Assembly: GCA_025786725.1 (NCBI GenBank)
Contig: JAHLTZ010000017.1
Coordinates: 310,001 to 374,000 of the forward strand
Direction of reading: 5' to 3'
DNA: 64,000 nucleotides
Source: Syncephalis fuscata
Taxonomy: Eukaryota > Zoopagomycota > Zoopagomycetes > Zoopagales > Piptocephalidaceae
This document shows, in pieces, positions 1-64,000 of this stretch; the stretch's first letter is position 1; each line of letters starts with the position of its first letter. The notes under the pieces are model-generated. The model was not told the DNA's origin. It was given only the letters and a program-made list of their open reading frames with translations, and ran no database searches. A program made the position numbers and the translations under genes.

Positions 1-531
1 AATTTATATCGTCTGTTACTTTTGCTATACAAATAGTTATTTAACCGATAGCTTTGTCTAATAGTTAGAATAATAGAATGTAATACACCAATTGACTATT
101 TGTGTAATAATTGGTACTGTTTAATAAAACAGATGCATTAAATATAATGTATATATGAGCAAAGTAAAATGGACTGCTACTTTTGTTTTTTGTAAATAAT
201 TTAATTAGTGGCTGTTTTACGTATAAATAAACAAACTTCTTTTTTACACGTTTTTCTACAAATATAACAATCAGAATTATTCACACTACAGTGCTAAAAA
301 TTAAATTATTAACATTAACAAGTATAATTATAGCAATTCGTACTATTTGGATTGCTTTACAATTAATGAGGATTTATGTTGAAAATATAGTTGTTTAAAT
401 ATCAGAGAATTGAAAACTATTGTAATGTATTTAAAACATGGTCTTGAGATTAATCTCAAGTAGCATCATATATTCTTAAATGTAATGCTATTTGAATATC
501 ATATGATAGACAATTTTGATTTCTTTGTTTT
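1..531. other. AT-rich non-coding stretch
   Basis: No coding frame of note. A short stretch near 160-215 (GAGCAAAGTAAAATG and what follows) resembles the dispersed repeat seen at about 19480-19530, so this edge may hold a degenerate copy of that repeat. Confidence 0.5.
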
Positions 532-1472
532 CTACCTTTCTATTGACGCCTTAGATAATTGTACAGAGGCTAGTTTGTTCGGACTTTTTTGACTATTATA
601 ATGGTAAGCACTATTAGATGTATTCTTTAATTGAAAAGTACTTTTCACCAGCAGCGCAGTTGTGGCAGCCCTATATTTGCAAATTAGCTTTGATTTTCAA
701 CTTTCAATTTTTAATACTTGCCAATATATTGTACTAATTACAAGGCTGAATTGAGAAAACAAATAAATGATGTTAAAAGCAATGCAAAATACATTTAAGA
801 GTATCGCTAAAATGGACGTTCTTATGCTGTTGCTGAATATTTTTGTCCAACAACCTTTTCCATATCGGCAATACCGACGACGTATAAGAACGCCAAATGC
901 TATAATAAATACCAAATTGATGGGGATATCGGCAATAGATCGAATATAAACTAGCATTGGCGGATAAATAATGCTGCAACCGAAAGACGGGAATATAGTA
1001 AAGGACACTGTTTGTCCAAATACTAGCAGAAAAGTTGGAGCCGGTAGCATCAACAGTATTATGCCTATGACCAGTATTAAACGATCACATTTGTATGCTA
1101 AATAGACGCGCTCTAATAAAAACGCATTTACACACAGTGTTGCTATAGTAAAGCCAAAGGTTAGACAATACGCCACTGTTTTGCATGAAGGGCCGCTTGG
1201 AAAGTAAAATGGAACAAGTGTTCCGCCAGTTATGGCAATCCCGGATAATGTTGTTGTTAAACAGCACCAGTGGGCAAGCTTATCAGGGCGGCTGATAACT
1301 GTTTTTGCAGAGTAATAGAAGCAATGTAGAAAAATAGCAAATAAAAATACGCTACCAATAGTTTGGATGTGAATGCCAGTCTATGGTGGCGATACATGCT
1401 CAAACTATCAGTCTGTATATGTAAATACTCGTAGATATTCATTTCACCGGATAATTTATTCTCGTGCTTCAT
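532..1472 (-). CDS. 7TM receptor-like membrane protein, frame broken once
   Basis: Hydrophobic multi-pass protein, paralogous to the plus-strand gene at 52042-53043. Both open with a short N-terminus containing N-(I/V)-(Y/F)-E-Y-L, share KLA(H/P)WCC, then (S/I)GPSC, LLER(V/A)YLAY-like, and a basic loop followed by CW(T/K)K. The start is the ATG at 1472, which aligns with the paralogue's first Met. The last intron begins with GC rather than GT (GCAAGT at 721-716) and splices to an exon running to a TAG at 532-534; the paralogue has a GT intron at the same place, and both following exons encode a hydrophilic tail beginning W-(A/T). Near 1281-1295 the frame shifts by one base before KLAHWCC. Family unnamed: seven-helix topology is inferred from hydrophobicity, ligand unknown. 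Confidence 0.6.
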
Positions 1473-2094
1473 AATTGCTAAAGATAACGCTAGAGATATT
1501 GTCGTAATAATACACAAATTAGATAGCTTTTAATGGAATTAAAGAATTGCAATGGAGAGAGGAAATAAAGCAACACGACAGATAAGGAGCAAATGCCAGA
1601 GCAGGAGGGCGGTATATAAACAGCTGAGTGACTTGAACAGATAGTTGATGCTTACAATGTTGCACATGGTGTGCTTAGGTTGTTAACAGCTCCAATATTG
1701 TTAAATGTAACGCATCTTTCAAAGAACTAAATGAGGCATGGCAATTAATCTATTGCTATTGGCCAATGCGTGTGGATACCGTCACACTCTCGGTGTCTCC
1801 GCTCATTTGACTCCGAGCATGCACCTTCTCCGGCTTGTCTTTACACGATGCTGCATGTCAATGGCTCAAGGCATTACAATTCATATGCGTGTAGAACCGG
1901 AATTGCTTGTTATTGTGTACGTGTCAAGAGCGATTTTATTGTCATCTGATCTTACACTAATTTAGCGAAGACATCGAATGCAACGCAACTTGCATGTACA
2001 TGCATATCTACATTTGACATTGGATCAAACAATCGTCTATCAATTGTTTTACAATATTATTGCTTTAAAAACTATAAACATTGTATTTATTATG
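1473..2094. other. Intergenic, upstream of the 7TM-like gene
   Basis: Contains a TATA-like stretch (GTATATAAA near 1612-1620) about 140 bp upstream of the minus-strand start at 1472. A 75-codon open frame at 1738-1965 has no recognisable features and is not called. Confidence 0.4.
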
Positions 2095-3912
2095 TTATAA
2101 TTTTTTCATTTTGTTTGAAGAATGAATAGATGTAGATACAATGCGTTTAAATAAAACAATGCTGGCATAGATTAAACTGGCACCAATTGATGCAATTATA
2201 GCTATTAATGCCGCCCACACGTCGATGTTGTTGGCTTTCCACCACGACATACGCTGGCTAGCTGGTTCTAGCATTTTCATTGCGCCTGGGATTGCAATCA
2301 TCTCTACCATGTCAGCAGCGTAGACGATTCGCTTATTAAATAGATTAATCATTTTTGTAGCCTATTCATGGCCATTTGCATTTCCTTTGCACTATCACCA
2401 CTTAGTATCTCCTCGAGTAGAGAATGCATCTTACTAGTGCCAACATCATTCCAAGACATGCGCCGACCCGCGTTTAAATTATTGATGATTGCAGCATTTG
2501 TTGGCTGGTCGCCAAATCCAGGAATACCCAGTACAGGTGTTGCAGACTCCATGGCTTCATTAGTAGATCCCATGCCGCAATGCGAAACAAATAATTTGAC
2601 AGATGGATGCTTTAATACAGCACGTTGTGGGGCTTTTTGTAAAATCCGAATAAATGGATGTTTGCCATGTTGCATATCTTCAATAGAATGCTCCTCATAA
2701 ACAACGGCACCTGATTTGGTTGTACTATTTGTATGAATTACAGCGTGCACTTCATCGGTCTTAGTATTCATAAGTCCCCAAACTACACCGTCCAATAGAC
2801 CTGCATGATAAGCAGAGGCCAGAGATTGGACCATAGCTTCGAATCTAGCTGGTGTAACGATTGTCACGCTGCCAAAGGCAACATAGATGCTACGCTTATG
2901 CGTATCAAGAATTGCTGAAGTTCAGGAGCAAGTGGATCGTAGTGTTTTGGTAGTACCGGACCAATGTAGTGAATATTGGGAGGAAGAGGTCGCGGTGGCT
3001 ATTACATGAGACTTAGCAATATTTCAACACAGTAATTATCATACTTACATCAATCCATGGGACAGATGCGATAAAAGCTAGGCTGTTCTCGAAATGCCTG
3101 CTTATTTCCCTATAAGGTTCGAGACCCATTCCTTCAAGTATCTTTGAATGAAGCTCATACCTTGGACTGGATGCATATTTAAGTTTTAGTGGTAAAATAA
3201 ACTTATCATGCATTCGTTCCCAAAAAGACGCGTTTTCCAGCGTAATTTTCGTGGTGGTTCTATGGAATGGTATGTATGACTGACCACCAAAGCCTAAATA
3301 ACACATAACAAATTAAAACAGCGCTTTACTAAACATGTTACGCTTACCTTGTATGTCTATCAACGGTAGTACGACTACATTTGGAATATTGAGCGAGTGT
3401 GCCGCATCGATGCACGCTCTAGCAAAAAAATCGCATATGACAACGTCCATTGGACCTCCGTTCTGTGACTGACCAGATATAGCATTGTAGAATGCTGAGT
3501 AGAGTCTGGGATAGTCACGGAACATCATATCTCTAACATGATCAAACTCTTCTTCGGGTTCTCTATCTTCCGACTTCATCATTTCTTCCATTATAGCATG
3601 CATTTCTTCACGCGATGGCGGTAAACCTCCAAGATCGACCAGGTTTAACTTATCTATGCTTGATCCCCAGCTTAATTGATAACTGAGCGCAGCAAAGTAG
3701 ACATCGTGCTGGCGACTGATAAGCTGTCTACCGATCTCTAGTAGCGGCAAAGCATGTGTATAAGATGCCCAGGTTACTCCCGTAAATACGCGCAACGAAG
3801 AAGAATCGGTCTTTGCAACAGTGTTTATTGTTGCTGTTGTTGTAGCCGTCGCTGCCGATATAAGAAAGGCTAGGCCGGTGATGATGTAACAGTAATCAAT
3901 TGATAGCTTCAT
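2095..3912 (-). CDS. UDP-glycosyltransferase (GT1 family), membrane anchored
   Basis: Transfers a sugar from a UDP-sugar to a small acceptor, probably on the lumenal side of the ER. The start is the ATG at 3912, followed by a hydrophobic signal sequence, then the N-terminal acceptor half with T-x-A-S-Y-T-H-A-L-P-L and H-D-V-Y-F-A. Introns are GTAAGC at about 3347 and GTAAGT at about 3052. The C-terminal half carries the UDP-sugar signature: SHCGMGSTNEA, then P-V-L-G-I-P-G-F-G-D-Q near 2500-2570. A single transmembrane helix (WAALIAIIASIGASLIYA) and a short basic tail end the protein. Two one-base breaks interrupt the frame, near 2915 (before YVAFGS) and at the A-run near 2353. Both look like indel errors because coding similarity continues at once on either side. 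A TATATATA run at 3981-3989 lies about 70 bp upstream. Acceptor substrate unknown. Confidence 0.8.
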
Positions 3913-5495
3913 ACTAAACAAAATACACTAGGATTTGCGGAAACAATGCTAATTCATGAACGATTGAGTTAGCCAGCTAGCTTATATATATGGCGCTTTG
4001 AACACGGAATTACAACCAGTTTTTCCGTACGTATGGCAAATGTCGGTCAGCTCGGTGATCTATAGTCAGAGACAAGGCCTAAACGTAATGACTTGCATGG
4101 TGGGCTTATCTGACGTGCCCTTTCATGGGCATACCAAAGCACGTGAGTTTGGTGCGCGTCTTCATGCAGTGTTACTCGCATGGTGTAATTTTACAACTGC
4201 GTCATTTCCAAAGGTTCAACACAACACGACTGTTATTCCGAACAGAAGCATGAACGGCTTACTAATGATATTGATATGACTTCTTTAGCAAGGTTGTAAC
4301 AAAGTAACTAAGTAACATGTTGGTTTTGCGGTAATTTATTTGATAGTATTTTTGCTGTAACAAGTTAGCTAGTATTTTGTTTTGTAATTAAATGATAAAG
4401 CATAACACGATAATTGATCACTTGCTTTATATTACTATATTATACATGTATGTTATTATTTTATTAGTTAAATAGATGTAATATTTCTTTTTTAGTCATT
4501 AACTTGCTACAACTAGTCATATTCGATATAAAGCTATTCACGTTATTCTATTTTTATGCTATTTATGTTATAACGGTTACAATGCATTTAAAAAATTAAT
4601 TTACTTGCTTTTGGCTGTATTTATTAAATATCCCATTTAATCCGCTTTTTATTCATTATATACATATATGTGTGCTATAATTTCACCAATATTCGTTATG
4701 TTTTCATTAGGTGATAACACTAAATATGTTTATTGTAAATTAATTATGCATTGCTTTTTATAACTATTCAAATATATCAAATAAGTATAGGTTTATTTAC
4801 AATGAAGTTGCCAATAGCAATCAACATGGCATAATGCAAGCATTAATGGTTGTAACAAAATAACATATAGCTAATTGCAACACATATCGTTAAACTATTT
4901 CTATCGTTAATCACACTTTGTTTAAACTATCAATACGACATGTACACGTCATTTAATTAGCATTTTATTACAATCTTAATATATTTATTCATAAGCGTTG
5001 ACCATTTTCATGTCGTTAATTCACTCCAATGGCATTCAGTGTTTATTTTTATTTATATGTTTTTCTCTTTTACCTGCTTTTCGCTATCTCGCACTGTTTT
5101 ACATTGTCACTAATGTTATTATGAATAATACACGCACCCGATTCATTCAACGCGCATTTTTCTAGTTATTCAAACCGAATATCATTGTGTCGAACAGTGT
5201 TGGCATACTAAATATACAATGTTTAGTAACTAATATTTTTATAAACAATTATTTAATTGAATAACGTTATTTATAAAATATTTGTACTTCTTGTAGCTCT
5301 TTCTCGAGGTTTTTTCTTTTCACTTTTGAGAGGCAAAAACTAGTTATATCTTATTGAATAAAGCGTCTTTTTACGATACGTTATTTCTTTTTTATATTTT
5401 GCAGGCCAGTAAGAAGCAGCGGAAATTATGGTATTGTTCTGACCCCTCTTGTATGCTTCCTTATTTTTTAGCAATATTCTCTGCTTGCCCGCTTT
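3913..5495. other. AT-rich intergenic region
   Basis: No supported gene. A 93-codon plus-strand frame at 3998-4279 lies directly upstream of the glycosyltransferase promoter and shows no domain; I see no splice structure or homology to support it. The remainder is low-complexity AT-rich sequence up to the border of the duplicated block. Confidence 0.45.
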
Positions 5496-5872
5496 AGATT
5501 ACAGTAATTAAATTAAGTTTATATTTGCATAAATACACTTTTAATATACTTGCTTTATTGATGTTTTTTTAATTATTAGATGGTAATAAAATACGAAAGT
5601 AGATATAGCACACTAATTAAATATAATTGAAATGAAACCATATGTTTATTACTAAAGTTTGCACAGCTGAATAGAGACGACTAATTCTGGCATATAGCAA
5701 TATAATGGCGCCACTAGTTAAAGTTTAATAAACCGGAATATTGAATAAAACTTGATATAAGAATAGACTGAATGGTAGTTGCTGGATGGTCTTGATTTTG
5801 CTAAATGTATACCTAAAGTTATAGACTGGCAGCATGTTCACGTCACCAATGCCAGTGTTTTGGATGTGTCGA

Positions 5873-6434
5873 TTACACTATTTTCATAAGTTTATACAAA
5901 ATGTAACATAGTTAGCGTATAAATCAATACTATGTAATTTACTTACTAACTATAGATTGTTAAACACGCAGTGCGCAGTATGTTTAATGCATAGCTAATT
6001 GCTATATACGTAACTTACCAGCTATTGATGGCAAATTATCGGGCACAATGCATATATTAATTTATAGCAATTGCTATACAATGTCACTTACGTACTATTA
6101 GTGTCAAATTATTGGACACACAATACATAGCATATGTTAATTTATAGTTAATTAATATACAATATCACTTACAAGCTATTAACATCAGGTAATCAAACAG
6201 TGTGTTATGTATTACCCACAGTAAATTAAACATAAAGATACATTCTATTAATATGTAGCATTACTTACGATCTGGTAACATCGGTTGGTAATGCAAGCAG
6301 TATTTAATTAGCTAAGTAGTTAATTATTGTAATACAATATATTACCACGAATTGGAGCCGGCTTAGCATCCACCATGGCTGTAGCGGCTATCAAAGCCAC
6401 GCAATGGCACAGATGCGGCAATAGAAAGCTTCAT
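5873..6434 (-). pseudogene. Secreted-peptide microexon gene, frame-disrupted copy
   Basis: Counterpart of the gene at 36219-36786. Exon 1 (6346-6434) starts with ATG at 6434 but is 89 nt instead of 91. Two one-base deletions inside the signal-peptide region change the frame and give an early stop. Downstream the five AG-NNN-GT units are intact and identical in their triplets: ATC 6269-6271, CTT 6173-6175, TAC 6092-6094, CTG 6019-6021, TTA 5947-5949. The terminal exon supplies TG then TAA (5875-5873). A base is also missing just before the ATG. Because the differences are all single-base losses, an assembly error is as likely as true decay. Confidence 0.6.
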
Positions 6435-6703
6435 GTGATATGGATTTGTTAAGAAAAACAAACAAAATAAAAGAGTGTCTAGGGTAAAATAGATGCAATA
6501 ACGTTTGGCAGAAAGTAGAGTACGATGATAATGCTACTATTTAGTTGTGTGCATTTTGTGAGCTATTTAAGTTCATGTTTATTCCAAAGGATCAAGGAAT
6601 GTATTCTATGGAATGTACGATTAAATGGAACCTAAACCAATAGGTTACATCCATATGCTAACATAAAACATGTGTATAACAATATCAATGGTGTGTTAAC
6701 ATG

Positions 6704-6803
6704 TTGCCAAGTCCTTACTTCTATGCCCTTGGCAAATAATATACTGTAGGGTCTTTACTTTAATTTTTTAACAAATAACATGCTGCCAGATTTTACTTCA
6801 ATT
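6704..6803 (-). promoter_or_regulatory. Upstream element, three degenerate copies
   Basis: Three minus-strand copies of a motif like TTGAAGTAAAGACCTGGCAG, at about 6704-6723, 6744-6763 and 6783-6803, lie 270-370 bp upstream of the ATG at 6434. The same motif sits at the same distance before the peptide genes at 17964 and 36786. A role as a shared promoter or regulatory site is inference. Confidence 0.5.
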
Positions 6804-7179
6804 ATTTTTAACAATTACGCGATAAAATGGCAATATTAATGGTTCAACGTATATGTGGTGGAAATGTATATATTGATGTGTATTTTACCATTTCACATAG
6901 TTCAAACGTGCAGTGCAAACTAAATTGATTAATGCTACAGAAACAATAGGGATGCATCGCTACACATTTGCTGTTGTTTTAGCCAAGGACCTCATTGCTC
7001 AATATCTGCATGCATCTCAAACAGCTCTTAGCGCTGATACAGCAACAGCATCAATAATTGGCCTTGTAGTGCTTTACGGCTATTTACTACTGCGTAGGCT
7101 AATTATATTTTTAAATGATAAAAATGTACTGATTAGTTTGATCGTTTATTCAATTTGACATTGTAATCATTGCTTAAAA

Positions 7180-8312
7180 ATACTAGACCCGAGCGTTAAT
7201 GCTATTGATTATTTGCTCATAAAGTGCTTTAAAGACACTGGAAAGCACTCATTAGAATATCCTAATTAGCTATAGTTAGCTTAAATGTGCAGCAGAAATG
7301 TGCGACATATTAATCAGTGTCAATTCTAATATACAAATAATTTATATAATAGTAGCTTGATAAAAATAAGTATTTTAATCCAAATGTTGTTCCCATTCAG
7401 TTTTGGTTGAATTGTACTTTGACTCCCACATTTTGAGTTTCAAAGCAAAATTCGTTCCAATTGAAGTCAATTGTAACAAAATGACCGTAGAATACCACTG
7501 TACTGCTGTTATATATGAAAAAACACAAGTAGTGTTTTTATTTGATTACTTGAAATTCACGAGGCCGGTCATTATTGTTGTTGGCCATGTGTAGAAAGAT
7601 AAATAGAATATTAATAGAAGCCATATGATTGCAATTCCATATCATTCCGCGGTTGTTATTGCTGTTACTACATACAGCATGGATTTTATGTCTAAATAGT
7701 CTTTTCTATTTTCAATCCTCTACTGTTGCATTTTGGGCATATTTGCCATGTAAAATACTCGTCTATGGCGACAAAGAAGGTAGAACGACTAGCGTTTTTG
7801 GTGTTCACCATTGTCTTGAGCATTTTGGTATCAACTTGGTAGACGCAGTTTATTTGCCAACAATTGATGAATCAAATGATTTCCACCATATGCAATAATG
7901 ATAGGTTAAGTGTCTTTACCAGGAAGATCTTGGGGTGACAGTTGTAACCAGAATATACGGCATGCCGTTGAAGTTACTTGAACAGGTGTTGATGTAAATA
8001 AGAGAAGTAAAGACTAGGAATTAAATAATGTTTTATTGGTGTTCAAATACGCATGCTATTTGTATTGTTATATCCAACATTATTGTATAACATATTATCG
8101 AATAGAACAATAAGATAGCAATAGGAAAAAGATAATAAAATGAGTAAATAAAAAATGTGAAGTCAAAGCACAGTTTCAAACCCTTTGTTTAATCGGACTG
8201 TAAATGTTTGGCTTAAATCGTATCGATATTATGTGATTTGCTGTTTCATATTCCTATCGCTATCCATTTCCTTCTCCTCTTCTTGCTCCATTTACCTTTG
8301 ACTACGTTTCCG
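7180..8312. other. Intergenic region with dispersed-repeat copy
   Basis: 7180-7290 is recognisably similar to 35283-35395, the upstream flank of the microexon-array gene, so homology between the peptide loci extends beyond the duplicated block. About 7400-7660 is a diverged copy of a dispersed repeat also seen at about 19450-19640 (same orientation) and 19248-19330 (inverted); shared landmarks are GTTGTTGGCCATGTGTAGAA and GAAGCCATATGAT. An open frame at 7629-7898 overlaps this repeat and has no recognisable domain, so it is not called a gene. Confidence 0.5.
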
Positions 8313-10631
8313 ATGGATAAATCCTCGGCTTTAAAGCAACAAGCTTTGCTTGATGAGATTGCTCGACTTTCAGGTATACAAATGCAGTAATCTGCTAAAT
8401 ACACCTCTAACTATAAACATCAATAGGCGCGATTCAAAATCATCATAACAACAACGCTTCTCGTCATCACGATTTTGGCAACAATTACTATGCACGTGGA
8501 GGTGTATACCGTGGTGCTAGCGGTCGAGGAAGAGCAATAGTCATGACTGAACAACGTGGCCGTGGTCGTGGATTTGGACATGGTCGTGGATTAGTTTTTC
8601 CAAAACCCACCACTTCTCATAATCTAACGCTTGTAAATAATTATACTAGCACAACACCAGCAATAAATTTAAGTAGCAGTAGCAGCAGTAGCAACAGCAA
8701 TAACAATACACCATCAACCTCAATTCCTATTGTATCTGCCAATACAACATCTCCAATCGGCAGTACAGAAACCAGTATTGCAATAATTATATCCGTCGTG
8801 GCAATAAGCTCATCCGTGCTAATATAGGTAATATTTTGTAGCTAATGACTGGGGCTGCAACTTACTACAACTTGTAATTTAGCTGTTTTCACACCAAAAC
8901 CAACACCTACATCGTTTGTAAGCAAGACAATCAGTCATACTAGATCTACACAGTAGGTGAACATAGCTTTGCGTATAAACAATATGGTTTAATGCCGCAA
9001 AAACACCATAGTAGTACAAAGATAAATAAGGGCATCGTTAAACTTTCAAATGGCATTGAATATCGAAAAAGCCGCCTTGGAAATAAATTGGTGCTTGCAT
9101 CGGCTCCATCTACTTTCGGTTTGTGTAATGGAGATAACAAAAAAATGAACACTAAGAATAGCCTATTTTTTTGTATATTAGAAAGAAAGCCGCGAGAAAT
9201 TGAAATTAATGGTGTCACCTTTACTGTAGCTAGCAAGGGAACAAAGTTAATGAGAAAACGAAACAAAAATGAATTGTTAGGTAAGAAACTACGAATTAAC
9301 AACACAAAATTATTAAATAATAATATAAAAATCATTTATATAAAAAATGATAGTAAACAGAACGAGACAACTTGAATCGTCCATTAAATCACGATTTGTG
9401 AATATTGGTGATGCAACCTATATACGTACAAAGCGAGGAAATCTAGTTCTAATGAAAGATCCTCAAAAGAAAGGACCAGGGTAATAGTTAACAAAGATAT
9501 TTAATAGCTGGTTAAAATGAATTTGTATTACATGTTTATTCTAGATCAATCTACAGACGACCTCTCATTCAATCCAAATATTGCCGCCACTTTTGTCGAT
9601 TGGGTAAGTGGTAGCTTGTTGGTCGTTAATCTAACTATACTTTATATCTTGTCTTTTCAATAGGCCAGTGTCCAAAGACAAATAAAGGTGGATGCTGTCG
9701 TTATGTTCATGACCGCGATCGAGTGTCACTTTGCGCTAATCAACTGCTTAATGGCGAATGCGATGACAATCGATGCAACTGGTCTCATACGATAAAGCCA
9801 GAGATACAGCCATATTGCACGTATTTTCAACGAGCACAGTGCAAACGACCCGACTGTAGATTTGCTCACGTTCATATCGACTCGAATGCAGATATATGTC
9901 GATTGTTTGCACGGAATGGCTATTGCAGTAATGGCTACAACTGTTATGAGCAACATATACTTTTATGCCCATTTTATGCAACCTACGGTGTTTGTCGTCT
10001 ATCCTACTGCAATCTACCGCATAAAGTATTAAAAAGACCGCCGAAAAAGACTATAAAACAACAAATGGCACTGAAAAGTAATAGTAGGGGCAAAGAAGTA
10101 GCTAATGAAGTGACGGACATATCAATAATGCCAGTAGTCCCATCTCCATTAGTTGCTGGATTATTGCCAGATTTTGCTGCTATGCAACGAATTGTAAAGG
10201 CCAGTTCGAATACGGTTAATGAAGACGGTGAAGAAAACGACAATGAAGACGAAGACGAAGACGAACAGAAACAATATGCAGAGTTTGAGATTCTAGGTTT
10301 AGAAAATGTCAAAGAATCAGATACAGAAGATGGCGAGGAAGATGAAGATGGCGAAGAGGAGGATATTAGTACAAGTGAATTGGACACGAACACAACGGGT
10401 AAGCAAAGTAAGGAACTTTTAAATTTGTCAATAGTCAATAATAAAAATGATATGCATACTATTGATGTTACTTTATCAAATAAAGAGCAAACCGATGATG
10501 CAATGCTGATGCAAGACGTTGTAAGATCTAGCCCTTTGTTTGATAAAGTAAGCACCTCTAGTCATACCACGGCTGATAACAATGCCAAAGATGTATTTCA
10601 ATCAGAAGACAGCCATATTCCTTTGGAATAG
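8313..10631 (+). CDS. ZC3H3-like protein with five CCCH zinc fingers
   Basis: RNA-binding nuclear protein of the ZC3H3 family, which in animals links mRNA polyadenylation and export. The start is ATG 8313 (MDKSSALKQQALLDEIARL), a short helical N-terminus. Next come an RG/GRG-rich part and Ser/Asn-rich linker. Three short motifs typical of the family follow, each ending in a (G)-N-K-L-(I/V) type core: YIRRGNKLIRAN, YRKSRLGNKLVL and YIRTKRGNLVLMK. Five tandem CCCH fingers follow from about 9570 to 10020 (CRHF..., CANQLLNGEC, CTYFQRAQC, CRLFARNGYC, CPFYATYGVC), each closing with H. The C-terminal 200 residues are acidic (Glu/Asp runs) and unstructured. The frame shifts by one base near 8765, just before YIRRGNKLIRAN, which is conserved on the other side, so an indel error is likely. 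Several short introns. Confidence 0.8.
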
Positions 10632-10755
10632 TACAATAAATAAAACTATACAAATTAAAAAGCTTGATTAAACAAAATGTAAATTTATCGATCCATTTTA
10701 TTTGAAATGTAATCTAAAATTGCTATGCTATTTCAACGAATTAAAACGCATATAC

Positions 10756-13104
10756 TTATAGTTTATTGCCAACGAGCTCTCCGTGGTTGTCATACTCATT
10801 GTAACGCTCCCAGTCAAGAGCAATGGGTGCAAATAGCAATTCATCAGGAATAGCAAATCCATCGAGGATGGTTAGTGTGCGTGGGGCCAGTTCACGAATA
10901 TAGTTGGATAGTTGATCAGATACTTGACCGCCGTTGGCTGGTGTGATATAGCCATGCGTTTGATACCATGCTAGATCGCGTTCAATAATGGAAAGACCAT
11001 AGATACGTGCGATATCAATCAATGTGTCGCTAATAGTAATCAGGTTAGTAGGACAGTTAATCACTCATTAGTGCTACTTACCGAAGTGGAGAAGTAGGTG
11101 TTTTTTCGATCACCTTAACGAATTGATCCATGCATACTCGTTCACCGTATAGGCGGGATGTAGCTTGAATTAATTCAGATGCTTCAAGCATCCAGACTTG
11201 GTAGATTGATTTGCCTTCAGCCTTACCGCCAGCCATTCTTTTACCAAGCTAATATAGGGTCAGTGTCATTTTACTTAACATCTGCTATATTATTATTATT
11301 ATTATTATTATTATTTACCTCTTTAACGTGTGTATTCGATTGGATGTTGATCAAATCGAGCAATACATTAATATCGTTGAGTGACCAAGTGGCCGGTGCA
11401 CCGGATCGATTTACTTCAGGCAATTTCTCAATACCCTTTTGCACGTCAGCCAACAATTCCTTGGCAACCTTTTGCATCAATACGGAATTGTCACCTTCTG
11501 CCGTAATACCCTGTAGAATACAGCGTTAATAGGTGTCAAATTAGTCAAATTGAATTATTAATAAAATGTCAAGTTAATTAACCTACTGCATGAGCAAATC
11601 CAATGACGGATGCAAGACGAGATGCGCGCAAATAACCTTGGCCGCCACAACGTTCACGGCAAATACTACCGACACGTTCCGTATTCCACGTAATAAGTGG
11701 TTTAATGACACAGCAAAGACGAACAACTTCGGATGGTACACTGGCTGGGTTCATCCATACTTGTTTTACGTAGTTAAGACCCACATTAAGTGCAATAGTA
11801 CGTGCCAACAACGGGATAATTGCTCGTTGCTGCAATTGATAGGCTAGAATAGGCGTGTCGGACTTGCCGGTAGGACCAACGGTCAAACGAGTTGCAGCAT
11901 AACGAAGAGCGATGACTAGAGCCATACGAGCAGCCGATAAGTTCATAGCAGCAATGCAGAGACGTCCACTAAGCAATTGATCGGCCACAACGATGAAGCG
12001 AGCACGACGACCGGTAATAGTCGATGAGAAGGTGCCATCTTCGGCCACTTCTGAATAACGATTTAATAGATTTTCACGTGGAATACTGGATAAATAAACA
12101 AATTATTTAATATTAGTTAAATTTATATATTAATAATAATAATAGCAACAATAGCTTACCGAACATGATCAAATGCCAATAATGCATTATCAACACCATC
12201 CAACTCGTGTTTACGGCCCATGTCACGAATAGTAACACCTGGACAAACGCTGAAATCCTCATTGCGAATACGTACGAGGAAGGCGTGAATACCTGAATCA
12301 ATAAAAATTATTATTTAGTATATCTATATATATGTTGTATTATTATATATTATTACCCTCTTGAGTGCCATTAACTTCAAGTTGTGCGAATACAACACAG
12401 TATTTAGCATGGACAGCACCATTCGTAATCCAGTACTTTTGACTCTTAGTCGATGGACTATGAATAATAAATTCTTTTGCTGCTGCATCATAATGGGCCG
12501 TTGTTTCCATTTCAATGGCATTGTTGCCGTAGCCTAATTCAGTCAGGCCAAAGCAGCCAGTAGAAGAAGCGTATCAATATTGGGAATAAGGTGGCGATGA
12601 CGCTCAGTGCCTAGTTTAAGTACGGTACCGCCAAACTATAATAATAAACCAATTAATCAGTTAAATGTAAATACAATATATATATTGCATAGCTTACCAA
12701 GTTAAAGTTGACAGTGAGTTTAGTTGCCATACCGGCATCCACAAGACCGGCAACTTCATGAACTAGTAGCAACGTTAATTAGCCACTGTAGCATTAATAG
12801 CTAAATTGGTTTACTTACCGGCAAAGATATTGAGTGGATTAGTTTCAAAGTCAAGAACGGAAATAAAACCAGCTTCGCCTAGTAAACGAAGGCGTTTGTA
12901 GGCCAAGTCACGCTCCTCTGACAATGGAATATCGAATCGTGGCGTGTAAAGCTCTTTATTCTCAATAATAAAGCGCTTAACCCGTTCACGGTTATCGCGG
13001 TTATCCGGGTCAAGGATATTGTTGAGAGCTATGGCATCGAATGCCGGTGTCTCTTGAGCAGCACGTACATTCGAGAAAGCAGATGACGATGGATTGGATG
13101 CCAT
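10756..13104 (-). CDS. Peroxisomal acyl-CoA oxidase
   Basis: Flavoenzyme doing the first step of peroxisomal beta-oxidation (acyl-CoA to trans-2-enoyl-CoA with H2O2). The start is ATG 13104. About eight exons give: N-terminal helical region ([19 protein letters not shown]), [14 protein letters not shown], the flavin/substrate motif [12 protein letters not shown] followed by [17 protein letters not shown] with [25 protein letters not shown], a long helical domain including [16 protein letters not shown] and ITAEGDN, and the family-typical C-terminal [10 protein letters not shown]. The last three residues NKL resemble a PTS1 peroxisome signal. A (AAT)n run lies in an intron at about 11287-11317. 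The frame is broken by one base near 12570 just before STGCFG; both sides match the family, so this is probably a sequence error. The family is certain, substrate chain length is not. Confidence 0.87.
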
Positions 13105-13474
13105 TTTTAATAACTACAAAAGATAGTAGAAAAGCAAATAAACAGATTTACTAATACGTTAGCGTAATAGCAATAGCAATAGCAATAGTAGTAATAGTAT
13201 TACTGACAATAGTTGTGGTATTGGCAGCTTATAAAGGCGCGAGAAAAGAAAATAAAGGCTAGCGGAAGGCAGTAAAGTCCGAGTTGTCTGTTAATATATC
13301 TTGTCGTGTGTCTACCTAAATAATTGAGCATCGGTAACACGGCGTCACTAATGCCGCTTCTGTTGATTCACGTGGGGAAAAATATTACTTCATAATTAAC
13401 ATTATTATTACTATAATTACTACTATTATTACTATTATTGCCCCAATCTAACTATGATTTATTACTGCCCCAAT
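13105..13474. other. Intergenic, short simple repeats
   Basis: Holds AT-rich microsatellite-like tracts (AGCAAT/TAGTAA repeats near 13165-13205 and ATTATT runs near 13400-13440) between the acyl-CoA oxidase start and the methyltransferase 3' end. No gene seen. Confidence 0.5.
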
Positions 13475-15185
13475 TTATTTACTAATACTATTATTATTAA
13501 GGCTAATGACGCTAAGCCATTTCAATACGGCTTGTGCCACGCGCTCTATCCCCGTTAAATAAATGTGAATATGTTTTAAATAATTAATATGCTGTACAGT
13601 CATCGAATGATTGGTCGTAGAAGATGATGATTCGGGGTAAATGACTGTTGCTAGCGCTTGTAGTTGGGGCTGTAGACGCGTTAATTGCTCGGTAACAAGT
13701 GCGTGTAACAAAGAAGTCATACGCAGTTGTAGTATCGACTGTTGGGGTCTAACTGCAACGTCAAAGTCGGTATCGTATGCGTCAATTACTTGTCCGTAGA
13801 CATGCCATTCAAGTCCACAGGCACGCTTTGGATTTTCCATTGTAGTAAATTCGTCATTGTTCAGTACACAGAGTTGAAGAACACGTTGAGCATTGCTATC
13901 AAGCCATGGACACCAGCGATTTTGTTCTTCTGCGTTGTCAGACTGTGTCAGCCGTAGGATAAGCTGCGGTTTCCACTCGGCAACTTGCATCAGAAACTTT
14001 TTACCCATCATTAATAGATGCATTTCCTCGTCTCTATTGTATCAACTACACTCCATTTACTACCAGCATCAATAGGAGCCATCAATGTGCACGCATCGTA
14101 GCGTGGATCCGATAGTGTAAAACCATAAAGGAATAATAGTTCCTCATTAATTTTATCACCGTAGGAAATACATAGCTCTATCGGTTCATTGTTGTTTGAT
14201 TCATAATCACGATAAACATACAAGCAGCATTTCCTTGTGTCGTTAATTGCCAGTGTGCATTGGCTTCTTCTCCTGAATGGTTACACATATCGATAAGCGG
14301 TAGAAACGCCATTGTGCTCTTGCTTGCCCCATAAGTTGGCGGAATAATCTCCAGGATACGCGACCAGTAAATGGCATCAGCCCATGCCAACTCCCCGATT
14401 GTTACATCTTGCAATAAACGTGCTATTTGTTCATTTACATTATTGGCAAAAGCATTTTGGCGAACATAATCACACATAGATTGCCATTTTTGCAATTCCA
14501 ATTGTAAGAAGCGATGTTTGGCAGCTATTGCAGCACCCAATGAAGTGCCTTCTAACCAGTCAAAAGGATTTTGTTTATCTATATTATCTTTAGAAGTTGA
14601 TTCAATGATGGCTGTATTGCAAATGGTTGCCATAAAACTGGAGACGGTAGATCTGTATCGTTGGGCAAAGTGGAAATAAATGGTAAAAGTGGGCATGTAA
14701 TTTTATAATGTTCATTTGTTGGATAAGCTGACGTGTTATTACGGTGATGATGTTGAAGTACGCGTGAGTGATGAATAACCAGTGCGAGAAGAGCAGTGTG
14801 CGTATCTAATATACAATCATCAGCATTATTGGACAACGGCTCAGCGTCGAATTGTTCTGCATTTCGTAAAGCGTCAAGCCATGCTGAAAGTACCGGCCAG
14901 TGTTCAGTAGCTGCTTGACGAACACGCTGAGTTGTAATAACTAATTCTTGTGGTAATTGAGCCACTAAAAGTTTGTCTTGCTTATTTTCGTCTTGCTCTT
15001 TAATACACTATAGTCTAGCGACTGACTTGTCCATGATACCAATATAAACCGCGTCCTTTACCTGGTGCCAAAGCGAGCGCCAGTTTTTCTGTCATTGTCA
15101 TGCCTTGAGAATTTAACCAGTTAAAATACTCTACTGAAGATTCTAATTCTCCTTCGAGTACTCGTGAAGGCACAGAGTCTGCCAT
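13475..15185 (-). CDS. SET-domain (LSMT/SETD-type) lysine methyltransferase
   Basis: Probably methylates lysine on a non-histone protein, using SAM. The start ATG at 15185 opens MADSVPSRVLEGELESS, then FNWLNSQGM and GKGRGLY, the typical first SET strands of the RKM/SETD6/LSMT class. A helical insert follows (W-x-x-Y-V-x-x-LP region around 14600-14960), then AWADAIYWSRILEI, FLPLIDMCNHS (the NH..S SAM pocket) and ISYGDKINEELLFLYGF, the conserved SET C-terminal motif. The last ~180 residues match a Rubisco-LSMT substrate-binding type helical domain in position and character. At least one frame change around 14600-14690 cannot be explained by an obvious intron and may be an indel. The exact target protein cannot be told. 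Confidence 0.72.
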
Positions 15186-17606
15186 AATGAGTACTAATAC
15201 ACTCTTAAAAATACAAAAAAAGTTACGTGCAGTATAATGATCAGAAATGCTAGTTGCAACAGCTGATTCAAAAGTACTATCCCACCAAAGCTATTGTACT
15301 TTGGGTCCTGTCATTAAATTAGGGACAAGAAAGATCTATAGCTCGAATAATAAACCGTCAATCAGTTTTAATATCGAAAAGTGGCATCTGTTGAAACAGG
15401 CCACATCAACTCCGATTGAATCAGAGCCTTAATTAATCTGCACTATTTTCAATATCCAATATCAATGTCTATAAATGTTATAGTATTCCATGTTACTTAC
15501 AATAAAATATAATAAATAAATAAATAAATGGTAGTAATAATAAATATTGATTCATATTATTGTTGCTTTAAACTATTTAAAGTATCAAAATTAAATGTTA
15601 AAAATGAAATGGTACATAGTATGTATATATTAATACAACAACACTAACACAATCAAATAGAACAATTAACTAAATAATTATTGATATTGTTACTAATTTA
15701 CCTGTATAACTATGGTGTAAATTGCGCTATTTACTAAATGTGGTAAATAACTTAATTAGCAATAATTACATCACGTGATTGTTCCCATTTCTGGTAATCG
15801 TCAGGGTCCTTACAAAGATAGTCGTGCTTTCAGCCAAGATACGACGATCATACTATTATAATTGCTTCTAATTCGTAGCAGGAAACACAGCGCCTATAAA
15901 TATTTGCGATCCACGGCCCCATATTACTTATTAAAGTAACACTGGCCCCATATCGCTTGAAGAAGAAATTGAACAGACAAGCCGTTCAAGTTCTTCCTTC
16001 GCAGTATTCAAGACCATTTACTATAAAATGGCAACTATGTTTCTTAATCTTAATAAACATTATCTTATCTTGGTTTTAAATTCTTTTTATTTTATTTGAA
16101 TTCTGAACCTTTTGATCATTTCAGTCTTGCAGTGATTGCTAGACTGAACTGATCCTTTTATCTAAAGCTAACAATATTCTAGTCATTTATTCTACTTCTG
16201 TAGAAATTATTAATTAAAGGTTGATAATCTTTATTAATAAAAACAATTAAGTAAGTCTTATATAACACTAATTACTAACATTATAGGTCACTCAAGACCA
16301 AGCATAATATTAGTAATCTGCTTATTATTCTACTCTTAGTGGAATAGTAACAATATCATTACTAAAATAGCTAACATGGTTGTAATCGTAGTGAATGTAA
16401 CTCATTGTAATATGTTAATAAATAAAATTAATTTGTCTTTCTGTTATTGCAATAATGTATAATATTAGCTGCTTACTCTGATAAATAATTAAATTGAGCC
16501 TTATAATGGTTGGCTTAATTGGTGGTTGTATAAATGTAAGTATATAAGAAGCTACAATGTGATTGTAAATATTTATTTGTACAAACAACCAGAGTTATAA
16601 GTTATAGTGACAATAATAAGTTATTTAACTACTAAACTCGTTAATTCAGTGTTATTTACAACTCTCTGTTTTCTGTGCGTTATCTCAGTTTAATGTTGCT
16701 GCTGTTCTGGTCGCATCAGCAACAGCCAACTTTTGATAAATGCAGCCCAGCTTAGCATAGCTATAATGATTTGCTATATGTTAAAGCAGTAAGTCTTCGA
16801 GTTGCCAATTGTTTTTCTATTGGTTTCTGTCTTGGCTTGTTCTTCTATATTCCATTTTGCTTAACTTGCCAGAAGTGGTTTCAGAAATGTAAGCGGCACT
16901 TAAGCCTTGGATGCTTACCAATTGATATGTAATCTATCGATATTATGCATTTGAATTGCTGGTACTTAGTTAGAGCTTTCTATTTTGTCTAGTCTAGTGT
17001 CTTCATATTGTATTGCGTATAATTTAACCGATGCAATTTATTCTACAGCTGAAAACTGATGACAAAAATGACTTGTTGGAATGTTCCATTGCTCAAAATG
17101 CCGTGATGCATCATGTTACAAACAGTACTTACTGTATAGTTAAGTTCAGGTAATTTGGATTAGCCTCTGTTTGAACGATGGTAGTTGCACAGCATGCAAC
17201 ATGATATGCCTAGATGTAATGCGTTTGTGAATCCAAAACAATGATTGCCCCATAACAATGCGCATAGTGTCGAATGAAATAGACGTATGCACCAATCAAC
17301 ACACTTTATAATTTAAAAATTATGGCTAGTCTATACATAGCAGTAGAAACTTGTATAAAATAATAGTTTGATATATTAGACTTTTTTCATCAGTGTTGTA
17401 TGCTATTTGTATGCACAGATATTGAGGACCGAGTTGGTAGAAATGGCAGCAAAGACATTATTATAATTTTTACAAAACCAAACAATATACTTGTTTTCAC
17501 CAAATGGTTAAACTGTGTAATAGAAAATACAGGTTAATATGCTATTTTTATCGCATATTTACCGGATTATTACCATTGTTATATCATTCATGCGAATGAT
17601 TAGCAG
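15186..17606. other. Long gene-poor AT-rich region
   Basis: No supported gene over 2.4 kb. It includes one member of a dispersed-repeat pair (15337-15660), A/T-rich low-complexity stretches, and short open frames without domains. Around 16690-16730 there is a short reading VAAVLVASATA in one plus-strand frame. It recalls the end of the peptide-family signal sequence, but there is no in-frame Met nearby, so at most it is a decayed relative. Confidence 0.45.
15337..15660. repeat. Dispersed repeat, member 1
   Basis: Diverged direct repeat with 18470-18780. Shared landmarks in order: CTCGAAT(A/G)ATAAA, AATCAGTTTT, CACTATTTTCAATA, TGTTATAG(T/C)ATTCCAT, TTACTTACAATAAAA, CATATTATTGTT and AA(A/G)TAT(C/T)(A/C)AA near the end. 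No coding capacity of its own and no clear terminal repeats. Confidence 0.7.
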
Positions 17607-17669
17607 ATTGAAGTAAAGACCGGGCAGGTTAAAATCAAGACTGGGCAAGTTGAAGTAAATACCGGGCAG
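17607..17669 (+). promoter_or_regulatory. Upstream element of the Cys-rich peptide gene
   Basis: Two nearly perfect copies of TTGAAGTAAA(G/T)ACCGGGCAGG at about 17607-17628 and 17650-17670, with a half copy (GACTGGGCAAG) between, lie 295-357 bp upstream of the ATG at 17964. The matching, more degenerate motif occurs 270-370 bp upstream of the peptide genes at 36786 and 6434. Function inferred from conserved position only. Confidence 0.55.
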
Positions 17670-17963
17670 GTTAAAATCAAAACTAAGAAGCATGCTATCA
17701 CACCCTGGATCTATTGGTACACGCGCATCTCAAATATTATTTGATTGCTTTATTGGTTCATATTACACATCAATGGTATATCTCGCATACTACAGTATAC
17801 TGGCATCCCAGCATAACCGTAAGTTTAAATACCCCATAAAATATACACAACCGACTGCGATATCATTATCGCATCTACTTCTTGCTATACACGCACTGGC
17901 ATACATTTAAGTCAATATACTTATTTTCTGCCCTGTTTGTTTGTCTTAACAAATTAATTCACC

Positions 17964-18197
17964 ATGAAACTTTCTATTACCGTCATTTGCACCATTGTTG
18001 TGGCTTTTGTGGCCACTACAACCATAGTGGATGCTAAACCAGCCTTAGTTCGTCGTGGTGCTGGCTATTGCGGCGGTGGATGCGATCGGGCTTGTAATCG
18101 TCCTAGCAGGGGAGGATGGTGCGGTCGCAAGGCTGAATGCACCTATAGTGAATGCATGGAAAAATGCAAAACCTATTGCGTAGCTCTTAAGCAATAA
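17964..18197 (+). CDS. Small secreted cysteine-rich peptide
   Basis: 77 residues, no intron. Residues 1-24 are a clear signal peptide (MKLSITVICTIVVAF onward, ending VDA), and the mature part begins KPALVRRG. It has eight cysteines at residues 36, 40, 44, 53, 59, 64, 68 and 72, giving spacing C-x3-C-x3-C-x8-C-x5-C-x4-C-x3-C-x3-C, so up to four disulphides. The repeated C-x3-C suggests two short disulphide-linked helices. The signal peptide, the KPA start of the mature part and the pre-ATG leader (TCTTAACAAAT...CACC) match the microexon peptide genes at 36786 and 34515, but the Cys-rich part is unique to this gene. I recognise no named family. Roles as an antimicrobial, effector or signalling peptide are all possible and none is shown. 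Confidence 0.82.
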   Translation: MKLSITVICTIVVAFVATTTIVDAKPALVRRGAGYCGGGCDRACNRPSRGGWCGRKAECTYSECMEKCKTYCVALKQ

Positions 18198-18469
18198 TTA
18201 ATGCTAATGTCTTAAAAGCATTGGTAATGCAATTAAACCGCCATTTTAATTCACTTTAAGTATATATTTGGCAAAAAGCAAAACCGTTTGACAACTACGC
18301 CATTTAGTTCATTTATATATCAAGTTTTGGCGAATGCTTTGTTTACTCACTCTCTAATCAATAGAATCATTATTATACTTAGAAATTTATTGGCAACATA
18401 CTCTATAACAATAACTTTAATGTTTTTATCATACAATATTTTATTGATAAACATTCTTTATACTAATAC

Positions 18470-18780
18470 CTCGAATGATAAATCGTTAATCAGTTTTTGA
18501 TACTAAGCAGTGTTATTTGTTGAAGCGACGCTACGTCAACTTTGTCTGAATTAGGTGGAGATAAACCAGTCCGCACTATTTTCAATACCCAATATTAGTG
18601 TTAATAAATGTTATAGCATTCCATATTACTTACAATAAAACATAAAAAATAGATAAATGTTAATCCATATTATTGTTACTGTAAAGTATTCAAAGCATTA
18701 TAACTTAATTATTTAATGTCACTCACCATCCAGTTCCATGTTTAGTAGAACAACAAATGTGTAATTCAATCAAGTAAAGG
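18470..18780. repeat. Dispersed repeat, member 2
   Basis: Diverged direct copy of 15337-15660 (see the landmarks listed there). It starts about 270 bp after the stop of the Cys-rich peptide gene, while member 1 starts about 150 bp after the methyltransferase start codon region. Confidence 0.7.
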
Positions 18781-19247
18781 ATGTTAGCTTTAATCTTTTG
18801 ACACTGAATCACATGAATCTACTAATAAATAATTAACATTAGTGAGGATTGTACTTTGACCCCACATTTTACTTTACTCATTTCATTATCTTTTCTTAGC
18901 ACTTTAGATATAATTAAACACTCATCCATTACTATAATATGTATAATGTCACATCCAAACTAATTAATTCATGTGTAATTATCATACAATAATGTAATAA
19001 TTAGTTATATGTATTATTGCTTTAATATATACATTGTCATTATAATATTAATTGTTCAAATACATTTATTTAGCCAGATTGGCTATAGAGAAAGTGGCTG
19101 TTTAATAAACAACACTTATAATAATTATATTAATCTTGATCTTACATCACAAATATGCTCAAAATAAATACTAGAATATTGAAAGTAAAAGAATCATTTA
19201 GCTGCAATAATCCATGCTGTACATAATGCAATAACAATCAATATGTA

Positions 19248-19640
19248 ATGACATGGAATTGCAATCATATGGTTCCTACTAATATTTGATCAATCTTTCT
19301 ACACATGGCCAACAACAACAATTAATTTCAAATGTTTCAAAGAGATCAAATAGTATATTACATTATTTAGTTAAATCAATTTATTAACAACATTTTAATA
19401 GAAGCAATATAAATATGTGTGCATAACAACGACATGATTTGATTGAAACAAATTATGCTTTGGGGAGTTCAAATGTGGGAGCAAAGTAAAATGCAACCAT
19501 GACTTTTTAAATAAATAGTGTAGCATATCATTTGATTTTTTAAAACATTTAAGAGCGATCATTATTGGCTATATGTAGGAAAATTAATTGAAAATTAATA
19601 GAAGCCATATGATCGATTCCATATCATTTCCCAATTGTTG
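19248..19640. repeat. Inverted pair of a degenerate dispersed repeat
   Basis: 19248-19330 read on the minus strand and 19450-19640 read on the plus strand both match 7400-7660, sharing GGC(C/T)A(T)(G/A)TGTAG, AT(T)A(A)TAGAAGCCATATGAT and CCATATCATT. The inverted arrangement could be a remnant of a non-autonomous inverted-repeat element. I see no clear target-site duplication. Confidence 0.5.
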
Positions 19641-20873
19641 TTGTTGCGCTAATATATACATGCTATGTATTATTCCATTTTTAACTTTTAACTTTAATAC
19701 TTGTTGATTAAGCTAAATAAACTGTATTATCATATAAAATATTGTTACTGTTCTATAATTCCGGACAGGGTCTTTGAAAGTGTGACCAAGAGATATACCA
19801 TGTGGTTGAATCACAGTTAAAGTCGCATGTGATCGATCACAAAATAATATATCTATTGGATATTATACCAATTACTAGTAACAAATGCCTATTACGACAA
19901 TATGACGAGTAGCTACTTGTTAGCTGTGAGCATATGAGCAGTCACCTGAACTAATATGCTGCGCTAATATGAAATACTACAAGCATTCAAGTTCTATTAT
20001 TAGTTGTGTTTACTATATAATGATAGCTTTTTCAATATCAATAAAGGAATAATCAAGTTTCTAGTCCAATATTATTTCTACTTAGTGTCATACAAGTTAT
20101 TCAGTTTATTATAGTTAAACTGTGGTAATTAATGACCAATAAGGAATATTTTATTATAAAAGCAATACAACCAAACAACACATTGTATTCTGAGCGTTAA
20201 GGTAGGCGTTAATAAGCATTAGAATTAGCGTTATATGATAGCGACAGGATAAGTGTTGCTTGGTCATTAAGCTCGATTCTAAAACTAGAAGCGTAACAAT
20301 GTGATGATTAAATAAAACTTACCACTTGCCCCCATGTTCAATAAATTGAATGGTATTGTACATAAAAGACTATAAACAAATTAAACTATAGATGACAGAG
20401 TTTTTCAAGCGGTAGAATAAAACAGAATAAAATTAATAACATAAAAGCAAATATAATTATAGAATATGTCATCAGTAAAACAATGGTTGTAATAAGAAGA
20501 ATAGATAACAAACAATAGAGACAAATATATTTATAGAACAATGTCGCTGATAAAACAAGAAAAATGGATATCAATGCATAGACAAATGTCATTATCATAG
20601 AACATGATATTATAATTGACAGCTAAACTTTTAAGCGTTATATTTAGTATATAAGCAACAGTATTTATTGTGAATGATGATTTAAACACAAATCAATCTA
20701 ATCAACTCATTACGATCGATTGCGTAAAAGTTTGAGTGTTATAAATCTTAAAATTTAATCACTATACATAAACTCTTTTTATTAACTTATTAGTCTTGCC
20801 TTATTACCCGTATTTATTACTTTTTACTTTGGTAGATATCTATCTTTAAGCAGCTGTATCCACATAACGGATA

Positions 20874-22891
20874 ATGAACAGCTTATTGGCGTCGCGTATT
20901 ATCCCGTTGGGCACGCCGGTGTTAGCGCAAACCCACCGCGCTTCTATTCTTTCAAATGCAACGCTCATTATGACTCAGCTAACAACACGACGCTTCCTGG
21001 GGTTCTACAGCTCAAGACGTCATCATCCTTGTTCGGCAGGGTCGCCTTTTCCCAGAGTCGTACAACTGGCCCATTCAATTCGTGCAAATAGCCGTATTGT
21101 TCCCACAACAGCTGCCGCCTTTACTACTGCTACGTCTTCACTTACTTTTGTAAAAAAACACCTTACGATGTCGCAAGTGGCCACTGTTCCAGCTTTGCAG
21201 GTTCTACCTGCCGATAGTTCTCTGTCGTCTCTTTCAAGCAATACGAAAGCAGACGCACTATTGCTGCTTTACACTGATCGCAAACAACTATTGGCCCACG
21301 CTTTGGTGCAAAACTCGCCGGCTTCCAGTCTTATTGAAGCCTATGGCCAGGTCGATAACAGCTTTGATGCCGACGCACGTTTGTTGCCTTGCGAGGCTGC
21401 ACCCGGCGGCAAACTTATCGTTGCTTGCACTGGTTCGCTTGGTGGTGATGTCGACGATGTCCGTCGTTTTGCCGGTAAGCACACTTGTTAAATTGCTTTA
21501 ATACACTGTCTAACTATCGATAATAATCAGATACGGCTGCAAAAGCATTTAAACGAGCTCAACAAGCTGGTTGCCGTCAACCAACAATAGCTGTGGCCGA
21601 TCCACCTACACTGCCTGGCTACGAACGCTATTTGGAAGTGACATTATTGTCCTTATTGCACGAATCCTATATTCCATTGCAGACACGCGAATCTTGCCAT
21701 GGTAGCGACGCCACTACTACGATTGATCATTTGTCGATCATGGCTGGTCGTGACGTGGCCCATGCAGATAAGCTGGCATCTGTTGTAAGTGCACTGGAAC
21801 AAGGTCGTCGTATTGCACGCGATCTTGGTGCATCCGACCCAGAGCGCATGGCCCCACCTCGGTTTGCTGACTATGTTGTCGAAGCATTTGCGCCAGTGGC
21901 CGATCGTGTTCGTGTCGAGGTGGAATCCGACCAACAGGTACTTGCTCGTGAATATCCATTATTGGCTGCCGTAGGCCGCTGCTCATTGGCCGTTTCACGT
22001 CATCACCCACGTGTAATTCGCCTCGAATATCGTTCACCAGAACCAACACAAGTAAAGGAGCATCTCTACTTGGTTGGCAAAGGTATCACCTACGATACGG
22101 GCGGTGCTGATGTTAAGGCTGGAGGCCATATGCGTGGCATGTCCCGCGATAAGTGTGGCGCTGCTGGTGTTGCCGGCTTTTTACGCACAGTAGCAGAATT
22201 GCAGCCACGCCATCTTAACGTTACTGCATATCTGGCTGTCGTACGTAACAGTATTGGCGCCGACAGCTACGTAAGCGACGAAATAATTCCTGCTCGTTCT
22301 GGTGTACGAGTTATTGTCGGTAATACCGACGCTGAAGGCCGTATGGTGATGACCGATCTTATATGCAAATGCCGCGAAGAAATATTGGCAGAGCGTGCTA
22401 GCCAAGGTGCAGCCAATGCACCAAAAGCTTCATTGTTCACAGTGGCTACGCTAACTGGCCATGTTATTCGTGCCTATGGACATTACGGTGCTGCTGTGCC
22501 CAACGGCCCCGCCTATCGTGAATACAAGGTGCCACAGCGTTTGTCAGATGCTGGTGAACGTTGGGGTGATCCATTTGAACTTTCTCGCTTGCGACGTGAA
22601 GATATGGACACAGGACGTGCAGCCTGCGGTATGGGCGATGTTATTTCAAGCAACAGCGCACCATCTACCATGACTAACCGTGGCCATATGTTCCCAGCTG
22701 GATTTATGATTATTGCATCCGGCCTAGACAAGCATGGGTCGGATCAAACTGATCCAGCTCAGCGTATTGCCTATACGCATCTGGACGTGGCCGGCTCAGC
22801 TGAAGAGGCTTCAGCTCCTGGTCTTTCGTTGCCACGTACTACAGCCAGCCCAATACTTGCGCTGGCTGGTGCCTACTTATTCGATAATTAA
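20874..22891 (+). CDS. M17 leucyl aminopeptidase, likely dual-targeted
   Basis: Di-zinc exopeptidase that removes N-terminal residues. Exon 1 20874-21474 ends ...VDDVRRFA, then a short GTAAGC...CAG intron, and exon 2 runs to TAA at 22889-22891. Metal and catalytic residues are all visible: K and D in VGKGITYDTGGADVK plus its second K, D in GMSRDKCGAAG, and D, E, R in NTDAEGR. The DKCGAA form instead of the usual DMGGAA places it in the variant subgroup with C. elegans W07G4.4-like enzymes. The first ~95 residues are rich in Arg, Ser, Thr and Ala with no acidic residues, as in a mitochondrial presequence. An internal Met (MSQVATVPALQ) just before the conserved part could give a cytosolic form. 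GC is higher than in neighbouring intergenic DNA. Confidence 0.88.
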
Positions 22892-23282
22892 ACAAGCTTT
22901 ATATTGAATAACATCAATAAATAAGAATACGTGTTTACGAAATAATGTTAATGAGCTAATTATAACAATGTTTAATTACAAATCTATATTAAATTGCCAG
23001 TATTGGCTCTGTTGTGTTACCAAATTACAATCAGCTAAATGTTTTATTAATTATAGAGCAGCTTTACTATTTGTTAATAATTATAATATCAATTAATGTA
23101 CGTTAGTATTTAAATGTAAATTAGCATTTCAGATTAGATCAATCAAGTAATAATTGTATCATTTAACACCAATGTGTATGAAGATGAAAATGCGTAAAAG
23201 AAACAAATATTATATTATGTAAATACTTTGATATCAAGTATGAAGATACTAAAATTAACGATTGCAGCAATTTGTCGCATCA
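22892..23282. other. Intergenic between convergent genes
   Basis: AT-rich 3' regions of the plus-strand aminopeptidase and the minus-strand GATA gene. An AATAAA-like signal follows the aminopeptidase stop (CAATAAATAAG near 22914). No other feature seen. Confidence 0.4.
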
Positions 23283-24258
23283 TTAATTGGCTCGATTCGT
23301 CCATCGCTCTACCGGCCGGTGAGACTGATATTTTGCATAATAAAGGCCGCAAGCTAATGATATAATACCAAATGAATATATTAGTTAGTATAGTATTATT
23401 TATGAATAATTGAGATACACGCCAACACTTACCATTACACAATTTAGCTGAGCTATTGGCACCAGGCATGGCTCGCCAGGTCGATGAATCGGTAACGCCG
23501 CAATTAATACAACGTGGCGCATTATTGTTGCCCTGCATCATCATCATTGTGGTGGCCATCGCTTGTTGCCGTTGCAGTAATTGCAGCTGGTACTGCTGCT
23601 GTGCCGTCATATTTGCCGGTGCCGATTGCGCGGTCATCATTGGGCGATGCCCGCACTGCTGTTGTATTGCACCGGCGTCGAAGGCGAATGCGTAGCAGCA
23701 CTGTTCGCTTGTAGCTGTCGCTGTAGCAATTGAACTTGCGCAGCAGTAGCATTGGTAGTATCGCTACGTGTTCCGGGCACTACAGTTGCAGCCGGCGGAT
23801 GAGCTGTTCGTGACCCATAATTACTGCCATAGGCAAATGGACGATTCGATGGCAAGGTACCGCGATAAGCTGGTGTCCAATGGGGTAGGCGAGCCATTGC
23901 TTGTTCGATAATATTAGATACTTGGCTGTCTTGTGTATTATTTTCTTCAGACAATTGAGGTGCAATTAATACCTTTGGCTTTGTTTGCTCGACCAATTGC
24001 ACAAGATTTTGTTGTAATGTTTTGGCTAAAATAAAACAAATACTGTGTAAATATTATAGTAATATACTGGCACATTCTCCTTACCTAGTTGTCGTTCTAG
24101 TTCCGAAATACGTTTTGGATCTTTGTGTTCTTCAGAAAATCTTTCTTCTTGTAAAATTTGTAGTTCCAATAGCAAACCAGCGTTTTTCAATAGTACTGTC
24201 TCTACATCATGTCTAGTAGTAGTATTATTATTGTCATTATTGTTGTCATTACTATTAT

Positions 24259-24291
<33 letters not shown>

Positions 24292-26129
24292 TAGTAATTG
24301 CTGCCTTAATTGCTAATCCTGTTGCTTCCTTTTCCTCTCTAATTAATCGTGCTTCTAATTGTGTCAATAAATCCAAATCAATACCGTGTCGTTTAAACAC
24401 ATCTTTATCAATATCATTATTGCCGACACTTTTGGTAGTTCCAACATCATCCGATTCTTTAGTACTATCATCTGTTGTTGTTACAGCCTTTTCGTCCTTC
24501 TTCTCAAGCAACAGTTGCTTTTTTCGTTGTTTTTGCCGTTGCTGCTGCTTATAAATGGCAACACGAGCCGAGTCACTCGATGCTAAATTGGCCATATTAA
24601 CATCGTAACTAGGAGCAAAACTTGAATATGGCCCATAATCCAAAAAGGCCACTATTATTTAACAACGTCATGCTATTAATACACCAATCGGTCAGTTATT
24701 AACATTAAGTATTTACCTGGCTGTACACGATGTGTACTCCAATCGCGGTATCGATGCAATGAAGTAGCAGGTGGTTGTACTGCCGGTCCTACTACTTGTC
24801 CCAGCGTAGGCACCTGTGAAAGTGATGGTGTAGGCAAAATGGTCATTTTACGGATTTCTCCCACTATAAAACAGTTATTATAAATTAATAGCCATTCTTA
24901 ATAAATTAATCTATTTCTCAATTACCATTTGTTAGATTTTCATCAAGTTCCTCTTCTGTAGTATTTAGCAAAGAAGCACCGCTAAACAAATAGGCATCGG
25001 CACCTCGTTGGTATAGAGCCATTTTAACCGGTCTTTGTAAGTTATTATCCTCTGATGTAGGTGCTAAAAATTAATTAATGTTAATATCAACTATTTTTAT
25101 TCAATCAGTTTACTTACTTGATTTCAACTGATCCTGATCAGTTTCCTATTTAATACATTAATACAGTGTTGTTGTTATTAATTTGTTATATTAGACTATT
25201 TAATAAAGTACAGTACCCGTTCTTTTTTCTCAACATCCACTGTTGATTCATTGACCGTCTCATCTAACGAACGTTTCCTCCAATTGGGATGTTCAGCACC
25301 AACACGCAATAATAAAGCACGACCTAACTCTCGTAACTGCTTAACAAATGATTTATCTTTCTCTTGTGGTATAGCCGTCAATTGATAACGGTAATAGGCA
25401 TCTACATCATTCTATTTAAACAGTAAGGCCATTAACAATAATCATATTTTATCGTTATTGCTTATTAATTTACCAGTAAGCGAAAATATCCGTTGTAGTT
25501 TTTGTATTATAGTCTCCTTGATTCAATTTTTCTTTAATCGCTTCCAATGTAGAGGGCGGTGTGGCATCGGTATCATCTGTATTCATATCATCTTCTGTCA
25601 TATCTACGGTAACTCCTGTCTTTTCACTCCACTCTTTATAGCGCCTATATTAGATTGGCATTGTTATTCATCATTCAGCTCTACAGACTTAATCTATTAC
25701 CCTGAAAGTAATTCCAGTATATCGAGTAGCGATTGTCGTCGAATGGCTCGTTCAGTGCTGGATTCCACGACAATTGTATAGTCTTGCAGCAAATCCGCGC
25801 TTGTGTCTTCTGTCTCTTTCGTTTCCTCTACTGCCACTGATGCTTCTCCCTTTTCTAGCTCTCCCTGCGTCTCTTCCTCGGAAGAGACCGCTTCGCTTGG
25901 TGTATCGACGCTCATGGCAGTAGTAGCAGCGGTAGCAGCAGTAGGATCCTCAACCGCTTCTGTCATCGGAGAATCCGCCATTAGATCTTCTTCTAATGCA
26001 TAGTCAATATACTGCTGAACGCGTTGTAAAGTCATAGTTACCTATGGGCGTGGTAACGCCAGATACCACCTTGTTATTTTTAGTGTCGTCTTCTTCCACG
26101 AGAGACGTGTTATTTAGTGAATCTGACAT
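23283..26129 (-). CDS. GATA-type zinc-finger nuclear protein
   Basis: Multi-exon gene with start ATG 26129 (MSDSLNNTSLVEEDDTKN) and stop TAA at 23285-23283. The C-terminus has a single GATA-type finger split by an intron: CINCGVTDSSTWR ... KLCN, then ACGLYYAKYQSHRP, i.e. C-x2-C-x17+-C-x2-C. Upstream parts include an acidic region, a block beginning DVDAYYRYQLTAIP and FVKQLRELGRALL, a Pro-rich region, DYGPYSSFAPSYD, a Lys/Gln-rich coiled-coil-like helix (KQQQRQKQRKKQ), Asn/Asp/Thr repeats, and Gln-rich stretches. This arrangement suggests a chromatin or transcription regulator; I cannot name the subunit. A frame change near 26035 joins PIGN to MTLQRVQQYIDYA, either an indel or an alternative start at 26035. 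Confidence 0.65.
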
Positions 26130-26594
26130 GGCCAACAATATTATGCAAGTTGTGTCGTGTGGTATTGACAAAAATTGAAAGGAGTGAATTTCAATACTTT
26201 TATCCACACAAAATACACACATACTATTCATTATAATTATATAGTATAATAATAATAATAATAATACTAATACCCCTTTTTCTATCTATGTATTTATCAA
26301 TTTCTATTTCTATCAATTTCTACGTTATTAATTTTATTAACTTTTAATTAACTATTAATAAAAATCATTAGTGGTAATATAATTTGTAGAAATGGACACA
26401 TGTACACAGTATTAAATAGTATGAGAAAGAGAGCACACCCTTTATCCACACAGATACACAAGCACACAAGCACACAAACACACAAGCACACTCACACAAA
26501 CACACGCTAATCCATGCATAGAGACATCGTCTCACGTCGCTATACAGATATAGTGTAGCGGTAACAATAGTATAGCGTTGTTTATGCTTATTGC
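26130..26594. other. Intergenic with CA-rich simple repeat
   Basis: Contains a CACACA/AAGCACAC-rich tract at about 26450-26506 and an AATAAT run near 26240-26265. No coding potential seen. Confidence 0.6.
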
Positions 26595-28624
26595 TTATTT
26601 GTTAAACGTAAAGCCGCCCTTCTTCTTGTGTTTATCGCTGCCGGGTGTCACTGGACGGCCACCCATCTCAAGTCGCTTCTTCTTCTCTTCAAGCTCGCAC
26701 GTTGTTTCTCCACGCATCTTTCATCTCCTTATGACGTGCATATAGCTCTTCCTCGCTTTGCTTAAGCTTCGATTCCTTTTCTTGTACCTTTTGCTGGAAC
26801 ACCAGACGCATTTCCGCTTCCATCTTTTGCATCTTGGCCTCGTGTTGGCGTTTCTCTTCTTCCATACGAGCAATTGGATTGACTTCCTGGAATACCGATG
26901 GATCTTGAGTGATGCCCATGGACTGTAGCTTGCCGGTACGATAGTTTTCGTATAGCACATCGGCTGTATGTTGTTTCAGCTCCTCCATATGCGTACGAAT
27001 AAGCATTTGACGTAGCTTGACAAAGTCATTATGCTCTTCGTTATCAACTATTGTTGCCATTCATTAATGTATATATATATATATATTGGTATTAATAAAT
27101 AATTTTGCTACTATGCACTAATCAATTACCTTCGATAACACCCCATGGATATTGACGGCCACGTACTTGACGCCGCCAACCTCTACGATTGAGTCGCTGC
27201 CTACAATGGCAAATGGAATTTTGTTCTATAAATAAAAACGTCGTTAGTTTATAAGACAGCCAATATATGCGTATGTGCTTATTAATTGCACCAATATACT
27301 TACCATAATTTCACGATTTTCAGCAATTGTCTCTGGATCATCGTATTCATATTGCGGCGCTTGGAAGATTTGAATCTTATGGAACTGGATATCGGCCAGG
27401 ATACGTTTCTTAAAATCGCCAATTTCCTCTTCAGTCAACGTGTCCGACTTGGCAATGACGGGGATCAAGTTGACGCGTGTATGAAGGCGACGCATAAATT
27501 CAATGTCCAATGGTTTTAGTCTAGTGGAGTATATATATATATATAGCATGATTAATATTGGTATTACAATTCAATTGGCCGCAATAACAAGCGGAGAAGA
27601 ATCACTTACGCATGACCAGTCGGAGCAATAAAGTATAAACAAGAGTGGACACGGTTATCGACAATACGTTGGCGATTTACACGGGTCTCCTGCTCGAGAT
27701 AAGCATCGAAACGAGCCTCAATGTTCTCAAGGATCGGCTTCCAGCTCTCTTCGTTATTGACAAAATCACCAAAGCCCGGTGTGTCCACCACCGTAAGCTT
27801 TAGATTCACTCCATTTTCTTTAATATCTATTATCGATGACAATAAAGTAGCAATAATACCATTGTGCGTCAGCCATCGATTGTTATGGCAGTGCTAGATA
27901 TCTAGTTATGACGCAACTTACCAGCACTGATGGCTTGGATATCGACCGTCTTTGGTGTCTCATGCGAAGGAGAAGCACCATCCTTGGGTGGATAGAGCGA
28001 TGTGTTGAACAGTGTATTGATTAGAGTCGATTTGCCAAGACCGGATTCACCTAATAAACAATGGCACAAATATTAGTGAACAATTACAAAGCGGCTTTAA
28101 CTAGTCTAATCCACTTACCAACGACCATAACCGTAAAGTGAAATCCTTTTTTCACCGACTTGCGATGAACTTGATTAGGTAGATTGGCAAAACCGACATA
28201 GCCTTGCAACTGCTTTTTCTTCGCTGGCACGGCCTAATTGATAATAACAATAACAATAATAATGATACCACGTTATTAGAATGATAGAACGAAAATAATT
28301 GGCCAATAATTATTATAACTGGCTATTAACCAACAAACATGCAGTAAAATTCAAGGCGCGTTTATACTTTATCTGGACCTTTCTATTATATAGTACATAG
28401 TGATAACAAAGCTGTCCAGCCAACTGATACTCATAGCAAACGCGATTTTGCACTCTAGCCAAACAGCCAACCATTTATTACTTACTTTAGGACTTAGTTG
28501 CCGAGTGTCAATATCTAACATAGGTCATCATCATCATCAATAGTATTATATACAGTAGCGTTAGCCAACCATCTCTAATATTCAAATCGTAGCTTTCTAC
28601 TTGCAGATGATACATACCTGCCAT
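26595..28624 (-). CDS. aspB: Septin, Cdc3/AspB type
   Basis: GTP-binding cytoskeletal protein that assembles into septin filaments at division sites and the cortex. A tiny first exon ATGGCAG (28624-28618) precedes a GTATGT intron. The order of motifs is [20 protein letters not shown], the P-loop with [24 protein letters not shown] (G3), the septin signature region with [14 protein letters not shown] and [24 protein letters not shown] (G4), [37 protein letters not shown], then a long C-terminal coiled coil ([32 protein letters not shown]). The order and wording match the Cdc3/AspB group rather than Cdc10, Cdc11 or Cdc12. The coiled-coil frame breaks near 26700 and resumes as LEEKKKRLE to a basic tail ending FTFNK, again pointing to an indel. 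Confidence 0.92.
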
Positions 28625-29281
28625 AATTGTATATATAAATTATAAGTAAAGTGAGAAAAGAGAAAGCGCGTTATCACTATGGATAGCAAAGAGTAGTAGT
28701 AGTAGTAATAGTAGTAATAGTTATGTTATGGTTGTTAGGTCGGTCTACACACAATAACTATGCGTAGAAAAGGGGCGAGGAGTGGTTATTGTTGTTATTT
28801 AGATGAACAAAGATGATGAAAACTAGCCGAGAAAGAGAGGAAAGAATATGTGTGTGAGGTGCAGCGTGTGCAAGTTATTATCTTGACAAGGTAAACGTGC
28901 CACACTTTTAAGCCATTCACACACACGCACACACACAGAGAGTGAGAGGAGAGAGATGGCACATCATTCCTTGACACAGATGGCGGCCAGTGAATTACTG
29001 ACTTGCGCGTGTTACAGCCAATCAGCATGGATCAAGCTATTTACGAATATTTCCCATTTGCTCCGTTTAAACTATCGTGTGTGTGTGTGTATGTGTGATA
29101 CTTGACGCGTGCTTATTGGTCAGGTGATATCATTACGAACTTGTTGATTAACAATCTTCGTGCTACTTACTTTATACAAAATGTAAAGAAAAGGGAAAAT
29201 AAGGAGACAAAGAGAAAGTAGGCCATTTATTATAGTAATAAAAATCATCATTGTTATTGTTATCGTAAATTTATTGTGTTA
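28625..29281. other. Intergenic, simple repeats
   Basis: AGTAGT tract near 28692-28715 and CA/GA-rich tracts at 28917-28955 and 29070-29090, between the septin start and the 3' end of the RCC1-like gene. No gene called. Confidence 0.5.
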
Positions 29282-31987
29282 TTACTTAGTTACTATTTGT
29301 TCAAACAGTATACTTGCTCGATAACCGGCTCGTAGTGCTTGGCAGGACCATACATCTTTGATTTTTTGCTCATGGCTCGTGTCATAAGCATGCTGCTTTG
29401 ACTTTAAACGATGTTGACACATCAATTGCATCCGATTGACTGCTTGGCCAGTCAGTACAGCTTGATTACTATTACTATCGGATATGGCATCCATTTTATC
29501 TGGTTGTTTATCATTATCATTATCATTATCATTATCATTATCATCATTATCATCATTATCATTAGCTGCAAACAAAGGTAAAAGATGTGTTGGCCGAGAT
29601 GTAGTGCCTCGTTTGCCATTGCCACATTGTGCATGTTGATTGTGCCCCCTATAATTTGTATGCATTATTAAATGGATCACTATAATAAGACATGTTACCA
29701 TCTTACCATGCATAGATATCTCGTCCAAAGGTACTATATCTATCATGATGTTTTTGTTGTCGGGCACATCTTCAACATGCGTATCTAGTACAAGTGCGGT
29801 ATGTGTGTCACCGACGGCCATTGCATAAATACCAATAGGCTGCATTTGCTTATCCTTTTCCGAGTCTAGCGTAAATAGATATGGTTAATTACAGATTGTA
29901 TTCTATAATCTAATGACTACACTTACATTCGGTTAATTCAGATAAAGATCGTATTTTTACAGGTGTTCCTTGCGCTTGTGTAAACTTAATGATACACAAG
30001 TTAGTATTGCATACCATTTGTTGATCCATTCTATTTACCTGCCCTGTGCCTAATTGTCCGTATTGACCTGCACCACATGCATATAATTGTCGTACTGTCT
30101 CATGCTTTTTATTAAGTACATTGCGTTCTATCATAAAATAACTGACGTTGCCCCCGGCAGCAATAGAAATAACGCGGCCTTCAGATAGCCGTGTTATATT
30201 AGTGCTAGCACCTTTACCTTCTGTTGCATTATCACCACTATCGCTGTCGTCATTCAATCAATCGACCCTACGTATACTGCTGATTTTTTGTGGCGATAAT
30301 ACACGTAATCGCGATGTATTAAATCTACCTAATCCTAGTTGCTATTGGTGACGTGTTATCCTATATATAAATATGGTATATACCGTTTCCTAGCCACTTA
30401 CTCCCCATTGATTATCACCCATTGTAAAAACATCGCCGTGAACAGTTCTAATGTAGTTATTTTGTCATTTCCTCATCTAAGCACAATCACATTATCCAAC
30501 TTACCGAATCATTGTATGTTGTTGACCACATGCAACATCTGCACACTGCTCTCGTTCCAATCCATCCACAACTGGATGTAAAGTAGTATACCATGCCGCC
30601 GACTCTTCCGGTAGATTATCGCCAATGCAGTATTTGCTAGCTGGCTATCTGACTGAGATGAAACAGGTGGTTGTATTGGTAAATAGGATAAGCATGTGCA
30701 TCGGCTGCGCTAATAAATACGCGTCCTTGATCAGTCAGCGCAACAATATGATGTCCACCGGCTGCCAATTTAATAACTCTAATATTATTTATATTTGTTA
30801 TAGCAACTCATACTAAATAAATAACAACTTACTTTTCCTTATGGTTAGCATCTTGTAATTGCATAATACCATAGCCAACTTGTTTTGTCAATGTGGCCTT
30901 ATTGTTATTGTTGGAACCACTCGATGGCCATAGTGATGGCCACGACGGCCACCATGAACGATTCAATGATGGATCGAATACTCCTTTGCTTAGCTGATTG
31001 CTTGTGGCATCACGTAGTTGTTGTGTATGAGCTGCACTTAGCACTATAACACGGCCATCTGAAGTCAATCCATAGACTTTGGTATTACTATGAAATTATA
31101 TTAGTATTAGCGATTAGTTGATTATTAATGCAACATGTTTTGTTTACTTACGTTAATGCCACCTGTGTTAAAGATAGACCAGCCAGTGAACATTGAGGTC
31201 CAATCGAGGCATTTGAACTATCAAATCCATCTCCCCATTGATACAAATCTCCAGATATATCAATGGCTGCTATTATCAAATTATCAACAAAAATACTACT
31301 AGTATATGATATAATAAACCAACCTGCATGTCGACGGTTTAAAGCTACATCTCGCCATACACAGCCATCTAGACCTGGAATGGCTCGTGGTGCACTTATG
31401 ATTGCACTCGACTCCAAATCAGGTGCCACCACACGATATCTACACGATAATGAAATACTAAGCCTATTGTCACTTGTCCGCATCTACACCTACTCGTTAG
31501 AACCCCAGGCATATGTTTGAGCTGACGACGCCACTTCTCCTTTCTTTCCAATAGTCGTTTTACTGATATTTGAACGATGTGTACCTGGTAGTTGTCGCTT
31601 ATCTTCATAGAGTACACCGTCGGCCATGACAAGTTCATCACCGGCAAATAGGTCAGTATCATCGCTTTCACCGCTTACTCGTCCCTCGGCGTGAATACTA
31701 CGCGTCTTTGCGCTGAATTCAAATAAATCACCGGTTAAATGAGCAGCCCGTTGAATCCATTCATTAGCAAGTCCGGGCTGTTCGCTAATTGCATATGCAC
31801 CTCCAATAAGCCCAAGTGCGCTAACAATACCGGCTACTTCACGAGTTGTACCCACTGGCAAACTAGTTTTACTTTGAAACGGCGGCTGTGTCGTATATGA
31901 AGCATTATGAACACTAGTACTTGTCGCGCTATTAGTAGCACGTCCACGCAACGGACTACTAACCGCACGACCTACAGAACGCCACAT
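29282..31987 (-). CDS. FMP25-like mitochondrial RCC1-repeat protein
   Basis: Relative of yeast Fmp25, a mitochondrial inner-membrane protein needed for respiratory complex III assembly. The start ATG at 31987 opens MWRSVGRAVSSPLRGR, an Arg/Ser presequence, followed by a hydrophobic helix (VAGIVSALGLIGGAYAI). RCC1-type blades follow over several exons: YAWGSNE, DLYQWGDGFD, KVYGLTSDGRVIVL, VFISAADAHAY-type, LYACGAGQYGQLGTGQ, VGDTHTALVL and GHNQHAQCGNGKRG. Splits between blades use GTAAG introns of 50-80 nt. A (GATAAT)n stretch in the last exon codes an Asp/Asn run. The C-terminus ends at 29282. Family placement rests on the presequence plus helix plus RCC1 repeats. Confidence 0.75.
29511..29572. 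repeat. Coding microsatellite ATTATC/ATC
   Basis: Imperfect hexamer repeat (TCATTA units) inside the last exon of the RCC1-like gene; it encodes alternating Asp and Asn on the minus strand. Multiples of three keep the frame. Confidence 0.85.
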
Positions 31988-32655
31988 GACTAGCAATGTA
32001 AATAGAATACGCCTTATATACTCAAAATAGTAAAGCAAATAGCAAACGTTAAATTGCTCTTTATTGTTCACTTTTTCACTTTAATGCTATTACCATCTAG
32101 CCTTGGGTCTTTATAAATTAACTTTTTATCACATTACCAATTATGGTAATAGCAATTAATGGTGATTGCAGTATCACATGATTTATTTACACCTGGTATT
32201 CTTCACTTGCATTTTACGAAACAACAAACGGCACAGAACCTAGTTTAAATCCACTTTCCAGTGATCACCTGATCACCTAATAGTACTACAAACATCTTAG
32301 CCTTTTTAAAGAATTTACAATTTTAATCAGGTATGTAACACAATATTAAAATAGTTTCAATTAACAATTATAATGTCTATAATTTGTTTTGTTATTTGAT
32401 TAAACAAAATTAAAATGAAACCAAATGTTTATTGCTAGAATTTGGACAGCTGAATGAAAAAGCTAAATTCAGATTTGTAGTAATATAATGGTATCATTAA
32501 TTATAAGTTAAGTAAACCGGTGCATTGATCGGTAGTTGATATGCGAATGAACTAGACGGCAACTACTTAGAGGTCTTGCCGCCCCAAATGTATATCTAAA
32601 TGTATAGATTGATAATTCAGTCGTACTATCAATAGCAATGCCTTCGATAAGCCGG
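31988..32655. other. Region between RCC1-like gene and peptide gene 3' end
   Basis: 31988-32390 is the promoter side of the minus-strand RCC1-like gene and AT-rich filler. From about 32390 to 32655 the sequence is a diverged relative of 5590-5872 and 35940-36218 (the 3' region of the duplicated peptide gene), for example the stretch ATGAAACCA(A/T)ATGTTTATT and AAACCGG. Confidence 0.6.
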
Positions 32656-34515
32656 TTAATCTATGTTCATAAATTTATACAGCAAATTTCATGTAGTTAG
32701 TGTTTAAATCAACAATATATAAAATTATTTACCAACTATTAGTGCAAGTTATTAAACACACGCAGTGCATAAAGTGTAATTAGTTTATAACTATTTAATA
32801 TACAATGGCACTTACACCCTATCAACACAAGTTATTACACAAGAGCAGTACATAACATATGCTTAGTGTATCGATAATTTATATAAAATGCCACTTACGG
32901 ACTATTAATGTTGTTATTGAATACATACAGTGTATATCACATGGTCAGTATATATTTGGTTAGTACAAAGTTTCACCTACAAGCTACCAAATACACGCAG
33001 TACATAGAACATGTTTAATATACAGTTGAGTAATATACTATGTCACTTACGACCTATTGATAGCCGTTATTAAAAATGTAATCCATGCCGCATAATTAAT
33101 ATATAGCTGGTTAATATACAATGTCACTTACGTTCTATTAATACAAGCCATTAAACATACACATTGCATGGTATATATTTAGCGTATATTTGCCTAATAT
33201 ATAGAGTTATTTACCAGCTATTAATATAAGTCGTTAAACAGATAGATTGTGTGACATGTTTAACACATAACTAACTAAAACATAATTTCATTTACCAGCT
33301 ATTGATATAAGTTATTACACACACGTAGTGGATGATATATGCTTAGTAAATAGTTAATTAATATAAAATGTTATCTACCTTCTATTGGTGCAGGTTATCC
33401 ACATCAAATAATTTATGATTAGCGTATAAATAATTACTATACAATGTCACTTACTAGCTATTAATACAGATTATTACACAAATGTGCATGTCATATACTT
33501 AGTAAATTATCAATTAACATACAATGTCATTTACCAGTTGTTACTTCAAGATATTAAGCAATCACAGTACATAGCATAGGCTTAGTTTTTAGTCGATTAA
33601 TAAACAATGCCATTTACCAGCTATCGATATAGGTTATCAAGCAGACGTAGTGCATATCATATATTTAGTGAATGAACGATTAATATACAGTATCACTTAC
33701 GTTCTATCGATACAAATTATTATACAGATGAAATACCCGACATATGTTAGTACATAAATAGCTAATTTGCAATTCCACTTACTTCCTATTGATACAAGGG
33801 ATTACACATCATATGGTGCATGCTTAGTGTATAAATAATTAACATACAGTATTACTTACCCCCTAGCAATACAATTTATCATACAAGCATAGTATACAAT
33901 CTATATTTAGTGCGTAGCTATTTAATATATAATGCCATTTACCAACTATTAATATAAGCATTGCATAAACGTAGTACATAGCATATGCTTAGCATATAGT
34001 TAATTAATATGCAGCGTCATTTACCAACTATTGATACATGATATTAAACAACCACAGGGCATGATATTTTAGTATAATCGATTAATATAGCATTTTACTT
34101 ACAGGCTATTAATGTACGTTATTAAACAAATATGGTACATGTTATATGCTTAGCGTATAGCCAATAAATACACGACGTCACTTACCAACTATCAATACAG
34201 GTTAGTATACAGGCATGCATGCCACATACTTAGTGTATAGTCAATTAATACATAATTTCATTTACTTTCTATTAATACAAGTTATTAAACATAAAAATTA
34301 TATGGTGTATGTTTAGCATATAATAACTAATATATAATGACGCTTACGATCTATTAACGTGGTTTTTCAGTGTATACATTATTTAATTAAGTGAATGACT
34401 GATTATTGTAATACGACATACCACGACGGCCTAGAGTCGGCATGGCATCCACCGTAGCTGTGATAACTACCAAGGCCATAAAAATGGTACATACGACGCC
34501 AATAGAAAACTTCAT
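32656..34515 (-). CDS. Secreted peptide built from tandem 3-nt microexons (predicted)
   Basis: Exon 1 (34515-34422, 94 nt) starts with ATG and encodes a signal peptide (MKFSIGVVCTIFMALV onward to VDA) plus MPTLGRR, ending in phase 1 before GTATGT. It is followed by 21 units of about 81 bp, each with AG, exactly three bases, then GTAAGT or a close variant. The terminal exon after GAACATAG (32668-32661) supplies AT then TAA at 32658-32656. Joining the triplets keeps the exon 1 frame open to that stop, giving about 52 residues, with a mature peptide of about 28 that starts MPTLGRRDQIAF and ends PFRFD. One unit (33535-33537) has a destroyed acceptor (AA), so 20 microexons are usable. Splicing is inferred from sequence alone. 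Alternatives are a non-coding ratchet intron or a satellite carrying pseudo-splice sites. Confidence 0.55.
32733..34350 (-). repeat. Tandem array of 21 intron-like units with variable triplets
   Basis: Spacing between triplets is 70-83 bp, mostly 80-83. Triplets in minus-strand order, by lowest coordinate: ATC 34348, AAA 34266, TTG 34186, CCT 34103, TTG 34025, TTG 33943, GGG 33860, GAA 33783, AAC 33701, CTG 33618, CTG 33535 (acceptor lost), CTA 33455, AAG 33379, CTG 33296, CTG 33215, AAC 33132, GTC 33051, CTT 32981, TCC 32899, GGT 32816, TTG 32733. Flanks are conserved: upstream AAGT(A)TTAATAG-like, downstream GTAAGTGACAT-like. Units share further AT-rich sequence including CTAAG-type stretches that could serve as branch sites. 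The triplet itself is the most variable part. Confidence 0.93.
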
Positions 34516-35839
34516 GCTGGTATTGATTTGTTAAAATAAACAAGTAGAATGAACAATGCAAAATGCTAGGAATAAAATGAACAATGCAATGGTTTTGCAA
34601 AAGTAGAATGCGATGATGCTATCACTGGGTAGTTGTGTGTATTTTGTGGGCTATTTAAATATACGTCTGTCCTAGAGAATTAGAAAATGTATTCTATCGC
34701 CTATACCCTTGAGGTGCAATGTGGCCAATAAAGTGAATTCACATAATAGCTAGAAGTGCGCGTACAACAATATACCAATGACGTAGCAGTATGCAATCTA
34801 GTTCTTTATTCTAAACATGTTCGGCAATTACACAAGTGATTCAACAATGTAAATGATTTAACACATATGTTGTAAAATATGTTATCGACTGTTCTTGCGC
34901 GGTTACACAATTCAGCAATGGCGCGCAAGCTCAATCTACTAGTTTTCCAAAACAAAAACAATAAACTGTTGCACCTTTGATGTTGCCTTTGGTGTTATTT
35001 TCGCCGACAAATTCAGTTTCTAATATATTTATGAACATTGAAAACACGACTGCAATTCACTGGCACAAATAACATAATAAGATTGTATTTATTTACAATT
35101 CTTTAAACCACAAAAATGCACTGATCAGTTTTTCATGAATTATCTTGACATTTAATATTTGATTATGAAAATGAACGGTTTATTTTAGTATTGTACTACC
35201 AAATACTGCTAAAGGCTTTATCGCCAACAATTGATTGTTTTTATCAATTATTCATCGTTGTGTAATGACATTCTAATAATAAAACACTAGATTCGAGTAT
35301 CAACGTCATCGATTATTTGTTTATAAAGTGATGTAAAGGCAATAGAAAGCACCCACTAGGCCATCCTAGTTAAATATAGCTGATTTTGGGTGTACAACAG
35401 TAATATACGACATATCAATTGGCGACAATGATGTAAAAATAGTCTACTTGATAGTAACTCGATGGAAATAACCTGTTTTATTATGATTGTCATGGTTTGC
35501 AATAAGTGGACGTAGCAAATTGCATTGTTTTGAGTTGGACTAAAAGTTTGACTAGTCAACGGCTTTTAAAGGTATACGGCATTTTTATATTTAGAATACA
35601 TAACTAATATACGCTTTATATAAATATAAACATAATTGCACACACATTTATTTAATCATTAGTATTCTCATTAGTGTTGCTTTATTGTTATTAATTTGCA
35701 ATTTTGCAAGAACATATTTAAAATCCAACTTTATCAAATGGTTCCGTTTCCATAATTTTGTTTTGATTCAGTTTGCTTTGAATTTTAGCAATTTTTATCA
35801 CTTGTAACTGTAATAAATATTTATAATTATGCATTCGGC
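34516..35839. other. Upstream region of the microexon-array gene
   Basis: The leader just before the ATG (TTTTAACAAATCAATACC) matches the other peptide genes. A degenerate version of the shared upstream element may lie near 34795-34825. 35283-35395 is similar to 7180-7290. From about 35560 the sequence is AT-rich without features until the duplicated block begins. Confidence 0.45.
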
Positions 35840-36218
35840 AGATTACAGTAATTAAATTAAGTTTATATTTGCATAAATACACTTTTAATATACTTGCTTT
35901 ATTGATGTTTTTTTAATTATTAGATGGTAATAAAATACGAAAGTAGATATAGCACACTAATTAAATATAATTGAAATGAAACCATATGTTTATTACTAAA
36001 GTTTGCACAGATGAATAGAGACGACTAATTCTGGCATATAGCAATATAATGGCGCCACTAGTTAAAGTTTAATAAACCGGAATATTGAATAAAACTTGAT
36101 ATAAGAATAGACTTGAATGGTAGTTGCTGGATGGTCTTGATTTTGCTAAATGTATACCTAAAGTTTATAGACTGGCAGCATGTTCACGTCACCAATGCCA
36201 GTGTTTTGGATGTGTCGA

Positions 36219-36786
36219 TTACACTATTTTCATAAGTTTATACAAAATGTAACATAGTTAGCGTATAAATCAATACTATGTAATTCTACTTACTAACTAT
36301 AGATTGTTAAACACGCAGTGCGCAGTATGTTTAATGCATAGCTAATTGATATATACGTAACTTACCAGCTATTGATGGCAAATTATCGGGCACAATGCAT
36401 ATATTAATTTATAGCTAATTGCTATACAATGGCACTTACGTACTATTAGTGTCAAATTATTGGACACACAATACATAGCATATGTTAATTTATAGTTAAT
36501 TAATATACAATATCACTTACAAGCTATTAACATCAGGTAATCAAACAGTGTGTTATGTATTACCCACAGTAAATTAAACATAAATGATACATTCTATTAA
36601 TATGTAGCATTACTTACGATCTGGTAACATCGGTTAGGTAATGCAAGCAGTATTTAATTAGCTAAGTAGTTAATTATTGTAATACAATATATTACCACGA
36701 ATTGGAGCCGGCTTAGCATCCACCATGGCTGTAGCGGCTATCAAAGCCACGACAATGGCACAGATGGCGGCAATAGAAAGCTTCAT
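36219..36786 (-). CDS. Secreted short peptide with five 3-nt microexons (predicted)
   Basis: Exon 1 (36786-36696, 91 nt) encodes a signal peptide (MKLSIAAICAIVVAL onward to VDA) and KPAPIR, ending in phase 1 before GTAATA. Five AG-NNN-GT units follow: ATC 36618-36620, CTT 36521-36523, TAC 36440-36442, CTG 36366-36368, TTA 36294-36296. The terminal exon after GAAAATAG (36231-36224) gives TG then TAA at 36221-36219. Spliced this way the mature part is about 12 residues, KPAPIRDPLPVM. The last intron is 70 nt, against 72 nt in the array gene, and the stop sits at the matching place. The first triplet (ATC) is the same in both genes. Product function unknown; size and secretion would suit a signalling peptide, but this is only a guess. 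Confidence 0.55.
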
Positions 36787-37057
36787 GGTGATATGGATTT
36801 GTTAAGAAAAACAAACAAAATAAAAGAGTGTCTAGGGTAAAATAGATGCAATGAACGTTTGGCAGAAAGTAGAGTACGATGATAATGCTACTATTTAGTT
36901 GTGTGCATTTTGTGAGCTATTTAAGTTCATGTTTATTCCAAAGGATCAAGGAATGTATTCTATGGAATGTACGATTAAATGGAACCTAAACCAATAGGTT
37001 ACATCCATATGCTAACATAAAACATGTGTATAACAATATCAATGGTGTGTTAACATG

Positions 37058-37157
37058 TTGCCAAGTCTTTACTTCTATGCCCTTGGCAAATAATATACTG
37101 TAGGGTCTTTACTTTAATTTTTTAACAAATAACATGCTGCCAGATTTTACTTCAATT
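37058..37157 (-). promoter_or_regulatory. Upstream element, three degenerate copies
   Basis: Minus-strand copies of TTGAAGTAAAAYCTGGCAG-like motif at about 37058-37077, 37099-37118 and 37137-37157, 272-371 bp upstream of the ATG at 36786. Equivalent to the elements at 6704-6803 and 17607-17670. Confidence 0.5.
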
Positions 37158-37730
37158 ATTTTTAACAATTACGCAGATAAAATGGCAATATTAATGGTTC
37201 AACGTATATGTGGTGGAAATGTATATATTGATGTGTATTTTACCATTTCACATAGTTCAAACGTGCAGTGCAAACTAAATTGATTAATGCTACAGAAACA
37301 ATAGGGATGCATCGCTACACATTTGCTGTTGTTTTAGCCAAGGACCTCATTGCTCAATATCTGCATGCATCTCAAACAGCTCTTAGCGCTGATACAGCAA
37401 CAGCATCAATAAATTGGCCTTGTAGTGCTTTACGGCTATTTACTAGTGCGTAGGCTAATTATATTTTTAAATCATAAAAATGTACTGATTAGTTTGATCG
37501 TTTATTCAATTTGACATTGTAATCATTGCTTAAAATAAGTGGTTCATTTTTAGCATTGTGTTATCAAATGTTACTACATATTTTATTATTAAATAATTAT
37601 ATAGCACAATAATTGATCTTTATAATCTTACTGTAAATATTAAACATATTCGTTTCACTAAAGATTATTTATTTAATAATTTATTTATTACAAAGTTTAA
37701 TTTTAAAGAATATAAATGCAATATTATAAA

Positions 37731-40198
37731 TCAAGTTTTAATGGCTGTTGCCTCGATAGATGGATTACTGCCTTGTAAGATAATAAATACCAACACAAGT
37801 AGACATGTACCCGCTACATCGCCAATCGCTGTTCTAAATGTTGGACAAGTAAGTGCTCAGCTATCTAGCTGTATTATATCGAATCACTTACATGTATGGC
37901 AGTGCATAATTATCCGGATCTAGACTCCTATGCCATAATGCAACGACAATCCATCGTGATGCGACTAACAGACCAGCAACCTATCACGTTGAATATACAT
38001 TGTCAATAATTGATAAAATACTACCAATGTCATTCATTCATTCATTAACTTACTAGTAGCATTGAGGCCAGTGTATATAGTAAAAACATGCCAACAGTAA
38101 CACTACCATGACCAAGATTAAATGCCCGTACTATACCCAAGAATGGCCATTGGACGGGTAGGTTAAGTAGCCATAGCACGACACCAATAACCAGCTGCTT
38201 CTCTTGTCGTCGTGCATGTAATGCAGTGGATATACGTGAAGCAAATACACAACATAGATTACCTGATACGCCTAACAAATTACAAGTCAGTATTATATAG
38301 TTAAAAGTATATAATAATACTATACCATTAAGTACAGGAACTAGAACTGCTATGCCGGCATATCGATCAATAAACCGTTCAAGTACTAGACCGGCCAGAC
38401 TAATGATCATTATAATGATGCAATTGTTAATAAGCTAACGTATAATATATATATATGGCTATTACCTTGAAATAGCCATGGCTAATAGAATGGGTACCCA
38501 ACCATCGAACATCGTTTCTCTTATAAGTTCATTTTTGCGTATTAGCCAGAACCATACTGGTAATGAGAATAGCATAATAATAAAAAGTACAGTAGGAAAT
38601 ATAGTATCTTTTTAATCAATTAGTAGCAAATCCTATATTAATACAAGTCAATCACACTTACCCATGACGGGGTAAAGCCAGCTGCTAATGATAGCCAATA
38701 CCGCTAGCGTAATTAAATCACCAAAACTCGCGGCAATTGGTGTAGCCACATTATCTGGATTAATGCCTCGTCGTCGACAAGCGATACATAGGAAACACAT
38801 ACATAGACCAAGTAATGCACTACTTACTGCAGCACATATCATAGCCGATGTAATAATAAGCATTGCTTGGTGAAATGAGAATGGACTAGCTGTGCCACTA
38901 CTACCATGTGTAATGAAACCCATAATAACTGATAATAGACCAGCCAAACACGAGACACTGAGTGCTTGTAGTTGTAGCAAGGCTAAATTGCCCCATACTA
39001 AAAGACGTTGTGATTTTGGCACATCCAAATCACCTAAATTTGCCTAATATTGATTATTCATTTACTAACGAGCTATTAATATTAATGAATACTTACGGCT
39101 GTTGACATTCTTGAGGCAAGATTCATTTCTAGATTGCCTTTAAGACCAAGTAACACGGGAACCATAATAAATAGCTGGGTAATATGTGTAAATACCGTCC
39201 AATGCTAATTATAGTTAATTAACGATTACCATATAATATTTAATAAATATCGTTTATTGCTAATATACAACTTACCTGTACAACATCGAGTAACCAACCC
39301 GCCATGATAAGACCAACAACGGCAACTAACAATGATGGAAGCGTCTAATGGTTATCCATTTTATATTAATATTTGCAATAATGGCCATATCTACACATTC
39401 ACTTACCTGAAGTGCCACTACAAGTGGACTATCCTCAACCGGCCCATCTTCAGCATTAGTTCGACGGCCACCAAGCATACTTGTATCTGATGCGGCAAAA
39501 CTAAACTTTCGTCTAAAGTGTCCAGCCACATCTTCAAGTAGAATAGTGGAAAAAGACGCGCCTCGATCACGTAATCTTTTACGACTCATATGTAGCCACG
39601 CATCTCCATCCTCCTCGTCGTCATCCTCATTTTCTTCCTCTATTATATCCTCGCCACGGCCTCGTAATCCATGTTGACCTTTTCGTGGCTGTATCGGTGT
39701 CAATGGAACATCTTGCCCATCCAATTCAATAGCTGTATCCAATCGACTCACATTGGCTGCTACACGTCGATCATTTAAATCCATCGTATCACTACTATTT
39801 TCACTCTGCAATAATCTATAAGGCCCACGAGATGGCCCTGTTCGATGCGGCCCTGTCACCGAGTCGTGCAACACTACTGTTTCCTCATCTTCACTATCAG
39901 GTGTTTCATGAAGTGTATGATTGCCTAGATTCGTATAGCCTGTATTCGGCCTATTTAACGAAGGTTCACTGAAGGTAAGATGGCGACCTAGTAAATTGCC
40001 ATCGAGTCGAATAGCTTCTGTAGACGCGGCTTCGCTATTATTAGCCGCTGTTGTCGCGACTGCTCTGTCATGACCACGCTCGTCACTATGACTTGCTTCA
40101 TAGGTAAACGGACGTGTAGGTGTTCGTGGTTCTGAAGAAGCGTCAGACGGTGACGGCAATGTTATTATTGGTAGCCGTGATAATTCTGGTTCAGTCAT
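37731..40198 (-). CDS. SLC41/MgtE-type magnesium transporter
   Basis: Plasma- or organelle-membrane Mg2+ transporter or exchanger. The start ATG at 40198 opens a long hydrophilic, Ser/Thr- and acid-rich N-terminus (about 270 residues, with [13 protein letters not shown]). Two MgtE-like membrane repeats follow over several exons. Repeat 1: [35 protein letters not shown], then [19 protein letters not shown]. Repeat 2: [29 protein letters not shown], then a [19 protein letters not shown] exon near 37800-37930. The N-P-D-N and D-P-D-N cores with following P-I/A-I-G-D are the family signatures. The last exon ends TGA at 37733-37731. Introns are GTAAGT types of 50-70 nt. Ion specificity follows from family only. 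Confidence 0.86.
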
Positions 40199-40565
40199 TG
40201 TGAAGCAATGGGGAAAGTAAAGGAGTATAATATATTAGTAGAAGTCGTAGAAGTAATAACAGTATATAGAGTATAAAAGGGAGGGCTATTGACTTTTTAG
40301 TTATTAAAATACTGTCGGTGTTTAATTAACCTACACGTTACCTATATTATTTGTAAGGGATATTTTGTTAAAGATTAATGTTATCGTAATTTGAATCATC
40401 ATAATAATGATAACAACACTTTGATACTTTTATCCTTAGTACTTTCTTTATTGTATCACGTCGTTGTTGCTTTATTACTGATTGACACGATTGCGTAATA
40501 GTTTATTAAACATTAACTATTGATCAAGTATTATAGTGTTGTATAAGCAACTATAACTTTACACT

Positions 40566-41106
40566 ATGACTGTAATTGCCAGTTGGGATGAATTCCATCA
40601 AGCCGCTATTGATCTTGGTCAAGAGGCGCCTAAACAAGTAAGTCTTTACTGCATACAAATACATAGATATGTACAGCGGTTAGTTATTGATTCGATATTG
40701 CATTAAATGATCGTATAGACACGATTTGTTACAAAATATCGACACTGTGATGGTAAGCTTGAACTTAAAGTCACGGATGACCGAACGGTAAGTATAGCGA
40801 CCAAACAGTGTTTATATCTATTCTAATCATTTCAATACAGTGTCTGCAATATCGAACAGATCAAGCAGTCGATTTAAAACGATGGGAACGACTTACACGC
40901 GCTTTAATGCAATCCATGTCCAACCGTGTATCGGAACCAGAAGGTAACTATTGAGTCTATAATGTAAATACTATAATAACCCTCCGTTACATATAGAACC
41001 AGAAGTGGCTCAGCTAGCACCCGTAACTATAACCGCTACTACTACTACCGCTACAGCAACCACAAAAACCACTAAGCAAGGTGGTAAACGTAAAAAAGGA
41101 CGATAA
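40566..41106 (+). CDS. SRP9: Signal recognition particle 9 kDa protein (SRP9)
   Basis: With SRP14 binds the Alu domain of SRP RNA and slows translation during targeting to the ER. The start is ATG 40566 (MTVIASWDEFHQAAIDLGQ). Four short exons follow: TRFVTKYRHCDGKLELKVTD, CLQYRTDQAVDLKRWERL and a Lys-rich tail ending GGKRKKGR at TAA 41104-41106. WDEF, KYRHCDGKL, KVTDD and TDQA are all SRP9 landmarks, and length matches the family with a Thr/Ala-rich spacer before the basic tail. The stop lies about 270 bp from the 3' end of the convergent TBC1D31-like gene. Confidence 0.92.
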
Positions 41107-41378
41107 ACATATAGTTATAATAATGATACGGGTGGATATAATTATACATAGATTCATGTATAAATCCACAACATTACTTAATAAACATTGATTATATATA
41201 TAAACTTTAACTAATAATTCTTTCTTTGATAACAACACTATTCATCATCGACTGTTTCTTAACAAACAAAAAACAATAATTACGCATTTACGTGCAAACA
41301 TCCACGCACACATTGTCTTGCCACGATAAATACGCTTAACATGAACTTCTTTTAACAAATCGACACTTGACCGATGTT

Positions 41379-44300
41379 CTACAAAGCACCCAATCTATAT
41401 ATATATATGTGTATGTATATTGTTAGTGTTATTATTCTATTCAATAAATACAACACTTACCGGTCACGTAATAATTCAACTTCATCTAATAGAATTTGTG
41501 ATCGAAGTCTTGATTCCCGTCGAGAAGAGGACTGGTTCAGGTCGGGATAGTTGCCAGGAGGCATGGCGGTGAACGGATTATGGTAGGCAAATGGAGAAGT
41601 CTCCGTACCGGTGTCCTCTTCAATACGGTTGGCCAAATCAATCAAATCTAATAGACGTACTTGTTGAGGTTGGTGTAGTATTTCCTATAATAACACAGTG
41701 TTAATTACTTGAATAGTAATTATAATGTACACTTACTTCAAACTCTTCTTCTGTACGCAGATTAAGTAATGTGTCACGACACCCAATAAGTAGAGCTACG
41801 GCAAAGAAGTAAATAAAGGAGGGTGGTCGTGTAAAGCAATGATCCCATAGACGGGCCCAATCTTCTTTACAGAGTACTTCTGAAAAGAGCGATTGTAATG
41901 GAATCCATCCGTAAATCTATTAATATTAATGTTTATAAATATAATAAGCATAGTATTGGTTATCTATCTACTCACCTCATTAGGAATGACATGAGACCGG
42001 AAGTGCTCAAGTAGTTCAAGGTCATGCTCCGATAGTAATTCATCCAATTTCTCCAAGAATAGCTTAGGGGCAGACGGGAATTGATTCCACCAGCCTTGGC
42101 ACCAATTACCTAAGTATATAATAAATTGATTAATAAACTAATAGTAAATACTATTAAATATAAATATATACGTACTTAATAGTGTAGCTACAAGCTCAAA
42201 GCAAGCAAACAAATCATCGCCCATCATCTTCACAAAGGGGAAGACTAAATAGGGCATATAGTCGAGTTCTTCAAATGCTGGATTCCAATGTACTAGCAAT
42301 GATATCATACTATTGTAATGTTAATTAATAAGTAGTAATTAGTAATTAGTAATTGGTAATAATTACTATTATATTATGCTTACCGTTCCATGGCCAGTTG
42401 CAATTTACGGTTCTGCATAGAAAATCGTTCACGGAATCGATCAATACATGAATGTGTACCTTGTGATACCAAATCACGGAATGCATCTATTATTATTATT
42501 CATTATTCATTATTCATTATAAATAATGACATTAATATTCATTTAGATTAATAGCTTATTATAGTGTTTACCTTGGTTCTGAGGCAGTACAAGTAAGAAT
42601 CGCCAGATAAGTGTACGATAATCACGTGGAAAACGACCACGCTTCTCTAGAATCTCTACTAAACTCTTTCGATTCATTTCTGGATTGCCATTATGGGTCA
42701 GGTCAATATCCGAGTCAAGTACCGATCGGTTGGCTTCACTGGATGCATCAGTTGGCGTAGGCGATGCATTAAGATATTCACGATACTGAATATTTGAACG
42801 TGAACCGGAGTTACCAGAACGTGATGGTCCTGGTGCATCCGACATACGACGGTTCGAGTAAGTATCGCGTATCGATTGAGGACGGGCACCCGAAAGACTA
42901 TTACGAGACCTTGTGGAGTTGGCCGTATTCGATAGATTGCGTGGAATCGACGGGGGACCACTAAGACGATTGGGACGATTACCAGACGCTGAGGACACTG
43001 AATTACTACGAACTGGCATAGGAATACGTGATGCTGATGCACCCGATAAACGACGGTCCTCTTGACGGTTTCGTGTTGGTGTAGCAGCACCACTACGAAT
43101 ACTAGTAGCGGGTGAAGATGCACCGGAAACTCGACGAGAATGGGTTACTGACATATTTGCATAATCATCTTCAGAGGGCGACTAATAGTGTGTGTGTGTG
43201 TGTTTATGGATCATTCATTAATAAGTATAGTGTATACACCTTTATATTCTAAATCACTTACTGGCGCACGTAGTAACGTTTCAACTGACCAAAGTGTGAT
43301 AAATGATGGCGAATTGATCGGCAGTGTTGATAGAATTAAGCCATCTGATGAAATGGTAAAATTCTTGGCCTAATTAATCATTTAAATGATTGTTGTTATA
43401 TTGATATTTAATAAACTATAAACTACAAACTATAGATTTACTTACTGGCTTAAGACCAACACCTTTGGAAAAGTTTGATATCGCATCAAAAATAATAATG
43501 CGGCCTTGAGCATTAAGTACAACAAGCAATGTAGTTCGCGCGGCAAACTCCATTTGTACAATGCCTGTCTGTAGTCGTTCATCAATAATCTCTCTCTGTA
43601 GACGCTGCTCTTCAACGTTCCATACATGAATAATACCCCTGTAGATCCATGTTACCTACAATATATGCATGCTAATCAATTCAACTTACCAGCCCCCTGT
43701 GACCATCAATTTACCATCACTTGATAGAGAAAATGAACTTAAACCACCAACAACATCATCATCTAATCCGACTAAATCATCTGGTGTAATCTTCCAGATC
43801 TGATCAAGTGTTTCAGAGTCCCATAGTACAATTGAATCATCGCGGAAATTAGCTACAATCATATCGCCAGATGGAGAGAATTCAGTTTGATTGACGCCCA
43901 CTGCATCTACACCTGTAAGTACATGTCGACGTGACCAATCCAACGTATCCCATAGAACAGATTCTGAGGCTGATGAAGTCAAAACACGAGGACGTGAGGG
44001 ATGAACACTAATACGTGTTACAATATTCTCGTGATGAGAAGTAAGTTTAGCCACTGGTGCGCCCGTGTCTATTCAATAATGTTAAGTAAATAGTTATATA
44101 ATTAATAAAAGTATTTGTTATTTATATTTCTAAAGATAACATAAACAACAACTATGTTGTACTTACCCATATTGTAACAGTGAACAGCACGATCCGATAG
44201 ACCCACAATAAGCTCATTGGGTTTGGCAACACCCAGGGCCACAGCTGTACCAGAGATACCTGTACGTGCAATCAACCAGTATTTGTTGGCCTCAAGGTCA

Positions 44301-44683
44301 AACAAATAGATATGGCCTCGTTGATCCACAGCACTCATCAGTGCCGAAGAAGTAGCTGCGCCCTGAGCCATACTGCCGCCTATCGGTGTTGTAAAACGCG
44401 CCCGACGACCATGATCACGTCGGAAACCAACACAGCCCCACTGAACACCGCCTGTGACCTTGTCACCTTTCTTAGCGGGACGGTTAGCGTTAACAAAGGC
44501 CAGACGCGCGGTGACTCTATATTGAAGCACAGTCTAGTTAGATGTCATCGCAACTGCAAATACTCGTGGAATCTATACTGACTTTTCGCTAGGAGGGGCA
44601 GCAAAGGGATCATCTCTATTCTCCCATAAACTACCTGAACGCGATTCCGCCACATAAACACAGGCTGATGAAGTAACAGACAT
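41379..44683 (-). CDS. TBC1D31-like WD40 plus TBC-domain protein
   Basis: Resembles TBC1D31 (WDR67), a centriolar-satellite protein in animals. The start ATG at 44683 opens MSVTSSACVYVAESRSGSLW. An N-terminal WD40 propeller follows: GHIYLFDLEANKYWLIA, HHENIVTRISVHPSRP, VLWDTLDWSR, TEFSPSGDMIVANF, FSLSSDGKLMVTGG, IIHVWNVEEQRL. A Ser/Arg-rich low-complexity linker (about 42690-43150) precedes a TBC fold: RFLLVLPQNQ, AFRDLVSQGTHSC, YLVFPFVKMMGDDLFACFE, W-x-Q-x-x-W-W near 42090, and WARLWDHCF. No canonical I-x-x-D-x-x-R catalytic finger was seen, so GAP activity is doubtful, as in the animal protein. The last small exon after GTAAGT at 41457 gives TAG at 41381-41379. About 12 exons. Confidence 0.78.
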
Positions 44684-45659
44684 GATATAATAAACACGGA
44701 TATAGATACTGAGGTAAGTGTGGGTAAAAGAGAAGTGCTTTGAAAGAAGTAGAGAGTGAAAGAGGATGTGGTGTAGGGGTGTGAAAGTGAAAGAGCAAGT
44801 GTAATAGAGAGAGCGAGAGTAGTTAAATAGGAGTCGTGTTATTAGTGTATTAATAGAGGTGATGGTGTGGGGTTTGTAGCTGATAATGTATTATCAAAAT
44901 AAAGTAAAAGTAAAAGTAGTAAGTATTCAAGTAAAAGTAGTAGTAGTAGTAGTAGTAGTAGTAGAGTAGTCGTAATCAATAACAGGATTGAGTATTATTG
45001 ATAATAGTAATAAAATAAGGATATATGACGTGAATAGTCAATAAAATAGAAGCAACGACGTAACAATATGAATTTTTTTAAAGGAATTTTAAACAAAAAG
45101 AAGAACGGTATTTATGGTAGTGAATTACAACACACAATTAAAAAGCATGCACTTGCTAACCCGCAGTTAGTATAGTTTGAAAACAAATAAGCTGCTTTAC
45201 GTAATGCTGCTCTGTTCGTTGCCAGCAATAATAGAAAAAGCGTAGCAACAAAAAGCCACAACCACAAACGGTAGACACACACACGCACACCGTTGTGGTA
45301 CAAAAAGATGCTACCTGGGAGAAAAAGTAAGTATTAAGAGCGCTACCAACCGCACCAAATCACGCGCGCAGTTATAATCCGCTACACTTTAGTCCCAGAA
45401 TGAGAATAAAAGCGTTTTTTAAAGGCGACTAGACCAATAACGACAATAACCACTGGATGAGAAAAGTGAGATGACTAAATGCGTGTTGATACGAAGTACG
45501 GAGGAGAAGGAAAAAAAGCAAGAGCGACGACTGCAACCGATGCTAGATAAAGAATTGATGGCTTCCTTGCCTATTGACTCCACTTTCTATTTACTTGCCA
45601 TTCTTTTACTTTAAAGAAAGGAGAATATAGTTGTATTGAAATTCGTCAGCTTTAACGTT
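44684..45659. other. Divergent intergenic region with AGT repeat
   Basis: Lies between the divergent TBC1D31-like and NECAP genes. Holds GA-rich tracts (44760-44830), a perfect AGT triplet run at about 44936-44965, and a CA tract near 45272-45292. No gene is supported. Confidence 0.55.
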
Positions 45660-46881
45660 ATGGCGACAGCATCTACGTCATCGGCCTCTAGTAGTGCTGA
45701 TGCCGCGAAAACGACAGAGGTAGTAGCAGCAGCAGAGCCGACAAAGACAGATGAAGTATATGAAATGGTATTATTACAACTACCTGAATGCTTTGGTAAG
45801 CTACATTATTTATTGTTCTATATAAATACGTAGATATAGATAGTTGGATATATAAATGAAGAGAATGTATATTATAATGTATAATACTAACAACAACTTG
45901 TATTTTGTATGTACAGTGTATCGTTTACCACCTCGCACCCGTAGTGGAGGCTATCGGTAGGAAGCAGCGCATAATTCAGTGTTAATTTGTAATATAAACT
46001 TAATTAAGACGGTAGGGCAGAAGAATGGGGACTTGATAATCCAATGTGGACTGGCCGTATACGCATTATTGGTCAAGGAGAGCAATGCTTTATTCGACTA
46101 GAGGATCCAAAGACAGGTAGGAAAGCAAAAGCTTAATAAAATACAGCGAAAGGTCATTTATTATTATAATAGAGGAGTTATTTGCCGCTGGTCCTTACGC
46201 ATCGGATGGACGAGCAGTTGAAGTGGCTCTTGATAGTAGTCGGTATTTTGTATTACGTGTTGAAGATGCGGGTAAGTAGATGAATATATTAACAGAGTAG
46301 ATAAATATAATGAATATAATTCATTTATAGGACGGCGGGCATTTATAGGTATAGGATTTCGTGAACGGAATGATGCGTTTGATTTTAATGCTACACTACA
46401 ATCCTATCTACGGTAAGTAAATATAGTAGTAGTCTACTAATTAAATCATTTTTAATGTATTTTAATAAACAACTAATTCTACTAGACATCGACGTGCGAT
46501 TGAAGATCGTGCTTCTGGCAAGGCATCCGTATCAAATACACCTTCTATCAATTATCAATTAAAGGAGGGTGAAGTTATTCATTTAGCATTAAATGGTGTA
46601 AGTTTAAATTAAATGACTATTTATGTGTATTGACATAATTATAGATGCCAACTACAAAGGCATCTAATCGAGTAAATGCTACATTAAATGGTAAATAGTT
46701 ATTTAAATCATTAGCATAAATGTTAATGAATGACTTTTAATAATTGAGTCTAGATGTATTACCATTATTACCGCCACCACCACCGCCGACAACAAAAAAA
46801 ACACAAGATAATGTAGATAATAGCAATAACAATGAAGAAGACGAAGAAGACGAAGATTTTGGTGATTTTATGAGTGGTTAA
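45660..46881 (+). CDS. NECAP-type clathrin adaptor accessory protein
   Basis: Endocytic protein that binds the AP-2 complex. The start is ATG 45660, with an Ala/Ser-rich lead before YEMVLLQLPECF. Then VYRLPPRTRSGGYR, PMWTGRIRIIGQGEQCFIRLED, ELFAAGPY, VEVALDSSRYFVLRVED, GRRAFIGIGFRERNDAFDFNATLQSYL and INYQLKEGEVIHLAL, over eight exons split by 45-80 nt introns. This is the complete PH-like NECAP fold in order. The C-terminus is Pro-rich then acidic and closes with EDFGDFMSG; FGDF fits the F-x-D-F motif that binds adaptin ears. The usual animal W-V-x-F end is absent. Confidence 0.9.
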
Positions 46882-46935
46882 CATGACTAAACAATATGCT
46901 TCTATTAAATAAAATGACGGCTTTGAAACATCTAT

Positions 46936-48798
46936 TTATTTAGTCACTGCTTCTTGTTTTAAGAAGGTCTGTACCAATTGTTCTGCCGCATCTCCCCAGG
47001 CAAGTTTACCACTAGACACTACTGGTTCAAGAGAAATGGCTTTGTTATATACTGTTTGATTTTCTTTAAGTCTAATAAATACAACCAATATTAGTAAAGT
47101 ATTATTATTATTACTATTAGCTAGTACTATTTTACTTGCCGTTGTAATAGGTTTGCTGACACTTGATGCCACATCCATCTTGTTCGCTGTGATGATCTTA
47201 TTTCTTCTAATCGACCCGTGTCCTATTGACATACATACATACATACATATATATATATATTAATTCATTAAACATTATAATTATTAATGAATTTATTTGA
47301 TCTTTTCTATACTAAAGCTAATATTCTACTTACAATAATTGTTTCTCGATAATCTGACATCTTATCCCATACTCTTTTCATATCATCGACGCTCTTGGCT
47401 GATGCACGCATCACCTAAATACATGGTTAGACTATCTATCTATCTATATCTATATGCTATTGATAAATAATAATTACTTGAGGTCTCCATTCGGGAATTC
47501 GTGGTTGAACAAACTTTAATGCACTTGTATATTCTTGTTGGGCTACACGGGCAGCCGGTAACAAATTTCCATCGGCCTTGGTGACCACAACAAGATCAGC
47601 CAATTCTACCACACCTTTTTTCATTCCCTATTTACATATAATAATTAAATAAATACCAAGTCGATAGAACTAGTTAATGATGTTATCATTTACCTGCAAT
47701 TCATCACCACCTAAATAATAATAATAATAATAATTACCAATTGACTTGTTATAATACTCTAATTGACTTACCACCTGGTGGTACAAATAAACAAAACCTA
47801 CCGTCTATTATTTAGTAATACTTTTAATATATAGATACAAGTAACCTATACTTACATATCAACCATCTCTGCAACTGTTGTCTCGGACTGACCCACACCT
47901 ACTGTTTCAACAAGACATATATCGAATCCTGCCGCTATTGATTATTAAATATTAGTATTACATTACTATTAGGTAATAGCACTTGACTATTTACCTTCAC
48001 ATAGCATCATAGCTTCGGCCGTGTTGCGAGCAACACCACCTGCATATTACTACTCATTAAACGTGGTTATTATTGCAGTATCCTTGAACTTACCAAGAGA
48101 TCCACTGGTAGGTGAAGGGCGGATATAGGCGCGATCATCGCGTGATAGTTCAGGCATACGTGTTTTATCACCAAGAATAGATCCACCGGTTCGTGAAGAA
48201 GATGGATCAATGGCCTATAGTGTATATATATTTCAATACAATCTATAAAGTATTTGTTTATTCTATTATACCAGTACTGAGACGCGATGTCCTTCCGCCA
48301 AGAGCACTTTGCCAAACTGTTCGATAAATGTAGATTTTCCCACACCTGGTGGACCAGATAAACCGATGCGAAAGGAGCGTCTATCGTCGTGAGTTGCCTT
48401 TAACACGGTCGACAATAGCCGCGATGCTTCAACTTGATGGTCATGCCGTGACGATTCAACTAGCACCAATCGATAGTCAACATATATATAAACTTAGTAT
48501 TCAATATACAATTCCTAATTACAGTTTATTTTAATTTACCTAATGTAATGGCCCGAGATAGTGCATATCGTTCGCCGTTAATTAATTTGTCGCGAAGCAT
48601 TAACGTTTCCGACGATAATTGCTAGTAGAGTGGTAAAGCGGAGTTGTTAGTACCCGTCTAGTGTATATTGCTACGTGTATCGCCTAGTCCTTGCTTGTAT
48701 AGTGACAGCCTTACCGTAGAACTGGCCTGTTGCGCCAAACAGCGTCGTTGGACTGAACGTGCCATTATATTGGCCGCATGCCGTTGAATGAAATACAT
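46936..48798 (-). CDS. MMAA/ArgK-type GTPase (B12 chaperone)
   Basis: G3E-family GTPase that loads and protects adenosylcobalamin on methylmalonyl-CoA mutase in mitochondria. The start ATG at 48798 opens [24 protein letters not shown], a basic, acid-free presequence. Then [22 protein letters not shown], the P-loop [52 protein letters not shown], Walker [37 protein letters not shown] and the helical C-terminus with [14 protein letters not shown]. Exons are very short with AT-rich introns. The last exon reads to 46936. A B12-dependent enzyme is absent from yeast and most Dikarya but known in early-diverging fungi. Confidence 0.88.
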
Positions 48799-49682
48799 AG
48801 TAGAATATTGATTTTCTTTATTCTTTTGGAATATTATGTCAATGAACAAGTAAACAGATGCAAAAGGGGTGGTTGGTTAAACAAGAGTGGTAAGGAGCAA
48901 TAAATACAGTAATAGCAACAATAGTAATAACAAATACAATAATGTCAGATATAGCAATCATTTGATGGTTTATTAATTGTAACAATGACGTCTTTTAATC
49001 ACTTATATGAATTAAAGTAATGTCTATTTAAAGGGGTATTTAATCCTGCTTGGAATACATAGCACTTGACCACTGATATTCATCGATGGTAGATGGTGGA
49101 CAATAAAAACCAAAGAGTTGTTATTATCGTAATATTAAAAATTAATTGGCCTATTACGAACAATGATGGCTTGGTGTAAAAGAAGGGAACTGTACGTCCA
49201 ATAGATAGCCACTAATGACGATAGAAAGAAGAGGAACAAACAAAGACGTATCAAAATGGGTAGCATGTGCGCAACAGTTATAGACTTGTGGTGGATTTTA
49301 GACTAGGAAATGAGTGTGTGCAACTCGAGAATTAATTTTAGCATTGTTAAAATTATATTCGCCTTGAGATTAACCGGTTTATATGTTAATCTTGGGACCA
49401 TGCTTGGGACATAACCACCATTGTTTGTTCGGTCGCCTTAGTTGTATGAATGCCTGATCAAGTATAGACAACCATATTATTCCAGGTCTATTTTTATCTA
49501 GCACTTCATCACAATAATAACAACAACAAAGTTTTTGAGTAGTGCTGTTGTACTATGCCAAAGGGTCTAAATAAAAGCCACAAGGGGTGCGTCGTCGGTA
49601 CTTGATTGAAGCATCATTTTTTATCATACATTTGCATATTAGCAATAGCAACTTTAGCATAACAATTATAACAACAATAACT
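48799..49682. other. Intergenic, divergent promoters
   Basis: Lies between the divergent MMAA-like and 7TM genes. AT-rich, with no open frame worth calling; a 61-codon minus-strand frame at 49553-49738 overlaps the start of the 7TM gene and is discounted. Confidence 0.4.
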
Positions 49683-51593
49683 ATGTTTATTAATTTCAAT
49701 TCAATTATATTGCTTGTGGGTTTGTTCCACTTTACCAATCTTTCTTTATTCGTTCAAGCATCCATCACTCTTCAGCATAATAATTTTACTTATTCTACTT
49801 TTGATGTATTTGGTGCAGCAGTGGAGTTTTACGATATCACGGGTGTGTTAATGGCACCACAGTTTTCCCAAAATTCGTCCTGTCGTCTAATCACTACTAA
49901 TTCTACCAATACCACTGCTGTATCATCCCCACCATCAGAAAATGCAACCTCTACCATTCTATTGGTATCAAGCAGTCTTTCTAAAAATGCTGGTTGTGCA
50001 TCATTAAACGATGTAAGTAACTGCTGCGCAACAAGTACATTGTAATTAACCTATTATTATTACTATTATTATTATTATTACTATTATTATTATTATTATT
50101 AGGTGTATGAAGAAGCACTAGCTTATAATCGACGACTTGTATTAAATGGAGGATTGCCCATTAGCTCCGTCATTTATTCATTTGTAACACTTACAAGTAA
50201 TACATTAACTGGACCTTTTAGTCCGTTGTATATTTCAAATCAATTTTCATTACCTGGCTCGTTTGGTATACCTTTCATTCTATTACCGCAGCATGATAAT
50301 GATCAAGTGCATGCCTTAATACAATCAACACCAGTAGTGGCCACATTAAAACAAGGTAAATTGACGTTATTAGACTTGTTATACTATAAGTAATATTAAT
50401 ATTAATACACTAATTAGAACGTGGGCCCTGGAATGATGTTATTCTTTCGCCTGCCTATCGCGCATTTATTTGGTTTATGTTTTCTGTCAATTTATTCCTT
50501 ATTCTTCGTACATTGGCCATTCTTATTCTTTTGGCTAAATCGAAAAAATTGGAGATGGAACTTCGAACTGTAGTCGTAATCATTGCCCTAGTTTCAACTA
50601 TAAGTAAGTTAACATTTATTTACTGATTTACATGGTACTTACCTCGATGATATAGTTTTTACTAGTCAATTTCCATTGAATTGTATAACTTTTGAAGCTC
50701 AAATTATCGGCCAATTCAGCTATATTTTGTCATTTATTGCTATTTATATGCTACTATTATCATGGTAAGCTATTGGTTAAATGGCTGTAAAACACAGTGT
50801 TAATATTATTATTACAGGGAATCAGTCCAGACGGCTATGCGAATTGAACGCCCAGTTACAATCATGCGCGTTATCATTTATAGCTGTTTAGTGCTACATA
50901 TATTTTCCTATTCAGCTCATTTATTCGGTAAAATGTATTTCATTTCTTATTATGAATCATCGTTCAGCTATGTAGTATCGTATTTCAACATTATACTTTC
51001 TAGCGCCAGTGCTTTTAACTTTTTATACTATGGTAAGCTTTCATGTTTACACTAATTACCATCATACTAATTCGTCTCTAGGCTTCTTTTTTGTCAGAAA
51101 ACAAGATGATTATCAAATTAGTTTAGTAACTTGTGAAGTAATGAGTCGGGTAAGTTGAATGGCAATTAATAGTCAAAATCGATGGGCTAATATGTCCCAA
51201 ATTATTTAGATGAGCTACATTTCGTTCTCTTGTTTCATAAGCTATTTTATTCTTGCTGCCTCTAATATAATGGTGAAAATACCATTTGTCAGGGATAACA
51301 TTGCCGCCAGTATTACATGCCTTGTACTTTTCTATTTGGCCAATACGATTCGTTCGTTCGTACTGCTATTTACCCTCGGCATGCGCATATCCCCTGAATC
51401 CGTACCTGCCAATTTGGTCAACTGCATGGACGTGTACAACCTTTGGGTGCAGCTCCGAAACAATGTTTGTCAGGTGGAAGACAAAGCTGGCACAAAAAAG
51501 TGGGACAGTAACAGTAATCGAGTTATGTCGCAATCCTCTTACACGTCCGATTCGCAATCTAGCGAATACGACATTGCCTATAATTTTTCATAG
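49683..51593 (+). CDS. 7TM protein with PA-like extracellular domain
   Basis: The start is ATG 49683, followed by a signal peptide (MFINFNSIILLVGLFHF...VQA). The extracellular N-terminus of about 230 residues has several N-x-(S/T) sites and the layout of a protease-associated (PA) domain: SSCRLITT, ILLVSSSLSKNAGC, YEEALAYNRRLVLNGG, and FSLPGSFGIPFILLP. Seven hydrophobic segments follow over several exons (FIWFMFSVNLFLILRTLAILILL, a helix ending VVVIIALVSTI, LSFIAIYMLLLSWES, IYSCLVLHIFSYS, FNIILSSASAFNFLYY, ISYFILAASNIMV, CLVLFYLANTIRSFVLLFTLG), then a Ser-rich cytoplasmic tail ending DIAYNFS. Looks like a receptor rather than a transporter. The family name is not known to me. Confidence 0.68.
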
Positions 51594-52041
51594 TCATTGG
51601 CACTCAACAATAATCAGTAATTTAATGAAAATCAAAAGGCTTTTGTCAATTAATGCCTGTATTAATTTATTCCACACAATAATAATAGTAATAATAAAAC
51701 AGCTTTGATCATCACATATCACATTTATTACCATACATACAGATCACGATATGACAGCAACGTTCAAGTAAGGGGAAGCTAGTGTTGACAATGCCTTGTA
51801 ACTGGTTTCCCACCTCAATGGGTCGACTATTATGGAAGGTATGTCACGCATGATTAAACTTGTTTATGCATGTGCCAGCCCATATATGCATATTTTACCA
51901 TAAGGCTCATAATGTACCAGCATTACATCTTCCTTATAAAGTTGATCACTTGTCCCTTGGACTCTAATATTCGCATATTCAACCATTAATCAGTTTTTAA
52001 TTTATTTTTTGTATACGCTAGTCGGTTTTTGCATATTAAAA
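51594..52041. other. Intergenic between two 7TM genes
   Basis: About 450 bp, AT-rich, with no other gene. AATAATAATAG-type runs near 51678-51700. Confidence 0.4.
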
Positions 52042-53043
52042 ATGGAGATCCGTGACCCCACGGGTGCTCTAAATGTATTCGAATATTTATCAATGATGTC
52101 TGACGATGAAGCTACAGTTCGTCAGCGATACACAAGCCTTAATCGTGAGCTGTTCTGCTTTTCAATTATGCTTGTCATTTTTGTGCGTAATAGCTATTAT
52201 GCAGGTAAAATAACTTTTCAGTATTCGAATAAACTTGCACCATGGTGTTGTAGCTTTATGAACTGTACCGGCCTCTTGGCTCATACAGTATTTACACTAC
52301 CTTCATGGTTCCTATTGGACCATCTTGCTACACAATGTTATCGACATCCATCATTCTAATGGTATTGGCAACCATAGCGGCCAACACCATACTCTTGGAG
52401 CGTGCCTATATTGCTTATAGTCGCAATCGATGGCTTCTTGCACTGGGTATAATTACCATCGCTTTTCCCGGCCCTATATTCATATATATCACACGCTATT
52501 TTGCCATTGTCAAGATAAATGACAAATATGGCTGCTATCTTGACTATAAGTTTTACGTTCCTTATTTTCGTCTTTGTGTCGATCTTCCCGCCAATATTAT
52601 TTTCTCAATTGCCTCCTGTCTCGCCATTTACCGCGAATACCAACGACGTCACGAAGATTGCTGGAAGAAGCTGGCCCGCAACGGTATTCTCACCATGTTA
52701 CTTGTAGCATCTTCAAATATGCTGTGTTTTGCTTTACTTATTTCGCCTTCGCTTCGATTTTTGGGCGATCTTATGTTTTTCGCTGATTGGTAAGTGCTAT
52801 AAAAGCGTATATTTAAAAAACACCAACGCTTTTGTAATAAGGACGATAGCAAGCGCACTACTTACAAAAAGTGTTGAAAACTTGCATTTTATTGCATCAA
52901 ACTCCTCATTACCAAGTACCAAGCCCAAAATCAAATTACAAACAGAGCATCATTCAATTGAACATGTGCAGGGATCCGTGACTAGTATTTGGCTAGCAAA
53001 TACTGTAACGCCCAATAATAATAACTGTACAATGTATATGTAG
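52042..53043 (+). CDS. 7TM receptor-like membrane protein, frame broken once
   Basis: Paralogue of the minus-strand gene at 532-1472. The start is ATG 52042 (MEIRDPTGALNVFEYLSMM). Shared landmarks: KLAPWCC, (I)GPSCYT, LLERAYIAYSRNRW, FPGPIFIYI, a CY-L loop, DLPANIIFSIA, and HEDCWKKLARNGILTMLL. Near 52290 the frame shifts by one base between TLPS and PIGPSC; similarity is continuous with the paralogue on both sides. The last intron is GTAAGT at 52791 with splice acceptor AATAAG at about 52840. The final exon gives a hydrophilic tail with the helix W-TIASALLTKSVENLHF and ends at TAG 53041-53043. Adjacent in the same direction to the PA-type 7TM gene. Ligand and signalling unknown. Confidence 0.62.
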
Positions 53044-53269
53044 CTATTAATAAACTATATTATATCTGGTATATTTTACAGTCGTAAAACTGCGTTTCAG
53101 TACTAAATAATCATGATAGTAGAAGTTAATAAGTATTAATAAAATAAGCTATTCATCTAGCAGGTTAGATATTGTTCTGGACAACTAAAGGTAATTCTTT
53201 AAATGTTTATTATAATAAAATATTAGCTATGCACATTGTTAATAGTCGATAACATTGCATGGTACATGA

Positions 53270-54575
53270 TTACAGTATAAAACACTGGCGCCGCAGCTTT
53301 TGCATTCGCGTACGAAGCGATGCACGCGCTGCTATTTCAAATACATCGTCAATACCAGATAGATCGAGCGCAGAGCATTCAACATAGCGCATAGCGCCAA
53401 TTCTCCTGGCCATCGCTTCTCCCTAAATAATTTAAATAAATACAGTTTAATAATAGCTATTAGATTTAGTATAAGCTGCAATTCACCTGTTCATAAGTAA
53501 CAATGGCTGTGCCATCCTCAGAACCTGGCTCGCGAAGCGAATCATAGCCATATTGCCCATTGGCTATTGCAACGGCCGTAGCAGCAGCAGACATGGATGT
53601 AATCCCCGTGCTTCCTGTACGAGCACTCACTTCTGATAAAATACTATTGCGATTGCTTGCGGTATTTTCCGTTCTATTACTTTGGGATAGGTGGCGTGAG
53701 AGTCGTGGGTAGTTTGGATATGCACTACCTGTGTAATGGGCCCGTCCAAGATTTCCATAGGTATAGCCTCGATCTACCGGTGTATTATCTTTATAGATGC
53801 TTGAACATGCAGATTTCGGTGTGCCCTCTTGAGAAGGAACGGCCAGTCCATTCGTGTCGACTGAAAGTTCTCCATTCATAGCCCGTTTACGTAAGTCGGT
53901 TTTACACCCAACTAAAATAGTTGGCACATGCTCACAAAAGTGTGCCACTTCAGGTGCCCACTAATTGAATGATTAACATTATTGTATTAGTAAATTAAAT
54001 GTACTAATTTAGTAGTCAGTCTTAATCAAATTACCTTGTCGGCTACATTATAGAACGAACGACCATTAACAACAGAGAAGCAGATTAGAATGACATCCGT
54101 TTCCGGATACGATAATGGCCGTAGTCTATCATATTCTTCTTGACCGGCTGTATCCCATAGTGCAAGTTCGACACGTTTCCCATTTGATGTTTTGACAAAA
54201 GCCAAATAATTTTCAAATACAGTAGGTAAATATCCCTATTAGCACATGAAGCACACAAACCATTTGCCCATTAGTCGGTTAAAGATTAATAGATATAAAA
54301 GTAATATTTACCTTTGGAAACATACCGGTAGAATAAACGATAAGTAGGCAAGTTTTACCACAAGCTCCATCGCCGACTACAACCAGTTTCCTTCGAGTAG
54401 CAGCGCTCGGACTGCCACTCGTATCAGTGGCAACTCCTCTTACAGAGTTATTAAGCATAGGAAGTGCTGCTTTTGAATAAGAGCTATTCGTAGATACGGA
54501 CGCTCGATTCCAATATGATTGCTATACCAAATTAGCTATCTTATTATTAATTAAAAATACGCGACTTACTGCCAT
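53270..54575 (-). CDS. Rho-family GTPase with ~80-residue insert
   Basis: Small GTPase controlling actin and polarity. ATG 54575 plus GCA is a tiny first exon. Order: Ser-rich N-terminal extension, P-loop [14 protein letters not shown], switch [28 protein letters not shown] (switch II), [23 protein letters not shown] (T/N-K-x-D equivalent), then a long insert from about 53850 to 53490 rich in Ser, Gly, Tyr and Asn, [29 protein letters not shown] and C-terminal [14 protein letters not shown] (CAAX, Leu as X fits geranylgeranyl addition). The insert falls exactly where Rho proteins have their short insert helix but is far longer. Reads straight through with no stop. A polybasic stretch precedes the CAAX box. 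Confidence 0.85.
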
Positions 54576-55334
54576 TTAAACAATAATTAGTGCACAAGTA
54601 GTAGCTCTTCAATAGTGACCAACAAATAAAATAAAGTACAATCTATTGTACGATTTAAAGTAAAGTAAAATAAAGAAGAAGTCAACAGTGGCAAGTCTAG
54701 TCGAGTTGATGCACACGCACGCACACAGAGAAACAGATAGACAGATAGACAGATAGATACTAGGGGCTCGTTTCTAGCGTGTCAAAACCAAAAGAGACGT
54801 GGAATTATCGTGTATTACGAAGAGATGGTTGACAAGCTATCGACGCTGTCACACAATACAGCTTGTCTTTGTTAAGCACAAATACTATCAAAATTAATTG
54901 GGTAAAAGTCGTATCTGTATACGGAACGAACAAAGAATAGTTGCGGTTGGCAAGCACAATAAGTCGAATAATGAACGCCTTTTCTTTACGACAGAATAAG
55001 ATAACCGACAAATAAAACGGATCCACTGATTATAGACAACAATAAGAATGGTTGTCCCGGTAACAGATGGCCGTATAGAAACATTGATTTGTAGACTGAA
55101 TAATAAACAATAGTGATTTTACAAGTAGAAAGTATGTAATGTTATTGCTACTGTTATTATTATTATTGCTATTATTACGTTGAGTATTGTTGTTATTACA
55201 TTGAATATTGTTGTTGGTAACCAACAAAAAGAAAAAAGAACAACAACAATAAAGGCTTATTTGTTATGACATTTAGTTTATTTGCTCAATGTGTTACATA
55301 TCGTCTTTATAGGATAAGTTTAATATGGTCATAA
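54576..55334. other. Intergenic, microsatellites
   Basis: CACGCACACA tract near 54712-54726 followed by AGACAGATAG repeats to about 54760, and TTATTATTG-type runs near 55140-55220. Open frames here (54805-55026, 55030-55227) are low-complexity and unsupported. Confidence 0.5.
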
Positions 55335-58141
55335 TCAGTTAGTCTCTCGTTGAATACTGACAGTGGGGGATTGCCAAATATCATAATCATTATCAAGAGT
55401 ATGATCACCCAATGGGCGAAGTGCCAGTACCGTTAAATAGTAACGGCCATTAGGTAAATCCGATACAGTGTGCCGATCATCGAGCGATTCAACATCACCA
55501 GTCCAGGGAAGGGCCAGTTCATAATTATCGGGTGTGTCGTCATTACGGCTTAGTAATTCGCTAATACTATTAGGAACAATACCTAAAAGCTGTTTTGTTT
55601 CGGCCGAGTAAATACGAACAAAAGATAGGCGTGTTGCGTATTCAAGCCGAATGTAGACCCAAGGGAAATCGTAATTTTTCATACTATAGGTGGCCGTTTC
55701 GTTAGGAAGGGCAATCTGCGTATTATCATTTAAATTACGCAAGAATGGATAATTACTGGCCAGATTAAATACGTGAATATCACGGAGACGGCCCTTCATG
55801 CCTAAATAAGGCACATAGACGGCATCCTTACTGCTCGTACTACTATGACAGCGCCACGATGAATTTGCCGTTGGATCGATCGATAAATAGCCAGAATAAA
55901 CCCATCTTTCTGCTTCAGGGAGTGATCTTGGTGGTCGAATGGTTACGGTGATGTCACGTGACTCACCGGCTGGTATTTGAATTTCTTGAGTGGAGAAGGT
56001 CACAGCAGCGTAAATACGCTTTTGAAGTGGTGTAGCTGGGACCATTTGTGAGGCATTAAAGCTTTGTACCGATAGAGCAGGCTGGTGCCTTAAACGATAA
56101 GTTTTCGCCTCTTGATCGTTATTGAGAATTGTAATAGTTTTTTGAATAGTTGAAGTAGCATCTGCCTGTTGTTGCGTATCATTAAGTGCGAGACGAGATG
56201 GCGTAACACGAGTTTTGCTTATCAATGCTTGTTTTACATTGATCATGCCTGCACCCTGACGAGCTACCGACGAAGTAATCCAGTGCTTATTGATCGACTG
56301 CACTGTTGGTTTACCGGCATTTTGGAAGGCTTCTCGAATATGCGCTGCTGTAACATTTGTCTTGCCATAAGCTTGTAAATAAAGTGCAATTGATCCTGCA
56401 ATGTAGGGACTGGCCATTGAAGTGCCGCTAAGTGTAGCATAGCCGTTGCTAATTGTGAGTGGATAAGTCGAGTAGATTTGGCCGCCAGGAGCACCAATAT
56501 CGGGCTTAATCTCTAGCATAGGACCGGGGCCCCACGATGCAAAAGTCGACACTTGATTGCCATTAGGATTTGTAACATATCGAGCATCGGCTTCAAAAGT
56601 GGTAAATACCGTTTCATTGTCAGGCTTTGTTTTAATTGCTTCGACAAGCGCATTGCCATTGATGCTATTAATGCCTACTAATGGTAGTAGCGTTGGGTTG
56701 TCGAGTTTAGGCTGCAATGGTCCATCGACATTATTGTAAACGACGACGGCAATGGCACCGGCATTTTTAGCTATACGGGCCTTGTCGTCCATAACACAGC
56801 CACCACGTTTAACCAGCATAACATGACCAGTATAATTATTAACGAGTGCATTACAGCCATATTCGTTATTAGTATCGACGAGTGAGAATGGAACGTTTGT
56901 AAAATTAAGTGTATGGCCTGGATCGGCCGCTAGATACTCGATAGTATAGTCACTTTTAATATTCACGCTAAATATTGTAGCAAATACTTGGAGCTATCAA
57001 GCGCGGTCACCGATAAAGCATTATCAGAGAGTGCAGGTGACGATGTGGCCCACAATCCGGTCGTACCATCATTGCCGGCAGCTGCCACTACAATAATGCC
57101 ACGTTGTGCTAAACGGTCGGCTGCTAAGCCATCAGGAGCATCGGCCCATCGAACGGGCGAAACAATCGAAAGATTAACAATATCCATACCGTCGACGTAG
57201 GCCCGCTCCATACCAGCAATGACAAAATCAGAATCGGTATTTTCCTGGCAGCCAAATACTCGGTAGGCGCCCAGGATAGCGGCTGGCGCAACACCCGTCA
57301 CTTTGGTATCATTGCCACCAATAATACCGGCGACATGTGTACCATGGCCATTACAAGTATCACGAGGGTCTTCATCGGGCTTTTGCGTGCCAATGCCCGT
57401 AAAATTATCCCCAACAAAGTCGTAGCCATAGGCAACACGGCACCCTGGACCGAAACAGCCGCCCAATGCCGGATGCGTATAATCAATGCCAGAATCGACG
57501 ACACCGACTTTAATGCCATTACCGTTGTATTTTTGCTGCTCGTGAAGTTCTTTCACACCCGTTTCTTCGTGGATGGCATCAATTTGATTTACGGTAGCTA
57601 CAGTTGACTCATGAGGGCGGGCAATCGATTTAAGTGTCCATACAGCAATAACATTGTCAAGACTTTTAATACGTTCAATATTATCGGCTGCTGTATCAAC
57701 GCTGATGGCATTTAATAAATTTGCAAACGATAATCGTGGAGTAAATTTAATACCAGCATTTGTCATTTTTGTGCGTAATTCATCGTGTTGTTTTAGTCTA
57801 TCATTGCCGACATCGGCAAGTTCAATCATAAGAATAGCTTGGATTATATTTTTGGTATTTTCTGTTGATGGTACTGCTTCTGTAGAAGTAGTGCTATTGT
57901 TAATGATAGTTGCATTAATGCTAGTAGTAGTTGTTGTTGTTGTATTGGTACCGGTGGTATGTGTAATGTTACTATTGCTAATAATAGGTATATTAGCAGT
58001 AGTGGCGATGTTAGAATCAATGGTAGCTGTGCTGTTATTATTGATATTGTTATTATTATCAGTGATGGAGACTGCTACGGCTTGGTGAACGACTTGCAGC
58101 ACAGCTGCAACGCAAACGATCAAAGCAAAACGAATTTGCAT
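55335..58141 (-). CDS. Subtilisin-like secreted serine protease (S8A)
   Basis: The start is ATG 58141 (MQIRFALIVCVAAVLQVVHQ), a signal peptide. Next is an Asn/Thr-rich spacer (about 57850-58060), a propeptide with I9-like character, then the catalytic triad: GVVDSGIDYTHPALGG (Asp), NGHGTHVAGIIGG (His), the oxyanion Asn in VVAAAGNDG, and LSGTSMASPYIAGS (Ser). A PA domain is inserted between His and Ser (around 56560-56910, GHVMLVKRGGCVMDDKA). A Fn3-like C-terminal part ends in QRETN at 55335. The frame shifts near 56975 at a T-run just before the SVNIKSD segment, an apparent one-base loss. The catalytic residues are otherwise complete. A second paralogue starts at 62986. Confidence 0.86.
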
Positions 58142-58549
58142 GTTCTTTTTATGAATAGTGGAAACGGGAAGACAACCGGGGAGAAACAATAGAGTATACG
58201 ATAACCAGGATCGTATCTAAAGTAGACGAATTGTAAACTAGTAAAGAATTGGAATATTTAAAGACTAAAAATAAAAAAGCCACACTAGTCGACTATATAT
58301 GTATTGGATAGGTCAGAATTCGTGAAAGCCGTAGTCGACTCCTAGATATTCCGGCAATATTAAATTGGAGTATCACCTTCCATATAAGGTATATTTAGAT
58401 ATTATATTTTAAACTACGATACTTAAAATAGACAATTGCCATAAATTAACAGCTATAGAAATCCATTTAAATCTAATAGCACACCATTGGTTCGGTTAAA
58501 TTATAGTAAAAAATAAAAAACTAAAATAGATACACAGTTTATTTCTGAT
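58142..58549. other. Intergenic, 5' side of the subtilisin gene
   Basis: AT-rich; a TATATAT stretch near 58293-58300 lies about 155 bp upstream of the subtilisin start. No gene seen. Confidence 0.4.
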
Positions 58550-60260
58550 TCAAGTTGTGCCAAGAAGACGAGCACAATACCATGTCTGTTCGCTTGTTGT
58601 ATCGCCATTGGGCTTTCGTTTGTTGCGTGCTGCAGCACCTGTGGCTGTAACTCGTCGAGCAAATTTCATTAACCAACTGTCAATTTGTGCCGATGCAATA
58701 GCAATATCTGCTAAATAGATACGCAGTTCATCGGCCTGCCATCGTGGCCGTATGTCAAATAGTGCACGTAATCTTGCAGCGGGATCTTGTGCCAATTCGT
58801 CAATAGGTAAATAATGAAGTAATTTTGGTTTAGTCAGTGCATTATTATCTGCGTTTTTATCGTCATCTGAAATACAAATGCCCTATTAACACAGTAATAT
58901 AAATCATATATTAATACGTGCATCCATTTGGTCATTATAGCTTACTTGAAGCATATCCAGCGATACTGTATACCCTTCAGGACTGATTCTGACCATACTT
59001 TAATAAATTCGTTTTCTTCATAGTGGATACCCTTTAAAGTAATAGTACATGGTATTAGTATTTGATAAGTAGCGAACTGATGTATATTATATAATTACCG
59101 TATGCTGTCGGAATATTTCATGGCCAATATATCGACACACCTTAGCAGCTACAAATACATGAGGCACATTATCAAGTAGCTTATTATAAACCAAAGCTGT
59201 ATGTGTCGCTGAAATTGAATCCAATGATTGTACTGTGGCAAATTTGCAAAAACAATGACGAATAATCATAATAGATAGTGTATAGCTATCTATATCACTC
59301 TTAGCATTAGATGGCATTAATAATGGTGCATTTTGTGCTTCTAATCCCATTAATGTAAAGCATTGTTGTGGTGTAACTGGTGTATTTTCCTCAATTATAA
59401 TACCTTCTGCAGCAAATGTTGTAAATATTGAAGCAAGTGTATGACAAACGTGTTCTGATGCAATTCTTCGATAGCCTTGATCTATAATTGAAATAGCTGA
59501 TTATTACTACTATTGCTGTATTGTTAACAGCTTACCTTCAAGCTGTACTATATCGTAATCTAATAATCCTTTTGCTAGTTCATCATCACTAGCTTGTATC
59601 TCCGAACGTAATTCATCCAAAGTTAGTGCTGCTGCCTAATTCAATTATTAATATAATATAGATTATACAATAAATTTATAAGTAAGCATACTTTGTTCAG
59701 CAATGAGACTCCATCCCAAACGGCGTTGACTCGACTCGTTAAATCGCGTAATCGAGCCGTATTGGGTCGTATTTGTCGTGCTTCTAAAAGATGTCCTAGT
59801 GCCGCCTGTATAGTTACTGGTTGTGGCGTCTTTTCTGTAACCTCCATACTATTATCAATACTAGTTGTATCGGTTGTATGGTTATTTTTCTCTTCAGTAT
59901 CGGCAAGTAATAGTGTATTGGACCATTCTACTCGTCGTAAAGCAAAAGTAACCGATGGCGTACATAGTACAGCTTCATCTTTTGGTCGACCTCTAATGAC
60001 CAACGGTACTTTCTCTTGACTTTTTACAAACCCTTTTAGTCAACTATAATATAGTATGTATTAAGACGTTTTACTTACTCGGTATCACTCGTCAGTGCTC
60101 GTTCTAACGTCTCGTCTAGTTCGAGTAGAGCGTACCCGTGATTCTCTAGATCTTCTGCGGCAATAGCAGTACCCGCATTACCAGCACGTTCTTCGTAGTC
60201 TGAGGCATAAGCAATACGGAGGTGCCGCGTGTCGGCAGTCCGTGTCAAATCATACGGCAT
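58550..60260 (-). CDS. DSCC1: Sister chromatid cohesion protein Dcc1
   Basis: Subunit of the Ctf18-RFC clamp loader, joined to Ctf8, needed for cohesion and replication. The start is ATG 60260 (MPYDLTRTADTRHLRIAY); an in-frame ATG at 60290 is possible. Landmarks in order: YALLELDETLERAL, LVIRGRPKDEAVLCTPSVTFALR, SNTLLLAD, LDELRSEIQASDDEL, CRYIGHEIFRQH, FIKVWSESVPEGYTVSLDMLQG, LPIDELAQDPAARLRALFDIRPRW and the C-terminal winged-helix part ending at 58550. These match animal Dcc1 along its whole length, including EVWQQSVPEG-type and LFS-x-RxxW blocks. Several introns of 50-80 nt. Divergent from the TBC1D20-like gene. Confidence 0.87.
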
Positions 60261-60439
60261 GATAGGTAGGGAATATAAATGAGAGAGCAAGAGAGAACGA
60301 AAGAAAAGAATGAATTCTAATCGATGAACTCTACTTTAATCTTAATACGTCTCTTTCTTTTTCTTTGTATTTGACCGACCGCTATCCTTCTGCTATTGCT
60401 GCTGGGTCGTTTGTTAACGTAAACATTGACGTTATTGTG

Positions 60440-62136
60440 ATGTCGCCTGCTAAACGAAAAGATGGTCTCCACGCTGAACGTATACATGAAATAAACGAAG
60501 CACTTGGTAGGCGTGACCTCGAACGACTACGAGAACTGGCCGTCACTGGACCAGGTTTTGTTAATAATGGCCTTCGCCGTCTTGTATGGTAACTACAATG
60601 GCTATATAATATATAACATACAATATTAGCTATTAAATAGTAAATATTGAATATTAGGCCTCTCTTATTATCACCCATTAATGATCAGCCAATTAATAAG
60701 GATCTATTTATGATGCACAAAAGTAAGTGCTTTTATTAAATAAAAAAGCTATTTAATTAGTCTATTATAATATTCTATTTGATGCATTAATAATTTAGAT
60801 AAATCGCTACCTCCACATCGAGATGCGCGACAAATAGAATTGGATGTCAATCGTAGTAGCAATTATTGCACTGCCGGTAAGATAAATTAGATGGTTAAAC
60901 AATGGTAGAATACAATTAGCCATATTATTAATAATATATAATTGTTAGCTACACGCCAAGGTGTAAAGCGTGGGAAGCGACATCAGTTAAATAAAGTAGC
61001 ACTTTACGTCTTAGAGTCGGATGCCAATCTTCACTATTACCAGGTAAATCATTTCTAGCCTATAATAATAATAATGATGATACGCTTAACTTGAATTATA
61101 AATCGGTAGGGATTTCATGATGTGTGCTCGGTATTTCTAAATGTACTTGGGGATTCGTCGGCCAAGGATGCAACGCTTACTGTGGCGCGTCATTATTTAA
61201 GATATCCTTGGCAATTCGTTGTATATTAGTTATAGCTTAACCTATCGTATTACAGATGCTATGGCTTCGAATTTAGAACCAGTCATGGATCAATTACAGC
61301 TACTCTATCCACTAATAGATTTCATTGATTCAGAGTTGGCCAAATTCCTTATAGCGTAAGTATTGATTCTACAAAAAGATTTATGGAAGTTTATTCAAAC
61401 TCTTATTTTCAGCTCCGAGACACCAGTTTATTTTGCCGTCGGCTGGGTTCTTTCCTGGTTTAGTCATCATGTGTCTCATTTAGATCAGGCAGCCCGTCTT
61501 TTCGACTTATTCATTTCGACAAATCCCATTATGCCGCTTTATGTGGCAGCTCAGGTATGACATACTTTTAACTTGGCAGCCATTGAATTACTTATTCTTC
61601 ATGGTAACGATAGGTCGTGGCCGCACAACGGGATGAATTACTGGCTGGCGAATGCGAATTTACTGTGGTGCATCACCGACTAAGCAATATGCCAACCAAA
61701 CTACTAACTAATGAGCTGCTAAACAAAGCAGTACTGCTTTATCAACAATTCCCTCTCAGTCATCTTCAACGTAAAGCAAACCATTTTCTAGATCCGCAGT
61801 AAGTCACAAAGCTGTATTAACGATTGCCATTTGTTTGTTAAGCTGATATAAATACATGTCTTACAATCAATAGATCGGCAGCAAGGCAATTTTTTATTAA
61901 AGATGCAGCCGATATTAAACAACATGAATTATCACCATCATTATCTTTTATACAAAATATTCAGGTAAGCATTTAATAGATCAGCTAATAATATAATATA
62001 AATATTAATACAATGTTTATTTCATTAGTCAATATCCAGCTCAAATCAGGTAATTGACCAACTAATCCAACTATCATCTATACTGATGTTTAAATTGGTC
62101 TCAAGTATTTGTTATTTTTATTTGCATTCTTACTAG
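60440..62136 (+). CDS. TBC1D20-like RabGAP
   Basis: GTPase-activating protein, probably for Rab1 or another early-secretory Rab (yeast relative Gyp8). The start is ATG 60440 (MSPAKRKDGLHAERIHEINEAL). Then GLRRLVWPLLL, the arginine finger region ELDVNRSSNYC, HYYQGFHDVCSVFLNVLGDSS (glutamine finger), DAMASNLEPVMDQLQLLYPLI, YFAVGWVLSWFSHHV, RLFDLFISTNPIMPLYVAAQV, a helical stretch and a hydrophobic C-terminus (ending near 62136) that may be a tail anchor. At least ten exons. The tail frame is uncertain: a one-base shift near 62125 would extend the hydrophobic end. Confidence 0.84.
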
Positions 62137-62985
62137 TATTGGTGGCGTTCCCTATAACTTACTTGTAAGTAGTTTAGTGCCAATAATAACGCCTATTTAT
62201 TTATTATTTAATCATCATATTATATACATCTTATTTTTACTATAGTAATACTAGCCATTAATTGACGTCACATCTACGTTATTATTTTGTTTAGCCTTAT
62301 TATGATGCCCCAATAATTATTTTTTTCTTACGGATTTATCTATTTTCTAACGGTAACAATGCAAATTCTCATTGTTCAAGGCACGATTATTAATTTAGTA
62401 ACATCATTGAATTTAAACATTTTAAAGTCCGATCATGGAATTCTTTAGCGCTTAATAAATTTATCGCTATTTTAATTTAATATAAATATTATCTCAGATT
62501 AAATTACTACATTGCCCAATTTGGAAATTCTATTTTTGGCACTTTTACAGGCTCTTTAGTATTACGTGAATTTCTTGTAAACCAAGATAGCTTAAAAATT
62601 ATCATTTGGTCCGATATGAAAACCACCCATGGTTTTAATAGCCAAGTCAATAAGTTGATGAGAACGATGCGGTCTTTATAATGCGTATGCTCTTTGCAAC
62701 TTTGCCTTGCTTTCCTAATATTCCTATCTACTTTTTTTCAACTCAAACCGTCTACCTATTGCTAGTCAACTATTATCCTGATAGCTATACAACTGCCTAA
62801 TACACTATCATCAGGATTATTGCTGTATTGTACTAGATACATACATATATATATATATATACATCTATATCGATAATCAAATCTGTTATTACACTTTATT
62901 TCGTATAATACATTGATCTCTTTTAATCCGTTGAACTAGATACTGCTGGGCTAGATCTGAATTATTTGCTTTTCATAAACTAATC
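62137..62985. other. Intergenic, AT-rich
   Basis: About 850 bp without a supported gene. Contains a TATATATATA run near 62847-62860. It probably holds the 3' region of the TBC1D20-like gene and the promoter of the following protease. Confidence 0.4.
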
Positions 62986-64000
62986 ATGCGACTTTTATCA
63001 ACTATTATCTCTACTCTTTCATTACTGGCGGTAATACAGACCAGTACGACAATTGGTGGTCCAGTGGGTCGTACAAGCTCAAGTAAGCAGTCGACTGCAT
63101 TACCACGCCTTTTGGCACGCGATACACCTATAGAAACCGTTATCAATGATCAGTCGACCGTTGTGGCCGAGCCCTATAATACATACGTTATCGAGTTTGA
63201 CGTGGACTCGGAAGTTTCTTCAAGCGACGCACTTAGTAATTTTCGTGGACAGCTCACTGCAGCCAATATCACCTACACTGAACGATATGTCTATAATACA
63301 GCACTGAAAGGCATTAGTTTGCAAACAACAAATGACCAATATCGTCAACTTAGTTCACTGGGCCTGGTCAAGAAAATCTGGCCTGTACATGTGGCAGTCA
63401 GTTCACCGGCTGTTGTTGTCGCCAATAGCCAAGTCAATCAACTAAGCCTGGTACATCAAATGACCGGTGTTACCAAAGTACAAACCAACCTTAAACTCAA
63501 TGGTAGCGGCATTAAGGTTGGCATTGTTGACTCTGGCGTTGATTATCGCCATCCAGCACTGGGCGGTTGTTTTGGTGCTGGGTGCCGTGTTGCCTACGGC
63601 TACGATTTCGTCGGCGATAAATTCGATGATACAAGCATTCCTGTGGCCGATAATGACCCTCTTGATACTTGCAGCGGACATGGCACTCATGTTGCCGGCA
63701 TTATTGGTGCCAACAGCGCAGTGGTAACAGGTGTTGCACCTAATGTTATTTTCGGTGCCTACCGTATTACTTCATGCAGTGGTCAAACATTTTCTGATAT
63801 CACTGTGGCCGGTATGGAACGTGCCTACGCCGATGGCATGGATATTATTAATCTATCGATGATCAGCGAGAATCCATGGCCCACATTTACAACGGCGCTT
63901 GCGGCCGAACGTATAACAGCTCTTGGTGTGCACGTAGTAGGTGCCGCCGGTAATAGCGGTTTACTTGGACTATGGCTAGAAAGTGCGCCAGGTGCAGCGC
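62986..64000 (+). CDS. Subtilisin-like protease, second paralogue (partial at window end)
   Basis: The start is ATG 62986 (MRLLSTIISTLSLLAVIQ), a signal peptide. A propeptide with I9-like layout follows (TYVIEFDVDSEVSSSDAL...), then GIVDSGVDYRHPALGG (Asp) and SGHGTHVAGIIGA (His), with the oxyanion Asn in VGAAGNSG near the window edge. The Ser motif lies beyond the window. Open in one frame without introns over 1 kb. Shares CFG(A/P)GCRVAYGYDFVGD with the minus-strand subtilisin at 55335-58141. The two are 4.8 kb apart, divergent in orientation, and separated by Dcc1 and the RabGAP. The end at 64000 is the edge of the window, not a stop. Confidence 0.9.
   Translation, partial: MRLLSTIISTLSLLAVIQTSTTIGGPVGRTSSSKQSTALPRLLARDTPIETVINDQSTVVAEPYNTYVIEFDVDSEVSSSDALSNFRGQLTAANITYTERYVYNTALKGISLQTTNDQYRQLSSLGLVKKIWPVHVAVSSPAVVVANSQVNQLSLVHQMTGVTKVQTNLKLNGSGIKVGIVDSGVDYRHPALGGCFGAGCRVAYGYDFVGDKFDDTSIPVADNDPLDTCSGHGTHVAGIIGANSAVVTGVAPNVIFGAYRITSCSGQTFSDITVAGMERAYADGMDIINLSMISENPWPTFTTALAAERITALGVHVVGAAGNSGLLGLWLESAPGAA

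Follow-up and report, generated by a model that had tools for sequence, protein, structure and literature searches.

Predicted assembly of secreted peptides from tandem three-nucleotide exons in a large Syncephalis fuscata gene family

Described genes with very short exons

The MEGs of Schistosoma mansoni form a secreted, variable multigene family of 35 genes with many short exons, most of them multiples of three in length; their exons are mostly of 15 bp (with a range of 6–81 bp in the text and 3–81 bp in the abstract of the source), and their introns are of 0.1–5 kb (PMC10526429). The aphid bicycle genes, putative secreted effectors, have about 17 exons on average, nearly all of the internal ones beginning with the second position of a codon (PMC9168663). 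Exons of 1 and 3 nt are used in Fusarium CYP621A, Dactylellina lipS, and Drosophila hth, with one or two tiny exons within ordinary genes (PMC12940212, PMC5639578, PMC7392893), unlike the arrays described below, in which a whole peptide would be encoded in this way.

The locus reported here is a minus-strand gene of Syncephalis fuscata, which is placed in Zoopagomycota, and lies in the window, i.e., the whole stretch of 64,000 nt which was analyzed. At the ratchet points of recursive splicing and in stwintrons, adjacent AG and GT are used stepwise. Few or no coding bases stand between these two sites, whereas the bases in S. fuscata look translated. For a ratchet, the bases should be absent from the mRNA, and the codon-level dependence across the S. 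fuscata introns, which is given below, speaks against this as judged from the sequence alone. Bicycle genes have larger exons and proteins, and in contrast to these insect genes the S. fuscata arrays consist of an intron plus three bases repeated in tandem.

The MEGs and the bicycle genes come nearest among the described genes. Common to the bicycle genes and to the S. fuscata genes are many small internal exons of one phase (PMC9168663): in S. fuscata, phase 1 is set at the end of exon 1, and every later called exon has 3 nt. With the MEGs they share many short exons, secretion, which is predicted here, fast change and a structure that is hard for gene predictors, and they differ from the MEGs in internal exons of 3 nt (likewise a multiple of three) and in tandem introns of about 79 nt (PMC10526429). 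Long introns of the MEG type (0.1 to about 5 kb) were not found, 284 of the 311 gaps between units being shorter than 100 nt. As in the Fusarium CYP621A case, an intronless relative is part of the argument (PMC12940212, PMC5639578).

No homologue among MEGs or aphid bicycle genes was found in two protein searches, which rely on shared 5-residue words and could miss remote kin. Among 5.8 billion proteins, the threaded product of one array gene had eight matches, all of them hypothetical proteins of S. fuscata. With nine aligned intronless members as the query, 14 matches were obtained in the protein database, again all from S. fuscata. Searches of open-licence papers yielded neither an account of genes of this kind nor one of the exon structure of Syncephalis, no mature peptide made solely of single-codon exons and no coding repeat of an intron plus three bases. 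We call the architecture categorically new, while it would work like an extreme micro-exon gene.

The window gene, its paralogs and the unit geometry

The window gene consists of exon 1 (94 nt), 21 units and a terminal exon from position 32660. Its parts and the paralogs within the window are as follows:

34422–34515, minus strand: exon 1, encoding MKFSIGVVCTIFMALVVITATVDAMPTLGRR and, before the donor GTATGT, a single further base (G), hence phase 1; 150 scored genome matches
34348–34350, minus strand: microexon 1, ATC
34266–34268, minus strand: microexon 2, AAA
34186–34188, minus strand: microexon 3, TTG
34103–34105, minus strand: microexon 4, CCT
34025–34027, minus strand: microexon 5, TTG
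33943–33945, minus strand: microexon 6, TTG
33860–33862, minus strand: microexon 7, GGG
33783–33785, minus strand: microexon 8, GAA
33701–33703, minus strand: microexon 9, AAC
33618–33620, minus strand: microexon 10, CTG
33535–33537, minus strand: unit 11, CTG, with AA where the acceptor AG would stand; skipping is probable, and the frame holds in either case
33455–33457, minus strand: microexon 12, CTA
33379–33381, minus strand: microexon 13, AAG
33296–33298, minus strand: microexon 14, CTG
33215–33217, minus strand: microexon 15, CTG
33132–33134, minus strand: microexon 16, AAC
33051–33053, minus strand: microexon 17, GTC
32981–32983, minus strand: microexon 18, CTT; donor GTAGGT, and an acceptor in a weak context (ggtag)
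32899–32901, minus strand: microexon 19, TCC
32816–32818, minus strand: microexon 20, GGT
32733–32735, minus strand: microexon 21, TTG
32656–32660, minus strand: start of the terminal exon; AT ends the last codon, then TAA stop and 3′UTR
17964–18197, plus strand: intronless paralog, sharing the signal peptide and the PALVRR site, with the cysteine-rich domain GAGYCGGGCDRACNRPSRGGWCGRKAECTYSECMEKCKTYCVALKQ and stop
36219–36786, minus strand: small array paralog; exon 1 at 36786–36696 (ending in PIR plus G), five units ATC, CTT, TAC, CTG and TTA, terminal exon TG-TAA at 36223
5873–6434, minus strand: a further, nearly identical copy of that small array gene, its exon 1 carrying indels

The initial annotation had described 21 units of the form AG-NNN-GTAAGT. 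The number of units and their three bases each hold, but AG is present at only 20 of them, and besides GTAAGT the donors GTAAAT, GTAAGC, GTAGAT, and GTAGGT occur. Its count of at least 13 different triplets is exceeded by one (14), and the signal-peptide exon ending in phase 1 was found again on re-reading 34515–34422, where G precedes GTATGT. Threading in phase 1 gives DQIAFVGGKPA(A)KAAERPFRFD and then TAA, so the product is open up to AT-TAA behind the last acceptor, as had been claimed; the predicted peptide starting after RR is DQIAFVGGKPAKAAERPFRFD. A phase-2 stop is present as well, though at codon 13, and at the reported codon 12 only if the unit without AG is skipped. Phase 0 is open too, and therefore the window alone cannot decide between phases 0 and 1.

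The two copies of the small array paralog (36786–36219 and 6434–5873) are duplicated together with their flanks. When the five units of the copy at 36786 are joined by hand, they read as the six residues DPLPVM, followed by TAA.

The array is real and part of a large gene family. At least 150 scored matches to the exon-1 peptide (of 276 candidates) were found in the S. fuscata genome. Near-copies included, 71 of these matches were classed, 48 as array and 23 as intronless members; 40 of the 71 were chosen for a long open frame, so the intronless share is not representative, and L108–L110 stand outside this count. Besides the window gene, 20 genes were read at length, with 9 to 35 called units each.

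Across the 28.95-Mb assembly, 3183 copies of AATAG-NNN-GTAAGT were counted, compared with 28 for a reversed-pattern control. With a 4-base gap the count is at chance level (54 vs. 50 in the control), and exons of 4 nt were rejected on these grounds. Exons of 6 nt were rejected as well, since all but one of the listed rows among 105 matches are 3-nt units read via an upstream ATA. When exon lengths of 0–30 were scanned at 335 donor-like sites of 19 genes, with an acceptor profile which was itself trained on 3-base units, the best score fell on a length of 3 in 328 cases.

The inter-unit gaps below 100 nt range from 63 to 90 nt with a median of 79 nt, and 243 of the 284 measure 76–80 nt; the remaining gaps look mostly like missed or broken units. 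Distributed over the three residue classes modulo three (120, 83, and 81), the 284 gaps are not multiples of three, so that the spacing of three bases alone is fixed. The donor half of the unit was found at 559 places in the genome, 543 of which also have AG three bases upstream (at most one mismatch each). This intron type is therefore nearly confined to arrays, and an introner-type dispersal over unrelated genes was not found. Conserved within the unit intron are CTAA near the middle (+31 to +37) and TAATAAC near the acceptor (−18 to −13), both of which resemble branch points.

The three positions of the triplet are almost free (0.07, 0.32, and 0.01 bit), the second being rich in T, and the 2 bits of the flanking splice sites arise by construction because the units were selected by that motif. 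Both AG and GT are present in 380 of the 402 called units and one is missing in 22. In general, the calling of units needs AG, GT, and a motif score, so that broken ones escape the counts.

A terminal exon with NN-TAA directly behind AG was found in 14 of the 21 genes, and in L045, L049, L050, and L055 the TAA, read by eye, follows one to four codons further in the same phase. The three close copies L043, L044, and L056 have the terminal acceptor ATAG replaced by ATAA; these copies may be decaying, or their end may lie at another place. Exon 1 closes with RR in all 21 genes that were read at length, and the small paralog at 36786 has a single R. The threading of L042 showed one stop, which was caused by an uncalled unit with the donor GTTAGT, and no inner stop was found in 29 genes under the later unit-calling rule. 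Exon 1 ends in phase 1 in all 29 genes read, the search pattern having presupposed a G before the donor.

The predicted mature peptides of the threaded genes have about 9 to 35 residues, as exemplified by L048 (DPGEACVKRCFDTHPFWKTWGSYCRSDFCKDWCP), L049 (DCDDCKKRCRPWASSYLKCVTYYKQC), L053 (GDPGAACENCKRRTGLDWGKCRNGSCRTIC), and L054 (ANCTGKAACKTQGASAPADKRAEWIKNCISGVCKC). Many are cysteine-rich, and 8 of the 21 non-redundant products, including that of the window gene, contain no cysteine. A genome search with one threaded peptide gave no candidate.

Codon signal, divergence and intronless paralogs

In phase 1, the third base of a unit and the first two bases of the next one form a codon, with an intron of about 79 nt in between. 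The order of units was shuffled within 21 arrays, which comprise 406 triplets and 385 junctions; eight of the 29 arrays (L034, L036, L039, L043, L047, L050, L056, and L057) had been dropped as near-copies, and neighbours across a missed unit were treated as joined. No phase-1 stop occurs at the 385 junctions, where 17.3 ± 3.2 are expected (0 of 20000 shuffles as low), and 42 cysteine codons stand against 22.3 ± 3.5 in the shuffles, none of which was as high. The stops in phase 2 are not avoided (30 vs. 32.3 expected). Phase 0 shows two stops, both TGA triplets, compared with 4.9 expected (p 0.11), so that phase 0 is left possible by the stops alone.

Compared with the shuffles, mutual information between neighbouring units is raised for base 3 with the next base 1 (z 11.5) and with the next base 2 (z 8.9). 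The remaining four inter-unit base pairs tested show no such excess. Since dependence exists only between bases which share a phase-1 codon, the triplets appear to be joined and then translated in this phase. A second set of 31 runs, limited to true neighbours (87 junctions), gave no stop (3.6 expected, p 0.012) and nine cysteine codons (5.2 expected, p 0.047); this set is partly kin of the first one (e.g., L030, L063, and L104), and L062 and L102 are near-copies of each other. We regard these results as strong proof, at the level of sequence, that the joined triplets are, or until recently were, translated in phase 1. The initial annotation had read the locus as a phase-1 peptide built up from 3-nt exons. 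This interpretation is thereby supported with one refinement, namely that each codon would straddle an intron rather than being supplied by a single unit. Phase-2 translation was ruled out by the order shuffles together with the position of the stop.

Eleven pairs of paralogs, the more diverged of which may be partly misaligned, show no change at 674 AG/GT positions of called units, whereas 10 of 1037 positions differ in exon 1, 1039 of 15278 in the introns and 78 of 509 in the triplets. The pace of change in the triplets is thus no slower than in the introns, while AG and GT are kept. For the eight closer pairs (window gene–L039, L057–L058, L049–L050, L053–L034, L053–L035, L034–L035, L046–L047, and L044–L056) the differences amount to 12 of 350 triplet positions and 189 of 10742 intron positions. 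Eight units which form a block in L049 are absent from L050. Compared with L058, L057 is shorter by two units, and two further units of it no longer have one of their splice dinucleotides; the frame is kept in both. Gain or loss of units in frame is observed between close paralogs; the initial annotation had proposed that duplication of units lengthens the peptide.

The signal peptide runs straight into a peptide domain without introns in 22 of 40 short stretches and in the window paralog at 17964–18197. These intronless members nearly always have the dibasic site, their peptide domain is often cysteine-rich, and in most of them, compared by eye, the 3′UTR behind the stop is that found behind NN-TAA in the array genes. 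Twelve of the domains align with six common cysteines. L067 reads past the usual stop, and L079–L087, L094–L101, and the window paralog are diverse, mostly cysteine-rich, putative secreted peptides.

The threaded peptides of 15 arrays were scored pairwise against 17 intronless domains, giving a sum of 455 compared with 374.7 ± 17.8 for shuffled peptides (0 of 200); the 15 were taken from the 21 arrays after near-copies had been dropped, and the L042 product includes one uncalled unit. Single genes with values below 0.05 are L048, L053, L049, and the window gene. A profile of eight intronless domains, run against the threaded peptides, did less well and was mostly not significant, with 1 of 21 above all shuffles and three more at p 0.01–0.035.

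A tree of the 5′ flank and exon 1 with 40 rows, which is unrooted and has long branches for L086, L087, L051, and others, needs four changes for its 10 intronless rows (four to five in the bootstraps, at least two forced), and 8 of these 10 rows lie within a well-supported group which also holds 12 array genes. The nesting of intronless members among array genes in this unrooted tree suggests the direction from array to intronless gene. As the intronless genes keep the 5′ flank, they are not simple retrocopies, and their origin would be best explained by intron loss through recombination with cDNA, which implies that a fully spliced mRNA once existed. The reverse, a repeated insertion of introns after every codon, seems far less likely, although the tree is unrooted.

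None of eight family members tried against Pfam gave a match above the cut-off, the weak TIL match of L100 (E 0.018) lying below it. For the mature domain of the intronless L074, structure prediction gave a hairpin of two helices with a mean pLDDT of 85.6, and as its best match in the PDB has an E-value of 2.5, no function was inferred from the fold.

Among the deposited S. fuscata proteins, P0004 (BDF19DRAFT_453770) aligns to the L076 locus over 61 of 61 codons including the stop, by a chain of exon 1, a 74-nt intron, CCA, a 78-nt intron, AAG, a 75-nt intron and the third unit, ATC, which is read into its intron. None of 300 versions with a shuffled tail aligned, and the two 3-nt exons CCA and AAG in phase 1 are the only way to read this protein from the locus; the gene model may rest on transcripts. 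None of the other models placed uses microexons. In P0003, exon 1 is joined to the first unit and then read on, whereas the introns of P0001, P0006, and P0013 are different ones. No intron is present in P0002, P0007, and P0010, P0007 matching at 85 of 86 codons and being marked as partial. The end of P0005 matches the read-through of a third unit, that of L109, preceded by AQN where the joined units give AQD. No exon chain among the kinds tried fits P0005 to L109, and the mismatch could come from a second copy, an allele or a different exon chain.

P0008, P0009, P0011, P0012, and P0014 are outside the placed set of the 14 family proteins, and the full threaded product is found in none of these 14 S. 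fuscata database proteins as far as they are comparable. Where array genes are concerned, the deposited models placed here are apparently wrong, and similar genes may therefore hide elsewhere.

Proposed assembly of the peptides and competing readings

We put at about 0.92 the probability that the window gene is a functional protein-coding member of a large S. fuscata family, with a peptide spliced from 3-nt exons. Exon 1 would contribute the signal peptide together with a brief pro-region whose last residues are the dibasic RR, which is probably cleaved by a Kex2-like protease, and the mature peptide would be joined from tandem 3-nt exons lying between spliceosomal introns of about 79 nt. Because a 3-nt exon is too small for the factors bound at the acceptor and at the donor together, the introns are probably removed successively by intron definition; the length of the introns, their donor GTAAGT, their acceptor TAG and the inner motifs resembling CTAA presumably suit this mode. 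The phase-1 introns would split every mature codon, with base 1 in one microexon and bases 2 and 3 in the next, and the stop codon would sit just within the terminal exon.

As all units have 3 nt and the same phase, gain, loss or skipping of a unit would alter the peptide and leave the reading frame intact. Unequal exchange may find many sites in the introns, which are similar to one another. The intronless members may have been rewritten from fully spliced mRNA by cDNA-mediated intron loss. The peptides would be secreted, and they may have a role towards the host fungus. Syncephalis species are mycoparasites (PMC10386755). A wider proposal is offered tentatively, as less likely than not: the arrays might be codon-exchange loci, in which unequal exchange between the near-identical introns adds, removes and swaps units, in-frame skipping yields more variants of a gene, and spliced mRNA is occasionally written back into fixed versions that lack introns, secreted peptides being diversified residue by residue.

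If the assembly from 3-nt exons is true, it would set a new limit for the spliceosome, with a whole mature peptide from such exons and thousands of them in one genome. Exon definition being impossible at 3 nt, the arrays would serve as a test of models of sequential, intron-defined splicing. The array of introns could then be regarded as a mutational device by which residues are added, removed or swapped while the frame is kept, the family looks like the secreted arsenal of a fungal parasite, and intron loss could be studied in the intronless paralogs as a natural experiment.

That the units are repeated in tandem and keep their splice sites would also fit a satellite carrying decoy sites or a recursive-splicing ratchet, the triplets of which never enter a translated mRNA. 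Untranslated triplets, however, would not avoid phase-1 stops, gain cysteine codons and covary as codons, and a block duplication of units would lift all base pairs equally; the intronless paralogs, moreover, carry peptides where the array would be, and the deposited P0004 model has two such triplets as exons. This explanation is thus very improbable. We give just as little weight to the view that the arrays are silent relics of intronless coding genes with an inherited but disused codon pattern. Coding structure alone could indeed be inherited, and some units have lost AG or GT, but the tree, unrooted as it is, suggests that the change went from array to intronless gene, stops are still absent, and the triplets change at least as fast as the introns around unchanged splice dinucleotides.

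That every triplet is a codon of its own, translated in phase 0, would agree with the open phase 0 of the window gene, the low number of stops (p 0.11) and the T-rich second position; with exon 1 ending in phase 1, two TGA triplets, only two cysteine triplets in 406, a dependence between units which fits phase 1 only and a terminal-exon stop in phase 1, we consider it next to impossible. A different matter is how often the full array is spliced. The frame survives any skip, and about 20 successive removals would probably be prone to error, so that skipped isoforms might prevail and the full-length peptide be a minor product; since the order of the triplets appears to be under selection, neighbours should have been joined often enough to matter, and we hold a predominance of skipped isoforms to be unlikely.

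The assembly of the mature peptide from 3-nt exons is therefore the reading we prefer. Among the family proteins outside the placed set, P0012 and P0014 (111 and 143 aa in total) have the same signal peptide in front of quite different, longer mature parts, as if the leader had been reused for other cargoes. The window also contains a subtilase gene with PA and Fn3-like domains on the minus strand (58189–55335).
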